Shown in pieces: positions 1 through 64,000 of a stretch of 64,000 nt of DNA (position 1 is its first letter; every line of letters begins with the position of its first letter). This stretch comes from Cupriavidus pauculus (lineage in GTDB: Bacteria; Pseudomonadota; Gammaproteobacteria; Burkholderiales; Burkholderiaceae): the NCBI RefSeq assembly GCF_003854935.1, contig NZ_CP033969.1, positions 930,001-994,000 on the forward strand. Direction: 5' to 3'. Below the pieces are notes generated by a model that worked only from the letters and a program-made list of their open reading frames with translations, was not told the DNA's origin and did not search any database. A program made the position numbers and the translations under genes.

Positions 1-169
1 CAGCCAGAAGCTGAACCAGCATCGGCCGGAAACGCTGGGCCAGGCCTCGCGCATCTCGGGCGTGACGCCGGCGGCGATCTCGCTGCTGCTGGTCCACCTG
101 AAGAAGAAGGGCATGGGGCGCGCCGCGCCGGCGGCAGCAAAGTCCGGTGACGGTCAGGAGGCTGCCTGA
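1..169 (+). CDS. mnmG: MnmG (GidA), C-terminal fragment
   Basis: Only the last 55 codons are present; the gene enters from the left edge and stops with TGA at 167-169. The visible residues include [20 protein letters not shown] followed by a basic stretch and an Ala-rich tail, which is the conserved C-terminal helical domain of the tRNA uridine-5-carboxymethylaminomethyl modification enzyme MnmG. With MnmE it modifies the wobble uridine of several tRNAs, and this C-terminal domain contacts MnmE. The rsmG start follows directly after the stop, the usual mnmG-rsmG arrangement beside chromosomal origins. Confidence 0.9.
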
Positions 170-877
170 GTGGGTGGCTACCGTTACACCGTGACCGACG
201 AGGCGGCGCAGCGCAAGCGTCTTGAAGCGGGGCTCGATGCGATCGGGCTGGCGCTGTCGCCAACCCAGGTCGACACGCTGTTCGCGTACCTGACGCTGCT
301 GCGCAAATGGAACAGCGTCTACAACCTCACCGCCATCCGTCATCCTGACGAGATGCTGACCCACCACCTGCTGGACTCGCTGGCTGCCGTGCCGGCGCTG
401 GCCGACGCCGCGCGCGTCGCATCCGTACCCGACGCTGCGCGGGGCAGGGTGCTGGACGTGGGCTCGGGCGGCGGCATGCCGGGCATGCCGCTGGCCATCG
501 CGTGCCCGGACGTGTCGGTGTTGATGGTCGACATCGTCCAGAAAAAGACCGCTTTCCTGACCCAGTGTCGCGCCCAGTTGCGCCTGACCAATGCGGCTGC
601 ACACTGGGGGCCTGTGGAGAAGATCGAGGATGCCGCCGGGTACGCCGTGATTACGTCGCGCGCGTTTGCCGAGCTGACCGACTTCGTGAACCTGTCCGGC
701 CATCTGGTGGCACCGGGCGGCCGCTTGCTGGCGATGAAGGGTGTCTATCCGCAGGCCGAGATCGACCGCATGGCCGCGGCGGGGCTGATGGAAACGTGGC
801 AGGTGGAAGCCGTGACCAAGCTCAACGTACCAGAGCTGGATGCGGAGCGGCACATCGTCGCCATATCACGACGTTGA
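170..877 (+). CDS. rsmG: 16S rRNA m7G527 methyltransferase RsmG (GidB)
   Basis: A 235-residue protein of normal family length. It transfers a methyl group from S-adenosylmethionine to N7 of G527 in 16S rRNA; loss gives low-level streptomycin resistance in many bacteria (family knowledge). Residues 94-105 (VLDVGSGGGMPG) form the SAM-binding glycine loop, preceded by the family signature KWNSVYNLTAIR near residues 46-57. The start is GTG at 170, immediately after the mnmG TGA, so the two genes are translationally linked. It continues into the parA leader without a visible terminator. Confidence 0.95.
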   Translation: MGGYRYTVTDEAAQRKRLEAGLDAIGLALSPTQVDTLFAYLTLLRKWNSVYNLTAIRHPDEMLTHHLLDSLAAVPALADAARVASVPDAARGRVLDVGSGGGMPGMPLAIACPDVSVLMVDIVQKKTAFLTQCRAQLRLTNAAAHWGPVEKIEDAAGYAVITSRAFAELTDFVNLSGHLVAPGGRLLAMKGVYPQAEIDRMAAAGLMETWQVEAVTKLNVPELDAERHIVAISRR

Positions 878-963
878 ATCGTCAAAGCTGTAAATTTGAA
901 AATGTCATTCATCTGATGAATATGAGTGGCGAAAAACTGGGCAAACAGGAGCTGCTAGCGCTT

Positions 964-1737
964 ATGGCCAAGGTATTCGTGATCGCCAACCAGAAGGGTG
1001 GTGTGGGCAAGACCACCACGACGGTGAACCTGGCCGCCGGTCTGGCCGCGCAGGACCAGCGGGTGCTGCTGGTCGACCTGGATCCCCAGGGCAACGCATC
1101 GATGGGCTCGGGCATCGACAAGCAGTCGCTGGAACACAGCGTGTACCAGGTGCTGCTGGGGCTGGCGTCGGTGCCGCAGGCGCGCCAGCGGTCGGAAGCC
1201 GGACGCTACGACGTGCTGCCGGCCAACCGCGAACTGGCCGGCGCCGAAGTCGAACTGGTGGATCTGGACCAGCGCGAGCGCCGGCTCAAGCAGGCGCTGG
1301 CCGAGGTGGACGACCAGTACGACTTCGTGCTGATCGACTGCCCGCCGTCGCTGTCGCTGCTGACCCTGAACGGCCTGTGCGCGGCGCACGGCGTGATCGT
1401 GCCGATGCAGTGCGAGTACTTCGCGCTGGAGGGGCTATCCGACCTGGTCAACACGATCAAACAGGTGCACGCGAACCTGAACCGCGACCTGAAGGTGATT
1501 GGCCTGCTGCGCGTGATGTTCGATCCGCGCGTGACGCTGCAGCAGCAGGTGTCGGCCCAGCTTGAGGCGCATTTCGCGGAGAAGGTCTTCAAGACCGTGA
1601 TCCCGCGCAATGTGCGGCTGGCCGAGGCGCCGTCGTACGGCATGCCCGGCGTGGCATTCGATGCGTCCTCCAAGGGCGCCAAGGCGTATCTCGATTTCGG
1701 CGCGGAGATGATCGCGCGCGTCCGCCAGCTCGGTTGA
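964..1737 (+). CDS. parA: Chromosome-partitioning ATPase ParA (Soj)
   Basis: A 257-residue deviant-Walker ATPase. It starts MAKVFVIANQ, with KGGVGKT at residues 11-17 supplying the signature lysine and P-loop, and carries a VLIDCPPSLSLLTLNGL Walker-B region. It binds non-specific DNA in its ATP form and moves the ParB-parS complex during origin segregation. ATG 964 is chosen because AGGAG at 947-951 lies 12 bases upstream and because Soj proteins begin at this MAKV/I motif. Upstream in-frame ATGs near 916-922 would add an unconserved leader. parB follows 32 bases after the stop. Confidence 0.95.
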   Translation: MAKVFVIANQKGGVGKTTTTVNLAAGLAAQDQRVLLVDLDPQGNASMGSGIDKQSLEHSVYQVLLGLASVPQARQRSEAGRYDVLPANRELAGAEVELVDLDQRERRLKQALAEVDDQYDFVLIDCPPSLSLLTLNGLCAAHGVIVPMQCEYFALEGLSDLVNTIKQVHANLNRDLKVIGLLRVMFDPRVTLQQQVSAQLEAHFAEKVFKTVIPRNVRLAEAPSYGMPGVAFDASSKGAKAYLDFGAEMIARVRQLG

Positions 1738-1769
1738 GCGGCACGAACTGACAGGGAAGGGTGGCGAGC

Positions 1770-2663
1770 ATGGTGACCGCTAAGAAGAAGGGGCTGGGCC
1801 GGGGACTGGAAGCACTGCTCGGCGGGCCGGCCGAGATCGTCGAGACGGCGCGGCAGGAAGGGCTGCCGTCGGTGCTCAACGTCAATCAGCTTCAGCCGGG
1901 CAAGTACCAGCCGCGCACGCGCATGGACGAGGGCGCACTGCAGGAGCTGGCCGCCAGCATCCGCGCGCAGGGCCTGATGCAGCCGATCCTGGTGCGCCGC
2001 GTGGCCGAGCCGGATCGCTACGAGATCATCGCCGGCGAACGCCGCTACCGCGCGTCGAAGCTCGCCGGGCTGGACAAGGTGCCGGTGCTGGTCAAGGACG
2101 TGGCCGACGAGGCCGCGGCCGCCATGGCGCTGATCGAGAATATCCAGCGCGAGGACCTCAATCCGCTGGAAGAGGCGCAGGGCATCATGCGGCTGATCCG
2201 CGAATTCAGCTTCACGCACGAGCAGGCCGCGGAGTCGGTGGGCCGCTCGCGCAGCGCGGTGTCGAACCTGCTGCGGCTGCTGAACCTGGCCGCGCCGGTG
2301 CAGACCATGCTGATGGCGGGCGACCTGGACATGGGGCACGCGCGGGCGCTGCTGGCCGTCGACGGCGCCAACCAGATCACGCTGGCCAACCAGATCGTCA
2401 ACAAGCGGCTGTCGGTGCGCGAGACGGAAAAGCTGGTCGCCTCGACGCTGAAGCCGTTCGACCTGAAGTCGCTCAAGCAGAAGCAGGGCAACGGCACGCG
2501 CGACGTGGCGCGGCTGGAAGAGGAACTGTCCGACGCGCTGGGGCTGGCCGTGCAGATCAAGCTCGGCGCGCGCGGCAAGGGCCAGTTGACCATCCACTTC
2601 AACAACAACGACGCGCTGGACGGCGTGTTGACGCGGCTGCGCGAGCCGGCGGCCAACGCCTAG
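1770..2663 (+). CDS. parB: Chromosome-partitioning protein ParB (Spo0J)
   Basis: A 297-residue CTPase and DNA-binding protein that loads on parS sites and spreads, forming the segregation complex moved by ParA. The N-terminus (KKKGLGRGLEALLGG) is the ParA-contacting segment. The ParB/Sulfiredoxin fold follows with QPRTRMDE and the GERRYRA nucleotide-binding box near residues 90-96, then the helix-turn-helix region (FTHEQAAESVGRSRSAVSNL) and a dimerisation tail. ATG 1770 is preferred over GTG 1761 because the AGGGAAGG ribosome site at 1753-1760 abuts the GTG but sits nine bases before the ATG. I did not find a perfect parS 16-mer in the window. Confidence 0.94.
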   Translation: MVTAKKKGLGRGLEALLGGPAEIVETARQEGLPSVLNVNQLQPGKYQPRTRMDEGALQELAASIRAQGLMQPILVRRVAEPDRYEIIAGERRYRASKLAGLDKVPVLVKDVADEAAAAMALIENIQREDLNPLEEAQGIMRLIREFSFTHEQAAESVGRSRSAVSNLLRLLNLAAPVQTMLMAGDLDMGHARALLAVDGANQITLANQIVNKRLSVRETEKLVASTLKPFDLKSLKQKQGNGTRDVARLEEELSDALGLAVQIKLGARGKGQLTIHFNNNDALDGVLTRLREPAANA

Positions 2664-3062
2664 CCGTTTCCACGGTATACGGCAATCGTTTTACAGGTGG
2701 AATCGGTGGCCTGTCGGCCCGGCGCGACAGGCACGCCAGCGTGCACCATGCCGCGGCATGAATCTGCGCGATAACCGAACGGCGCCCGGCGCGTGTCGCA
2801 ATGCGGTGCACGCCGGGGCCGGGTCCAGTGACGGCCGATTCACCATCATGCCCGCTCGGGCGCGCGCAATCCGATTACGTTGCGCGTCATTGCCGCGCAA
2901 TATCCCACCATCCATCATGAAGGCGTGATAGCAACCGTTGTGCGAAATTCACTGCAAGCTAACTGAAAGCAGATTGACTCGTCTTGGCGATTGCTAATAG
3001 AATCGTGCGGTTTGAATTCTGGCCGGCGACGAAAAGTTCCGGCCTGGAACGAGGCTAGGCAG
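2664..3062. other. parB-atpI intergenic region
   Basis: About 400 bases without a supportable gene. The left part is GC-rich and carries no convincing terminator after parB. The right part becomes more AT-rich and holds the atp promoter described separately. Confidence 0.6.
2974..3003 (+). promoter_or_regulatory. Putative sigma70 promoter of the atp operon
   Basis: TTGACT at 2974-2979 and TAGAAT at 2998-3003 are separated by 18 bases, close to the sigma70 consensus. Transcription would start near 3010, about 50 bases before the atpI start, in a local AT-rich patch. No other equally good match was seen between parB and atpI. Confidence 0.6.
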
Positions 3063-3590
3063 GTGGTGGTTCGAGACCGTCAGCAGGAATATTCGCAAGC
3101 CGGCCCGGCGTCCCCCGGCAGTCGTCGTCACGACGATTGGCGAGACGACTGGGATGATAACGCCGAGCGCGAGGACGAAGCTGTCGATCCGCTGTCGCAT
3201 GCCGAGGCGGTGAGGCTGCTGGGCGAGCGCGCGTTGCGCCCGTCGCGGATGACACCGGGCAAGGTCGTGGTGGCCCAGATCGTGGTCACGCTGCTGTCGG
3301 CCCTGGCCTGGGCGATGTTCGCCGGGGCGCCGGGGCCTTCGGGCTGGTCGGCCTTCTTCGGCGGCATGGCGTGTTTCGTCCCGAGCGGCTTCTTCGCGCT
3401 GCGGCTGTACATGTCGCGCGCGCAGCCGTCGGTCGGCGGCCTGGTGGCCGGCGAGGCGATCAAGGTCTTCGGCACGGTGGCACTGCTGGTGCTGGTGATC
3501 GTGCTGTACCGCGAGCTTCGATGGGTGCCGCTGCTGGTCACGTTCCTGCTGGCGCTCAAGACTTACTGGGTGGCGCTCGCGATCCGCTAG
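3063..3590 (+). CDS. atpI: ATP synthase accessory protein AtpI
   Basis: About 175 residues. A hydrophilic, acidic N-terminal third (residues 1-65) precedes four hydrophobic segments beginning near VVVAQIVVTLLSALAW, GWSAFFGGMACFVPSGFF, IKVFGTVALLVLVIVLY and WVPLLVTFLLAL, the AtpI/I-subunit pattern. The family helps assemble the c-ring of the Fo sector. No standard start has a good ribosome site; GTG 3063 or 3066 is the most plausible because the next upstream codons are poorly conserved in character, so the start is uncertain. It is the first gene of the atp operon, 283 bases ahead of atpB. Confidence 0.8.
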   Translation: MVVRDRQQEYSQAGPASPGSRRHDDWRDDWDDNAEREDEAVDPLSHAEAVRLLGERALRPSRMTPGKVVVAQIVVTLLSALAWAMFAGAPGPSGWSAFFGGMACFVPSGFFALRLYMSRAQPSVGGLVAGEAIKVFGTVALLVLVIVLYRELRWVPLLVTFLLALKTYWVALAIR

Positions 3591-3873
3591 GCGGAGAGTC
3601 GCGAATCCCGTCGCCCGGGCCACGCCGCAAGGCAGGGCCACGGCTTGGGGTTCGGTCTCAGATGAGGCACCCATCCGGAATATCAAGGTTTCAACGCGCA
3701 GGGCGTCACAACGGTGCAGCGCTGCGTGAGCAAGGTTTTGCCCTGAACAATACGAAGGATTTGCCGCGGCGGTGACCGGTCATGTGACCGAAGGCCCAGG
3801 CAAGTCTCATACCGGTAGGCCGCCAGGGCGGTCGCCGGCAACGCAGATTTCGCAATATACCGATCGTTTCAAC

Positions 3874-4743
3874 ATGTCATCTGAAGCTACGCAAGGCGCA
3901 GGGCACGTGCTCACACCCTCAGGCTATATCGCCGAACACCTGCAGAACTTTAATTCGGTCGGCGGCAAGCAGCAGTCCGTGGTCGATTTCAGTGTCATCA
4001 ACTATGACACCGTGTTCTGGTCGGTGCTGTGCGGCGTCATCGCACTGCTGTTCCTCTACATGGCCGCCCGCCGCGTCACGGCCGGCGTGCCGGGCCGCTT
4101 CCAGGCCTTCGTGGAAATGATCGTCGAGATGGTCGACGACCAGGCCAAGGGCATCATCCACGGCGACCGCTCGTGGATCGCCCCGCTGGCGCTGATGGTG
4201 TTCTGCTGGATCACCATGATGAACGCGATCGACCTGATCCCCGTGGACTGGGTCACCGGCCTGAACCACGTGCTGGGCATCTTCCACATCCACCTGCCGC
4301 ACCACCGCGCCGTGGCCACGGCCGACCTGAACGGCACGCTGGGCATGTCGTGCTCGGTGCTGGTGCTGATGATCTACTACAGCTTCAAGATCAAGGGCGT
4401 CGGCGGCTTCGCGCACGAGCTGTTCTCGGCCCCCTTCGGTGCCAAGTGGTACCTGGCGCCGTTCAACTTCGTCCTGAACATCATCGAGTTCCTGGCCAAG
4501 GCCGTGTCGCTGGGCATGCGGCTGTTCGGCAACATGTACGCCGGCGAGCTGGTGTTCCTGCTGATCGCGCTGCTGGGTTCGATCTGGACGTTCGGCGCGG
4601 ACCTGTCCGCACTGGGCTTCGTCGGTCACGTGATTGCTGGCGCCGTCTGGGCCATCTTCCACATCCTGATCGTGCTGCTGCAGGCCTTCATCTTCATGAT
4701 GCTGACGCTGGTGTACATCGGCCAGGCTCACGATCACCACTGA
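3874..4743 (+). CDS. atpB: F1Fo ATP synthase subunit a
   Basis: A 289-residue integral membrane protein forming the stator half-channels for protons. The C-terminal part contains [20 protein letters not shown], with the essential arginine of subunit a that faces the c-ring carboxylate. Several long hydrophobic helices run from about residue 45 to the end, which is His-rich (AHDHH). ATG 3874 ([10 protein letters not shown]) has no clear Shine-Dalgarno sequence; it is chosen because the sequence upstream looks non-coding. It is followed after 62 bases by atpE. Confidence 0.95.
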
Positions 4744-5072
<329 letters not shown>

Positions 5073-5177
5073 GTCTTTTCGGTCTGCATGATGCTGACGG
5101 GCGGCGCAGGCCTCAGTCCGATGGCCTGGCCGCCCTTGTGCATTTATCTGTAGTTTGATTACCGAAAGGAACACACC

Positions 5178-5648
5178 ATGAATCTGAACGCAACGTTTCT
5201 TGCGCAGATGGTCGTGTTCTTCATCCTGTGGTGGGTTGTTGCCAAATTCATTTGGCCGCCGCTGGTGAAGGCGCTCGACGAACGCGCAAAGAAGATCGCC
5301 GATGGCCTCGCCGCTGCCGAAAAGGGCAAGGCGGAGCTTGAACTCGCCAACAAGCGTGTGGACCAGGCCATGGCCGAAGCCCGCACCGAAGGCGCACAGC
5401 GCGTGGCCGACGCCGAAAAGCGCGCCCAGGCCGCCGCCGACGAGATCAAGCAGAACGCCCAGGCAGAAGCCGCACGCATCATCGCCCAGGCCAAGGCCGA
5501 GGCAGAGCAGCAGGTGACCCGCGCACGCGAAACGCTGCGCGACCAGGTTGCCGTGCTGGCCGTGAAGGGTGCAGAGCAGATCCTCAAGCGTGAAGTGAAC
5601 GCGCAGGTGCACGCCGACCTGCTCAATCAACTCAAGGCTGAGCTCTAA
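5178..5648 (+). CDS. atpF: F1Fo ATP synthase subunit b
   Basis: A 156-residue peripheral-stalk subunit. A single N-terminal membrane helix (roughly residues 8-28, [17 protein letters not shown]) is followed by a long charged Ala/Lys/Glu-rich coiled coil to the C-terminus. The dimer connects subunit a to the F1 head through delta. GAAAGGA lies seven bases upstream of the ATG. The stop is two bases before the atpH start, so translation is coupled. Confidence 0.96.
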
Positions 5649-5650
5649 TC

Positions 5651-6193
5651 ATGGCTGAAACCGCAACCATTGCCCGTCCCTACGCCGAGGCGCTGTTCCG
5701 CGTCGCGAGCGAAGCCGGTGCAGGCAACCTGGGTGCATGGTCCGAACTGGTGTCGGAGATGGGGCAGGTTGCCGCCAACCCCGACATGCAGGCGCTCGCC
5801 ACCGATCCGAACGTGCCGGGCGACAAGCTCGAGCAGGTGTTCCTGTCGGTGCTGAAGAGCCCGGTCAACGACGAGGCTCGCCGCCTCGTGAAGCTGCTGG
5901 TGGAAAACAACCGCCTGACGGTGTTGCCGGAAATCGCCGAGCAGTTCCATGCGCTCAAGAACGCCCGCGAGGGTTCGTCCGACGTCGAGATCACCAGCGC
6001 CTACCCGCTGGACGATTCGCAGACGAAGGAACTGGTCGCCGCACTCGAACGCAAGTTCGGCCGCAAGCTGTACGCAAAGGTGGCGGTGGACCCGTCGCTG
6101 ATTGGCGGCGTGAGCGTCAAGGTCGGCGACGAAGTGCTCGACACCTCCGTGCGCGCGCGCCTGGCTGCCATGCAAGCCACGCTGACCGCCTGA
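5651..6193 (+). CDS. atpH: F1Fo ATP synthase subunit delta
   Basis: A 180-residue OSCP/delta subunit that links the peripheral stalk to the top of the alpha-beta hexamer. The start [16 protein letters not shown] and the C-terminal [18 protein letters not shown] signature near residues 148-165 are diagnostic. Only two bases separate it from atpF and 39 from atpA. Confidence 0.96.
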
Positions 6194-6232
6194 CCGCAAC
6201 GGCCGACGGATTGAAGAATTAGGAGCATTGTG

Positions 6233-7774
6233 ATGCAACTGAACCCCTCAGAAATCAGCGAGCTGATCAAGTCCCGCATCTCGGGTCTTGGCGCCGACGC
6301 TGAAGTGCGCAACACCGGCACGGTGATTTCCGTGACCGATGGTATCTGCCGCGTGCACGGCCTGTCCGGCGTGATGCAGGGCGAGATGCTGGAATTCCCG
6401 GGCAACACGTTTGGCCTGGCACTGAACCTCGAGCGTGACTCGGTGGGTGCCGTGGTGCTGGGCGAGTACGAACACATTTCGGAAGGCGATACGGTCAAGT
6501 GCACCGGCCGCATTCTGGAAGTGCCCGTGGGCAAGGAACTGCTGGGCCGCGTGGTCAACACGCTGGGCCAGCCGATCGACGGCAAGGGCCCGATCAACGC
6601 CAAGGAAACGGACGTGATCGAGAAGGTCGCCCCGGGCGTGATCGCACGTCAGTCGGTGAGCCAGCCGGTGCAGACCGGCCTGAAGTCGATCGACGCGATG
6701 GTGCCGATCGGCCGTGGCCAGCGCGAGCTGATCATTGGCGACCGCCAGACCGGCAAGACCGCCGTGGCCGTCGACGCCATCATCAACCAGAAGGGCAAGG
6801 GCGTCTTCTGCGTGTACGTGGCAATCGGCCAGAAGGCTTCGACGATCTCGAACGTCGTGCGCAAGCTCGAGGAAAACGGCGCGATGGAATACACCATCGT
6901 CGTGGCCGCCTCGGCTTCGGACTCGGCCGCCATGCAGTACCTGGCCGCGTACGCCGGCTGCACGATGGGCGAGTACTTCCGCGACCGCGGCGAAGACGCG
7001 CTGATCGTCTATGACGACCTGACCAAGCAAGCCTGGGCCTACCGCCAGGTGTCGCTGCTGCTGCGCCGCCCGCCGGGCCGCGAAGCCTACCCGGGCGACG
7101 TGTTCTACCTGCACTCGCGCCTGCTGGAGCGCGCCGCGCGCGTGAACGAGGACTACGTGTCGAAGTTCACGAACGGCGCCGTGACCGGCAAGACCGGTTC
7201 GCTGACCGCGCTGCCCGTGATCGAAACGCAGGCCGGCGACGTGTCCGCGTTCGTGCCGACCAACGTGATCTCGATCACCGACGGCCAGATCTTCCTGGAA
7301 ACCGACCTGTTCAACGCCGGTATCCGTCCCGCCATCAACGCCGGTATCTCGGTGTCGCGCGTGGGTGGTGCAGCCCAGACGAAGGTCATCAAGAAGCTGT
7401 CCGGCGGTATCCGTACCGACCTGGCCCAGTACCGTGAACTGGCTGCGTTCGCGCAGTTCGCCTCGGACCTGGACGATGCCACCCGCAAGCAGCTGGAGCG
7501 CGGCCGCCGCGTGACGGAACTGCTCAAGCAGCCGCAGTACCAGCCGCTGCAGGTGTGGCAACTGGCCGCGTCGCTGTACGCCGCGAACAATGGCTTCCTC
7601 GACAACGTCGACGTGAAGGACATCCTGCCGTTCGAAAAGGGCCTGCACGACCACCTGAAGACCAAGTTCGCCGACCTCGTCAACCGCATCGAAGAGACCA
7701 AGGATCTGTCGAAGGACGACGAAGCCGCCCTGCGTGCCGCGATCGAGGATTTCAGGAAGTCCGCCGCGTTCTAA
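6233..7774 (+). CDS. atpA: F1Fo ATP synthase subunit alpha
   Basis: 513 residues, the same length as the E. coli protein. The P-loop GDRQTGKT occupies residues 169-176, the E. coli numbering, and the alpha-subunit signature [17 protein letters not shown] is intact. It is the non-catalytic nucleotide-binding subunit of F1. ATG 6233 has AGGAG at 6221-6225, seven bases upstream; GTG 6230 overlaps and is less likely. Confidence 0.98.
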
Positions 7775-7844
7775 CCGCGTGATTCCACGGACCGCGCCGT
7801 GACGCCGCAAGGCTGACGGCGCGGCACGAATGGAGAGGAAAGAT

Positions 7845-8720
7845 ATGGCCGGAACGAAAGAGATTCGAACCAAGATCAAGAGCGTGCAGAACACGCGCAA
7901 GATCACCAAGGCGATGGAAATGGTCGCCGCGTCCAAGATGCGCAAGGCGCAGGAACGGATGCGCAATGCCCGCCCGTACGCCGAGAAAGTGCGCAATATC
8001 GCCGCGCACCTGGCCACCGCCAACCCCGAGTTCAAGCATCCGTTCATGATTGGCCGCGACGTCAAGCGCGCCGGCATGATCGTGGTGACGACCGACAAGG
8101 GCCTGTGCGGCGGCTTGAACACGAACGTGCTGCGTGCGGTGACCAACGAGCTGAAGACCCTGCAGAACCGTGGCGTGGCCGTCCAGGCCACCGCGATCGG
8201 TACGAAGGGGATGCAGTTCCTGGGCCGTATCGGCGCCAAGGTGGTCTCGAACGTTGTGCACCTCGGTGACACCCCGCATCTGGAAAAGCTGATCGGCGCC
8301 ATCAAGGTCCAGCTCGACGCCTTCACCAACGGCGAAGTCGACGCGGTGTACCTGGCCTATACCAGGTTCATCAACACGATGAAGCAGGAGCCGGTGGTCG
8401 AGCAACTGCTGCCGCTGGCGGCAGACAAGCTGAACCAGACCGAAGATGAAAAGCGCGCCTACTCGTGGGATTACATCTACGAGCCCGACGCCCAGACGGT
8501 TGTGGAAGAGCTGCTCGTCCGCTACGTCGAGGCGCTGGTGTACCAGGCCGTGGCCGAGAACATGGCGTCGGAACAGTCGGCGCGCATGGTGGCCATGAAG
8601 GCGGCTTCCGACAATGCCAAGAACGTGATTGGCGAACTGCAGCTGGTCTACAACAAGACCCGCCAGGCCGCGATCACGAAGGAACTGTCGGAAATCGTCA
8701 GCGGCGCAGCGGCGGTCTAA
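7845..8720 (+). CDS. atpG: F1Fo ATP synthase subunit gamma
   Basis: A 291-residue rotor subunit. The N-terminal helix ([20 protein letters not shown]) and the C-terminal signature ([20 protein letters not shown]) form the coiled-coil shaft inside the alpha-beta ring. ATG 7845 is used because GAGAGGAAA lies just upstream; an in-frame ATG at 7830 would place the ribosome site inside the gene. Confidence 0.96.
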
Positions 8721-10157
<1,437 letters not shown>

Positions 10158-10286
10158 GCGGCGTCTTTCGCTTTCGCGCGGCGTCGCGGCGGTCGTGCCC
10201 AGGCACGGCGCCGCGGCCAGCGTGAAGGCGGGACACAGGCTTCCTGATGTGCAGGGAGCCAACGCTTTCTGGAGAAAGGATCTTAT

Positions 10287-10703
10287 ATGGCAACCATTCT
10301 TGTAGACGTCGTCAGCGCGGAAGCGTCGATCTTCTCCGGTCAGGCGAAGTTCGTGGCGCTGCCCGGCGAGACGGGTGAACTGGGTATCCTGCCCGGCCAC
10401 ACGCCGCTGATCACGCGCATCCAGCCGGGTGCCGTGCGCATCGAGAAGGAAGACGGCAGCGAGGAATTCGTATTCGTTGCCGGCGGCATTCTCGAAATCC
10501 AGCCTCAGCACGTGACCGTTCTGGCCGACACCGCGATTCGCGGCGGCGACCTGGACGAAGCCAAGGCTCAGGAAGCCAAGCGTGCTGCGGAGGAACTGAT
10601 GCAGAACCAGAGCAGCGACCTGGACCTGGCGCGCGCCCAGAGCGAACTGGCCGTCGCCGCTGCCCAGCTCGCCGCAATCGCCCGCCTGCGCCGCAAGAAG
10701 TAA
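10287..10703 (+). CDS. atpC: F1Fo ATP synthase subunit epsilon
   Basis: 138 residues: an N-terminal beta-sandwich ([20 protein letters not shown]) and a C-terminal helical hairpin rich in Ala/Glu/Lys. The subunit binds gamma and can inhibit ATP hydrolysis through the C-terminal helices. GAGAAAGGA stands upstream of the ATG. It is the last operon gene, and a perfect terminator follows 47 bases after the stop. Confidence 0.96.
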
Positions 10704-10750
10704 GCGCGTTACGCAGGCCCGCCGCGCTGTTGTTTTTTCGGCGAGGCATT

Positions 10751-10780
10751 AAAAAAGGCAGCCAACGGGCTGCCTTTTTT
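10751..10780 (+). terminator. Rho-independent terminator of the atp operon
   Basis: A perfect 13-base-pair stem with an AACG tetraloop: the arm at 10751-10763 begins with six A and the arm at 10768-10780 ends with six T. The symmetry lets it work on both strands. Confidence 0.92.
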
Positions 10781-10997
10781 ATTTTCCAAACGCTATATTT
10801 CTGTGCCTGGACCACAAAAAAAAGCGCGCGGGCCGGGGAGGCTCCGCGCGGACGGGAAAATCCCTTCGAGGGGTCAATTCGAAGGAACGGGTTCGGTCCA
10901 GGATTCACTTACAAGCGCAACGGAACTTTGCGTCCGTATATTCTGGCGAGATTCCATGCTCGGAACCTCAAGCCACGCGCTACCGGTCTTCCTAGTG

Positions 10998-11032
10998 CCG
11001 GATCAGGCATTTGCACGAAATGTCTGATCCGG
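10998..11032. repeat. 15-bp near-perfect hairpin
   Basis: The arms CCGGATCAGGCATTT and AAATGTCTGATCCGG pair over 15 positions with a single G-T mismatch, around a 5-base loop. Neither strand has a T-run after it, so it is not a standard terminator. Function unknown. Confidence 0.7.
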
Positions 11033-11191
11033 TAAATCGGGGCACTGCTCAGGCTTTCTTCCACACCCCTTATTATTTAAGGCTTTAGCGGCGGGGGTGC
11101 CTCACACCAAGCGCTGGTCTGTCAATGCATTGTGGGGGAAACTTCCGGGTGTGGCAGTAACAAAATGTATCGTTTTGCAAGTAGATGAAAG

Positions 11192-11216
11192 GCCGGCGAG
11201 TAAGCGGCCGGCGTTT
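11192..11216 (+). terminator. Possible terminator (GCCGGC stem, GTTTT tail)
   Basis: A six-base GCCGGC stem with a nine-base loop is followed by GTTTT. The stem is short, so this is a weak candidate. If real, it implies a transcript starting between 10781 and 11190. Confidence 0.35.
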
Positions 11217-11518
11217 TGAACACATTTATTCGATTTTGAAAGCGTTTTCACGGCGAGAGTTCGCCGGCGGTTACAGTCGAAATGTTAAGACATTTAATTC
11301 GTAGTGTACTGAATACATTACGTTTTTTCCGTGTCCGCTTAAGTCATTCCCTACTTTCGTGGGATGCCAGAAACGTGTTTTGCAGAAGTGTGTTCGGTAG
11401 CGCATTCAGCGTTACGATTTGAAACGGTGACTCGCAACGGCGCGCCAGCCGTTTCTGATCGCGGACAAGGGTGGCCGCCGCTACACTGGCGGACGTTTGC
11501 ACCCAAGCTCGCATCTCC

Positions 11519-12475
11519 ATGGCCATCGATCCCCAGCTGCAATCCTATTACCGCCAGATGGCGGACCGTTATGCCGGCCAGCCCTCCGCCGTGACCGCGC
11601 CCGAACGCCGCGCACGTTTTGAGGACGTGGCGGCCCAGTCCCAGCTACCCGATCCGGACGGCATGACTGTCGAGGATCTCGCCATCCCGTCCGGCGGCAC
11701 GTCGCTGCCCGTCCGCCTGTTCCGTCCCGCCGGGGAAGCCAGCCCGAAGCTGATCGTCTACTTCCACGGTGGCGGCTGGGTGGTCGGATCGCCGGCCACG
11801 CACCACACGGTGGCCGCGCTGCTGGCAGCCGATACCGGGTGCGCAGTGGCCAGCGTGGACTACCGGCTGGCGCCCGAAATGCCTTTCCCGACCCCTTGCG
11901 ATGACGCCATCGCCGCCGTGCAATGGCTGGCCGATGCGCGCGCATCGCTCGGCATGGCGGCCGACTTCCTGGCCGTGGCCGGCGACAGCGCCGGCGGCCA
12001 CCTCGCAGCCGCCGCGGCGCGGCATATCAACGACGCCGCCGGCCGTCACATCGTCAACGCGCAACTGCTGATCTACCCGGTGACCGCGCCGGTGCTGACC
12101 ACCGAAAGCTACCGCGCCTTCGCGGACGGCCCCGGCCTGACCCGCGACGAGATGGCGTGGTTCTGGACGCAGTACATCGGCGCCGATGCCTTGGCGCTGG
12201 GCGCCGACCAGTCCGACCCGCGCATCTGCCTGATGGCGACGCCCCCCGCCTGCCTGCCGCCGGCCAGCGTGGTGATAGTGGCGTCGAACGACGTGCTGCG
12301 CGACGACGGCCTGGCCTATGCCGATTTCCTGGTCCGCCACGACGCGCCGGTCATCACGATCGAAGCCAGCGGCATGACCCACGGCTTTGCCCGGCTGCAA
12401 CCGGAAGCGCCGCGCGCCCGCGAATGGATGCGCCGCGCCGCGCAGGCCTTCGTGGCGAGCTTCGACGACGCCTGA
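11519..12475 (+). CDS. Alpha/beta hydrolase, HSL-family esterase
   Basis: A 318-residue protein of the hormone-sensitive-lipase (alpha/beta hydrolase fold-3) family. HGGG at 83-86 forms the oxyanion hole and GDSAGG at 155-160 carries the nucleophile S157. The rest of the triad is expected in SNDVLRDDG (Asp) and GMTHGF (His) near the C-terminus. Such enzymes hydrolyse short-chain acyl esters; the natural substrate cannot be read from sequence. ATG 11519 gives MAIDPQLQSYYRQMA, a typical N-terminal cap start; upstream in-frame codons from 11471 look non-coding. It stands alone between the atp operon and hemE. Confidence 0.85.
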   Translation: MAIDPQLQSYYRQMADRYAGQPSAVTAPERRARFEDVAAQSQLPDPDGMTVEDLAIPSGGTSLPVRLFRPAGEASPKLIVYFHGGGWVVGSPATHHTVAALLAADTGCAVASVDYRLAPEMPFPTPCDDAIAAVQWLADARASLGMAADFLAVAGDSAGGHLAAAAARHINDAAGRHIVNAQLLIYPVTAPVLTTESYRAFADGPGLTRDEMAWFWTQYIGADALALGADQSDPRICLMATPPACLPPASVVIVASNDVLRDDGLAYADFLVRHDAPVITIEASGMTHGFARLQPEAPRAREWMRRAAQAFVASFDDA

Positions 12476-12589
12476 AATCCAGCCCGGCGAGGCATCGCCG
12501 AAAGCCGGCGCGGATATGACGGCCATCATCCCCGTGGACGGCTGCATGCAGCGGCCTTCCCGTAGAATGGCGGTCTTACGAGGATGACC

Positions 12590-13681
12590 ATGACCGTACT
12601 GCAGAACGACACCTTCCTGCGCGCGCTGCGCCGGCAACCGACCGAATACACGCCGCTGTGGCTGATGCGCCAGGCGGGCCGTTACCTGCCCGAGTACAAC
12701 GCCACGCGCGCCCGCGCCGGCAGCTTCCTGGGCCTGGCCAAGAACCCGGCGTACGCCACGGAAGTCACGCTGCAGCCGCTGGACCGCTATCCGCTCGACG
12801 CGGCGATCCTGTTCTCGGACATCCTCACGGTGCCGGACGCCATGGGCCTGGGGCTGTCGTTCGCGCAGGGCGAGGGCCCGCGCTTTGCCCATCCGCTGCG
12901 CACCGAGGGCGACGTGGCCAAACTGGCGGTGCCCGACATGTCGTCGTTGCAGTACGTATTCGACGCGGTCAGCGAAATCCGCCGTGCGCTGGTGCAGGAC
13001 GGCAAGCAGCGCGTGCCACTGATCGGCTTCTCGGGCAGCCCGTGGACGCTGGCCTGCTACATGGTCGAAGGCGGCGGCTCGGACGACTTCCGCACGGTCA
13101 AGGCCATGATGTACGGCCGCCCGGACCTGATGCACCGCATCCTCGACATCAACGCCCAGGCCGTGTCGGCCTACCTGAATGCCCAGATCGAAGCGGGCGC
13201 GCAGGCCGTGATGGTGTTCGACACCTGGGGCGGCGCGCTGGCCGACGGCATGTACCAGACGTTCTCGCTGGCCTACATGCGGCGCGTGCTGCAGGGCCTG
13301 AAGCGCGAGCATGACGGCCAGCAGATCCCGGTCATCGTCTTCACCAAGGGCGGCGGCATCTGGCTCGAACAGATCACCGCGATTGAACCGGACGCCATCG
13401 GCCTCGACTGGACCGTCAACCTGACCCAGGCGCGCCGCCGCACCGAGGGCAAGGTGGCGCTCCAGGGCAATATCGATCCGACGGTACTGTTCGCCCCCGA
13501 AGCCGCCATCCGCGAACAAGTGCGCGGCGTGCTGGACAGCTACGCCGCCGCCGGGGGCAGTGACGGTCACATCTTCAACCTGGGCCACGGTATCTCGCAG
13601 TTCACGCCGCCGGAAAACGTGTCGGTCCTGGTGGACGAAGTCCACAATCACAGCCGCCGGCTGCGCGGCATGGCCGCCTGA
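12590..13681 (+). CDS. hemE: Uroporphyrinogen decarboxylase HemE
   Basis: 363 residues. It decarboxylates the four acetate side chains of uroporphyrinogen III to give coproporphyrinogen III in cytosolic haem synthesis. The N-terminal signature [15 protein letters not shown] and the second signature [19 protein letters not shown] are present, and the C-terminal [15 protein letters not shown] is typical. ATG 12590 is preferred over 12584 because ACGAGGA at 12578-12584 overlaps the earlier ATG. hemN, which acts on the product, lies 28 kb away in the same window. Confidence 0.96.
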
Positions 13682-13820
13682 ACCGCTTTCCCCGCGCCGC
13701 AGCGATGTGATGGGTACGGGCGCCGCAGTGTCGCGAGAGGCGCTGCGGGCGCGCTGTCAAGTAAACTATTTCACCGCTTTTCGCCAAAAAGGTGCCCGGG
13801 GCTTGTTGTCAAGGCTTGAC

Positions 13821-13829
13821 TTATGCACA
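13821..13829 (+). promoter_or_regulatory. DnaA-box match TTATGCACA
   Basis: This nonamer fits the relaxed DnaA-box consensus TTWTNCACA. It lies 350 bases upstream of priA and shares the intergenic region with a second, perfect box at 14000. DnaA binding is inference. Confidence 0.45.
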
Positions 13830-13999
13830 CCGATAGGTTTGCGGCACTGCACGAGCGGGTTACCCCTTAACTCAGTTGGGGGGTGTTTGCAAGTTGTTGA
13901 TTCATAAGGATTTGAATCTTCTGCAACACAGGGTGCCAGGTCGATGAAAGCCTTGTGTCAAGCGCCTTGGCGGGAAGTCGATGCGACTTTTCAACAAAG

Positions 14000-14008
14000 T
14001 TATCCACA
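14000..14008 (+). promoter_or_regulatory. Perfect DnaA box TTATCCACA
   Basis: An exact match to the strong DnaA box, 170 bases upstream of the priA ATG. With the box at 13821 it suggests DnaA may act on priA expression, or that DnaA is titrated here. An origin is less likely because the cluster is too small. Confidence 0.55.
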
Positions 14009-14178
14009 GGCCCGATGGTAGGGTTGGAAAACCGTCCGTGGATCATCGACTTAGGGTCACATTTGAAGTTTTACTTTAAGTTGATGCTGCGCCGCACACC
14101 GTCTTTCGCCCCTCTTTCGCCCACTGCGCGCGTGCACAACGCCGGCGCAAAAGCGCTGCACCAGGCCGGGGTGCGGCC

Positions 14179-16515
14179 ATGAGCGCGGGTCCGGCGGACG
14201 CCGCCACTGTGGCGAATACCTTACAGACAACGAACGGCCCGACGACCGACCTTGCGCCCGATCAGCGCCCGGCTATCGTTCGTGTCGCGCTCGATACCCC
14301 GGCCGACGATTGCTTCGATTACCTGGCTGGCGATCTCGACATCCAGCCCGGCGAACTGGTGGTCGTGCCGTTCGGCAAGCGGCAGGCGGTCGGGGTAGCG
14401 GTGGCGCTGGCCGACCACTCCGATGTCCCCGCGGACAAGATTCGTCCTATCGCATCCCGAATCGGCTGGATGCCGCCGCTCAGCACGGGATGGATGGCGC
14501 TGGCCCGGTTTGCCGCGCGCTATTACCACCGCCGGCTCGGCGAAGTGATGCTGCCGTCGCTGCCGCCGTCGCTGCGCGAGGCCGAGCATTGGGATCGGCT
14601 GGGCCAGCGCGCCCGGACCACGCAGTATCAGGTACACGCCGACCAAGCCCAGGCGCTGGTCGAATCGGTGCCGGCCCGGGCGCGCAGCGTCCGCGCGCTG
14701 GCTGACGCGCTGTCCGCCACCGCCGGCACGCAGGATTGGGTACGCCTGGCCGACGCCCGCGCGCTGTGCACCGCCGCCCCGCAGCGGCTGGAGGAATGGC
14801 TGGCCGCCGGCTGGATCGTGTGCCGCCACGCCGACCGGCCGCTGCTGGAGCCCGACGCCAGCCGGGCCCCGTCGCCGTCGCCCGCACTCCACGCCGAGCA
14901 GCAGCAGGCGGTCGACGCCATCGGCGCCGCAGCCGGATACACAGCTTTCCTGCTCCATGGCGTGACCGGCAGCGGCAAGACCGAGGTCTACCTGCACGCC
15001 ATCGCCGCCCGGCTGGCGGCCGACCCCGCGGCGCAGGTCCTCATGCTCGTGCCTGAGATCAATCTCACCCCCCAGTTGCAGGCCCGGATCGCCGAGCGCT
15101 TCCCCCACATGCCGCTGGCCGTGCTGCACAGCGGCCTGGCCGGCCAGGAGCGCAGCCTGCAATGGCTGGCCGCCCATCGTGGCGAAGCCCGCATCGTGCT
15201 GGGTACCCGCATGGCCGTGATGGCGTCGATGCCGCACCTGGCGCTGATCGTTGTGGACGAGGAGCACGACACGTCCTACAAGCAGCAGGAGGGACTGCGC
15301 TACTCCGCCCGCGACCTCGCCGTGTGGCGGGCCAACCAGCTCGGGATTCCCGTGGTGCTGGGGTCGGCCACGCCGTCGATGGAAACGTGGCAGCGGGCCG
15401 AGCAGGGCGCCTATCGCAAGCTGGTGCTGCGCGAGCGCGCGCAGGCCGATGCCGCGCTGCCCGTGGTGCGGCTGATCGATCTCAACCACGAGCGCCAGCG
15501 GCAGCGTCCGCTGTTCGAGGGGCTGTCGGTGCCGCTGCTCGATGCGATCCAGCAGCGGCTGGACCGTGGCCAGCAGAGCCTGCTGTTCCTGAACCGGCGC
15601 GGCTACGCGCCCGTGCTGGCGTGCGATAGCTGCGGCTGGCTGTCGGGCTGCCCGCGCTGCTCGGCGTACCTGGTGCTGCACCGTCCCGAGCGGCGGCTGC
15701 GCTGCCACCACTGCGGCCTCGAATCGCCGGTGCCGCACCATTGTCCCGATTGCGGAAATGTGGATATTGCGCCGCTTGGGCGCGGCACGCAGCGCATCGA
15801 GGAAGCGTTGTCCACACGTTTTCCACAGGCCCGGATCGCGCGGATCGACGCCGATTCCACGCGCCGCAAGGGCAGCGCGCAGGCCATGTTCGACGACGTG
15901 CATGCCGGCGAGGTCGACATCCTGGTGGGCACCCAGATGGTCGCCAAGGGCCACGACTTCCAGCGGGTGACGCTGGTGGGCATCGTCCACCCCGATGCGG
16001 CGATGTTCAGCCACGACTTCCGGGCCGCCGAGCACCTGTTCGCGTCGCTGATGCAGGTGTCCGGGCGCGCGGGCCGCGCCGGGCTGGGCGGCGAGGTCAT
16101 GATCCAGACCCGCTATCCGGACGCCCCCGCGTTGCAGGCGCTGGCGCGGCATGACTATGATGGATTCGCGGCCAGCCAGCTGCGCGAGCGCCGGCAGGCC
16201 GGCCTGCCACCGTTTGCGTACCAGGTGCTGGTCACCGCCGAGCACGGGCAGCTGGAGCGGGCGCTGGACTTCCTGAAGGCGGCGCGCGAGCACGCCGAGT
16301 CGTGTCCGATGGCGCTGGAGGTGCAACTGCACGACCCGGTGCCGATGTCGATGGTGCGGCTGTTCAACAAGGAACGCGCCCAGATGCTGGTGGAAGCGGC
16401 GTCGCGCCCGGTGCTGCAACGCTTTGTCAGCGAGTGGGTACCCACCTTCGACGACGTCGCCACGCGGGTCAAGGGCGTCCGCTGGCAGCTCGAAATCGAC
16501 CCGCTGCGCATCTGA
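14179..16515 (+). CDS. priA: Primosomal replication restart helicase PriA
   Basis: 778 residues. PriA recognises stalled forks and D-loops, unwinds the lagging strand 3' to 5' and reloads the replicative helicase. The N-terminal DNA-binding region is followed by the P-loop GVTGSGKT at 261-268, DEEHD at 360-364, and a zinc-binding Cys cluster starting at C482 (CDSCGWLSGCPRC, then CHHCG and CPDCG). The helicase C-terminal motifs include MQVSGRAGRAG. The first 30 residues are a poorly conserved Thr/Ala-rich extension, so a later start is possible, but ATG 14179 is the only good start in that stretch. Confidence 0.95.
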   Translation: MSAGPADAATVANTLQTTNGPTTDLAPDQRPAIVRVALDTPADDCFDYLAGDLDIQPGELVVVPFGKRQAVGVAVALADHSDVPADKIRPIASRIGWMPPLSTGWMALARFAARYYHRRLGEVMLPSLPPSLREAEHWDRLGQRARTTQYQVHADQAQALVESVPARARSVRALADALSATAGTQDWVRLADARALCTAAPQRLEEWLAAGWIVCRHADRPLLEPDASRAPSPSPALHAEQQQAVDAIGAAAGYTAFLLHGVTGSGKTEVYLHAIAARLAADPAAQVLMLVPEINLTPQLQARIAERFPHMPLAVLHSGLAGQERSLQWLAAHRGEARIVLGTRMAVMASMPHLALIVVDEEHDTSYKQQEGLRYSARDLAVWRANQLGIPVVLGSATPSMETWQRAEQGAYRKLVLRERAQADAALPVVRLIDLNHERQRQRPLFEGLSVPLLDAIQQRLDRGQQSLLFLNRRGYAPVLACDSCGWLSGCPRCSAYLVLHRPERRLRCHHCGLESPVPHHCPDCGNVDIAPLGRGTQRIEEALSTRFPQARIARIDADSTRRKGSAQAMFDDVHAGEVDILVGTQMVAKGHDFQRVTLVGIVHPDAAMFSHDFRAAEHLFASLMQVSGRAGRAGLGGEVMIQTRYPDAPALQALARHDYDGFAASQLRERRQAGLPPFAYQVLVTAEHGQLERALDFLKAAREHAESCPMALEVQLHDPVPMSMVRLFNKERAQMLVEAASRPVLQRFVSEWVPTFDDVATRVKGVRWQLEIDPLRI

Positions 16516-16518
16516 AAT

Positions 16519-16576
16519 GTTGCGTCAGTGCAACCTGCCCGCGCCGCCCGGAGATTAGGGGTTGCACTAGGTTGCA
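16519..16576 (+). promoter_or_regulatory. PutA operator cluster (GTTGCA sites)
   Basis: Between priA and putA there are two direct GTTGCA copies at 16561-16566 and 16571-16576, ten bases apart, an inverted copy (TGCAAC) at 16529-16534, and a near copy GTTGCG at 16519-16524. GTTGCA is the established half-site bound by the ribbon-helix-helix domain of E. coli PutA. Because this PutA has that domain, proline-responsive autorepression is likely. Confidence 0.75.
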
Positions 16577-16691
16577 CCTAGTAATTCAGCGAGAGTAAGA
16601 TCGCGCCAATCCGGCAGCCTGGCCGGCTTGCGCGCGCGCATCGCCCAGGCTGCCTCCCGACTTTCCCGAGATCCGCTGGAGAACTGCCCGC

Positions 16692-19600
16692 ATGGCCACC
16701 ACCACCCTTGGCGTCAAGCTCGACGATGCTTCGCGCGAACGCCTGAAACGCGCCGCCCAATCGATCGACCGCACGCCCCACTGGCTGATCAAGCAGGCCA
16801 TCTTCACGTATCTGGAACAGGTGGAACGCGGCCACATGCCGCACGAAGCGGGCGCCACCGCGCTGGCCGATGGCGATGGCGCCGACGCCGGCGACACCGC
16901 CCAGGCCGACGCGATGCCGCAGCCGTTCCTTGAATTCGCCCAGAGCATCCAGCCCCAGTCGGTGCTGCGCGCGGCCATCACCTCGGCCTACCGCCGCCCG
17001 GAGACCGAGTGCGTGCCGGTGCTGCTGGAGCAGGCCCGGCTGCCGCAGGCGCAGGCCGAGGCCGCCATCAAGATGGCCAAGGCGCTGGCGCAGAAGCTGC
17101 GCGAGCAGAAGGTGGGCACCGGCCGCGAAGGCCTGGTGCAGGGGCTGATCCAGGAATTCTCGCTGTCGTCGCAGGAAGGCGTGGCGCTGATGTGCCTGGC
17201 CGAGGCGCTGCTGCGCATTCCGGACAAGGCCACGCGCGACGCGCTGATCCGCGACAAGATCAGCGGCGCCAACTGGCAGTCGCACCTGGGCCAGAGCCCG
17301 TCGCTGTTCGTCAACGCCGCCACCTGGGGCCTGCTGCTGACCGGCAAGCTGGTGGCCACGCACACCGAGGCCGGGCTGTCGAAGGCGCTGACGCGCATCA
17401 TCGGCAAGGGCGGCGAGCCGCTGATCCGCAAGGGCGTGGACATGGCGATGCGCCTGATGGGCGAGCAGTTCGTGACCGGCGAGACGATCTCCGAGGCGCT
17501 GGCCAACGCGCGCAAGTACGAGGCCGAAGGCTTCCGCTATTCGTACGACATGCTGGGCGAGGCCGCCATGACCGAGGCCGATGCCCAGCGCTACCTGGCG
17601 TCTTACGAGCAGGCCATCCACGCGATCGGCCAGGCGTCGCGCGGCCGCGGTATCTATGAAGGCCCCGGCATCTCGATCAAGCTGTCGGCGCTGCATCCGC
17701 GCTACAGCCGCGCCCAGCACGAGCGCGTGATCACCGAGCTGTACGCGCGGCTGAAGTCGCTGACCGTGCTGGCGCGCCAGTACGACATCGGCATCAACAT
17801 CGACGCCGAGGAAGCCGACCGCCTGGAAATCTCGCTGGACCTGCTCGAACGGCTCTGCTTCGAGCCTGAGCTGGCCGGCTGGAACGGTATCGGCTTCGTG
17901 GTACAGGGCTACCAGAAGCGCTGCCCGTTCGTGATCGACTACCTGATCGACCTGGCCCGCCGCAGCCGCCACCGCCTGATGATCCGCCTGGTCAAGGGCG
18001 CGTACTGGGACAGCGAGATCAAGCGCGCCCAGGTGGACGGCCTGGAAGGCTACCCGGTCTATTCGCGCAAGGTGTACACCGACGTGTCGTACGTGGCTTG
18101 CGCGCGCAAGCTGCTGTCGGTGCCGGACGCGATCTATCCGCAGTTCGCCACGCACAACGCGCACACGCTGTCGGCCATCTACCAGATCGCCGGCCAGAAC
18201 TACTATCCCGGCCAGTACGAATTCCAGTGCCTGCACGGCATGGGCGAGCCGCTGTACGACCAGATCGTGGGCACCAAGGCGGACGGCAAGTTCGGCCGCC
18301 CGTGCCGCATCTACGCCCCGGTCGGCACGCACGAGACGCTGCTGGCGTACCTGGTGCGCCGGCTGCTGGAAAACGGTGCGAACACGTCGTTCGTGAACCG
18401 GATTGCCGACGACACGATTCCGCTCGACGAGCTGGTGGCGGACCCGGTGGCCGTGGTCGAGCAGATGCACAAGACCGAGGGCGCGCTGGGCCTGCCGCAC
18501 CCGCGCATTCCGCAGCCGCGCACGCTGTACGGCAAGGCGCGCGCCAATTCGGCCGGCATCGACCTGTCGAACGAGCACCGCCTGGCGTCGCTGTCGTCGG
18601 CGCTGCTGGCCGGCGCCAGCGAGACGCACCGCGCCGAGCCGCTGCTGGGCGCCGATGTGCCGCGCGGCGACGCCCGGCTGGAACCGGTGCTGAACCCGGC
18701 CGACCACCGCGACGTGGTGGGGCAGGTGGGCGAGGCCACGCCGGCCGAGGTGGAAGCCGCGCTGACGGCCGCCGTGAACGTGGCGCCGATCTGGCAGGCC
18801 ACGCCGCCCGAGGTGCGCGCCGCCGCGCTGGAACGCGCCGCGGACCTGATGGAAGCCCAGATGCAGTCGCTGATGGGCATCATCATGCGCGAGGCCGGCA
18901 AGACGTTCTCTAACGCGATTGCCGAAGTGCGCGAGGCGGTGGACTTCCTGCGCTACTACGCGGTGCAGGTGCGCGAGACGTTCTCGAACGATACGCACCG
19001 CCCGCTGGGCCCCGTGGTCTGCATCAGCCCGTGGAACTTCCCGCTGGCGATCTTCACCGGCCAGGTGGCGGCCGCGCTGGCCGCCGGCAACCCGGTGCTG
19101 GCCAAGCCGGCCGAGCAGACGCCGCTGATCGCCGCCGCCGCCGTGCGCCTGCTGCGCGAGGCGGGCGTGCCGGCCGGCGCGGTGCAGTTGCTGCCGGGCC
19201 GCGGCGAGACCGTGGGCGCCGCGCTGGTGGGCGACGCCCGCGTCAAGGGCGTGATGTTCACGGGATCGACCGAAGTGGCGCGCCTGCTCCAGCGCAATGT
19301 CGCCGGCCGGCTGGACGCCGCTGGCCGCCCGATCCCGCTGATCGCCGAGACCGGCGGCCAGAATGCGATGATCGTCGACTCGTCGGCGCTGGCCGAGCAG
19401 GTGGTGGGCGACGTGGTCAGCTCGGCCTTTGATTCGGCCGGCCAGCGCTGCTCCGCGCTGCGCGTGCTGTGCCTGCAGGAAGACGTGGCCGACCGCATCG
19501 TCGAGATGCTCAAGGGCGCCATGGGCGAACTGACGCTGGGCAACCCCGACCGGCTGTCGACCGACGTGGGCCCGGTGATCGACGAGGAAGCGCGCGGCAA

Positions 19601-20654
19601 CATCGTCCGCCATATCGAGGCCATGCGCGCCAAGGGGCGCCGCGTGCACCAGGCCGATCCGAACGTGGTGCAGTCGGGGGCGTGCCGCCATGGCACTTTC
19701 GTGCCGCCGACGCTGATCGAACTGGACTCGATCGACGAACTCAAGCGCGAGGTCTTCGGCCCCGTGCTGCACGTGGTGCGCTTCCCGCGGGCCGCGCTGG
19801 ACACGATGATCGGCCAGATCAACAGCACCGGCTACGGCCTGACGCTGGGCATCCACACCCGGATCGACGAGACCATCGCGCATATCGTGGACCGCGCCCA
19901 CGTGGGCAACCTGTATGTGAACCGCAACATCGTGGGCGCCGTGGTGGGCGTGCAGCCGTTTGGCGGCGAGGGCCTGTCCGGCACCGGCCCGAAGGCGGGC
20001 GGCCCGCTGTACCTGCATCGCCTGCTGTCGGTCTGCCCGCAGGACGCCGTGGTGCGCGGCGTGCGCACGTCCGACATGGGCGGCGCCACGCCGCCGGCCC
20101 CGGAAAACGCCGCGCTGGCCGCGCTGAAGGGCTGGGCGCAGGGCAACCTGCCGGACGTGGCCGACGCCTGCGAGCGCTTTGCCGCCGCCTCGGCCTCGGG
20201 CATGTCGGTGACGCTGCCGGGCCCGACCGGCGAGCGCAACACCTACTCGCTGCTGCCGCGTGAGCGGGTGCTGTGCCTGGCCCAGACCGACGCCGACCTG
20301 GCGCTGCAGCTTGCCGCCGTGCTGGCGGTGGGCTCCGAGGCGTTGTGGACTGACACACCGGTGGCCAAGGCCCTGTTGGCGCGGCTGCCTGCCGCAGTAC
20401 AATCGCGCGTCCGCGTGGTTTCCGACTGGCAGGGCACGGATATCGGCTTCGACGCGGTGCTGCACCACGGTGATTCCGACCAGCTCCGCACCGTCTGCGA
20501 GCAGGTGGCCACGCGCCCCGGCCCGATCGTCGGCGTCCAGGGCCTGGCCCAGGGTGAACCGAATATCGCGCTGGAGCGTTTGTTGATCGAGCGTTCGCTG
20601 TCCGTGAACACGGCGGCGGCGGGCGGCAACGCAAGTCTGATGACGATCGGCTGA
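16692..20654 (+). CDS. putA: Trifunctional proline utilisation protein PutA
   Basis: 1320 residues, the same length as E. coli PutA. Residues 1-48 form a ribbon-helix-helix repressor domain (TTLGVKLDDASRERLKRAA). The FAD-dependent proline dehydrogenase barrel follows at roughly 250-560 (GISIKLSALHPRY). The glutamate semialdehyde dehydrogenase at about 650-1130 has NFPLAIFTGQ, the catalytic C920 in SAGQRCSALRVL, and PFGGEGLSGTGPKAGGP. A C-terminal domain closes the substrate tunnel. It oxidises proline to glutamate at the inner membrane and, without proline, represses its own promoter. GTTGCA operators lie 115-170 bases upstream of the ATG at 16692. Confidence 0.97.
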   Translation: MATTTLGVKLDDASRERLKRAAQSIDRTPHWLIKQAIFTYLEQVERGHMPHEAGATALADGDGADAGDTAQADAMPQPFLEFAQSIQPQSVLRAAITSAYRRPETECVPVLLEQARLPQAQAEAAIKMAKALAQKLREQKVGTGREGLVQGLIQEFSLSSQEGVALMCLAEALLRIPDKATRDALIRDKISGANWQSHLGQSPSLFVNAATWGLLLTGKLVATHTEAGLSKALTRIIGKGGEPLIRKGVDMAMRLMGEQFVTGETISEALANARKYEAEGFRYSYDMLGEAAMTEADAQRYLASYEQAIHAIGQASRGRGIYEGPGISIKLSALHPRYSRAQHERVITELYARLKSLTVLARQYDIGINIDAEEADRLEISLDLLERLCFEPELAGWNGIGFVVQGYQKRCPFVIDYLIDLARRSRHRLMIRLVKGAYWDSEIKRAQVDGLEGYPVYSRKVYTDVSYVACARKLLSVPDAIYPQFATHNAHTLSAIYQIAGQNYYPGQYEFQCLHGMGEPLYDQIVGTKADGKFGRPCRIYAPVGTHETLLAYLVRRLLENGANTSFVNRIADDTIPLDELVADPVAVVEQMHKTEGALGLPHPRIPQPRTLYGKARANSAGIDLSNEHRLASLSSALLAGASETHRAEPLLGADVPRGDARLEPVLNPADHRDVVGQVGEATPAEVEAALTAAVNVAPIWQATPPEVRAAALERAADLMEAQMQSLMGIIMREAGKTFSNAIAEVREAVDFLRYYAVQVRETFSNDTHRPLGPVVCISPWNFPLAIFTGQVAAALAAGNPVLAKPAEQTPLIAAAAVRLLREAGVPAGAVQLLPGRGETVGAALVGDARVKGVMFTGSTEVARLLQRNVAGRLDAAGRPIPLIAETGGQNAMIVDSSALAEQVVGDVVSSAFDSAGQRCSALRVLCLQEDVADRIVEMLKGAMGELTLGNPDRLSTDVGPVIDEEARGNIVRHIEAMRAKGRRVHQADPNVVQSGACRHGTFVPPTLIELDSIDELKREVFGPVLHVVRFPRAALDTMIGQINSTGYGLTLGIHTRIDETIAHIVDRAHVGNLYVNRNIVGAVVGVQPFGGEGLSGTGPKAGGPLYLHRLLSVCPQDAVVRGVRTSDMGGATPPAPENAALAALKGWAQGNLPDVADACERFAAASASGMSVTLPGPTGERNTYSLLPRERVLCLAQTDADLALQLAAVLAVGSEALWTDTPVAKALLARLPAAVQSRVRVVSDWQGTDIGFDAVLHHGDSDQLRTVCEQVATRPGPIVGVQGLAQGEPNIALERLLIERSLSVNTAAAGGNASLMTIG

Positions 20655-20814
20655 GGCTCCGGCCTCACGCGGGTGGTCACATGAAGCGCGTGGCGGGGGC
20701 CGGCGATCCCGACCCTGCCGCGCAACCCAGGAACGGGCCGGTGCTGCCAACGCCGGCCCGCAAATATGCCGACACCGGCACCATATGGCACCCTATGGGA
20801 CCCAAGGAGAACTG

Positions 20815-21966
20815 ATGAGCTCGACATTCCGCAAGACGGCCATGACCGTCGCCATGGCCGTTGCAGGCCTGACCGCCGCCTCGGCCGCTTTCGCGCAGGC
20901 GCAGGAAATCAAGCTGGGCTACGCCGGCCCGCTGACCGGCGGCCAGGCCCAGTACGGCAAGGACATGCAGAACGGCATCGTGCTGGCCATCGACGACATG
21001 AACGCCACCAAGCCGAAGATCGGCGGCAAGGAAGTCAAGTTCGTCCTGGTCTCCGAGGACGACCAGGCTGACCCGAAGACCGGTTCCGTCGTGGCCCAGA
21101 AGCTGGTCGACGCCGGCATCCAGGGCATGCTCGGCCACTTCAACTCGGGCACCAGCATCCCGGCGTCGATGGTCTACAACCGCGCCGGCATTCCGCAGAT
21201 CGCCATGGCGACGGCCCCGGAATACACCCGCCAGGGCTTCAAGACCACGTTCCGCATGATGACGTCCGACACGCAGCAGGGTTCGGTGATCGGCGCCTTC
21301 GTGGTGAAGAAGCTGGGCGCCAAGAACATCGCCATCGTCGACGACCGCACTGCCTACGGCCAGGGCCTGGCCGACGAGTTCGAGAAGGCTGCCAAGGCCG
21401 CCGGCGGCAAGATCGTGCGCCGCGAATTCACGAACGACAAGGCCGTCGACTTCAAGGCCGTGCTGACCAACATCAAGCGCAGCAACCCGGACGTGATCTT
21501 CTACGGCGGCGCCGAGACGCAGTCGGCCCCGATGGCCAAGCAGGTCAAGGAACTGGGCCTGAAGGCACCGATCGTCTCGGGCGAAATGTCCAAGACCGAC
21601 AACTTCCTGAAGCTGGCCGGCACGGCCGCCGACGGCACCGTGGTGTCGCTGGCCGGCCTGCCGCTGGAGCAGATGCCCGGCGGCGCCGCCTACGAGAAGA
21701 AGTACGAGAAGCGCTTTGGCTCGAAGGTCCAGACGTACTCGCCGTACGCCTATGACGGCGCCACCGCGATGATGACCGCCATGATCAAGGCTGGTTCAGC
21801 AGATCCGGCACGCTACCTGCCGGTGCTGGCCGCCACGAACATGCAGGGCGTGACCACCAAGACCCTGGCCTACGACGCACGCGGCGACCTGAAGGACGGC
21901 GGCATCACCGTCTACAAGGTCGAAGGCGGCAAGTGGACCGTGCTGGAGACCGTGGGCGGCAAGTAA
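20815..21966 (+). CDS. Branched-chain amino acid ABC transporter substrate-binding protein
   Basis: 383 residues of the LivJ/LivK (Peripla_BP_6) family. A signal peptide is visible at residues 1-27 with an ASAAFA cleavage region, and the mature protein begins near QAQEIKLGYAGPLTGGQAQY. It would bind leucine-type or other amino acids in the periplasm and deliver them to an inner-membrane ABC permease. AAGGAG precedes ATG 20815. No permease or ATPase genes adjoin it, so its transporter is encoded elsewhere. Its place after putA suggests amino acid uptake, but ligand identity is unknown. Confidence 0.9.
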   Translation: MSSTFRKTAMTVAMAVAGLTAASAAFAQAQEIKLGYAGPLTGGQAQYGKDMQNGIVLAIDDMNATKPKIGGKEVKFVLVSEDDQADPKTGSVVAQKLVDAGIQGMLGHFNSGTSIPASMVYNRAGIPQIAMATAPEYTRQGFKTTFRMMTSDTQQGSVIGAFVVKKLGAKNIAIVDDRTAYGQGLADEFEKAAKAAGGKIVRREFTNDKAVDFKAVLTNIKRSNPDVIFYGGAETQSAPMAKQVKELGLKAPIVSGEMSKTDNFLKLAGTAADGTVVSLAGLPLEQMPGGAAYEKKYEKRFGSKVQTYSPYAYDGATAMMTAMIKAGSADPARYLPVLAATNMQGVTTKTLAYDARGDLKDGGITVYKVEGGKWTVLETVGGK

Positions 21967-21978
21967 TCCCGCCCCAAC

Positions 21979-22058
21979 GCGCGCCGGACGGCTTTCCTAC
22001 GGCCGGCGCGCAGGCAGAACTGACGCCACCCGGGCATCGGCCCGCGGTGGCGTTTTTT
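21979..22058 (+). terminator. Double-hairpin terminator after the binding protein
   Basis: A perfect 9-base-pair stem (21979-21987 with 22003-22011) is followed by a second GC-rich stem (22024-22035 with 22040-22052, one bulged base) and six T at 22053-22058. The second hairpin with its T-run is a standard rho-independent terminator. Confidence 0.88.
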
Positions 22059-22147
22059 ATTGGCCGTGCATTTCAGGGAACACCGATTGCGGCCTATCGC
22101 CCACGCCTAATAGCCTGCTGCGTCAGCTTCGACAAACAGGGGGAACG

Positions 22148-22222
22148 ATGGCGATGTTCTACGCGGCGGTGGAGGGTGATCCGCTGGATGTCTCTCTGCA
22201 ATTCGATAGCTGGATCCGCTGA
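22148..22222 (+). pseudogene. 24-codon stub, possible PAAR-protein remnant
   Basis: A short frame encodes MAMFYAAVEGDPLD and then ten unrelated residues before TGA. A strong AGGGGGAA ribosome site stands in front of the ATG. The first 14 residues resemble the N-terminus of PAAR-domain spike proteins, which often run VEGDPLDSGG, but the expected glycine-rich continuation is missing. My reading is a truncated type VI secretion PAAR effector gene whose body was deleted, leaving the start beside its neighbours. This is inference from a short match; it could also be a real micropeptide. Confidence 0.35.
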
Positions 22223-22227
22223 CGGTC

Positions 22228-22593
22228 ATGTGGCGCTATCTTAGGAGGCTTCTTCCCTGGGCCTTCCTTTATATCTGCTTCGGTTTCGTCGTCTTCAAAT
22301 TCGAGCGCGGCGTTCCCTACGACGACGAGTGCTGGAGCCCAAATCATGAGTACTTTATGGTGCGGAGGGAGTCGCTTGTGTCCTCCTGGACTTCGCGGCA
22401 TGGAGACAGGGACGGTTGGGTCCTGATCTACGACAAGTACGGCAAGTTGCTACATCGGTGGGACGGCGGGCTCAGTTCCGAGGGCGGGCCGTGGTGGTCG
22501 GGCACTGCTATCCATTTCTTCAATGAGCCCCAAGCCACGCTCGATCTTCCGACCGACGCGGGGCGGACTGATTTGGTACGGCTCTGCTATTGA
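22228..22593 (+). CDS. Small membrane-anchored protein, tandem copy 1
   Basis: 121 residues of unrecognised family. A short basic start (MWRYLRRLLPW) leads into one hydrophobic segment (AFLYICFGFVVF), consistent with a membrane anchor or uncleaved signal. The rest is a compact domain with motifs CWSPNHEYFMVRRESL, GWVLIYDKYGKLLHRWDG and EGGPWW, ending with a C-terminal Cys-Tyr. It is closely paralogous to the next gene, about four in five residues identical over the shared length. The arrangement recalls tandem immunity genes beside polymorphic-toxin or type VI effector loci; that function is inference. Confidence 0.75.
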   Translation: MWRYLRRLLPWAFLYICFGFVVFKFERGVPYDDECWSPNHEYFMVRRESLVSSWTSRHGDRDGWVLIYDKYGKLLHRWDGGLSSEGGPWWSGTAIHFFNEPQATLDLPTDAGRTDLVRLCY

Positions 22594-22595
22594 CC

Positions 22596-22970
22596 ATGAG
22601 GCGCTTTTTTCGGTGGCTGCTACGCGTTTTGCCATGGCTCGTGTTTTATATCTGCTTCGGCTTCGTCGTCTTCAAGTTCCAGCGCGGCGTTCCCTACGAC
22701 GACGATTGTTGGAGCCCGAATCACGAATATTTCATGGTGCGCAAGGAATCGCTGGTGTCCTCGTGGACGTGGCGACACGAAGACCGGGAGGGTTGGGTGC
22801 TGATCTACGACAAGTACGGCAATCTCGTGCATCGATGGGATGGCGCGCTCAACACCGAAGGTGGGCCGTGGTGGTTTGGCACCGAGGTCCATATCTTCAA
22901 CAAACCTCAAGCCACGCTGCATCTCCCGACGGACGCGGGGATGAGCGATTTCCATCGGCTTTGCTATTGA
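22596..22970 (+). CDS. Small membrane-anchored protein, tandem copy 2
   Basis: 124 residues, paralogue of the preceding gene, which ends two bases upstream. It has the same layout: basic start (MRRFFRWLLRVLPW), one hydrophobic segment, then CWSPNHEYFMVRKESL, GWVLIYDKYGNLVHRW and EGGPWW, with the Cys-Tyr end conserved. ATG 22596 is used; TTG 22590 overlaps the previous stop and is a less likely start. Differences between copies cluster in surface-like positions after WTW/WTS and before the C-terminus, as expected for duplicated and diverging specificity genes. Product function unknown. Confidence 0.75.
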   Translation: MRRFFRWLLRVLPWLVFYICFGFVVFKFQRGVPYDDDCWSPNHEYFMVRKESLVSSWTWRHEDREGWVLIYDKYGNLVHRWDGALNTEGGPWWFGTEVHIFNKPQATLHLPTDAGMSDFHRLCY

Positions 22971-22976
22971 CCATGG

Positions 22977-23162
22977 ATGCGCTTCCGGTGGCTGCGACAG
23001 GTCTCGCCATGGCTCGCGTTCTATATCTGCTTCGGCTTCGTCTTCAAGCTCCACCCACCCCCAAAATCCCCCCGTCAACCCCGATCAACCCCCATTCTTC
23101 CGCTGTTCTCCCGGGAGCATGTCGCGCCGTTGGCGCATAATTCCGCTTTTGCTGAATTCTGA
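22977..23162 (+). pseudogene. Truncated third copy of the tandem gene
   Basis: The frame begins MRFRWLRQVSPWLAFYICF, clearly the N-terminal anchor of the two preceding genes, but leaves the family after about 25 codons and runs into a C-rich stretch and unrelated codons. The frame stays open to TGA at 23160-23162, which overlaps the ATG of the next gene. Everything downstream of the membrane segment is missing, so this is a 5' duplication remnant. Confidence 0.8.
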
Positions 23163-25129
23163 TGAAGGAGCGGGCCTTGCAGGATGTCCGTTACGACCAA
23201 GCCATTGCGCTTGCGAACGCCGGGCGCCATGACGATGCCTTGCAGGTAGCCGACCAGCTCTGGGCGGCGCATCCCGAGGTTGTCGACTACGCCGCGCTGC
23301 GTGCGCAGATCCAGTCCGACCGGGGCGACGTGGCCGGTGCGCTGGCTGCGCTGGACGAGGCGATGGCCCGGCTGCCGGAGTTGTCGCTGGCGCCGATGCA
23401 CCGCTGGGCGTCGCGCGGGGCGCTGGCGCACATGTATGGCACGTTGCTGATGCGCGAAGGCCGCGACGCCGAGGCGCAGCCGTGGCTGCACGAGGCGGCG
23501 CGGCGCAACGGGCTGGCTACTGGCGAGTGGGCCGCGCATTTCTACGCCGGCTTTGTCGCGTTCCGGCTCAACGATTTCGCGTTGGCCGGCCGGTACTGGC
23601 ACGACCTGCTGTACCGGGCGCCCGATCTCGGTGCGGGCGACATCCTGCCGCTGGTGCAGGACTACGTGGCCCGTAGCGACGCCGCCGCGCAGCTTGGCGA
23701 GCCGCTGTTGCGGATCTGCTTTGGCCGCATCGCGCTCGATTCGCCGGAATTGCTCGATCTCACGCCGGCGCAGGGCGATGCCCTGGCGGCGGCGCAGGCC
23801 GAACGCGTGCTTGCCGAGCAGGCCGACCATCCCGAGGCGCGCCGCCTGCGGGCCCCGCTGCGGCTGGGCTCGGAGCCGGCTGCCGCGCTGGACGACCTGG
23901 AGACCTATCTGCGCCAGCGGCCCGATCCGCTCGCGCAGGTGCGCGCGCTGACGTGGCGCCACCAGTCGCACGTGGCCGCCGGGGCCAGCGCGCCGGCCCA
24001 GCCTGCCTGGACCGGTTTTGCGGTCACGGCCGATGCCGACGATGGCGCGCTGTATTTCCACGCCGCCACGGCGCTCGGCAGCTTCCTGGACGAGGTGCCC
24101 GCCTCGCAGGCCGCGCTCAAGCCGATGCTGGAGGCCATGTGCCGCAAGGGGCTGGCCTGTTTCGAGTCGTATTTCGAGACCGGCGAGGGCGACGCCCACG
24201 GCCACGGCGGCAACGCCGATCCGCATCTGTACTCGCTGCTGTGCCGCTTGCTGGCGCGCACGCTGCCGGCCGACGCCACGCACCTGGAAGAGAAGGTCGC
24301 GCTGCACCAGAAAGGCATGGCCGCCAGCGAGTTCATCGACCACTGGATCGACCTGCTCGACGCCCACGCCGCGGCTGGCCAGCACCAGCAGGTGGTGGAC
24401 CTGGCCGGCGAGGTGCTGAACCGGTATCCGGTCGAGCGCGATCCGGCCCGCGTGAGCTGGGCGTTCAGCCGGCTGGTGGCCGCCTGGGCGGCAATCGGCG
24501 GCCGCGATGCCACCGAATCGGCCAGCGCCGCGCTTTCTCACATGGACATGCGGCTCGACGCGCTGCCCGTGGAGGCCCGCACCGAGGGCGCCCACGCCAT
24601 GGCCCATGCCCGCGCCCACTATGCCGCGCTGCTGCAAGCCGGCATGGCGACCATGGATGAGCACGACAAGGCCGACGCGGTGGCCGAGCTGGAAGCGCTG
24701 CAACGGCGGTCGCTGCTGGTCGACGATGCCTGGGTATCGGGCCGCTTCGGCCAACTCTGGCGCGACCTGGGCGACCACGAACGCGCGCTGCCACTGCTGG
24801 AACAGGCCGTGACGCTGGCGCAGGCCGATCCCCGCGCCCAGGCCACGGCGCGGGTGCAGCGTGCCCGGCTGCTGGTCGATCTGGAGCGTTACCCCGAGGC
24901 ACTGACCGACTTCCAGATGGCGTTTGCGGCACGCGACGACTGGGACGCCCATACCTGGCTGGTGGCCGTGCAGGCGGCCCTCGGCATGGGTCAGCGCGAA
25001 TCGGCGCTGGCGTGGTTCGAGCGGGCCCGTGCGCAGGATGCCGAAAAGGGCAGCACGCGTGGCTTGTTCGCCAAGGTCGAGGCGTCGCTGAAGGCCACCC
25101 GTCCCAAGTGGAAGCTCTGGGGCGTGTGA
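23162..25129 (+). CDS. Tetratricopeptide-repeat protein
   Basis: About 655 residues, predicted soluble, made of degenerate helical repeats. TPR-like pairs are clear at the N-terminus (YDQAIALANAGRHDDALQVA) and C-terminus (LGDHERALPLLEQAVTLAQ, LERYPEALTDFQMAFAA). No catalytic motif was seen and no signal peptide is present, so a cytosolic protein-interaction role is likely. The start is uncertain: ATG 23162 overlaps the previous stop, but AAGGAG at 23165-23170 lies six bases before TTG 23177, which may be the real start (MQDVRYDQAIALANAG). Confidence 0.8.
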   Translation: MKERALQDVRYDQAIALANAGRHDDALQVADQLWAAHPEVVDYAALRAQIQSDRGDVAGALAALDEAMARLPELSLAPMHRWASRGALAHMYGTLLMREGRDAEAQPWLHEAARRNGLATGEWAAHFYAGFVAFRLNDFALAGRYWHDLLYRAPDLGAGDILPLVQDYVARSDAAAQLGEPLLRICFGRIALDSPELLDLTPAQGDALAAAQAERVLAEQADHPEARRLRAPLRLGSEPAAALDDLETYLRQRPDPLAQVRALTWRHQSHVAAGASAPAQPAWTGFAVTADADDGALYFHAATALGSFLDEVPASQAALKPMLEAMCRKGLACFESYFETGEGDAHGHGGNADPHLYSLLCRLLARTLPADATHLEEKVALHQKGMAASEFIDHWIDLLDAHAAAGQHQQVVDLAGEVLNRYPVERDPARVSWAFSRLVAAWAAIGGRDATESASAALSHMDMRLDALPVEARTEGAHAMAHARAHYAALLQAGMATMDEHDKADAVAELEALQRRSLLVDDAWVSGRFGQLWRDLGDHERALPLLEQAVTLAQADPRAQATARVQRARLLVDLERYPEALTDFQMAFAARDDWDAHTWLVAVQAALGMGQRESALAWFERARAQDAEKGSTRGLFAKVEASLKATRPKWKLWGV

Positions 25130-25200
25130 ACCGGGCGCCGCGCCATGTGAGCCACCGCACGCGGCGCCATATGCGACGATTCTGATTTTGAAAGACCTAC

Positions 25201-25232
25201 AAAACCGCTATCGGAGACGATGGCGGTTTTTG
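25201..25232 (+). terminator. Rho-independent terminator after the TPR gene
   Basis: A stem of 13 base pairs including one wobble pair (25201-25213 with 25218-25230), with a GAGA tetraloop, begins with AAAA and ends in a T-run. It lies 72 bases after the stop. Confidence 0.88.
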
Positions 25233-25314
25233 TTTGGGGATGGCGTAAGTTGCGCGCATGTTCGAGAAAGTGTCGGACAAGCACTTACATTTCCCGACGT
25301 GTCCTTCCGTTACC

Positions 25315-26538
25315 ATGTCGCGCATGAACGGATTGAGCCAACTTTTCCCCTCCCTGCCGCTGGCGCCGGGCGGACTGTTCTGGGTGGGCCTTGCGCTGGT
25401 TGGCGCGGGTCTGGCCGGAGAGGTCTGCCGCCGCTGGCTGGGGTGCCCGCGTATCGTCGGCTACGCGGTGGTAGGGCTGTTTGCCGGCATGCTCGGCCGC
25501 AGCATCGTCGACGACAACATGATTGCGCAGACGCGTGTGCTGATCGACATGGCGCTGGCCCTGGCGCTGTTCGAGCTCGGGCATCGGGTGTCGCTGTCGT
25601 GGCTGCGGGCCAACCCGTGGCTGCTGATCACCAGCGCGGCGGAAAGCCTGCTGACCTGGGGCCTGGTGTCCACGGTGCTGCAATGGCTGGGCGCCTCGCC
25701 TGGCGTGGCGATCCTGGCCGGCGGTATCGCGGTCAGCACGTCGCCGACCATCGTGCTGCAGCTCAAGAACGAGCTTCGGGCGGATGGCCAGGTGACCGAG
25801 CGGCTGCTGGCGATGGCCGCGCTGAACTCGATCTATGCCGCCGCGATCGTCCAGGTGGCCACGGGCTGGCTCCATTCGGAATACGGCAACATCGGCGCCG
25901 CGCTGCTCCATCCGCTGTACCTGCTGGTGGGGTCGAGCCTGCTGGCGTGGGTGGTGGGCAAGGTGGGCCATGCGATCTACGCCCGGATGTCGGCTGACGA
26001 CCACTACAGCTTCCTGGTGCTGGTGGGGCTGGTGCTGTTCACGCTGGCGCTGACGCGTGTGCTGAAGCTGTCGATGCCGCTGACGCTGATGCTGGCGGGC
26101 ATCGTGTTCAAGCATCAGGACCGCCAGCCGCATGTCTGGCCCACGCACTTCGGCAGCGCCGGCAGCCTGCTGATCATCGTGATGGTGGTGTCGCTGGGCC
26201 TGCCGCTGACCGCGAAGGACTGGGTCATCGGCGGCACGCTGGCCGTGGCGCTGGTGTTCTTCCGCCACGTGGCCAAGCTGGCCGGCGTGGTGTCGCTGGG
26301 TTCGTTCTCGGGCCTTAGCCTGCGCCAGTGCATGGCGCTGGGCCTGGCGCTGGCGCCAATGTCGGGGCTGGCTTATCTTCTGATGAGCGACGTCGCCCGC
26401 CTGTATCCGGGCACGGGCGCGCCGCTGGCATCGATCATCCTGTGCGCGCTGGCGATCGAGCAACTGCTCGGGCCCATCATCGCCGCGTGGGCGCTGCGGT
26501 ACGCGGGCGAGGCACGGGTCAATGGAGGAGGGCGCTGA
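25315..26538 (+). CDS. Monovalent cation:proton antiporter, CPA2/KefB-like
   Basis: About 407 residues, almost wholly hydrophobic with ten or more membrane segments. It resembles the membrane domain of the CPA2 (Kef/NapA) family: an early [19 protein letters not shown] segment, a helix with [11 protein letters not shown], and [18 protein letters not shown] in the core unwound-helix region. It has no C-terminal RCK/TrkA nucleotide-binding domain, unlike full KefB/C. It probably exchanges K+ or Na+ for protons. ATG 25315 and ATG 25324 are both possible starts; neither has a strong ribosome site. Its stop overlaps the next start. Confidence 0.82.
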
Positions 26539-27653
26539 TGTCGCTCGAACCGTTCAAGCATTCCGAGGCACTGACCTTCGGCGTCGAGCTGGAACTGCAG
26601 CTCGTCAATCGTCATGACTACGACCTGGCGCCGTTCGCGCCCGACTTGATCCGCGCGCTGAAGGGCGCCCAGCACGCCGGCGATATCAAGCCGGAAATCA
26701 GCCCGTCGATGATCGAGATCAGCACCGGCATCTGCCGCGACTACGCGCAGGCGCTGGAGGAGCTGACCGTGATGCGCGACCTGATGGTCAATGCATCGCG
26801 CGGCCTGAACCTGGGCATCTGCGGGGGCGGCACCCACCCGTTCCAGGTGTGGTCCGAGCGGACGATCTCCGACTCGCCGCGCTACCAGTACATTTCGGAG
26901 CTCTACGGCTACCTGGCCAAGCAGTTCACGGTGTTCGGCCAGCACGTGCATATCGGCTGCCCCAGCGCCGACGAGTCGCTGTTCCTGCTGCACGCCATTG
27001 GCCGCTACGTGCCGCACTTCATCGCGCTGGCCGCGTCGTCGCCGTACGTGCAGGGCGTGGACACCGGGTTTGCCTCGGCGCGGCTCAATTCGGTGGCCGC
27101 GTTCCCGATGAGCGGCCGGGCGCCGCATGTACTGACGTGGGAGGGCTTCCGGGCGTACTTCGACAAGATGCACGCCACGGGCGTGATCGAGAGCATGAAG
27201 GACTTCTACTGGGATATCCGTCCCAAGCCGGAGTTCGGCACGATCGAGGTGCGCGTGATGGACACGCCGCTGACGGTGCAGCGCGCCTGCGACATCGCCG
27301 CCTATATCCAGGCGCTGGCCCGCTACCTGTTGCTGTCGCGGCCTTTCATGCCCCAGGAAGACGACTACCTCGTGTACACGTTCAACCGCTTCCAGGCGTG
27401 CCGCTTCGGGCTGGAGGGCGAGTACGTGCATCCCAACGAGCTGACGCGGATGCCGATTGCTGACCATATCCTGTCGATCTGCGACGCGCTGGAGCCGCAC
27501 GCCGAGGCGCTGGGGTCGCTCCAGGCGCTGGCGAACATCCGCGCCCAGGCGGCGGCGCGCGACAACGACGCGCGCATGGTGCGCACCGTCAACGACGAGG
27601 CGCACAGCCTGCGCGACACGGTGCGGCGGACCTGCGAGCAGTGGGAGTCGTAG
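26538..27653 (+). CDS. ybdK: YbdK-type carboxylate-amine ligase (weak glutamate-cysteine ligase)
   Basis: 371 residues of the GCS2 family. The N-terminus [15 protein letters not shown] gives the metal- and ATP-binding GVELE motif; [13 protein letters not shown] and [10 protein letters not shown] are further family motifs. E. coli YbdK has weak gamma-glutamylcysteine ligase activity, and the physiological substrate is unsettled. ATG 26538 overlaps the antiporter TGA (TGATG), with GGAGGAGGG upstream, so the genes are translationally coupled. Coupling to a Kef-like antiporter is suggestive because Kef channels respond to glutathione conjugates. Confidence 0.88.
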
Positions 27654-27665
27654 CCGCGCGGTGTG

Positions 27666-28412
27666 TCAGGCCCCGTGCGGCACACTTTCCCCGTCCCGGC
27701 CGGTCACCAGCCCAAGCTGCTGGTTCGCCGGCACGGCGACGTCGATCAGCTTCGGACGCGGCAGGTTCAGGCCGCGCATCATCGTGATGAACTCGTCGCG
27801 GGTGCGCCCGGCAACGCGGCTGTTGGTGGCGCGTTCGCGCCCGATGGTCGATTCGGTCTGGCCCTTGTAGTCGTGGGCCGGATAGACGCGCGTGTCGTCC
27901 GGCAGCCGGAAAAGCTTCTGCGTCAGGCTGTCGAACAGCGTGCCGGCATCGCCGGACTGGAAGTCGGTACGGCCGCAGCCGTCGATCAGCAGCGCGTCGC
28001 CGGTAAAGATGCGGCGCGTGGTGCCTTCCGCCGTGGTTTCTTCCCACAGATAGCTCATGCTGCCCGCCGTGTGGCCGGGCGTGTGGATCGCGCGCAGCAC
28101 CTGGGTGCCGAAGGCCAGCGTGTCGCCGTCGATCAACTGCTTCAGCGCGGGCTTGATGTCGCAGCCGGCCGGGGCGGCCGTGCCGGCGCCGGTCAACCGG
28201 GCCAGATGGCCGGCCGAGGTGATGTGGTCGGCGTGGGCGTGCGTTTCCACGATCCAGACCAGCCGGGCGCCCGCCTGCTCCAGCACCGCCAGGTCGCGCG
28301 CGGACTGCCGGTCCACCGGGTCGATCAGCAGCGCGTCGCGCGTGGCGGCGTCGATCAGCAGGTAGGTGAACGTGGACGAGACATCGTCGAACAGCTGGTG
28401 AAAGGTCTGCAT
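27666..28412 (-). CDS. Persulfide dioxygenase-like MBL-fold protein (ETHE1/Blh type)
   Basis: 248 residues of the metallo-beta-lactamase fold. THAHADH at 57-63 supplies the first iron ligands, HTPGHTAG and [17 protein letters not shown] follow, and [15 protein letters not shown] is characteristic of the ETHE1 group rather than glyoxalase II. ETHE1-type enzymes oxidise glutathione persulfide to sulfite with a mononuclear Fe(II). It lies 80 bases downstream of sdaA on the same strand, possibly in one transcript, and is tail-to-tail with ybdK, 12 bases apart. Confidence 0.85.
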
Positions 28413-28491
28413 GGCGGTGTTTTTCTGGCAAACCGGAAAAGTGCTTCCATCATACGTCGCCGGCGCGGGCCGGCAAGCCGCGCTCGGCGCG

Positions 28492-29868
28492 TCAGCACTC
28501 GACGATATTGACGGCCAGTCCGCCGCGCGCCGTCTCCTTGTACTTGGTCTTCATGTCGGCACCGGTCTCGCGCATCGTCTTGATGACCGAGTCCAGCGAC
28601 ACGTAGTGCGTGCCGTCGCCACGCAGCGCCATGCGGGCCGCGTTGACCGCCTTGACCGATGCCATGGCGTTGCGCTCGATGCACGGAATCTGCACCAGCC
28701 CGCCCACCGGGTCGCAGGTCAGGCCCAGGTTGTGCTCCATGCCGATCTCGGCGGCGTTCTCGACCTGCCCGGGCGTGCCGCCCAGCACGGCGGCCAGCGC
28801 GCCGGCCGCCATCGAGCACGCCACGCCCACCTCGCCCTGGCAGCCCACCTCGGCGCCCGAGATCGACGCATTGAGCTTGTAGAGCAGGCCGATGGCGCCG
28901 GCCGTCAGCAGGAAGTCCACCACCCCCGCGCGGTTCGCGCCCGGCACAAAGCGGTCGTAATAGTGCAGCACGGCCGGGATGATGCCCGCCGCGCCGTTGG
29001 TCGGCGCCGTCACCACGCGCCCGCCGGCGGCGTTTTCCTCGTTGACGGCCATCGCGTAGAGGTTGACCCAGTCCATGACCGACAGCGGGTCTGACAGCGT
29101 CCGCTCGGCGCGCTGGGTCAGGTTGCGGTACAGCTCCGGCGCGCGCCGCTTGACCTTGAACGGCCCGGGCAGCTCACCCTCGGTGCGGCAGCCGCGCGCC
29201 ACGCATTGCTGCATGACGTCCCAGATGTGCAGCAGGCCGTCGACCACCTCGCTCTCGGTGCGCCACGTCAGCTCGTTCTCCAGCATGAGCCGCGCGATCG
29301 ACTTGCCGCTGCCGTGCGCCATGTCCAGCATCGCCCGGCCGCTGCGGAACGGGTGCGGCAACTGCTTCTCGGCCGCCAGCACCTGCGTGTTCGGGGCGCC
29401 GGCCGTGACCACGAAGCCGCCGCCGACCGACAGGTAGCGCGCCTCGCGCAGCGGCGTGCCGTCCGCGTCATAGGCGTGGAACTTCATGCCGTTGGGATGC
29501 TCGGCCATCGCCTCGCGGCGGTAGAACGCCACGTGCTCGCGCTCGACGAACGGCACCGCGTGCCGGCCCAGCAGCGACAGCGTCCGGCTCGCGCGCAGCG
29601 CGGCCAGCCGGGCGTCGATGGTGTCGGGATCGACGGTGTCCGGCGCCTCGCCCATCAGCCCCAGGATCACGCCCTTGTCGGTGCCGTGTCCCTTGCCCGT
29701 GGCGCCCAGGGACCCATACAGTTCCACGCGCACGCTGGCCACCTTCGGCAGCAGGCCGTCCCGCTCCAGGCCGTGCGCGAACATCAGGGCGGCACGCATC
29801 GGGCCGACGGTATGTGAGCTCGACGGGCCGATACCCACCTTGAACAGATCGAAAACGCTGACTGCCAC
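28492..29868 (-). CDS. sdaA: L-serine ammonia-lyase SdaA
   Basis: 458 residues, a single-chain iron-sulfur L-serine dehydratase. The N-terminal beta domain starts [20 protein letters not shown], and the alpha domain holds the cysteines that ligate the 4Fe-4S cluster ([28 protein letters not shown]). It deaminates L-serine to pyruvate and ammonia in the cytosol. GTG at 29868 is chosen as the start (MAVSVFDLF); upstream in-frame codons would add an unconserved extension. It lies about 100 bases after gcvP on the same strand, so glycine-derived serine can be drained to pyruvate. Confidence 0.94.
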
Positions 29869-29969
29869 GGCTGACTCCAGATGCAAAGACGGCGTGCCCC
29901 ATGGCACGCCGCCCGAACCGCCCGGCGGGGCGGATGCGTGACGCAGGGAACGGGTGCTCGCCGAAGGGC

Positions 29970-32894
<2,925 letters not shown>

Positions 32895-32969
32895 GGCAAG
32901 GATCTCGAGGAGCGGGCGGCGCCCGGGTGGTCAGCCCGGCGCGCCGCGCGCGGCATCAAACGGGCGGGC

Positions 32970-33350
32970 TCAGGCGCCGACGCTGGCCTTGTAGGCGTCG
33001 GCGTCCATCAGGCCGTTCACGTCGTCGCCGTTGGCCGGCTTGATCTTGAACAGCCACGCGTCAAACGCGTTGGCGTTGACCGATTCCGGCGAGGCCGAGG
33101 CGGCGTCGTTCACGGCCACCACCTCGCCGGCCACCGGGGCGTAGATGTCGGAGGCCGCCTTCACGGACTCCACCACGGCCAGCGCGTCGCCAGCACCAAC
33201 CGACTTGCCCACCTCGGGCAGTTCCAGGAAGACGATGTCGCCCAGCGCGTCCTGCGCGTGGTCGGTAATGCCGATCGTCAGCGTGCCGTCGGACTCGACG
33301 CGCACCCATTCGTGCGACTCGGTGTACTTCAGGTCAGCGGGGAAGTTCAT
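32970..33350 (-). CDS. gcvH: Glycine cleavage system H-protein
   Basis: 126 residues. The lipoyl attachment lysine is K64 in [13 protein letters not shown], and the N-terminal [17 protein letters not shown] is the family signature. The protein shuttles the aminomethyl intermediate between the P-, T- and L-proteins. The start at 33350 is supported by GGAGA five bases upstream on the minus strand. It sits between gcvT and gcvP. Confidence 0.97.
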
Positions 33351-33463
33351 GAGGTTCTCCGTCAATGCAGTGTGTTTCTTGTTTCAATCACCCGGCCCGC
33401 AGCAGGTTGGGCTCGACGCGGACGGGTGGAAGGGGCGACCGTTGGGTGAAGCCGGGCGATGCC

Positions 33464-34591
33464 TCAGCTCACGAGTGCCTTGCCATTGCGCACAAACGGC
33501 AGTTTAACCACAGTCGCGGTCAGTTTGCGGTCGCGGATCTCGACCTGGACGTCGGTGCCGGGCGCCACGTCCTTCGGCAGCCGCGCGAAGGCGATGGACT
33601 GCTGCAGGCTCGGGCTGAAGGTGCCGCTGGTGATCTCGCCGTCGCCGGCGGGCGTGACGACCTTCTGGTGCGCGCGCAGCACGCCGCCCTTGTCGCGCAG
33701 GATCAGGCCCGCGAAGGTCTGCTTATGGCCCCCGGCCACCAGGGCCGACTTGCCGACGAAGTCGCGCTCGCTCTGCAGGTCGACCGTCCAGGCCAGCCCG
33801 GCGTCCAGCGGCGAGGTGTGGATGTCCATGTCCTGGCCGTACAGGTTCATGCCGGCTTCCAGGCGCAGCGTGTCGCGCGCGCCCAGGCCGGCCGGGCGCA
33901 CGCCGGCGGCGGACAGCTTTTCCCAGATGCCGGCGACGTTCTGGGCCGGCACCACCAGCTCGAAGCCGTCCTCGCCGGTGTAGCCCGTGCGGGCCACCAT
34001 CAGCTCGCCCATGTCGGGGTCCTGCACCACCAGCGCGTTGAACGGCTTGAGCGCGTCGGCCGGCTGCGTGGACGGGAATGCCTGGTAGACCTTGGCGCGC
34101 GCGTTCGGGCCCTGGACGGCCACGATGGCCAGCTTGCCGGCGCCGTCCGGCGCCACGTCGCCCCGGCGCGGCGTGATCGTCACGTCGCTGCCGGTGGCCG
34201 CGTTGCGCTGCTGGATCCATTCGATGTCACCCAGCGCCGTGCTGGCGTTCACCACCAGGCGGAAATGGTCCTCGGCAAAGAAGTAGACGATCAGGTCGTC
34301 GATCACGCCGCCTTTTTCGTCGAGCATGCACGAGTAAAGCGCCTTGCCCGGGGTCTGGAGCTTGTCGACGTTGTTGGCCAGCAGGCCGCGCAGGAAGGCG
34401 CGGGTCTGGGCGCCGTGGAGATCGACCACGCACATGTGCGAGACGTCGAACATGCCGGCGTCGGCGCGCACGGCGTGGTGTTCCTCGATCTGCGAGCCGT
34501 AGTTGACCGGCATGTCCCAGCCGCCGAAGTCGACCATGCGAGCGCCGAGGGCGCGGTGGATAGCGTTGAGAGGCGTGGCCTGAAGCGTCAT
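33464..34591 (-). CDS. gcvT: Glycine cleavage system T-protein (aminomethyltransferase)
   Basis: 375 residues. It transfers the one-carbon unit from lipoyl-GcvH to tetrahydrofolate, giving 5,10-methylenetetrahydrofolate and ammonia. The N-terminus [18 protein letters not shown] and the conserved aspartate region [11 protein letters not shown] are family features; [12 protein letters not shown] is the folate-site motif. It is the first gene after the riboswitch leader, and an intrinsic terminator lies between riboswitch and gene. Confidence 0.97.
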
Positions 34592-34619
34592 GGAGTTCCC
34601 TCGGGGCGGTTCGAAAACG

Positions 34620-34661
34620 AAAAAAGGGTCATCGCCGTGACCCGTGTCACGGCGATGACCC
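34620..34661 (-). terminator. Intrinsic terminator between glycine riboswitch and gcvT
   Basis: Read on the minus strand, a perfect 16-base-pair stem (34661-34646 with 34641-34626) with an ACGG loop is followed by six T. It lies directly after the second aptamer and about 28 bases before the gcvT start, the position of the expression platform. This suggests control by transcription attenuation. Confidence 0.85.
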
Positions 34662-34890
34662 CTCTGTCCTCGATACCTGAGAGATTACGAAGCCTGGCGC
34701 TTGCGTGCGCCGGCGTCGTGCGCCCCTTCGGTGGACATGCTCGCCTGGCCTGTGCCGCGGCGGATGTCGCTCTCCAGAGTGCGGCATGCATCGTGTGCAT
34801 GTTGCATGCCGATCCGGTCGGTCCATGGTGCCTGAGAGTTTTTGGGTAGTTCCCCTTCGGCGGCGCAGTCGCTGCGCGCTCTCCCGGCCG
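34662..34890 (-). ncRNA. Tandem glycine riboswitch
   Basis: On the minus strand two similar aptamers follow each other. The first starts with GGGAGAGCGC at 34885 and contains CCGAAGGGG and ACTCTCAGGCACCA. The second starts with GGAGAGCGAC, contains CCGAAGGGG and ends with TCTCTCAGGTA. These are the conserved core elements of cooperative tandem glycine riboswitches. In other bacteria the switch turns gcv expression on when glycine is bound. Confidence 0.93.
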
Positions 34891-34900
34891 GATGCGCGAG

Positions 34901-34929
34901 AATGTACGGGACCGGTCTGCCTTTGTCAA
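34901..34929 (-). promoter_or_regulatory. Sigma70 promoter of the gcv operon
   Basis: On the minus strand a perfect TTGACA (34929-34924) and TACATT (34906-34901) are separated by exactly 17 bases. Transcription would begin near 34894, just before the first glycine aptamer. Confidence 0.82.
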
Positions 34930-34980
34930 ACGCGCCGGCGGCGCCCTTGCGCGGGCACCCGGTCCCCCAGGCCGGCAAGA

Positions 34981-35205
34981 TCAGCGGCGGTCCTTGGTCA
35001 CGACGTTGCCGACCACGCCGCCGACGGCCGCGCCGCCCAGCGTGCCCAGCGCGCTGCCGTCGGTCAGCACGGCGCCGCCCAGCGCACCGGCACCCGCGCC
35101 GATGGCCGTATTACGTTGTTTCGGGGTCATGTCCGCGCAGCCGGCGAAACCTGCCAGCGTGGCACCGATCAGCACGACCTTGGAAATGGTGCGAAGCGTC
35201 TTCAT
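34981..35205 (-). CDS. Small glycine-zipper lipoprotein (OsmB-like)
   Basis: 74 residues. A signal peptide ends in a lipobox-like FAGC with C23 as the likely lipidated cysteine. The mature part is mostly a glycine-zipper segment (AIGAGAGALGGAVL and GTLGGAAVGGVVGNVV) that would insert in or pack against a membrane. OsmB-like lipoproteins of this size are outer-membrane, often stress-induced. AAGGAG is present upstream. It shares a divergent 276-base intergenic region with the helicase gene. Confidence 0.85.
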   Translation of the reverse strand: MKTLRTISKVVLIGATLAGFAGCADMTPKQRNTAIGAGAGALGGAVLTDGSALGTLGGAAVGGVVGNVVTKDRR

Positions 35206-35481
35206 GATGGGCTCCTTCTTTTCAATGGATTGTCATGGTTGCGATGGCCGTTGTCTGGTCTCCCGAGCCGGTCGCGCTTGGCGCAAAACCCGCGCGGTCG
35301 TGCACGGTAAGAGGCAATCTCCATGCCGCGGGTGCCCCCGCTTTACGATTGTTACCAGCCTGAAACGCCTCTTGTCGGACACCGCCCGACACCGGCCCGC
35401 GTGTTAACATCGACGCCTTTCGCGCCCGGCCCGCACGTGCGCCTTGCGCCATCCCGGCCGTACCCGTTTTTCCCCCTGCCC

Positions 35482-37569
35482 ATGACCCACGGACTCAACG
35501 CCGCGCAATCCGAAGCGGTTCGCTACCTGGACGGCCCCTGCCTTGTGCTGGCGGGCGCCGGCTCGGGCAAGACGCGCGTGATCACGCAGAAGATCGCCCA
35601 CCTGATCGAGGACAAGGGGTTCGAGCCGCGTCACATTGCCGCCGTCACGTTCACGAACAAGGCGGCCAAGGAGATGCAGGAGCGCATTGCCAAGCTCATG
35701 GAGGGCAAGACCACGCGCGAAGGGAAGCGCATTCCACTCAAGCAGCTCACGGTTTGTACGTTTCACTCGCTCGGCGTGCAAATTCTGCGCATGGAAGCCG
35801 AGCACGTGGGCCTGAAGCCACAGTTCTCGATCATGGATTCGGACGACTGTTTCGGGCTGGTCCAGGAACAGCTGGGCACCACCGACAAGAAGCTGATCCG
35901 CAGCGTGCAGAACGCGATCTCGCTCTGGAAGAACGGCATGGTCGACCCCGAGACCGCGCTGGCCCAGGCCGCCGATGCCGACCAGCACCAGGCCGCCATG
36001 GTCTACCGCAACTACGTGGCCACGCTGCACGCCTACCAGGCCGTGGATTTCGACGACCTGATCCGGCTGCCGGCCGAACTGTTCGCCCGCGACGAGGCCG
36101 TGCGGCTGAAGTGGCAGAACCGGCTGCGCTACTTCCTGGTCGACGAGTACCAGGACACCAACGCGTGCCAGTACCAGTTGCTCAAGCTGCTGGCCGGAGG
36201 CTCGCACCTGCGCGCGCCGGCGTTCACGGCCGTGGGCGACGACGACCAGGCCATCTACGGCTGGCGCGGCGCCACGCTGGACAACCTGCGCCTGCTGCAA
36301 ACGGATTTCCCGGACCTCAAGGTCGTCAAGCTCGAACAGAACTACCGCTCGACGGTGCGCATCCTGGAAGCGGCCAACGCGGTCATCGCCAACAACCCCA
36401 AGCTGTTCGACAAGAGGCTCTGGTCCGAGCACGGCATGGGCGACCCGATCGCGGTGCATCCGATGAACGACGAGGAGCACGAGGCCGAGTCAGTGGTGTT
36501 CCGGCTGTCGGCCCACAAGTTCGAGCGCCGCGCGCAGTTCCGCGACTACGCGATCCTGTACCGCGGCAACCACCAGGCACGGCTGTTCGAGCAGATCCTG
36601 CGGCGCGAGCGGATTCCGTACGTGCTGTCGGGCGGCCAGAGCTTCTTCGACAAGGCCGAGATCAAGGACATCTGCGCGTACCTGCGGCTGATTGCCAATC
36701 CGGACGACGACCCCGCGTTTATCCGCGCCATCACCACGCCGCGCCGGGGCGTGGGCAATACCACGCTGGAGGTGCTGGGCACGTTCGCGGGCCAGGCCAA
36801 GGTGTCGCTGTTCGAGGCGGCGATGATGGGCGGCATCGAGGCAAAGCTGCAGCCGCGCCAGCTTGAGCCGCTGCGCGTGTTCTGCGAGTCGATGGTGCGG
36901 CTGGCCGACCGCGCCGCGCGCGACCCCGCCACCGTGGTGCTGGACGACCTGATGGAAGGCATCCACTACGAGGCGTACCTGTACGACACCTTCGACGAAC
37001 GCCAGGCGCAGTCGCGCTGGACCAACACGCTGGAATTCCTGGACTGGCTCAAGCGCAAGGGCACCCGGCCCGAGCCGGAAGGCGAGGGCGATGCCACCGG
37101 CTTCGACAACGCCGACGGCTTTGGCGACGAGGGCAAGAACCTGCTGGAACTGACGCAGACCGTGGCGCTGATGAGCATGCTCGAAGGCCGCGAGGAGGAC
37201 CCGGACGCCGTGCGGCTGTCCACGCTGCACGCCTCGAAGGGGCTGGAATATCCGCACGTGTTCCTGGTGGGCGTGGAAGAGGGCATCCTGCCCCACACGC
37301 GCGAGGACGAGGACCTGGGCGACGACAAGATCGAGGAAGAGCGCCGGCTGATGTACGTGGGCATCACGCGCGCACAGCGCAGCCTGCAGATCAGCTGGTG
37401 CAAGAAGCGCAAGCGCGCGCGGGAGACCTACTCGGTCGAGCCGTCGCGCTTCATCGCCGAGATGAAGCTGGAAGAAGCCCCGGCGCCGCAGGACGCCATG
37501 CCGGCCATGAGCCCCAAGGACCGGCTGGCCGGCCTGAAGGCGCTGCTCAACAAGCCCGCCGCCGGCTGA
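35482..37569 (+). CDS. rep: ATP-dependent DNA helicase, Rep/UvrD type
   Basis: 695 residues, superfamily 1A. The P-loop AGAGSGKTRVIT, the TFTNKAAKEM motif, DEYQDTNACQYQLL (II), GDDDQAIYGWRGA (III) and QNYRST (IV) are all present, with STLHASKGLEYPHVFLVG and RRLMYVGITRAQ at the C-terminal end. The CTFHSLGVQILR segment fits Rep better than UvrD, and the length matches Rep (about 670). It translocates 3' to 5' and removes proteins ahead of forks. ATG 35482 (MTHGLNAAQ) is the natural start; upstream in-frame codons are non-coding in character. Confidence 0.92.
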   Translation: MTHGLNAAQSEAVRYLDGPCLVLAGAGSGKTRVITQKIAHLIEDKGFEPRHIAAVTFTNKAAKEMQERIAKLMEGKTTREGKRIPLKQLTVCTFHSLGVQILRMEAEHVGLKPQFSIMDSDDCFGLVQEQLGTTDKKLIRSVQNAISLWKNGMVDPETALAQAADADQHQAAMVYRNYVATLHAYQAVDFDDLIRLPAELFARDEAVRLKWQNRLRYFLVDEYQDTNACQYQLLKLLAGGSHLRAPAFTAVGDDDQAIYGWRGATLDNLRLLQTDFPDLKVVKLEQNYRSTVRILEAANAVIANNPKLFDKRLWSEHGMGDPIAVHPMNDEEHEAESVVFRLSAHKFERRAQFRDYAILYRGNHQARLFEQILRRERIPYVLSGGQSFFDKAEIKDICAYLRLIANPDDDPAFIRAITTPRRGVGNTTLEVLGTFAGQAKVSLFEAAMMGGIEAKLQPRQLEPLRVFCESMVRLADRAARDPATVVLDDLMEGIHYEAYLYDTFDERQAQSRWTNTLEFLDWLKRKGTRPEPEGEGDATGFDNADGFGDEGKNLLELTQTVALMSMLEGREEDPDAVRLSTLHASKGLEYPHVFLVGVEEGILPHTREDEDLGDDKIEEERRLMYVGITRAQRSLQISWCKKRKRARETYSVEPSRFIAEMKLEEAPAPQDAMPAMSPKDRLAGLKALLNKPAAG

Positions 37570-37920
37570 CGCTGATACAAGGCCGACAAGATTCGGCCGG
37601 GTCGTCTCACTACGATGGACACTCGCGTGGAAACGTCTCGGCGTTTCTCCGACACACCGCGCCAGCCCTTCGGTTGCGGTGTGGCTGGGCGCATGCGAGC
37701 CCGGCTTCTTCCCTGTTGAACGCTCCCGGCTGCGGCAGCACCGGGAGCGTATTTTTCGGCACCTGGCGCCGATCATCGTCGATGGCGCCCCCCAGGTGCC
37801 GCATGGCGCACGTATCGGCGCTGATACAAAGCGGGCATCGCCTGTAATCTCGCGGCTGGTACATTGGCCGCTCGGATTTCCCGCGTTCCACCCTCCCGTT
37901 GCCCGCTTTCCCCGTTTGCC
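37570..37920. other. rep-regulator intergenic region
   Basis: About 350 bases with no supportable gene. It contains a strong terminator at 37720-37756. The second half is the leader of the response regulator and shows no clear promoter match. Confidence 0.55.
37720..37756 (+). terminator. Rho-independent terminator downstream of rep
   Basis: A perfect 10-base-pair stem (ACGCTCCCGG with CCGGGAGCGT) with an 11-base loop is followed by ATTTTT. Confidence 0.85.
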
Positions 37921-38652
37921 ATGGACCTGTCGCTCAACCTGCCCACCCGTCTGCTGATCGTCGACGACGATCCCCAGATCCGTTCCATGCTGGCCGAATA
38001 CCTGGCCACGTTCGGCATGGAGGCGGAGGGCGTGGAAGGCGGCGCGGCCATGCGCGCGGCGCTGGGGCGGCAGACGTACGACCTGGTCATCCTGGACCTG
38101 TCGCTGCCCGGCGAAAACGGCCTGACGCTGTGCCGCGAGATCCGCGAGCAGAGCGACCTGCCCGTGATCATGCTGACCGCCCGCGCCGAGCTGGCCGACC
38201 GCGTGGTGGGCCTGGAAGTGGGCGCCGACGACTACGTGACCAAGCCGTTCGAAATGCGCGAGCTGGTGGCGCGCATCCACACGGTGCTGCGCCGCAGCCG
38301 GGGCGAGACGCGCCGCGCGCCGGCCGCAGCCGCGGGCCACGAGATGCGGTTCGGCGGCTGGCGGCTGAACACCACGCTGCGGCAACTGGTCGATGCCGAG
38401 GAAACCGTGGTGCCGCTGTCCAACGCCGAATTCCGGCTGCTGCTGACGTTCATCGAGAACCCGAACCGCGTGCTGGACCGCGAGATGCTGATCAACAACG
38501 CGCGCGGCCGCGACCTGGACGTGTTCGACCGCAGCATCGACCTGCTGGTGTCGCGGCTGCGCCAGAAGCTGCGCGACGACCCGCGCGATTCGTCGCTGAT
38601 CCGCACCGTGCGCGGCGAGGGCTACGTGTTCACGGTCAACGTGGAACACTGA
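37921..38652 (+). CDS. OmpR-family response regulator
   Basis: 243 residues. The receiver domain spans residues 9-125 with the acidic pair at D15-D17 region (LLIVDDDPQ), phospho-acceptor D59 in VILDLSLPG and the conserved lysine in VTKPFEMREL. A winged-helix DNA-binding domain follows (NAEFRLLLTFIENPNRVLDR; RSIDLLVSRLRQKL; RTVRGEGYVF). It is the partner of the histidine kinase that starts four bases after its stop. The signal and regulon cannot be read from sequence. Confidence 0.92.
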   Translation: MDLSLNLPTRLLIVDDDPQIRSMLAEYLATFGMEAEGVEGGAAMRAALGRQTYDLVILDLSLPGENGLTLCREIREQSDLPVIMLTARAELADRVVGLEVGADDYVTKPFEMRELVARIHTVLRRSRGETRRAPAAAAGHEMRFGGWRLNTTLRQLVDAEETVVPLSNAEFRLLLTFIENPNRVLDREMLINNARGRDLDVFDRSIDLLVSRLRQKLRDDPRDSSLIRTVRGEGYVFTVNVEH

Positions 38653-38656
38653 GCGC

Positions 38657-39931
38657 ATGGCCGCAACGCCCCCGCCCGCTGCCGGCGCCCCGGCCGCGCC
38701 CCCGCAAGCGGTGCGCCGCCGCCGGTTCAACTCGATGTTCACGCGCCTGTTCTTCGTGATGACGGCCATCATGCTGGCCGTGCACGTGCTGGGCGTGACC
38801 GTGATCGAGAGCGTGTTCCCACGGCCGGGATCGGAGCGCTACATGGAACGGATGCGCCGCGCCGCGTCCGACGCCGAGGTGGCCGGCAAGCTGCTGTCCG
38901 GCCCGCCCGCGCATCCGCTCGAAGGCGTGTTCATGCCCGGCCATCCCGCCGGCCCGCCACCGGGCATGCGTGGCAACGAACCGTTCGATTTCGATGGCCC
39001 GCCGCTGCGGCCGGACGCCTTCATGGAACGCCCCGGCGGCCGCCCCCAGGGCCGGCCCGACGGCTTCCACATCCGCGGCATCTGGCCACCGCACCTGGGG
39101 CTGCTGTTCCAGCTCGCCGCCATCCTGATCGCGTCGTGGGTGGGCGCGCGCCTGCTGGCGCGGCCGGTGCAGCAGCTTGCCAGCGGCGCCAACCGGCTGG
39201 CGCAGGACGTACACGCGCCGCCGCTGGACGAGGACACCGGCCCGGCCGAGGCCCGCGACGCCACGCACGCGCTGAACCTGATGCAGCAGCGCATCCGCAC
39301 GCAGCTCGCGCAGCAGTCGCGCTTTCTGGCGGCCGTGTCGCACGACCTGCGCACGCCGCTCACGCGCATGAGCCTGCGCATCGAGCGGATCGAGGACAAC
39401 GACGTGCGCTACCGGCTGCGCCAGGACCTGGCCGAGATGAACGGGCTGATCGACGCCACGCTGTACTACCTGCGCGAGCGCGACGACGCCACCGGTCCGC
39501 GCCAGCGCGTGGACGTGCTGGCGCTGCTGCAGGCCGTCGTCGACGACGCGCAGGAGATCGGCCAGGACGTCCGGCTCTCCGGCGAGGCCGCGCCGCTGCT
39601 GGCGTACCCGGCGGAACTGCGCCGCGCCGTGGTCAACCTGGTCGAGAACGCGCACCGCTACGGCGGCGCCGCGCACATCGTGCTGGCCGACAGCCCCGAG
39701 CGCGTGACCATCGACGTCTGCGACAACGGCCCGGGCATCCCGCCCGCCGAACTGCAGCGCGTGCTGGAACCGTTCTACCGCGTGGAGTCGTCACGCAGCC
39801 GCGCCACGGGCGGCGTCGGCATGGGCCTGGCGATCGCCGCCGACATCGTGGCGCGCCACGGCGGCGAACTGAAACTGTCCAACCGCCCCGAAGGCGGCCT
39901 GCGCGTCAGCATCACGCTGCCCAGGGGATAA
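38657..39931 (+). CDS. Sensor histidine kinase
   Basis: 424 residues. After an Ala/Pro-rich cytoplasmic start, the first membrane helix runs about residues 28-50 and the second about 146-163. The intervening 95-residue periplasmic domain is unusually rich in Pro, Gly, Met and His (HPLEGVFMPGHPAGPPPGMR). A HAMP linker precedes the H-box FLAAVSHDLRTPL with phospho-acceptor H229, then N-box (LVENAHRYG), DNGPGIP and GMGLAIAADIVARHGG. It autophosphorylates and passes phosphate to the regulator upstream. The Met/His/Pro-rich sensor region would fit a metal or membrane-stress signal, which is inference. Confidence 0.92.
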   Translation: MAATPPPAAGAPAAPPQAVRRRRFNSMFTRLFFVMTAIMLAVHVLGVTVIESVFPRPGSERYMERMRRAASDAEVAGKLLSGPPAHPLEGVFMPGHPAGPPPGMRGNEPFDFDGPPLRPDAFMERPGGRPQGRPDGFHIRGIWPPHLGLLFQLAAILIASWVGARLLARPVQQLASGANRLAQDVHAPPLDEDTGPAEARDATHALNLMQQRIRTQLAQQSRFLAAVSHDLRTPLTRMSLRIERIEDNDVRYRLRQDLAEMNGLIDATLYYLRERDDATGPRQRVDVLALLQAVVDDAQEIGQDVRLSGEAAPLLAYPAELRRAVVNLVENAHRYGGAAHIVLADSPERVTIDVCDNGPGIPPAELQRVLEPFYRVESSRSRATGGVGMGLAIAADIVARHGGELKLSNRPEGGLRVSITLPRG

Positions 39932-39940
39932 ACCGCGCCG

Positions 39941-40178
39941 GTTTGCTCCCCGCTCCCGCCCGCGCGAGAAATGTCCAGCACGAGGGTCGGCGTCGGTTTG
40001 CTCCCCGCTGCCGCCTGCGGGAGAAATGTCCACACGAGGTCCGGCGCCGTTTTGCTCCCCTCTCCCGCCTGCGGGAGAGGGGCCGGGGGTGAGGGCCGGC
40101 GTCTCAAGATGCGCATGTCGCAAATCCAACCACCATGCCTCACCCCAACCCCTATCCCACCGCGTGAGAGAGGGGACC
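39941..40178. repeat. Dispersed palindromic repeat, copy 1 (three half units)
   Basis: Three head-to-tail half units begin at 39941, 39996 and 40049, each starting GTTTGCTCCCC or GTTTTGCTCCCC and containing a CCCGCC...GCGGGAG-type hairpin. The third carries the full CTCTCCCGCCTGCGGGAGAG palindrome and GGCCGGGGGTGAGGGC. A diverged inverted end (CTCACCCCAACCCC, then a CCCACCGCGTGAGAG hairpin) closes the element near 40178. The same palindrome occurs near 53.0, 58.85 and 61.9 kb. Confidence 0.8.
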
Positions 40179-40200
40179 CAACTACCAGCATCCAGCCCCC

Positions 40201-41373
40201 TCAAGCCCGCTGCGGCAACCCGCTTTTCCCGATGGCCGCAAGCTGCACGTACTGCGACCCGCGCAGCCCGCGCGTGAAATCGAGCGTGAAATCGCCGACG
40301 TCGATACGGGCCTGCAGCGCGCGGCGCAACTCGGCGGTGCCGGGCGCCTTCATGCCGGCGGCGGCGCGGACCAGCCACGCCGCGCCGATGTAGCCGGCCA
40401 GCGTGGCGGGCGAGGGCGGTTCGTCGAGATACTGCTTCATGCGTGCCACGTGTTCCTTCACCACGCGCAGCGTCGATTCCTGCGGCCCCGGCGCGATCTG
40501 CGTCACGACCATGCCGCCGGCGTAGCCGCTGCCCAGGATCTCGCGCGCGGCCGACGGGCTTACCGCCGACAGCCCGACCAGGAAGCCATACCAGTTGCGC
40601 GCCGCCAGCGCGCGTCCCAGGCTGCCGTAGGCCAGCGTGTCACCGGCCACGATTACCGCGCCCGGCCGCGCCGCCGCGATGCGGCGCGCGCTGTCGTCGA
40701 GGTTGCCGTCCAGCGCGACGGCCCGCGTGCCCATGTCCTTCTCCAGCCGCGCCAGCCACGGCGTGCCGGTGCCGAGCGTGCCGGCCGCGAAGTCGGGCGA
40801 CACGGCCAGCGCGATGCTGCCGAGCCCGTAGCTGCGCAACTGGCGGACCGCCGCATCGAGTTCGGACTGATAGTCGGCGCGCGTGAACCAGACGTTGTCG
40901 GCGGCCAGCGCCAGCCCGGACAGCGGCGCCACGATCTGCACGCCGCGCCGGGTCAGTTCGGATGCGCCCGCCAGCGTCGGCAGCAGGCTGTCGCCGGGTC
41001 CGAACAACACTTCGGCGCGCTCGTTGTCAGCCAGCGCCACGGCCTGCGCGGCCGCGCCGCGCGGGTTGGCGGCGTCGGCATCGCGCACCACGTGGACGAT
41101 GCGCAGGCCACCGCCGGCGCCGGGCGAGGCGTTCCAGGCATCGAACATGACCTTGGCGCCGGCCAGGTAGTCGCGCGCCTGGTCGGCCTGCGGCCCGGCG
41201 CGATCGACCAGATGCGCCACCACCAGCTGGCGACGTACCGCCGGGCCCGCCGGCTGCGCGAACGCGGGCACCATCGCGGCGGACGCCAGCGCGCCCAGCG
41301 TGCGCAGCGCGGTGCGGCGGCCGGCCTGGGCGGGGGCGCAAGAGGGGATCGACTGCGGCAAGGCTTGGCGCAT
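40201..41373 (-). CDS. Periplasmic substrate-binding protein, Peripla_BP_6 family
   Basis: 390 residues. The N-terminus has a twin-arginine-like signal (GRRTALRTLGALASAAMV) ending near AFAQ at residue 40. The mature part is a two-lobe binding fold related to branched-chain amino acid receptors (AGAKVMFDAWN, VLFGPGDSLLPTL). The start at 41373 (MRQALPQSIP) is preferred; a longer frame upstream to 41457 lacks signal-peptide character. No transport genes adjoin it. The 5' end faces hemN, sharing a 264-base divergent region. Confidence 0.82.
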   Translation of the reverse strand: MRQALPQSIPSCAPAQAGRRTALRTLGALASAAMVPAFAQPAGPAVRRQLVVAHLVDRAGPQADQARDYLAGAKVMFDAWNASPGAGGGLRIVHVVRDADAANPRGAAAQAVALADNERAEVLFGPGDSLLPTLAGASELTRRGVQIVAPLSGLALAADNVWFTRADYQSELDAAVRQLRSYGLGSIALAVSPDFAAGTLGTGTPWLARLEKDMGTRAVALDGNLDDSARRIAAARPGAVIVAGDTLAYGSLGRALAARNWYGFLVGLSAVSPSAAREILGSGYAGGMVVTQIAPGPQESTLRVVKEHVARMKQYLDEPPSPATLAGYIGAAWLVRAAAGMKAPGTAELRRALQARIDVGDFTLDFTRGLRGSQYVQLAAIGKSGLPQRA

Positions 41374-41561
41374 GGCAGTAGGCAAGTGACGGTGGAGCGG
41401 GGGTGCGAAGGCGGTGCAACGGCGGCCGGCGGACATCGCCATAAAGCGAGCCGGCACCGGGCCGGAAGCGAGACTATCGGCCCTTCATGACGCTTCCGTG
41501 ACTTTTACCCGACTTGGCGCCCCTCGTCGGCGGGGCTGGCAGGCGTACGGTTGCCGTGACC

Positions 41562-41575
41562 TTGATTGGCATCAA
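41562..41575 (+). promoter_or_regulatory. Perfect FNR/Anr box upstream of hemN
   Basis: TTGAT-N4-ATCAA matches the FNR consensus at all ten fixed positions. Its centre (41568.5) lies 41.5 bases before a start site near 41610, predicted from a TAGGAT -10 element at 41598-41603. This is the class II activator position, so hemN should rise at low oxygen. Confidence 0.82.
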
Positions 41576-41637
41576 GGTTTGGCGATCGGGCGAGGCATAG
41601 GATCGTTTGTCCCCCCACGCGAACCCAGAGTTTTGCC

Positions 41638-43104
41638 ATGTCCGCCCCCAATCCCGACGTCGCCGGCACCGCCTTCGACCGCCGCGCGCTTGCCGATTTC
41701 CGCAGCCTGGCCGGCCGCATCGACGGCAACGGCCCCCGCTATACCTCCTACCCCACCGCCGACCGCTTCCACAACGAGATCGGCGACGCCGGCTACCTGC
41801 GCGCGCTGCAGGACTGCCGCGCCAACGCGCCGGCCCCGCTCTCGCTCTACCTGCACATCCCGTTCTGCGAAAACATCTGCTACTACTGCGGCTGCAACAA
41901 GATCATCACCAAGGATCACAGCCGCAGCGCGCAGTACGTCGACTATCTGGCGCGCGAAATGGCGATGGTGGCCGGCCGGCTCGGCCAGCGCCGCGCGGTG
42001 ATGCAGTCGCACTGGGGCGGGGGCACGCCGACGTTCCTGGACCCGGACGAGATGCGCCGCGTCATGGCGGCGCTGCGCGAGCACTTCGACCTGCTGCCCG
42101 AGGGCGAACACTCGATCGAGATCGATCCGCGCCGCGTGACCGACGCGCGGATGGACCTGCTGGCCGAACTCGGCTTCAACCGGATCAGCCTGGGCGTGCA
42201 GGACTTCGACCCCGAGGTGCAGCAGGCCGTCCACCGCGTGCAGTCGTACGAGGAAACGCGCAACATCGTGCTGGCCGCGCGGCGGCTGGGATTCCAGTCG
42301 GTCAGCGTGGACCTGATCTACGGCCTGCCGCACCAGACCACGGCACGCTTTGCGGCCACGGTGGATCGCGTGCTCGACCTGCGCCCCGACCGGCTGTCGG
42401 TCTACAGCTACGCCCATCTGCCGCACGTGTTCAAGCCGCAGCGCCGCATCGATGCCGCGACGCTGCCGCCGGCCGCCGAGAAGCTCGACATCCTGGTGTC
42501 GACCATCGAGCGGCTGACCGCCGCAGGCTACGTCTACATCGGCATGGATCACTTTGCGCTGCCCGACGACGACCTGGCCGTGGCCCAGCGCGAGGGCTGG
42601 CTGCAGCGCAACTTCCAGGGCTATGCCACCCATGCCGGCTACGACCAGATCGGGCTCGGCGTGTCGGCCATTGGCGCCGTGGCGGGCCACTATGTCCAGA
42701 ACGCCCGCACGACCGATGCCTACTACGCCGCGCTCGATGCCGGCCGGCTGCCCATCGTGCGCGGGCTGGAAATGACCGCCGACGACCACCTGCGCAAGGC
42801 GATCATCGGCGCGCTGATGTGCAACGGCACGCTGGACATCGCCATGGTGGAGGCCGAGCACGGCATCGACTTCGCATCGACGTTCGCGGCCGAGCTGGCC
42901 GACCTGGACACGCTGGCCGCCGACCACCTGGTGCGCCGCACGCCCGAACGGATCGAGATCACGCCGCTGGGCCGCCTGCTGGTGCGCCGCGTGGCAATGG
43001 TGTTCGACCGCTACCTGCGCGAGGACGCGGCCCGGCCGCAGCCGGCCCCGGCGGCAAACGATGGCAAGGTGATTCCGCTGGTGCGCTACTCGCGCGTGGT
43101 CTGA
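41638..43104 (+). CDS. hemN: Oxygen-independent coproporphyrinogen III dehydrogenase HemN
   Basis: 488 residues, radical-SAM enzyme that oxidatively decarboxylates two propionates of coproporphyrinogen III without oxygen. The cluster-binding motif is C77, C81, C84 with C86 following ([15 protein letters not shown]), the HemN-type arrangement. [13 protein letters not shown] near residue 33 and the [13 protein letters not shown]-site motif are present. ATG 41638 is 63 bases after a perfect FNR box. The C-terminal HemN domain is intact. Together with hemE this places two haem steps in the window. Confidence 0.95.
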
Positions 43105-43142
43105 GCCTCACCGTCAGGCCAGGACTGTCCGGCCCCACAAGC

Positions 43143-43172
43143 AAAAAGCCCGCGATGAATCGCGGGCTTTTT
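43143..43172. terminator. Bidirectional terminator between hemN and cytochrome c gene
   Basis: A perfect 13-base-pair stem (43143-43155 with 43160-43172), TGAA loop, five A on the left and five T on the right. It serves hemN on the plus strand and the convergent cytochrome gene on the minus strand. Confidence 0.93.
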
Positions 43173-43222
43173 CGTTCCGGAGCGGCAGGCTTGGCCGCTG
43201 AACCGGGGGCTTGGTTCGCAGC

Positions 43223-44125
43223 TTACTTCGCGGCGTTGGCCATGTAGTCCGACGCGGCGATCACGTCGGCATCGGGGCCGGCGTATCCGCCCTTGGGCGG
43301 CATCACGCCCTTGCCCTTGAGCGCGTAGTTGTGGACGACGTCCATGCCTTCCTTGAGGCGCGGCGCCCAGGCGGCCTTGTCGCCAAACTTCGGCGCACCG
43401 GCCACGCCAGCCGCGTGGCAGGCGGCGCAGACCTGTTCGTAGACTTTCTTGCCGGTCTCGGCCGATGCCACGGCCGGTGCGGCGGCTGCAGCCGGTGCGG
43501 CAGCAGGGGCTGCCGGCGCGGCGGCGGCGGGAGCGGCGGGAGCCGGGGCCGCAGCGGCGGCCGGGGCCGATGCCGCCGGTGCGGAGGCAGCCGCCTGCGC
43601 GGTGGCGCCCTGGGCCGGTGCGGCCGGCTCGGGGAACTTGGCACCGCCGGCGTCGGCCATGTAGACCACGGCGCGCGCCAGTTCGTAATCGCTCATGTCG
43701 TCGGGCGAGGTGCCGGCGCGGGCGGGCATCGCGCCCTTGCCTTGCAGCACGGCCTTGAGCAGGCCGTCGAAACCCTGGCCGATACGCGCCGTCCAGTCGC
43801 CGGCCACGCCGTACTTCGGCGCGCCCGCGGCACCCGTGGCGTGGCAGGCCGCGCACACTTCCTTGTAGACCTGCTCGCCGGTCTTGAACACGCGCGGCGC
43901 GTTGGGATCCTTGATTTCCAGCGAGGCCACCGGCGCGATACGCCCGTTCACGGCTTCCGCGCTGAACGCGGTGCCGTCCCCGTCACGGGTGCCGTGGCCG
44001 ACAAAATTGACAAGCAGGATGATGACGATGATCGGCACCAGAAAGGCGGCGATCACCACGGCAATTAGTTGCTTAGGGGTCTTGATTGGCGACTCGTGGT
44101 GGTCGTTTTGATGGACGTCACTCAT
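43223..44125 (-). CDS. Membrane-anchored di-haem cytochrome c (c5 type)
   Basis: 300 residues. One N-terminal membrane helix (about residues 18-42) anchors two cytochrome c domains in the periplasm. CAACH at 91-95 and again at 233-237 bind the two haems; GKGAMP and GKGVMP supply the axial methionines. The domains are joined by an Ala/Pro linker of about 55 residues (168-222). Such proteins pass electrons from the bc1 complex to terminal oxidases. A TATAAT element lies at 44283-44278 on the same strand. Confidence 0.9.
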   Translation of the reverse strand: MSDVHQNDHHESPIKTPKQLIAVVIAAFLVPIIVIILLVNFVGHGTRDGDGTAFSAEAVNGRIAPVASLEIKDPNAPRVFKTGEQVYKEVCAACHATGAAGAPKYGVAGDWTARIGQGFDGLLKAVLQGKGAMPARAGTSPDDMSDYELARAVVYMADAGGAKFPEPAAPAQGATAQAAASAPAASAPAAAAAPAPAAPAAAAPAAPAAAPAAAAAPAVASAETGKKVYEQVCAACHAAGVAGAPKFGDKAAWAPRLKEGMDVVHNYALKGKGVMPPKGGYAGPDADVIAASDYMANAAK

Positions 44126-44447
44126 ACAGAACTCTCGATTTTGCGGGAAACCTGGTGCACAGCACGTGGGGGCGGCTTGCTTGTCTGGCCCTGTTTTCGG
44201 GGATGAATCTGTCGGTCTTTGCGTCCGGGGCTGTCTCCACCCCGCTCGCGTCTCTGTTACGACGCAAATAGCTGCCGATTATAGACCCAAGACTTCGGCA
44301 CAGGGGCCAAATGCGACGGCTCAGAGACCTGTGGAAACCCCGACCCCGCCGGCCCCGGCCCATCCCGCATGGACGCCGGCGGACAACTCGGGTATCCTAT
44401 GCGACTTTCCGACGCCGGCACTCGCCGGAGTCAACGCCGTACACATC
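44126..44447. other. Intergenic region before tRNA-Arg
   Basis: About 320 bases without a gene. On the minus strand TATAAT at 44283-44278 could be the -10 element of the cytochrome c promoter, about 150 bases upstream of its start; no good -35 was found. Confidence 0.45.
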
Positions 44448-44523
44448 GCGCCCGTAGCTCAATGGATAGAGTACTGCCCTCCGAAGGCAGGGGTTGCTGG
44501 TTCGATCCCAGCCGGGCGCGCCA
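44448..44523 (+). tRNA. tRNA-Arg (anticodon CCG)
   Basis: 76 bases that fold as a cloverleaf. The acceptor stem GCGCCCG pairs with CGGGCGC, the D arm starts GCTC, the anticodon stem is CTGCC/GGCAG with anticodon CCG at 44481-44483, and the T loop is TTCGATC. The CCA end is encoded. It reads CGG arginine codons, common in this GC-rich genome. Confidence 0.96.
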
Positions 44524-44764
44524 AGTCCTTCCTGGTTTTCCTCCTCCGTCGTTTCCCCCTCGATCGTCCCGCCACGCAGGCCGGCCGCCCCATGTCTCGC
44601 GTCCGCCGCCTCACGGTTGCAACCTTTCGTGCCGATCCGGGTGACGCGGCCAGCGGCTGCCGCGGGCCAACGTTGATGCGAGGCCGCTTGCCGGCCGCTG
44701 GCGCGTGCCTTGCATCGACGCTCCTTCGCCCATCGGATTCCGATGCAGAAGGGGAGGACCTGCC

Positions 44765-46156
44765 ATGCCCACGCTTTCCGCCGATCATCTCGACATGCTG
44801 CGCCACGCCGTGCGCGGCAAGGTGCTGCTGCCGCAAGACGCCGGGTACGACGTCGCACGCACCGTCTGGAACGCCACGGTGGACCGACGGCCCGCGGTCA
44901 TCGTGCAGTGCACCGGCACCGCCGACGTCATCCAGGCCGTCAACTTCGCGCGCGACCATGGCCTGACGCTGGCCGTGCGCGGGGGCGGGCACAACATCGC
45001 CGGCAGCGCGATCTGCAACAACGGGCTGGTGGTCGACCTGTCCCAGCTACGCAGCGTCCACGTCGATCCGCAGGACAACGTGGCGTGGGTCAGTCCGGGC
45101 GCCACGCTGGGCGATTTCGACCACGAGGCCCAGGCGCTGGGGCTGGCCACGCCGCTCGGCATCAACTCCACCACGGGCGTGGCCGGGCTGACGCTCGGCG
45201 GCGGCTTTGGCTGGCTGACGCGCCAGTACGGCATGACGGTGGACAACCTGCTGGGCTGCGAGGTGGTGACGGCCGACGGCCAGCGCCGCTGGGCCGATGC
45301 CAACCACGAGCCCGAGCTGTTCTGGGCGCTGCGCGGCGGCGGGGGCAACTTCGGCGTGGTCACGCTGTTCCAGTTCCGGCTGCACCGGGTGGGGCCGATG
45401 GTCACGGCCGGGCTGATCGTCTTCCCGGCGGTGGAGGGCAAGTCGGTGCTGCGGCAATATCGCGCGTACACGGAATCGGCGATGCCGGACGACATGAACG
45501 TCTGGGTCGTGCTGCGCAAGGCGCCGCCGCTGCCGTTCCTGCCGTCGTCGGCCCACGGCGCCAACGTGGTGGTGCTGGCGGTGTTCCATGCCGGCGATCC
45601 GGGCGCGGCCGCGCGGGCCATCGACCCGCTGCGCGGCTTTGGCCAGGCCATCGGCGAGCACGTGGGCCCGATGCCCTACACGGCCTGGCAGCAGGCGTTC
45701 GACCCGCTGCTCACGCCGGGCGCCCGCAACTACTGGAAATCGCACAACTTCACGCGGCTGGACGATGCCGCCATCGACCTGATGACCGACTACGCCGCGC
45801 GCGGCCCGTCGGCCAATGCGGAGATCTTCATCGGGCAGGTGGGCGGGGTGGCCAACCGCGTGGCGCCGGACGCCACCGCGTACCACCACCGCGACGCGCG
45901 CTATGTGATGAACGTGCACTCGCGCTGGGACCGCGCGGACGAGGACGCCACCTGCATCGGCTGGGCGCGCGACTTCTTCAACGCCTCGGCGCCGTACGCC
46001 ACGGGCGGGGTCTACGTGAACTTCATGACCGAGGATGAGACCGCGCGCGTCAACGCGGCCTACGGCCACAACTTCGACCGACTGGCACGCGCCAAGCGCA
46101 CCTACGATCCGCAGAACCTGTTCTGCACCAACCAGAACATCCAGCCGGCGCCCTGA
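44765..46156 (+). CDS. FAD-linked oxidase, BBE family
   Basis: 463 residues of the berberine-bridge/6-hydroxynicotine oxidase group (FAD_binding_4 plus BBE domains). VRGGGHN carries H76, the expected 8-alpha-histidyl FAD link. The second covalent site, a cysteine in a GxC motif in bicovalent members, is replaced here by GINSTTGVAGLTLGGGFGWL, so a single covalent bond is likely. The C-terminal BBE box (AYGHNFDRLARAKRTYDPQN) is intact. Such enzymes oxidise alcohols, sugars or amines with oxygen; the substrate is unknown. GGGGAGGA stands upstream of ATG 44765. No export signal is seen. Confidence 0.88.
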   Translation: MPTLSADHLDMLRHAVRGKVLLPQDAGYDVARTVWNATVDRRPAVIVQCTGTADVIQAVNFARDHGLTLAVRGGGHNIAGSAICNNGLVVDLSQLRSVHVDPQDNVAWVSPGATLGDFDHEAQALGLATPLGINSTTGVAGLTLGGGFGWLTRQYGMTVDNLLGCEVVTADGQRRWADANHEPELFWALRGGGGNFGVVTLFQFRLHRVGPMVTAGLIVFPAVEGKSVLRQYRAYTESAMPDDMNVWVVLRKAPPLPFLPSSAHGANVVVLAVFHAGDPGAAARAIDPLRGFGQAIGEHVGPMPYTAWQQAFDPLLTPGARNYWKSHNFTRLDDAAIDLMTDYAARGPSANAEIFIGQVGGVANRVAPDATAYHHRDARYVMNVHSRWDRADEDATCIGWARDFFNASAPYATGGVYVNFMTEDETARVNAAYGHNFDRLARAKRTYDPQNLFCTNQNIQPAP

Positions 46157-46228
46157 CGGCCGGCGGGCGGGCGTGCCGGAGACCATCCGGCACACTCGGG
46201 GCGGCCATGCGTTGCTATGATGCGGCGC

Positions 46229-46633
46229 ATGGCCGACGACCTGTTCATTCCCCACCACGAGTACGAGATCACCGCCATCCGCGCGCAGGGCGCGGGCGGG
46301 CAGAACATCAACAAGGTGTCCAACGCCGTGCACCTGCGGTTCGACGTGCGGATGTCGTCGCTGGCCGCCGACCACAAGGACCGGCTGCTGGCGCTGCATG
46401 ACCACCGCATCACGCGCGACGGCGTGATCGTCATCAAGGCCCAGCAGCATCGCAGCCTGGAGATGAACCGCGAGGAAGCCGTGCGCCGGCTGCACGACCT
46501 GGTGCGCAGCGTGGCCGAGCCGCCGCGCGTGCGGCGCGCCACGCGGCCCACGCGGGCGTCGAAGGTGCGCCGGGTGGACGCCAAGGTCCAGCGCGGCCAG
46601 ATCAAGGCGCTGCGCGGCCGGGTGACCGACTGA
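46229..46633 (+). CDS. arfB: Alternative ribosome-rescue factor ArfB (YaeJ)
   Basis: 134 residues. The release-factor-like domain contains GGQ at 23-25 in ITAIRAQGAGGQNINKVSN, the catalytic motif that hydrolyses peptidyl-tRNA. The C-terminal tail is strongly basic (RVRRATRPTRASKVRR, VQRGQIKALRGR), which in ArfB inserts in the empty mRNA channel of stalled ribosomes. ATG 46229 (MADDLFIPH) is preferred; in-frame ATGs at 46217 and 46220 would add MMRR. Confidence 0.94.
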   Translation: MADDLFIPHHEYEITAIRAQGAGGQNINKVSNAVHLRFDVRMSSLAADHKDRLLALHDHRITRDGVIVIKAQQHRSLEMNREEAVRRLHDLVRSVAEPPRVRRATRPTRASKVRRVDAKVQRGQIKALRGRVTD

Positions 46634-46757
46634 GCGCCCGGCGCAAATCCGAACAAAGATTTCAAACGCCCGGCGCGGGGGCGGGACAATGCGGCGGCGG
46701 GCGGGCATGCTGTGGAGCCACGCGCCCGTCCGCCCACGACCAGGAATGCCCCCAGCC

Positions 46758-49700
46758 ATGTCATCCGTCCCCGCCCCCGACGCCCTCGAACCGATTCCGC
46801 GCGATCCGGGCTGGCCCATCGTCGGCAACCTGTTCCAGATCACGCCGGGCGAGGTCGGCCAGCACCTGCTGGCGCGCAGCCGGCATCACCAGGGCATCTT
46901 CGAACTCGATTTCGCGGGCCGGCGCGTGCCGTTCGTGTCGTCGGTGGCGCTGGCGGCCGAGGTCTGCGACCCGGCCCGCTTTCGCAAGATCATCGGCCCG
47001 CCGCTGTCGTACCTGCGCGACATGGCCGGCGACGGCCTGTTCACGGCCCACAGCGACGAGCCCAACTGGGGCTGCGCGCACCGCATCCTGATGCCGGCGT
47101 TCAGCCAGCGCGCGATGAAGGGCTATTTCGACGTGATGCTGCGCGTGGCCAACCGGCTCGTCGACAAATGGGACCGCAACGGCCCCGACGCCGACATCGC
47201 CGTGGCCGACGACATGACGCGGCTGACGCTCGACACCATCGCGCTGGCCGGCTTCGGCTACGACTTCCGGTCGTTCGCCAGCGACGCGCCGGACCCGTTC
47301 ATCGTGGCGATGGTCGGCGCGCTCGAAGAGGCCATGCGCAAGCTCACGCGACTGCCGATCCAGGACCGCTTCATGGGCCGCGCGCACCGGCGCTTCGCCG
47401 ACGACGTGGCGACCATGCGCAACCTCGTGGACGACGTGATCCGCCAGCGGCGCGCCACGCCCCGGCCCGGCATGGACCTGCTGAACCTGATGCTGGAGGC
47501 GCGCGACCCCGAGACCGACCGCCAGCTCGACGACGCCAACATCCGCAACCAGGTCATCACGTTCCTGATTGCCGGCCACGAGACCACCAGCGGCCTGCTG
47601 ACCTTCACGCTGTACGAACTGCTGCGCAACCCGGCCGTGCTGGCCCAGGCCTACGCCGAAGTGGATGCCGTGCTGCCCGGCGATGCGCCGCCCGTCCATG
47701 CCGACCTGGCGCGCATGCCGGTGCTGGACCGCGTGCTCAAGGAAACGCTGCGCCTCTGGCCCACCGCGCCAGCCTTTGCGGTGGCGCCGTTCGAGGACGT
47801 CGTGCTCGGCGGCCGCTACCGGCTGCGCCAGAACCGGCGGATCTCGGTGGTGCTTACCGCGCTGCACCGCGACCCGGCGGTCTGGGACAACCCCGAGCGG
47901 TTCGACATCGACCGCTTCCTGCCCGAGCACGAGGCAAAGCTGCCCGCCCATGCCTACCTGCCGTTCGGGCACGGCGAGCGCGCCTGCATCGGCCGGCAGT
48001 TCGCGCTGACCGAGGCCAAGCTCGCGCTGGCGCTGATGCTGCGCAACTTTGCGTTCCACGACCCCTACGACTACCAGTTCCGGCTCAAGGAAACGCTGAC
48101 CATCAAGCCCGACAACCTGGTGCTGCGCGCGCGCCGGCGGCGTCCGCACGAGCGCATCGCCGCGCCGGCCGCCACGCCGGCCGTGACCGATGCGGCGCAG
48201 GCCGACGTGCGCGGCCACGGGCAGCCCATGGCGGTGCTCTGCGCGTCGAGCCTGGGCACCGCGCGCGAGCTGGCCGAGCAGATTCACGGCGGCGCGGTGG
48301 CGGCGGGCTTCGACGCCACGCTGGCCGACCTGGACGATGTGGCCGACGCGCTGCCCACATCGGGCCTGCTCGTTGTGGTGGCCGCCACCTACAACGGCCA
48401 CGCGCCCGATTCGGGCCGGCGCTTCGAGGCCATGCTCGACGCGGGCGGCGCCGACGGCTATCGCGCGGACGGCCTGCGGCTGGCGCTGCTGGGCTGCGGC
48501 AATTCGCAGTGGGCGACGTACCAGGCGTTTCCGCGCCGCGTGTTCGACGTCTTCACGCAGGCCGGCGCGGTGCCGCTGCTGCCGCGCGGCGAGGCCGACG
48601 GCAATGGCGATTTCGACCAGGCGGCCGAGCGCTGGCTGGCCGCGCTCTGGCAGGCGCTGCAGGCCGACGGCGCCGGCGCGGGCGGCATCGGGGTGGATGT
48701 CGACGTGCGCAGCGTGGCGGCGATCCGCGCGGACACGCTGCCGGCCGGCACCCGGACCTTCACGGTGCTGGCCAACGAGGAATTGGTCGGCGACCCGGCC
48801 GGGCTGTGGGATTTTGCCGTCGAGCCGCCGCGCACGTCCACGCGCGCCATTCGCCTGCAACTGCCGCCGGGCATGACCTACGAGACCGGCGATCACGTGG
48901 CGGTCTGGCCCCGCAACGCGGACGCCCTGGTGGATGACCTGTGCGCCCGGCTGGACCTCGATGCCGACGCGATGGTCACGCTGTCCGCCCCGCATGGCAC
49001 CGGACGCGGGCTGCCGATCGGCCAGCCGCTGCCGCTGCGGCAACTGCTGACGCATTTCGTCGAACTGCAGGACGTGGTGTCGCGCCAGACGCTGCGCGCG
49101 CTGGCGCAGGCCACGCGCTGCCCGGCCACGCGCGCGGCGCTGGAACGGCTGGCATCGGACGATGAGGCCGACGGCTACGCCACGCAGGTGGCGGCCCGCC
49201 GCCTGAACCTGTGCGACGTGCTGGCGGCCCATCCGGCCGTCACGCCGACGCTGCCGCAACTGCTGGCGTGCACGGTGCCAATGCGGCCGCGGTTCTATTC
49301 GATCGCGTCGTCGCCGCGCGTATCGCCGGACGTGGCGACGCTGCTGGTGGGTACGGTGTGGGCGCCGGCGCTGTCGGGGCGCGGCCAGTTCCGGGGCGTG
49401 GCGTCCACGTGGCTGCAGGGGCTGGCGCCCGGCGCGACGGTGTCGGCGTCCATCCGCACGCCGAACCCGCCGTTCGCGCCGCTGGCCGATCCGTCGGCGC
49501 CGATGCTGCTGGTCGGGCCCGGTACCGGCATCGCGCCGTTCCGGGGCTTCCTGGAAGAACGCGCGGCCGAGCAGGCGGCCGGCCAGCGCGTGACGCCGGT
49601 GCAGCTCTACTTCGGCTGCCGGCATCCGCGCCACGACTGGCTGTTTCACGACGAGATTGCCCGATGGGCGGCGGCGGGCGTGGCCGAGGTGCACACCGCG

Positions 49701-49952
49701 TATTCGGTGGTGCCCGGCGCGGCGCGCTACGTGCAGGACCTGCTCTGGCAGCGCCGCGCCCAGGTCTGGACGCAGTTGCAGGCGGGCGCCACGGTCTATG
49801 TCTGCGGCGATGGCCGCCGCATGGCGCCGGCCGTGCGGCAGACGCTGATCGACATCGGCGCGGACCAGGGCGGCATGGCGCCCGAGGGCGCGTCCGACTG
49901 GTTCGCGGCCCTGGTCCGGCAGGGCCGGTACCGGCAGGACGTGTTCAACTGA
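46758..49952 (+). CDS. Self-sufficient cytochrome P450-NADPH reductase fusion (CYP102 family)
   Basis: 1064 residues, a natural fusion matching P450 BM3 in order and length. P450 domain (about 1-465): AGDGLFT with the active-site Phe, I-helix AGHETT at 272-277, ETLRLWPTAPAF, and the haem loop FGHGERACIG with C410. FMN domain (about 495-640): SLGTARELAEQI. FAD/NADPH domain (about 685-1064): RPRFYSIASSP, GPGTGIAPFRGF and a C-terminal VFN. By hand alignment the BM3 R47 equivalent is kept and the Y51 equivalent is Phe. It should hydroxylate fatty acids or similar amphiphiles in the cytosol with NADPH. No TetR regulator (as beside BM3) adjoins it. Confidence 0.95.
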   Translation: MSSVPAPDALEPIPRDPGWPIVGNLFQITPGEVGQHLLARSRHHQGIFELDFAGRRVPFVSSVALAAEVCDPARFRKIIGPPLSYLRDMAGDGLFTAHSDEPNWGCAHRILMPAFSQRAMKGYFDVMLRVANRLVDKWDRNGPDADIAVADDMTRLTLDTIALAGFGYDFRSFASDAPDPFIVAMVGALEEAMRKLTRLPIQDRFMGRAHRRFADDVATMRNLVDDVIRQRRATPRPGMDLLNLMLEARDPETDRQLDDANIRNQVITFLIAGHETTSGLLTFTLYELLRNPAVLAQAYAEVDAVLPGDAPPVHADLARMPVLDRVLKETLRLWPTAPAFAVAPFEDVVLGGRYRLRQNRRISVVLTALHRDPAVWDNPERFDIDRFLPEHEAKLPAHAYLPFGHGERACIGRQFALTEAKLALALMLRNFAFHDPYDYQFRLKETLTIKPDNLVLRARRRRPHERIAAPAATPAVTDAAQADVRGHGQPMAVLCASSLGTARELAEQIHGGAVAAGFDATLADLDDVADALPTSGLLVVVAATYNGHAPDSGRRFEAMLDAGGADGYRADGLRLALLGCGNSQWATYQAFPRRVFDVFTQAGAVPLLPRGEADGNGDFDQAAERWLAALWQALQADGAGAGGIGVDVDVRSVAAIRADTLPAGTRTFTVLANEELVGDPAGLWDFAVEPPRTSTRAIRLQLPPGMTYETGDHVAVWPRNADALVDDLCARLDLDADAMVTLSAPHGTGRGLPIGQPLPLRQLLTHFVELQDVVSRQTLRALAQATRCPATRAALERLASDDEADGYATQVAARRLNLCDVLAAHPAVTPTLPQLLACTVPMRPRFYSIASSPRVSPDVATLLVGTVWAPALSGRGQFRGVASTWLQGLAPGATVSASIRTPNPPFAPLADPSAPMLLVGPGTGIAPFRGFLEERAAEQAAGQRVTPVQLYFGCRHPRHDWLFHDEIARWAAAGVAEVHTAYSVVPGAARYVQDLLWQRRAQVWTQLQAGATVYVCGDGRRMAPAVRQTLIDIGADQGGMAPEGASDWFAALVRQGRYRQDVFN

Positions 49953-49977
49953 ACCCGTCCCGCGCGGCGCCTGCCGG

Positions 49978-50856
49978 TCAGCGTGCGTTCTGCAGCGCGG
50001 CGATGCGGGCTTCGATCGGCGGATGGCTGGAGAACAGCGCCAGCCACGACTTGCCGCCCGAGATGCCCATGGCCTGCATGTTCTGCGGCAGGCCGTCGGC
50101 GTCCAGGCCGCCCAGGCGGCGCAGCGCGGCCACCATCGGCGTCGGGGTGCCCATCAGGCCGGCCGCGCCGGCGTCCGCGCGGTACTCGCGGTGGCGCGAG
50201 AACGCGGCCACGATGATGCTGGCCAGGATGCCGAACACGATCTCGCAGATCACCACGGTGATCATGTAGCCGATGCCGGGGCCGCTCGATTCCTCGTCGT
50301 TGCGGCGCAGCCACGAATCGACGAAGTAGCCGACCACGCGCGCCATGAAGATCACGAACGTGTTCACCACGCCCTGGATCAGCGTCAGCGTGACCATGTC
50401 GCCGTTGGCCACGTGGGCCACCTCGTGCGCCAGCACGGCTTCCACCTCGTCATGCGACATCGATTGCAGCAGCCCCGTGGACACCGCCACGAGCGAGCTG
50501 TTCTTCGACGCGCCCGTGGCAAAGGCGTTGGGTTCGCCATCGTAGATGGCCACTTCGGGCATCGGCAGGCCGGCGCGCGTGGCCAGCTTTTCCACGGTCT
50601 GCATCAGCCACAGCTCCGTGCTGGTGCTCGGATGCGTGATGACCTGCGCGCCGGTGGACCACTTGGCGATGGTCTTGGACATCAGCAGCGAGATGAACGA
50701 GCCGCCAAAGCCCATCACCGCCGCAAAGGCCAGCAGCATGCCAAGGTTCAGCCCGTTGGCGGTCAGGAATCGGTTCACGCCCAGCAGGCTGGCCGTGATA
50801 CTGAGGACGAGCATGACGGCGAGGTTGGTCGCCAGGAACAGGAAGATGCGTTTCAT
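49978..50856 (-). CDS. htpX: Membrane zinc metalloprotease HtpX
   Basis: 292 residues. Two N-terminal membrane helices (about 1-26 and 37-58) precede the zinc site HEVAH at 144-148, with the third ligand expected in [10 protein letters not shown]. Two further hydrophobic segments lie between about 155 and 215. HtpX cleaves misfolded inner-membrane proteins and works with FtsH. It is tail-to-tail with the P450 gene, 25 bases apart. Confidence 0.96.
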
Positions 50857-50971
50857 GGTTGTGGGGCAATACGGGTAAAGGCGCGGCCGTGGCCGCAGGG
50901 GCGCGCGGCACGCGATGCGCGTGCCAGGCGTTCAGGGCAGGCGCGGGCCGCCAGGGCGCGCGCGAGACGGG

Positions 50972-51388
50972 TCAGCCGCGCGGCGGGCGCGGCGGCAGGG
51001 GCAGGTCGGGATCGGGCAGCGCCGCGGCGGCATAGCGCGGCACGGTGCCGCGCGCGCCCGACGTTGCCACGCGGGGCAGCGGCGCCGGCAGCAACTGCTC
51101 GGCAAAATCGGCGCCCGGCGGGGTCGGCTCGGCAGTGTCGCCGGGCAGGGAAGGGTCGGGAGCGTCCGGCGCGGCATCGGCGTAACCGGCCACATCGGCA
51201 AGCGCGGCCAGGTCGGCCGGGTGGGCAAGGTCGGTCCGTTCTGCGCCGGCGGCTGCCGGCGCGACGGTCACCGTGTGCGCCGCGCGCGCCATCCCGGCCA
51301 CTGATGCGGACGCGCCCATGCCCGCCCACGCCTGCAGCGGCAGGAAGGCAAGCAGCACGATCATCATCAGGAATCGAAACGGGTGCAC
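50972..51388 (-). CDS. Exported Pro/Ala-rich hypothetical protein
   Basis: 138 residues, no recognised domain. A clear signal peptide (FLMMIVLLAFLPLQAWAG) is followed by a low-complexity Ala/Pro/Asp-rich mature part without cysteines, ending in PLPPRPPRG. The signal region resembles those of CzcI-like small exported proteins of metal-resistance loci, which is only a resemblance in hydrophobic sequence. It lies divergent from a CadR/PbrR-like regulator gene, with a MerR-type dyad in the shared region. Confidence 0.6.
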   Translation of the reverse strand: MHPFRFLMMIVLLAFLPLQAWAGMGASASVAGMARAAHTVTVAPAAAGAERTDLAHPADLAALADVAGYADAAPDAPDPSLPGDTAEPTPPGADFAEQLLPAPLPRVATSGARGTVPRYAAAALPDPDLPLPPRPPRG

Positions 51389-51603
51389 GGGGGCGGGTGA
51401 CGCGGAAGACCAAAAAACGATGCGCCGATTCTACAGGATGGCGCGCGGGCCGGCAGGGCGGGGCGGGGCCCGCACTATCCGACGATTCTCATATGGGGCG
51501 ATGGCCGGGCGGCACAAGGCCCGGCCTGGCTGGCCGCGTCGCCGCCAGACCCTGCGCGCGGCCGGGTTTTGCGCGCTGCGGCAGACAGGTCTACACTGCC
51601 GCT

Positions 51604-51626
51604 TAACCCTGTAGTCACTACAGAGA
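51604..51626 (+). promoter_or_regulatory. MerR-type operator dyad
   Basis: CTGTAGTCACTACAG at 51609-51623 is a perfect 7-base dyad around one central base, in the form ACCCTGTAGT-N-ACTACAGAG typical of CadR/PbrR/ZntR sites. TTAACC at 51603-51608 may act as the -35 element. It lies about 50 bases upstream of the regulator ATG. Confidence 0.7.
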
Positions 51627-51674
51627 TAGCGGCACGGCGCGCGTCACGGCGGCCGGCCATCGCGGAGATTGACC

Positions 51675-52109
51675 ATGCGAATCGGCGAACTGTCGCGCCA
51701 TAGCGGCTGCGACGTGGAAACCATCCGGTATTACGAGCGCGAGGGCCTGCTGGACGCCCCGCAGCGCGAGGACAACGGCTATCGCCGCTATGGCGACAGC
51801 CACCTTGTGCAGCTCAACTTCGTGCGGCATTGCCGCTCGCTCGGCATGACGCTGGCCGACGTGCGGCGGCTGCGCGATTTCCAGCGCAATCCGTCGCTGG
51901 CCTGCGACGACATCAACACGCTGCTGGACCGCCAGATCGAACAGATCCACGCGCAGCGCGTGGCGCTGGAAGCACTTGAAGTCCAGCTTCGGGCGCTGCG
52001 CCATACCTGCGAGAACCCCGACCCGCACCCGGCCAGCGAGTGCGGCATCCTGCAAAACCTGCAGCAGGCGGCCGAGGGCGCCGGCTGCGAATGCCATCCG
52101 CGGCACTAG
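51675..52109 (+). CDS. MerR-family metal-responsive regulator (CadR/PbrR-like)
   Basis: 144 residues. The N-terminal winged helix (MRIGELSRHSGCDVETIRYY) is MerR type. Metal ligands fit the Cd/Pb group: C77 (NPSLACDDINTLLD), C112 and C123 (HTCENP, SECGIL), the first two at the same positions as in CadR. The tail adds C138, C140, H141 and H144, like the His/Cys tail of CadR. Such regulators twist an over-long promoter spacer to activate metal efflux genes. No efflux ATPase or other resistance gene adjoins it, so its target is elsewhere or is the divergent exported protein. Confidence 0.88.
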   Translation: MRIGELSRHSGCDVETIRYYEREGLLDAPQREDNGYRRYGDSHLVQLNFVRHCRSLGMTLADVRRLRDFQRNPSLACDDINTLLDRQIEQIHAQRVALEALEVQLRALRHTCENPDPHPASECGILQNLQQAAEGAGCECHPRH

Positions 52110-52509
52110 CACCCGGCCCGCCGCCGCCGCGCCGGGCCTGTGCTAGCATGGCCGTTCGCGTCACCCATGACGCTCCTTCGCTACCCAGAACATTCTCATG
52201 ATGTCTCGCCACCTTCCGTCCGCCGTACTGGCCCGGGTCCGCTCCATGCGGCCGGCCCGCGCGCGCATGGCGGTGGCGCAGCCCATCACCGCCAGCCGCC
52301 GGATCGACGCCCCGCTTGATCCCGCCCGGTCCCGGCCTGACCGCCCCCACGCCTGAACGGCACGGGTCCGGCGCCGAACCGGGCCCCAGCCACCCCGCAT
52401 CGCCGCTGTAGAACCGCCGCGCGCCTGCGCGCTGGCGCCGACCGATTTTTCCCTGGCTGCCGTCCGCGTCGCCCCGACGCCACGCCGCCGCTTTTGCGAG
52501 ACACCCGTC
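52110..52509. other. merR-rnk intergenic region
   Basis: 400 bases. A long GC-rich hairpin begins at the merR stop codon (52107-52112 pairs with 52140-52145, plus an inner GGCCCG/CGGGCC stem) but has no T-run. A 52-codon Arg-rich open frame at 52198-52356 lacks a ribosome site and is not called. The rest holds nothing I recognise. Confidence 0.5.
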
Positions 52510-52923
52510 ATGGCAAAGACCCAGAACCCGACCCTCTACCTGACCGAACTCGACGTGACGCGCCTGGAAGGCATTGCCAGCCGCGCCGGCACCGCCGAAC
52601 TCGACGAGATGCTCGACGCGCTGCTGGCCCGCGCGGCCATCGTGTCGCCCGACGCCATCCCCAAAGACGTCGTGACGATGAACTCGCGCGTCGTCTGCAC
52701 GCTGGAGGGCGAGCCCGCGCCGCGTGAGTGGACACTGGCTTACCCCGACGACGCCGACCTGTCCGCCGGCCGGCTGTCGGTGCTGTCCCCGATCGGTCAG
52801 GCGCTGCTTGGCGCCCGCGCCGGCAAGACGGTGGACTACCGGCTGCCCAACGGCAGCGCCCAGCGCGTGACCATCGTCAGCATCGCATTCCAGCCGGAGG
52901 CCAGCGGGCAGTTCACGCTGTGA
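52510..52923 (+). CDS. rnk: Rnk-type nucleoside diphosphate kinase regulator
   Basis: 137 residues. It has the two-part Rnk layout: a short N-terminal coiled coil (LTELDVTRLEGIASRAG, ELDEMLDALLARA) and a GreA/GreB-like C-terminal FKBP fold (VTMNSRVVCTLEG, SVLSPIGQALLGARAGKTVDY). Rnk binds RNA polymerase but its short coiled coil does not stimulate transcript cleavage. The start follows GCGAGACACCCGTC, with a weak ribosome site. Confidence 0.9.
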   Translation: MAKTQNPTLYLTELDVTRLEGIASRAGTAELDEMLDALLARAAIVSPDAIPKDVVTMNSRVVCTLEGEPAPREWTLAYPDDADLSAGRLSVLSPIGQALLGARAGKTVDYRLPNGSAQRVTIVSIAFQPEASGQFTL

Positions 52924-52973
52924 GGCTGGTTGGGCTGGCCGGCATGGTTGGCCTGTATCCGGCGATGTCTTGC

Positions 52974-53101
52974 TGCCCCTCTCACCGCAGCGCGGGAGAA
53001 GGGCCGGGGGTGAGGGCGTTGAGGTTCTGCTTGCCGACCTGTCGCGGATTGGACCGCTGGCCCTCTCCCCCAACCCCTCTCCCGCGCGCGGGAGAGGGGA
53101 T
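52974..53101 (-). repeat. Dispersed palindromic repeat, copy 2
   Basis: The element is bounded by CTCTCACCGCAGCGCGGGAG on the left and by CTCTCCCGCGCGCGGGAGAG on the right. GGCCGGGGGTGAGGGC and its inverted partner CCCTCTCCCCCAACCCC lie just inside. The core contains GGTTCTGCTTGCCGACC, the reverse complement of the core of copy 3, so copies 2 and 3 are the same element in opposite orientation. Confidence 0.88.
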
Positions 53102-53123
53102 CTGAACCAACGGCCCTTCCCGA

Positions 53124-53173
53124 CCTCTTCCCCGTAGACCGCCTCTTCCCCCTAGACCGCCTCCCCGTACCGC
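53124..53173. repeat. 18-bp short tandem repeat
   Basis: Two units of CCTCTTCCCC(G/C)TAGACCG at 53124-53141 and 53142-53159 are followed by a shortened third unit. It directly adjoins repeat copy 2. Confidence 0.75.
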
Positions 53174-53419
53174 CCGGTAGGTGGCCCATTCCGCTCCGCA
53201 GAATGACGGCCGCTTTTCCATTTGGCCGGCTACCCCTACCGTTCGTCCACAGACCCAGCGTTTCACGGCGTGCAACGCACCATTCGTCGCAGCGGTATTT
53301 CTCGTAGAACTACGAGCCACTAACCTTCACTCCGTGCTCGCATCGCTACACAGAGAGCGTCGGCGGGCAGCAGTCGGCAGCACCCATAACAAGTCGTAAA
53401 TCAGTTGAAGGAGTCCCAG

Positions 53420-53764
53420 ATGAACGCCAAACGTTTCGTTGGCGGCGCCCTCGTGCTCGCCGCGTTTGCCGCGTCGGCAGCGATTGCCGCGCCCGCCGCC
53501 ACCAAGAAGGTCGGCAAGTTCGACGTGTATGCCGACGCCGCGCGCACCGGCAAGTTCGACACGTTCAGTGAAGGTTCGAAGATCAGCAAGTACGACACCT
53601 TCACGGACGGCGCCCGCCAGGGCTCGTTCGACACGTTCAGCGAAGGTGCCCGCACCGGCAAGTTCGACAGCTTCAGCGAAGGCTCGCGCGCGTTCAGCGG
53701 CGAGATCTCGGGCTCGGCGCTGGACAACGCACGCAACGGCGACCTGTACGGCTATAAGGTCTGA
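53420..53764 (+). CDS. Small exported protein of 12-residue repeats
   Basis: 114 residues, family not recognised. A signal peptide (about 1-24, ending AAIAA) precedes five repeats with an exact 12-residue period: the F/Y-D pair recurs at 34-35, 46-47, 58-59, 70-71 and 82-83. The consensus is GKFDTFSEGAR(T/Q). The repeat block ends near residue 91, followed by a short Gly/Ser-rich tail ending YGYKV. Acidic and aromatic positions alternate, which could suit calcium or metal binding or a beta structure; this is speculation. GAAGGAG is seven bases upstream of the ATG at 53420. Confidence 0.82.
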   Translation: MNAKRFVGGALVLAAFAASAAIAAPAATKKVGKFDVYADAARTGKFDTFSEGSKISKYDTFTDGARQGSFDTFSEGARTGKFDSFSEGSRAFSGEISGSALDNARNGDLYGYKV

Positions 53765-53845
53765 TGACCCGTCAGCCGGCCAGAACGCAAATCGGCGGCC
53801 CCGTTCCACACGCTGGCCGCCGATCCTGATTTCCGGTTTCTCTCC

Positions 53846-53897
53846 CACCTGCGCGACCGACCTCCTCCTTCTCTCTCACGTCGCGCAGGTGATTTTT
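53846..53897 (+). terminator. Terminator after the 12-residue repeat gene
   Basis: A perfect 12-base-pair stem (CACCTGCGCGAC with GTCGCGCAGGTG) with a 22-base pyrimidine-rich loop is followed by ATTTTT. The loop is long but the stem and T-run are good. Confidence 0.78.
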
Positions 53898-53938
53898 GCC
53901 CCGCCCCGGTTTTCTCCCCTGGTCGTTCCCCTGAATTC

Positions 53939-54817
53939 CTAAAGCTGCTTTTGCGCGAACGTGTCGCATTTGCGGATGTCGCCGCTCGTCAGCCCCTGCC
54001 GCAGCCAGCGCACGCGCTGTTCGCTGGAGCCGTGCGTGAAGGCTTCGGGCACCACATAGCCCTGCGACTGCCGCTGCAGCCGGTCGTCGCCGATGGCCGC
54101 CGCCGCCTTCAGCCCTTCCTCGATGTCGCCCGGCTCCAGTAGCTGCTGGTTCATCTTCTGCGCCGTGGCGGCCCAGACACCGGCCAGGCAGTCGGCCTGC
54201 AGCTCCATGCGTACCGAAAGCTGGTTGGCCTGTGCCTCGCCCATGCGGCGGCGCGCCGCGTCGACCTTGCCCGACACGCCCAGCAGGTTCTGGATATGGT
54301 GGCCCACCTCGTGCGCAATCACGTACGCCTGCGCAAAGTCGCCGCTGGCGCCAAAGCGCTGGCGTAGTTCGTTGTAGAACGACAGGTCGATGTAGACCTT
54401 CTGGTCGGCCGGGCAGTAGAACGGACCCATGGCCGACTGCCCCGTGCCGCAGGCCGTCGGCGTGGCGCCCGAGAACAGCACCAGCGTGGGCGCCGCGTAG
54501 CGCCGGTTCAGGTCGGTCTCGAAAATGTGCGACCACGTGCGCTCGGTGTTGCCAAGCACCTTGCGCGTGAAGACGGTCAGCTCGTCGGTGGCCGGGGCGC
54601 GCTGGGCCTGCGATGACGGCGCCGGCTGCTGCTGCACGTTGGACGCGCCGCCCAGGATCAGCATCGGGTCGATGCCGAAGAAGTAGGACGCCGCCAGCGC
54701 GATGACGACGGTGCCGATGCCGATCGACTTGCCGCCCAGCGGGAAGCCGCCCCCGCCAAAGCCGCCCCCGCGGCGATCTTCCACGTTCTGGCTTTCGGCT
54801 TCGTCGTCGAGACGCAT
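53939..54817 (-). CDS. ypfJ: YpfJ-family neutral zinc metallopeptidase
   Basis: 292 residues. A Gly-rich cytoplasmic start (RRGGGFGGGGFPLGGKS) leads to one membrane helix at about 31-48. The peptidase domain follows with H169-E170-V-G-H173 in VIAHEVGHHIQNLLG and the second motif ELQADCLAGVWA. The domain FYCPADQKVYIDLSFY is typical of the family (zinc peptidase of the YpfJ type), whose physiological substrate is unknown. The gene is last on the minus strand after pyk. Confidence 0.92.
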   Translation of the reverse strand: MRLDDEAESQNVEDRRGGGFGGGGFPLGGKSIGIGTVVIALAASYFFGIDPMLILGGASNVQQQPAPSSQAQRAPATDELTVFTRKVLGNTERTWSHIFETDLNRRYAAPTLVLFSGATPTACGTGQSAMGPFYCPADQKVYIDLSFYNELRQRFGASGDFAQAYVIAHEVGHHIQNLLGVSGKVDAARRRMGEAQANQLSVRMELQADCLAGVWAATAQKMNQQLLEPGDIEEGLKAAAAIGDDRLQRQSQGYVVPEAFTHGSSEQRVRWLRQGLTSGDIRKCDTFAQKQL

Positions 54818-54922
54818 TTGGGGGCTCCGTCGGGTTTGTTAGGGGTGTCCGAGGGAGTATAGCAACGGGGCACGGGGCGCCGGATGCCGGGCTGGCCCGG
54901 CCCGTCGCCCCCTCGCCCCCGG

Positions 54923-56389
54923 TCAGACCGCCGCGGCCGCCGGCGACCTGCCCAGCGCCAGCGCGCCCACTTCCGTGCCCACCTCGGCCACGCGCAGCAG
55001 GTTGGTGGTGCCGCCCTGGCCGAACGGCATGCCGGCGGCGATGGTGATCTGGTCACCGGGCGACGCGTAGCCTTCCACCAGCGCGGCGCGCGCGGCGGCC
55101 TCCACCATTTCGTCCACGCTCTGCACGTCGGGGCTCACGGTGGAATGCACGCCCCAGGCAATGGCCAGCCGGCGGGCGATGTCCAGGTTCGGCGTGATGC
55201 TGACGATGGGCGCGCCCGGCCGCTCGCGCGCGGCGCGCAGCGCGGTGGCGCCCGACGACGTGTAGGTGACCGTGGCCCGCGCGCCGATGATGTGCGTGAC
55301 CTCGCGCAGCGCGGCACAGATGGCGTCCTGGCGCGTGGACAGCGGCACCTCGTGCTGCGCATCGATCATGTTGCGGTACAGCGGGTCGCGCTCCACTTCG
55401 GTGATGATGCGGTCCATCATCGACACGGCCGGCACCGGATGGCGCCCGTTGGCCGATTCGGCCGACAGCATCACGGCGTCGGCGCCGTCGTAGATGGCGC
55501 TGGCCACGTCCGACGCCTCGGCGCGCGTGGGCACCGGCGAGTCGATCATCGACTCCAGCATCTGCGTGGCGATCACCACCGGCTTGCCGAGCTGGCGGCA
55601 GATGCGCAGGATGCGCTTCTGCACGCCGGGCACGCGCTCGGGCGGCAGTTCCACGCCAAGGTCGCCGCGCGCGACCATCACGGCGTCGGAGACACGCACG
55701 ATTTCCTCCAGCTGCTGCAGTGCGGCCGGCTTCTCGATCTTCGACAGCACGCCGGCGCGCGTGCCGATGATCTCGCGCGCCTCCACGATGTCCGACGGCC
55801 GCTGCACGAACGACAGCGCAATCCAGTCGGCGCCCAGTTCCAGCGCGAAAGCCAGGTCGCGGCGGTCCTTGTCGGTCAGCGCCGGGATCGGGATCACCGC
55901 GTCGGGCACGTTCACGCCCTTGCGGTCGGACAGCGTGCCGTTGTTGGCCACGCGCGTGATGATGCTGCCGCTGGACACCGACTCGATGTTCAGCCGCACC
56001 TTGCCGTCGTCGATCAGCAGCGACTGGCCCGCGCTGGCGGCCTTGAACAGTTCCGGGTGCGGCAGGTGCACGCGCGTGCCGTCGCCGGGCGTGGGGTCGC
56101 TGTCGAGCACGAACGGGTCGCCGGCGCGCACGGCCACCTTGCCGGCCGCGAACGTGCCGATGCGCAGCTTCGGGCCCTGCAGGTCCGCCAGGATCGCGAT
56201 CGGGCGGCCGGTTTCGGCCTCTACCTGGCGCACGGCGTCGTAGCGGGCGCGGTGGTCCTCGTGGTTGCCGTGGCTGAAGTTCAGCCGGAACACGTCGGCG
56301 CCGGCATCGAACAACTGGCGGATGACCGCGATGTCCGAGCTGGCCGGGCCCAGGGTGGCGACGATCTTGGCTTTGCGCTGGCGTCTCAT
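54923..56389 (-). CDS. pyk: Pyruvate kinase
   Basis: 488 residues. Substrate and metal motifs are visible: RLNFSHGNHEDH, the ADLQGPKLRIGTF loop, and the active-site VMVARGDLGVELP and VIATQMLESMIDSPVPTRAE signatures. The C-terminal regulatory domain is present. It converts phosphoenolpyruvate and ADP to pyruvate and ATP. The start at 56389 follows AAGGAGA. It stands 45 bases downstream of the glycerate kinase gene, so it finishes the glyoxylate route through 2-phosphoglycerate and PEP. Confidence 0.96.
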   Translation of the reverse strand: MRRQRKAKIVATLGPASSDIAVIRQLFDAGADVFRLNFSHGNHEDHRARYDAVRQVEAETGRPIAILADLQGPKLRIGTFAAGKVAVRAGDPFVLDSDPTPGDGTRVHLPHPELFKAASAGQSLLIDDGKVRLNIESVSSGSIITRVANNGTLSDRKGVNVPDAVIPIPALTDKDRRDLAFALELGADWIALSFVQRPSDIVEAREIIGTRAGVLSKIEKPAALQQLEEIVRVSDAVMVARGDLGVELPPERVPGVQKRILRICRQLGKPVVIATQMLESMIDSPVPTRAEASDVASAIYDGADAVMLSAESANGRHPVPAVSMMDRIITEVERDPLYRNMIDAQHEVPLSTRQDAICAALREVTHIIGARATVTYTSSGATALRAARERPGAPIVSITPNLDIARRLAIAWGVHSTVSPDVQSVDEMVEAAARAALVEGYASPGDQITIAAGMPFGQGGTTNLLRVAEVGTEVGALALGRSPAAAAV

Positions 56390-56434
56390 GTGTGTCTCCT
56401 TCTCCATCCTCTTTTATGCGGGGGCGCGCGTCGG

Positions 56435-57757
56435 TCAGACGATCAGGATCGCGCGGAAATCGTTGACGTTGGTGCGGGTCGGGCCGGTGACGATCAGGTC
56501 GTCGAGCCCGGCAAAGAACCCGTAGCCGTCGTTGTTGTCCAGGTGCGCCCGGGCCGACAGGCCGCGCGCGGCGGCGCGGGTCAGCGTGTCGGGGTCCAGC
56601 AGCGCGCCGGCGTTGTCTTCGGAGCCGTCGATGCCGTCGGTGTCGCCCGCGATGGCGTGCACGCCGGGCAGGCCGTCCAGCGCCACGGCCAGCGCCAGCA
56701 GGAATTCGGCATTGCGGCCGCCGCGGCCGTTGCCGCGCACCGTGACCGTGGTCTCGCCGCCGGACAGGATCACGCACGGCCGCTGGAACGGCTGGCCGTG
56801 CGACGCCACCTGCCGGGCGATGGCGGCGTGCACCTCGGCCACGTCGCGGGCCTCGCCCTCGATGCTGTCGGACAGGATGTGCGCGGTCAGGCCCAGCTCG
56901 CGGGCGCGCGCGGCGGCGGCTTCCAGCGACTGCTGGGCACTGGCCAGCGTGGCACTGCGGTGGCCGTCGAAGCGCGGGTCGCCGGGCTTGGGCGTCTCGC
57001 CGGCGCCCGATTCCAGATGGGCGCGCACTGCGGCCGGCACCTCGATGCCGTACTTGGCGATGACTGCGAGCGCGTCGGCGCAGGTGGTGGCATCGGGCAG
57101 CGTCGGGCCGCTGGCGATCAGCGTCGGGTCGTCGCCGGGGATATCGGAAATCAGCAGCGTTTCCACGCGCGCCGGGGCACACGCCAGCGCCAGCCGGCCG
57201 CCCTTGAGCGCCGACAGGTGCTTGCGTACGCAGTTCATCTCGCCGATGCTGGCGCCGCTGCGCAGCAGCGCCTTGTTCACGGCCTGCTTGTCGGCCAGCG
57301 TCAGCCCCTGCGCGGGCGCGGCCAGCAGCGCCGAACCGCCGCCCGAGATCAGGCACAGCACGAGGTCGTCGGCGGTCAGCCCCTGCACCATCTGCACCAT
57401 GCGCTGCGCGGCCTGCTGGCCGGCGGCGTCCGGCACCGGGTGCGCGGCCTCCACCATCCCGATGCGCCGGCACGCGGCGCCGTGGCCGTAGCGCGTGACG
57501 ACCAGGCCCGACAGTTCGCCCTGCCAGTGCGATTCCACGGCCTGCGCCATCGCGGCGGCGGCCTTGCCGGCGCCGATCACGACCGTGCGGCCACGCGGGG
57601 GCTGCGGCAGGTGCGGCGGCAGGCAGTGGCTGGCGCTCACGGCTGCGACGGCCGTGTCGAACAGGTCGCGCAGCAGCGCGCGGGCCTGCGCGGGGTGGCG
57701 GTAATCGGGCGGCCGCTGGGGTGACAGCAGCGCGGCATTGGCGTCGGTGGCGAACAT
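56435..57757 (-). CDS. ttuD: Glycerate 2-kinase (TtuD/GckA, MOFRL family)
   Basis: 440 residues with the DUF4147 N-terminal domain and a MOFRL C-terminal domain. TVVIGAGKAAAAMAQA and LISGGGSALLAAP are the nucleotide-site motifs, and SGGETTVTVRGNGRGGRN marks the MOFRL part. These enzymes phosphorylate D-glycerate at C2; older annotations call them hydroxypyruvate reductases. It follows glxR on the same strand with a 66-base gap. Confidence 0.9.
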   Translation of the reverse strand: MFATDANAALLSPQRPPDYRHPAQARALLRDLFDTAVAAVSASHCLPPHLPQPPRGRTVVIGAGKAAAAMAQAVESHWQGELSGLVVTRYGHGAACRRIGMVEAAHPVPDAAGQQAAQRMVQMVQGLTADDLVLCLISGGGSALLAAPAQGLTLADKQAVNKALLRSGASIGEMNCVRKHLSALKGGRLALACAPARVETLLISDIPGDDPTLIASGPTLPDATTCADALAVIAKYGIEVPAAVRAHLESGAGETPKPGDPRFDGHRSATLASAQQSLEAAAARARELGLTAHILSDSIEGEARDVAEVHAAIARQVASHGQPFQRPCVILSGGETTVTVRGNGRGGRNAEFLLALAVALDGLPGVHAIAGDTDGIDGSEDNAGALLDPDTLTRAAARGLSARAHLDNNDGYGFFAGLDDLIVTGPTRTNVNDFRAILIV

Positions 57758-57823
57758 GCGGGTCCTGGAAGGCGGGTGCGGAAAAACGGGGCCACCGCCC
57801 GGCGCGGGCGGCAGCGGTGCGGC

Positions 57824-58747
57824 TTACTTCGCGTTCTTGGCGATTTCGTGATTCGACATGATCTCGATCGCACGGCACAGCGCCGAGTGATCCTGCTTGC
57901 CGAAACCGTTGGCCGCGCACGTGTTGAACAGTTCCTGCGCGGTGGCGGTGTTCGGCAGCGCCACGCCCAGCGCCTTGGCACCCTGCAGCGCCAGGTTCAG
58001 GTCCTTCTGGTGCAGTTCGATGCGGAAGCCCGGGTCGAAGGTGCGCTTGACCATGCGCTCGCCGTGAACTTCAAGAATCCGCGATGCCGCGAAGCCGCCC
58101 ATCAGCGCCTGGCGCACCTTGGCCGGGTCCGCGCCGGCCTTCGATGCAAACAGCAGCGCCTCGGACACGGCCTGGATGTTCAGCGCCACGATGATCTGGT
58201 TGGCCACCTTGGTGGTCTGGCCGTCGCCATTGCCGCCCACGAGCGTGATGTTCTTGCCCATCAGTTCGAACAGCGGCTTGACCTCGTCGAATGCCTCCGA
58301 CGGGCCGCCCACCATGATCGTCAGCGACGCGGCCTTGGCGCCCACTTCGCCGCCCGACACCGGGGCGTCCAGGTACGACGCGCCGAGCTTGTTGATGCGC
58401 GCCGCGAAATCCTTGGTGGCGATCGGCGAGATCGAGCTCATGTCGACGACGATCTTGCCGTAGGTGGCATCCTTGCCGGCGGCCTTGTACGCGGCGGCCA
58501 CGCCCTTGTCGGCGAACAGCACGGCCTCGACGTGCGGGGTGTCCGGCACCATGACGATGACGATGTCGGCGCGCTTGGCCACTTCCTCGGCGCTCGTGCA
58601 GACCGTCACGCCGGCATCGACCAGCGCCTGGGGCGCCGGGTTCACGTCATGCACGAACAGCGTATGCCCGGCAGCGCGCAGATGGCCCGCCATCGGCGCA
58701 CCCATGATGCCCAGGCCGATAAAGCCGATGTTTCGTTGATTTGCCAT
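57824..58747 (-). CDS. glxR: Tartronate semialdehyde reductase (2-hydroxy-3-oxopropionate reductase)
   Basis: 307 residues of the beta-hydroxyacid dehydrogenase family. The NAD(P) loop GFIGLGIMGAPMAGHL is at the N-terminus, the substrate motif DAPVSGGEVGA follows, and the catalytic lysine is in TTKVANQIIVALN. It reduces tartronate semialdehyde to D-glycerate. The start at 58747 has GGAGA upstream. The gap to hyi contains dispersed repeat copy 3. Confidence 0.94.
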   Translation of the reverse strand: MANQRNIGFIGLGIMGAPMAGHLRAAGHTLFVHDVNPAPQALVDAGVTVCTSAEEVAKRADIVIVMVPDTPHVEAVLFADKGVAAAYKAAGKDATYGKIVVDMSSISPIATKDFAARINKLGASYLDAPVSGGEVGAKAASLTIMVGGPSEAFDEVKPLFELMGKNITLVGGNGDGQTTKVANQIIVALNIQAVSEALLFASKAGADPAKVRQALMGGFAASRILEVHGERMVKRTFDPGFRIELHQKDLNLALQGAKALGVALPNTATAQELFNTCAANGFGKQDHSALCRAIEIMSNHEIAKNAK

Positions 58748-58793
58748 GTTTGTCTCCGGTGGATGAATGAAATGGATGTCGGTTTGTGTCTTG

Positions 58794-58926
58794 TTTTCTC
58801 CCTTCTCCCGCATGCGGGAGAGGGGCCGGGGGAGAGGGCCGGCGGTTCAGGTTGCCAAGGTCGGCAAGCAGAACCGCGTTGCCCTCACCCCCAACCCCTC
58901 TCCCACTGCGCGGGAGAGGGGAGCGA
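58794..58926 (+). repeat. Dispersed palindromic repeat, copy 3
   Basis: The element opens with CTTCTCCCGCATGCGGGAGA and GGCCGGGGGAGAGGGCC, and closes with GCCCTCACCCCCAACCCC and CTCTCCCACTGCGCGGGAGA. The core has GGTCGGCAAGCAGAACC, the reverse complement of the core of copy 2. It lies between glxR and hyi inside the gcl operon, so it would be transcribed. Confidence 0.88.
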
Positions 58927-58977
58927 GAAGCGGGGGCTCCCACACCATGGGAAACCGGCGCAACAAGCCAGCGCCGC

Positions 58978-59757
58978 TCAGACCCCGTGCGCCTTGCGCC
59001 AGCCCAGGCCTTCCTCGGTGGCTGTCTTCGGCTTGTATTCGCAGCCGATCCAGCCGTCGTAGCCGATCTCGTCAAGGAAGCGGAACAGGTACTGGTAGTT
59101 GATCTCGCCGGTGCCGGGCTCGTTGCGGCCGGGGTTGTCGGCCAGTTGCACGTGGCGGATCTTCGGCAGGTTGGCGCGGATCGTGTTGGCGATCTCGCCC
59201 TCCATGCGCTGCATGTGATAGATGTCGTACTGCACGTACAGGTTCGGCGCGTTGACTTGGCCGATCAGGTCCACGGCCTGCCGCGTGCCGGACAGGTAGA
59301 AGCCGGGGATGTCGAACGTGTTGATCGGCTCGACCAGCAGGTCGATCTGCTCGCGGGCCAGCGCGCCGGCCGCGAAGCGCAGGTTCTCCACCAGCGTCTC
59401 GCCGGCCTGCTCGCGGCGCACGTTGGGCGGCACGATGCCGACCAGGCAGTTCAACTGGCGCACGCCCAGCACCTTGGCGTACTTGATGGCCTCGCCCACG
59501 CCGTCCTGGAACTCGCCCACGCGGTCCGGATGGCAGGCAATGCCGCGCTCGCCCGCATCCCACTTGCCGGCCGGCAGGTTGTGCAGCACCAGGTCGAGCT
59601 GAAAGCGGTTCAGGCGGTCGGCGATCTGGTCGGCGTGGAACGCGTACGGGAACAGGAACTCCACGCCGCGAAAGCCGGCGCGGGCGGCGGCCTCGAAGCG
59701 GTCCAGGAATCCCACCTCGTTGAACAGCATCGTCAGGTTGGCTGCGAGCTTTGGCAT
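58978..59757 (-). CDS. hyi: Hydroxypyruvate isomerase
   Basis: 259 residues, a TIM-barrel sugar-isomerase fold. LTMLFNEVGFLDRFEAAARAGF and the metal/catalytic glutamate regions LLVEPINTFDIPGFYL and GYDGWIGCEYKP fit the Hyi family. It interconverts hydroxypyruvate and tartronate semialdehyde. The start at 59757 (MPKLAANLTML) follows GAGAGA. It lies 110 bases downstream of gcl. Confidence 0.94.
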   Translation of the reverse strand: MPKLAANLTMLFNEVGFLDRFEAAARAGFRGVEFLFPYAFHADQIADRLNRFQLDLVLHNLPAGKWDAGERGIACHPDRVGEFQDGVGEAIKYAKVLGVRQLNCLVGIVPPNVRREQAGETLVENLRFAAGALAREQIDLLVEPINTFDIPGFYLSGTRQAVDLIGQVNAPNLYVQYDIYHMQRMEGEIANTIRANLPKIRHVQLADNPGRNEPGTGEINYQYLFRFLDEIGYDGWIGCEYKPKTATEEGLGWRKAHGV

Positions 59758-59867
59758 TGTGTTGTCTCTCTCGGTGTCTGGGGAAAAAGCACCGCACCTG
59801 CCCGCAAGGGGGCGGGGCAGGGGCGGCTTGCTGCGGAAAACTCGTGGAATGACGACTGCCGCGAAAC

Positions 59868-61652
<1,785 letters not shown>

Positions 61653-62014
61653 GTCTCTCTCCAGTACGCTCAAAAACAATGGGTGGGATTCGTTCTGGCG
61701 TTGATGCTATGCCGCTGCAGCCTGTGGATAAACGGAAGGGGGATCAGTTGATTCGATACGTGGGGTTTGCAATGGCAGCGGGACTGATGGAGATTTATGG
61801 CGCTTTGCGCACTTCCCGTTTGGGCAATTACCGCAAGGTTTGCTCCCCTCTCCCGCCATCGGAAGACGGGCCGGGGGAGGGGGCCCGCCGCCCAACCCGC
61901 GACACGACCCATTCCAGGCCAACCCCACCCCAGACCAAAAGAGGGTCACCCCGCACTATCGCGCGCAAGGGGCTCGGGCCAGAATAGCGGGTTTGGAATT
62001 GCCATCGCCTTGCC
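61653..62014. other. gcl upstream region
   Basis: About 360 bases between the divergently oriented gcl and the membrane-protein gene. It holds dispersed repeat copy 4 and presumably the gcl promoter, but no good -35/-10 pair was found by eye. Confidence 0.5.
61838..61960 (+). repeat. Dispersed palindromic repeat, degenerate copy 4
   Basis: It begins GTTTGCTCCCCTCTCCCGCC as in copy 1 and continues GGGCCGGGGGAGGGGGCC. The hairpin is damaged, and the inverted end (CCAACCCCACCCCAG) is only partly recognisable. The conserved core of copies 2 and 3 is absent. Confidence 0.6.
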
Positions 62015-62683
62015 ATGTACACGCGGCTGCCCACCACCTTCGAACTGATGGAAGCGCTCCAGACGGCGCCGGCCCAGAAGCGGCCCGACAGCCGGCTGGG
62101 CGCGGTGCTGTGGGCCGGCTTCGTGCTGGCGCTGGTGCCCACGCTGGTGGCCGGCGGGGCGCTGGTCTGGTGGCACCAGGTCCTGCTCCAGCCGCCACCG
62201 GGCTGGTTGCCGCAGGCGTTCCACATCCTGCTGGCGGTCAGCGGCGTGTTCTACGTGGCGGCATGGCTGGCGCGGCTGCTGGGCGGGCGCGAGGTGTGGC
62301 GGCATCCGCGGCACTGGCTGTCGCGCCGGGTCGATAGCCAGAACGAGGTCGAGAACGCGCTGCTGCGGCGGCTGGGCCGGATTCCAGCGCTGCAATTGCG
62401 CGCGCGGCAGCGGCGCATCCTGCTGCAGGCCCGCATCTGGGAAGGCAGCGCCCGTACGGTGGCGCTGGTGCTGGCGCTGGTCCCGGCCGCCGTGGTGCTG
62501 GCCGACGGCATGGCCGTGGTCAAGCCGGGCCACGCGCCGGCCGTGGTGGCCATCTACGGCGTGGTGCTGGTGCTGGGCGCGGCGCTGGCGCTGTTCGCCC
62601 AGCTGCAGTGCAGCGCGCCGCTGCGGCGGCTGGCCTACGTGCTGGGCGAGGCGGCCGAGATCAGCGAGAAACTGGCCCGCTAG
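62015..62683 (+). CDS. Hypothetical membrane protein (four helices)
   Basis: 222 residues, no family recognised. Four hydrophobic segments are visible: about 28-54 (GAVLWAGFVLALVPTLVAGG), 65-88, 146-164 (TVALVLALVPAAVVLADG) and 176-195. A basic cytoplasmic-type loop lies between helices 2 and 3 (RRLGRIPALQLRARQRRIL). The C-terminus is charged. ATG 62015 (MYTRLPTTFELMEAL) is the natural start. No catalytic motif. Confidence 0.75.
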   Translation: MYTRLPTTFELMEALQTAPAQKRPDSRLGAVLWAGFVLALVPTLVAGGALVWWHQVLLQPPPGWLPQAFHILLAVSGVFYVAAWLARLLGGREVWRHPRHWLSRRVDSQNEVENALLRRLGRIPALQLRARQRRILLQARIWEGSARTVALVLALVPAAVVLADGMAVVKPGHAPAVVAIYGVVLVLGAALALFAQLQCSAPLRRLAYVLGEAAEISEKLAR

Positions 62684-62796
62684 GGCCGGGCGGGCCTCAG
62701 TCCATGGCCGCCCGCGCATGGGCGGCATCGCCGGGCGGGCATACCGCATGGCGGCGCCAATGCCTCACAATGTGGCGGCAGGAGACAAATGGCGTT

Positions 62797-63750
62797 ATGG
62801 ACAAACTCAAACAAATCGAAGCATTCATCGCCGTGGTCGAGCACGGCAGCATGGCGGCCGCGGCACTGACGCAGAACGTCACGCCGGTCATGATCGGCCG
62901 GCGGATCAACGCGCTGGAGGCGCGCATCGGCGTGAAGCTGCTGCACCGGTCCACGCGGCGCATCGTGGTGACGGAGCAGGGCGCCGCGTTCATGGAACAG
63001 TGCAAGAAGGCGCTGTCCGACCTGGACCGGGCCGAGATGCTGATCGCCGAAGGCAAGCACAAGGCCACCGGGCACCTGATCGTGTCGGCGCCGGCCGCGT
63101 TCGGGCGCAAGCACGTGGCGCCGCACGCGCCGGCCTTCCTGGCGGCCAACCCCGAAGTCCAGATCTCGTTCAACCTGACCGACCGCGTGGTGGACCTGGT
63201 GCGCGAGGGCTACGACCTGGGCATCCGCATCGGCGGCGCCATCGATCCCAACTTCGTGGCGATCAAGCTGGCGACCAACAAGCGCGTGGTCTGCGGCACG
63301 CCGGCCTACTTTGCGCGCCACGGCGTGCCCCACACGCTGGAAGACCTGGAAAAGCACAACTGCCTGGCGTTCAACCTGCAGGGCGGCCAGCAGCGCGGCT
63401 GGTACTTCCAGCAGAACGGCAAGACCGTGACCGTGCGCGTGCGCGGCAACCTGGACTGCAACGACGGCGAACTGCTGCACCGCTGGACCGGCGAGAGCCT
63501 GGGGCTGGGCTGGCGGTCGACCTGGGAAATCCTGCCGCAGCTGGAGAGCGGCGAGCTGATCACGGTGCTCGACGAGTTCGCGCTGCCCGACTACGACATC
63601 CTGGCCGTGTACCCGCAGCAGCGCCCGGTGCCGGCCAAGATCCGCTTCTTCATCGAGCACCTGAAGCAGGCGTTCGGCAAGCCCGGGTACTGGACCGAGC
63701 GCGACAGCAGCTGGACGCCGGGCAGCACGCGCCGGCATGGGAACGGATAG
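62797..63750 (+). CDS. LysR-family transcriptional regulator
   Basis: 317 residues. The N-terminal winged helix (MDKLKQIEAFIAVVEHGSMA, NALEARIGVKLLHRSTRRI) is of LysR type, and the effector domain spans about 90-300. The subgroup resembles AaeR/DsdR-like regulators with VTEQGAAFMEQCKKAL. The target is unknown; it is separated from gcl by the membrane-protein gene, so control of the gcl cluster is possible but not shown. GGCAGGAGA lies upstream of ATG 62797. Confidence 0.9.
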   Translation: MDKLKQIEAFIAVVEHGSMAAAALTQNVTPVMIGRRINALEARIGVKLLHRSTRRIVVTEQGAAFMEQCKKALSDLDRAEMLIAEGKHKATGHLIVSAPAAFGRKHVAPHAPAFLAANPEVQISFNLTDRVVDLVREGYDLGIRIGGAIDPNFVAIKLATNKRVVCGTPAYFARHGVPHTLEDLEKHNCLAFNLQGGQQRGWYFQQNGKTVTVRVRGNLDCNDGELLHRWTGESLGLGWRSTWEILPQLESGELITVLDEFALPDYDILAVYPQQRPVPAKIRFFIEHLKQAFGKPGYWTERDSSWTPGSTRRHGNG

Positions 63751-63825
63751 CTGTCGGGTATCGGATATGGGGTATCGGGAAAGGGGAAGGGGGATGGGCG
63801 CCCGGCCGGAACCGGACGCCCGAAA

Positions 63826-63857
63826 GAAAAAGCCCGCAGCCATTGCGGTCTGCGGGC
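63826..63857 (-). terminator. Minus-strand terminator near the right edge
   Basis: Read on the minus strand, GCCCGCAG and CTGCGGGC form an 8-base-pair stem with a 10-base loop, followed by five T. It ends a transcript coming from the right, which is otherwise outside the window. On the plus strand the T-run is missing, so it serves the LysR gene poorly. Confidence 0.78.
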
Positions 63858-64000
63858 AGTCCTTCTTGCGAAGGACGGGGAGAGCTCATGAAGTGCGCCC
63901 CCGCAACTCCATGGCGAGAGGAATGATGCGCCTCCCACCCCGTCCTCGTCCTTGATGACGATCAAGCCGATCGCACTGTCCTAGGCCAGCAGCGCGGCCA

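What the first reader, a model, noticed from the sequence alone, without database searches (positions are those of the whole stretch)
22148..23162. Tandem small-gene array behind a truncated start: possible orphan immunity locus
The sequence shows a 24-codon frame starting MAMFYAAVEGDPLD, two adjacent full paralogues (121 and 124 residues, one membrane segment each, about four in five residues identical), and a third copy cut off after its membrane helix. Tandem duplicated small membrane-anchored proteins beside a PAAR-like stub fit immunity genes left after loss of a type VI effector. The locus is strongly different in style from the core genes around it.
Basis: partly seen in the sequence, partly recalled or inferred. 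Interest (0 to 1): 0.72.

Follow-up and report, generated by a model that had tools for sequence, protein, structure and literature searches.

The report
Orphan immunity genes after effector deletion
In this soil-bacterium genome two small membrane genes, and a piece of a third, look like the protective half of a toxin-and-antidote set used in bacterial warfare whose toxin half has been deleted, leaving a 14-codon scar; some relatives still carry the toxin half or other scars of it.

Summary
Observation confirmed: a 24-codon stub, two complete tandem genes (121 and 124 aa, 76% identical, one N-terminal membrane helix each) and a third copy cut after its helix. At the same chromosomal site relatives carry a PAAR-type gene, a DUF6402 gene, then one to three homologues of the small genes; the stub matches the first 14 codons of that PAAR-type gene. 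A deletion from PAAR codon 15 to the last codons of DUF6402 fits best, with the upstream region and small genes kept. G078, nearest by the TPR gene, has a different deletion of the same kind (PAAR codons 1-9 fused to the DUF6402 C-terminus) and two intact small genes. The small-gene family is in 8 of 61 genomes of the genus; in the six other carriers with legible context it lies beside DUF6402 or its remains. Of 13 DUF6402 loci at other sites, 9 are followed directly by a small gene with a predicted membrane segment, against 3 of 358 background frames. Orphan T6SS immunity arrays are a known kind; the DUF6402 link was not found in the library searched. Toxicity, delivery and neutralisation are inferred, not shown.

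The parts
20815..21966 (+). left anchor of the site: ABC-type substrate-binding protein gene (function name recalled, not searched)
   Evidence: found in 55 of the 57 loci read
22035..22056 (+). terminator-like hairpin and T-run after the left anchor; homology to six empty sites ends at 22060-22066
   Evidence: (2 terminator-like sites found, 1.7 expected)
22063..22147 (+). upstream region kept from the effector module: CGATTG and TAGCCTGC are the same in the six loci aligned; AGGGGG before the stub reads as a Shine-Dalgarno sequence
   Evidence: alignment; sigma-70 scan found no promoter
22148..22189 (+). relic: first 14 codons of a PAAR-type gene
22190..22244 (+). probable relic: last codons of the DUF6402 gene (ends HVALS* in the frame that overlaps the gene 1 start); gives the stub its tail
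   Evidence: moderate support only
22228..22593 (+). putative membrane-anchored immunity gene 1 (121 aa)
22596..22970 (+). putative membrane-anchored immunity gene 2 (124 aa); starts after a 2-base gap
22977..23051 (+). third copy, cut off after its membrane helix; its open frame runs on to 23162
23069..23161 (+). right edge: stretch shared with empty sites upstream of the TPR gene (begins at 23069, 23074, 23100 or 23123, depending on the genome)
   Evidence: six empty sites
23162..25129 (+). right anchor of the site: TPR-repeat protein gene

Best explanation
The locus is an orphan immunity array. An ancestor carried a module PAAR gene - DUF6402 gene - tandem immunity genes between the substrate-binding protein gene and the TPR gene. 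In this lineage a deletion removed everything from PAAR codon 15 to near the 3' end of DUF6402, and another removed most of a third immunity copy. Left are the upstream region, the PAAR start codon with its Shine-Dalgarno sequence, a 24-codon stub that ends 5 bases before immunity gene 1, and two complete immunity genes. Proposed working, inferred: the stub is read as a leader from which ribosomes pass to genes 1 and 2; each protein sits in the inner membrane by its N-terminal helix with the roughly 95-residue beta domain outside, in the periplasm; there it binds and blocks DUF6402 effectors injected by neighbouring Cupriavidus that still own the module. Shown here: anatomy, synteny, homology, the relic PAAR start, and repeated loss of the effector gene beside intact small genes. 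Inferred: toxicity, T6SS delivery, topology, neutralisation, expression.
For: Same site in relatives: BIS7 has PAAR-DUF6402-small gene x3; U2 PAAR-DUF6402(broken)-small-small-PAAR relic-DUF6402-small; G010, G004 and G078 broken or deleted versions. 38 of 57 sites read hold only a gap of at most 317 bases. The stub matches PAAR starts. At all six DUF6402/small-gene junctions of the five relatives at this site the small gene begins inside the last DUF6402 codons, and the window keeps that overlap as HVALS*. G078 has PAAR codons 1-9 fused in frame to the DUF6402 C-terminus; window and G078 each keep sequence the other lost, so neither deletion derives from the other. Among carriers of the genus, by my count, DUF6402 is complete in 2 of 8 copies and the small gene in 14 of 17 (Fisher p 0.01). 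No DUF6402 in the window's genome at E<=0.001; a T6SS sheath gene (VipB) is present there and in 7 of 7 other carriers. Of 13 DUF6402 loci at other sites, 9 are followed within -60 to +100 bases by a 100-240 aa frame with a predicted membrane segment, 7 of them overlapping by 4 bases, against 3 of 358 background frames. In G343 a DUF6402 remnant and its membrane gene lie behind PAAR - Tae4 amidase - 111-aa hydrophobic protein. dN/dS 0.17 between genes 1 and 2.
Against: No toxicity or protection is shown for any member. DUF6402 has no described activity that I found, and its model was unusable (pLDDT 32). The stub is too short for a profile match. The junction to DUF6402 rests on 38 bases: single-target scores (at most 7.0) are matched or beaten elsewhere in the same loci (best 7.5 of 3,384 segments), the first U2 junction scores no better than shuffles (29.5%), and only the sum over six related targets stands out. 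No consensus promoter was found. dN/dS between paralogues may reflect selection before the effector was lost; the third copy is already broken. DUF6402 is more than twice as long as the small gene, so it is expected to break more often, and the loci share descent: Fisher's p is not corrected for either. Four of the 13 other DUF6402 loci lack the small membrane gene by the rule (L159, L164, L166, L168), and G343 counts three times. The intact PAAR-type genes score below the Pfam cut-off (U2, G075) or not at all (BIS7). Only the sheath gene was tested for T6SS, apart from PAAR matches.
Confidence: 0.8

Rival explanations
1. Decaying remains without present function: the effector module was lost and the two intact small genes simply have not decayed yet.
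For: Third copy already truncated; 38 of 57 sites are empty; no consensus promoter; no DUF6402 left in the genome to guard against.
Against: Two complete frames with a 2-base gap remain, with upstream region and Shine-Dalgarno sequence kept; the three genomes with effector deletions (window, G078, G004) all keep at least one complete small gene; low dN/dS, although that may predate the loss.
Confidence: 0.25
2. The small genes are not immunity proteins but accessory or delivery partners of DUF6402 (membrane adaptors, chaperones).
For: Adjacent to DUF6402 or its remains in all six other legible carriers and overlapping it at six junctions; a membrane segment is predicted; the fold is not diagnostic.
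Against: They persist, complete and in two copies, where DUF6402 is gone (window, G078); two to three divergent copies stand behind one effector gene (U2, BIS7), which fits immunity better than an adaptor; sequences differ widely between loci.
Confidence: 0.12
3. The DUF6402 module is not a T6SS effector set but, for example, a plain toxin-antitoxin pair with an accidental PAAR neighbour.
For: With the two PAAR queries used, only L166 and L167 of the loci visible showed a PAAR match; part of that output was cut.
Against: PAAR-type gene directly in front in U2, BIS7, G010 and G075; PAAR-Tae4 in front of a DUF6402 remnant in G343; T6SS sheath gene in 7 of 7 other carriers and in the window genome.
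Confidence: 0.1

Closest known systems
Orphan T6SS immunity gene arrays of Vibrio cholerae (Kirchberger et al. 2017, PMC5361080; passages seen, parts of the abstract among them)
   Same: Immunity genes kept after effector genes are replaced; arrays 3' of the effector position; U2 and G343 here look like displacement of an older module by a newer one.
   Different: Different effector and immunity genes; in the window the effector was deleted, leaving its first codons, and no new pair stands in front; copies 1 and 2 group together in a tree like tandem duplicates, not a mixed array.
rAID orphan immunity clusters of Bacteroidales (PMC12247911; abstract and outline seen)
   Same: Orphan immunity genes that diverge from the cognate ones and protect against T6SS effectors.
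   Different: rAID arrays are recombinase-associated and acquired; here the array sits in its effector's own former site, and no recombinase was looked for by profile.
Auxiliary T6SS toxin/immunity clusters of the Ralstonia solanacearum complex (PMC11481896; passages seen)
   Same: Related genus; small PAAR genes with toxin/immunity sets in some; putative immunity arrays or orphans reported in 13 aux types.
   Different: vgrG-linked clusters; no paper of the library holds the word DUF6402.

Membership tests
T6SS orphan immunity gene | homologous to the gene that pairs with an effector-like gene elsewhere | tested here: met
   homologues directly behind DUF6402 or its remains at the same site in U2, BIS7, G010, G004 and G078, and elsewhere in G075
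T6SS orphan immunity gene | no cognate effector gene in the genome | tested here: met
   PF19940 absent from G000 at E<=0.001 (in which no control genome rang); the same search finds it in 10 of 399 genomes of the order
T6SS orphan immunity gene | T6SS present in the lineage | tested here: met
   sheath gene VipB (PF05943) in G000 and in 7 of 7 other carriers; other T6SS parts not searched, apart from six PAAR matches
T6SS orphan immunity gene | protein neutralises the effector | not testable with these tools
   needs co-expression or competition assay
PAAR protein (PF05488), for the stub | profile match | tested here: not met
   24-aa stub gives no Pfam match; relic by alignment only, not filed as a PAAR protein
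PAAR protein (PF05488), for the intact gene in relatives | profile match above cut-off | tested here: inconclusive
   U2 26.5 bits against 27 (E 7.6e-6) and none for BIS7; G075 17.9 bits
DUF6402 (PF19940), for the gene in relatives | profile match above cut-off | tested here: met
   BIS7 218.6 bits against 26.4
DUF6402 remnant in the window | recognisable 3' end at the junction | tested here: inconclusive
   38 bases; summed score above all 988 other window 38-mers tried and reached by 0.3% of 3,000 shuffles, but single-target scores not exceptional; overlap codons HVALS*
rAID cluster | recombinase-associated array | not tested
   no recombinase profile search was run

The most novel reading that the evidence does not exclude
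DUF6402 is an undescribed class of PAAR-linked antibacterial T6SS effectors that act in the periplasm or at the inner membrane and are held off by small membrane-anchored immunity proteins; in Cupriavidus the effector is lost again and again while tandem immunity genes stay, and the relic PAAR start serves as a leader that keeps the orphan immunity genes translated.
Probability: 0.5. Interest if true: 0.55.

Novelty: new member of a known kind. Interest (0 to 1): 0.42.

Why it matters
It gives a family of unknown function (DUF6402) a testable role and partner, and shows orphan immunity formation in stages at one chromosomal site: intact, frame-broken, internally deleted, reduced to a scar, and empty. 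Two different deletions with the same outcome make the retention of immunity without effector directly testable.

Tried and rejected

Mistake found and corrected: the query IMM_U2b was in a wrong frame; the right copies were read, and no count uses the wrong one. The stub tail, sought first in whole loci, gave no credible hit; its likeness to the DUF6402 3' end was seen only when the two were set side by side. Frame breaks in U2, G010 and G075 come from single assemblies and could be sequencing errors; the deletions in the window, G078 and G004 could not easily be. The count 14 of 17 treats the fragment at the G012 contig edge as incomplete. The 358 background frames are open stretches of 250 codons or more on both strands, not all of them genes. 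Of the 57 sites read, 11 have larger gaps without a match to the queries; their contents were only glanced at. Two of the 59 genomes with the TPR gene (G002, G074; hits near contig ends) were not fetched. Of the 10 genomes with DUF6402, G120 (below cut-off) was not fetched. Output was cut; most loci in the cut part were looked at again. The name of the left anchor is recalled.

Full report
What is there. Between a substrate-binding protein gene (ends 21966; name recalled) and a TPR gene (starts 23162) the window holds a 24-codon stub, two complete tandem genes and a cut third copy, all on the + strand. Genes 1 and 2 are 76% identical, have a 2-base gap between them, and carry one N-terminal hydrophobic segment each. 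G+C drops to 56-60%. Pfam and NCBIfam hold no family for the proteins, and PHROGs none of significance.

Relatives. Among 60 genomes (36 of the genus, the window's included) only genomes of the genus matched gene 2 (6 of 60 by the tally). A profile search of the 61 genomes of the genus found the family in 8; in a draw of 399 genomes of the order only the window's own matched. The site between the anchor genes was read in 57 genomes, the window's included, of the 59 that have the TPR gene among 60 searched. Six have the small genes there, G012 has a fragment at a contig edge, 38 have a gap of at most 317 bases, 11 have larger gaps without a match, and one has no left anchor within reach.

Anatomy of the module. 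BIS7: PAAR-type gene, DUF6402 gene (PF19940, 218.6 bits), three small genes. U2: PAAR-type gene, frame-broken DUF6402, two small genes, a PAAR C-terminal relic, a second and intact DUF6402, one small gene. G010: PAAR-type gene, frame-broken DUF6402, one small gene and one truncated copy. G004: a short PAAR-like start, DUF6402 with an internal deletion, one small gene. G078: PAAR codons 1-9 fused to the DUF6402 C-terminus, two small genes. G075 has the module at another place, with a frame break in DUF6402 and two distant small genes, the first of which begins after the DUF6402 stop; its anchor site is empty. At the six junctions read in the other five relatives the small gene begins inside the last codons of DUF6402, in another frame.

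The stub is a scar. Its first 42 bases match the PAAR gene start of U2, BIS7 and G010 at 33, 32 and 33 positions; of 9,069 other ATG-starting 42-mers (window both strands, fetched loci over 5 kb as stored) 4 scored as high, all of them these PAAR starts. The upstream stretch is conserved as well: CGATTG and TAGCCTGC are the same in the six loci aligned. The bases after codon 14 resemble the DUF6402 3' end only moderately: the summed score over six targets, 26.5, is reached by 0.3% of 3,000 single-base shuffles and by none of 988 other window 38-mers, but single-target scores (-1.0 to 7.0) are matched elsewhere in the same loci (up to 7.5 among 3,384 segments), and one target, the first U2 junction, contributes nothing. 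The overlap codons read HVALS*, as against HVALP*, HVSLA*, HVPLD* and HVPLA* in relatives. The window keeps PAAR codons 10-14 that G078 lost, and G078 keeps some 40 DUF6402 codons that the window lost, so neither deletion derives from the other. Against six empty sites, homology stops at 22060-22066 on the left and resumes at 23069-23123 on the right, so the third copy, recognisable to 23051, is cut near the island's right edge.

Why immunity. By my count in the carriers, DUF6402 is complete in 2 of 8 copies and the small gene in 14 of 17 (Fisher p 0.01; neither shared descent nor the greater length of DUF6402 is corrected for). In the order DUF6402 occurs in 10 of 399 genomes. I read 13 loci outside the anchor site: 12 from nine of those ten genomes, two of them of the same genus, and G075. 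In 9 of 13, from 7 of 10 genomes, a 100-240 aa frame with a predicted membrane segment follows directly, 7 times overlapping by 4 bases. In G075 the next gene is a homologue by sequence but misses the hydropathy threshold; in L164 transposase-like frames (name recalled) stand in between; L159 and L168, the latter a short remnant, show none. The same rule met 3 of 358 background frames. In G343 the order is PAAR (PF05488, 38.7 bits), Tae4 amidase effector (PF14113, E 4.2e-25), a 111-aa hydrophobic protein, a DUF6402 remnant (profile positions 174-278) and its membrane gene, which looks like displacement of a DUF6402 pair by a Tae4 pair. The window's genome has a T6SS sheath gene and six PAAR matches but no DUF6402; all seven other carriers have the sheath gene.

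Mechanism and limits. Best reading: ribosomes still start at the PAAR start codon, end 5 bases before gene 1 and pass on; the proteins stand in the inner membrane with the beta domain in the periplasm and block DUF6402 effectors delivered by neighbours. Only the anatomy is shown. No promoter consensus was found, and no assay exists here.

Literature. Library searches for DUF6402 and PF19940 gave no paper. Orphan immunity arrays are well described: V. cholerae displacement model (PMC5361080, passages), rAID (PMC12247911, abstract and outline), Ralstonia aux clusters (PMC11481896, passages). The other papers were seen as listings only. The finding is therefore a new member of a known kind, with a probably undescribed effector family attached.

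Noticed in passing
L167 (G343:C1:1168000-1175000), reversed, 1377-3802: PAAR - Tae4 amidase - 111-aa hydrophobic protein - DUF6402 C-terminal remnant - membrane protein: looks like a DUF6402 pair displaced by a Tae4 pair.
   Followed up: partly
L015 (U2), reversed, 6928-10545: A second DUF6402 module lies behind the first, with what reads as a copy of the terminator region and a PAAR C-terminal relic in front of it: stacked modules.
   Followed up: partly
L164 and L163 (G236), reversed, L164 3481-4715 and L163 3339-3917: Transposase-like frames (names recalled) lie behind DUF6402 in L164 and between the two DUF6402 pieces in L163.
   Followed up: no
L016:5965-6549: The PAAR-type protein of BIS7 matches phrog_5348 (unknown function, E 1.9e-18), so related proteins occur among phage families.
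   Followed up: no
gaps between the anchor genes in L067, L068, L075, L076, L077, L084, L085, L086, L093, L094, L101: Eleven other genomes of the genus have 0.6-4.1 kb at this site without a match to the PAAR, DUF6402 or small-gene queries, so the site may accept other genes too.
   Followed up: no
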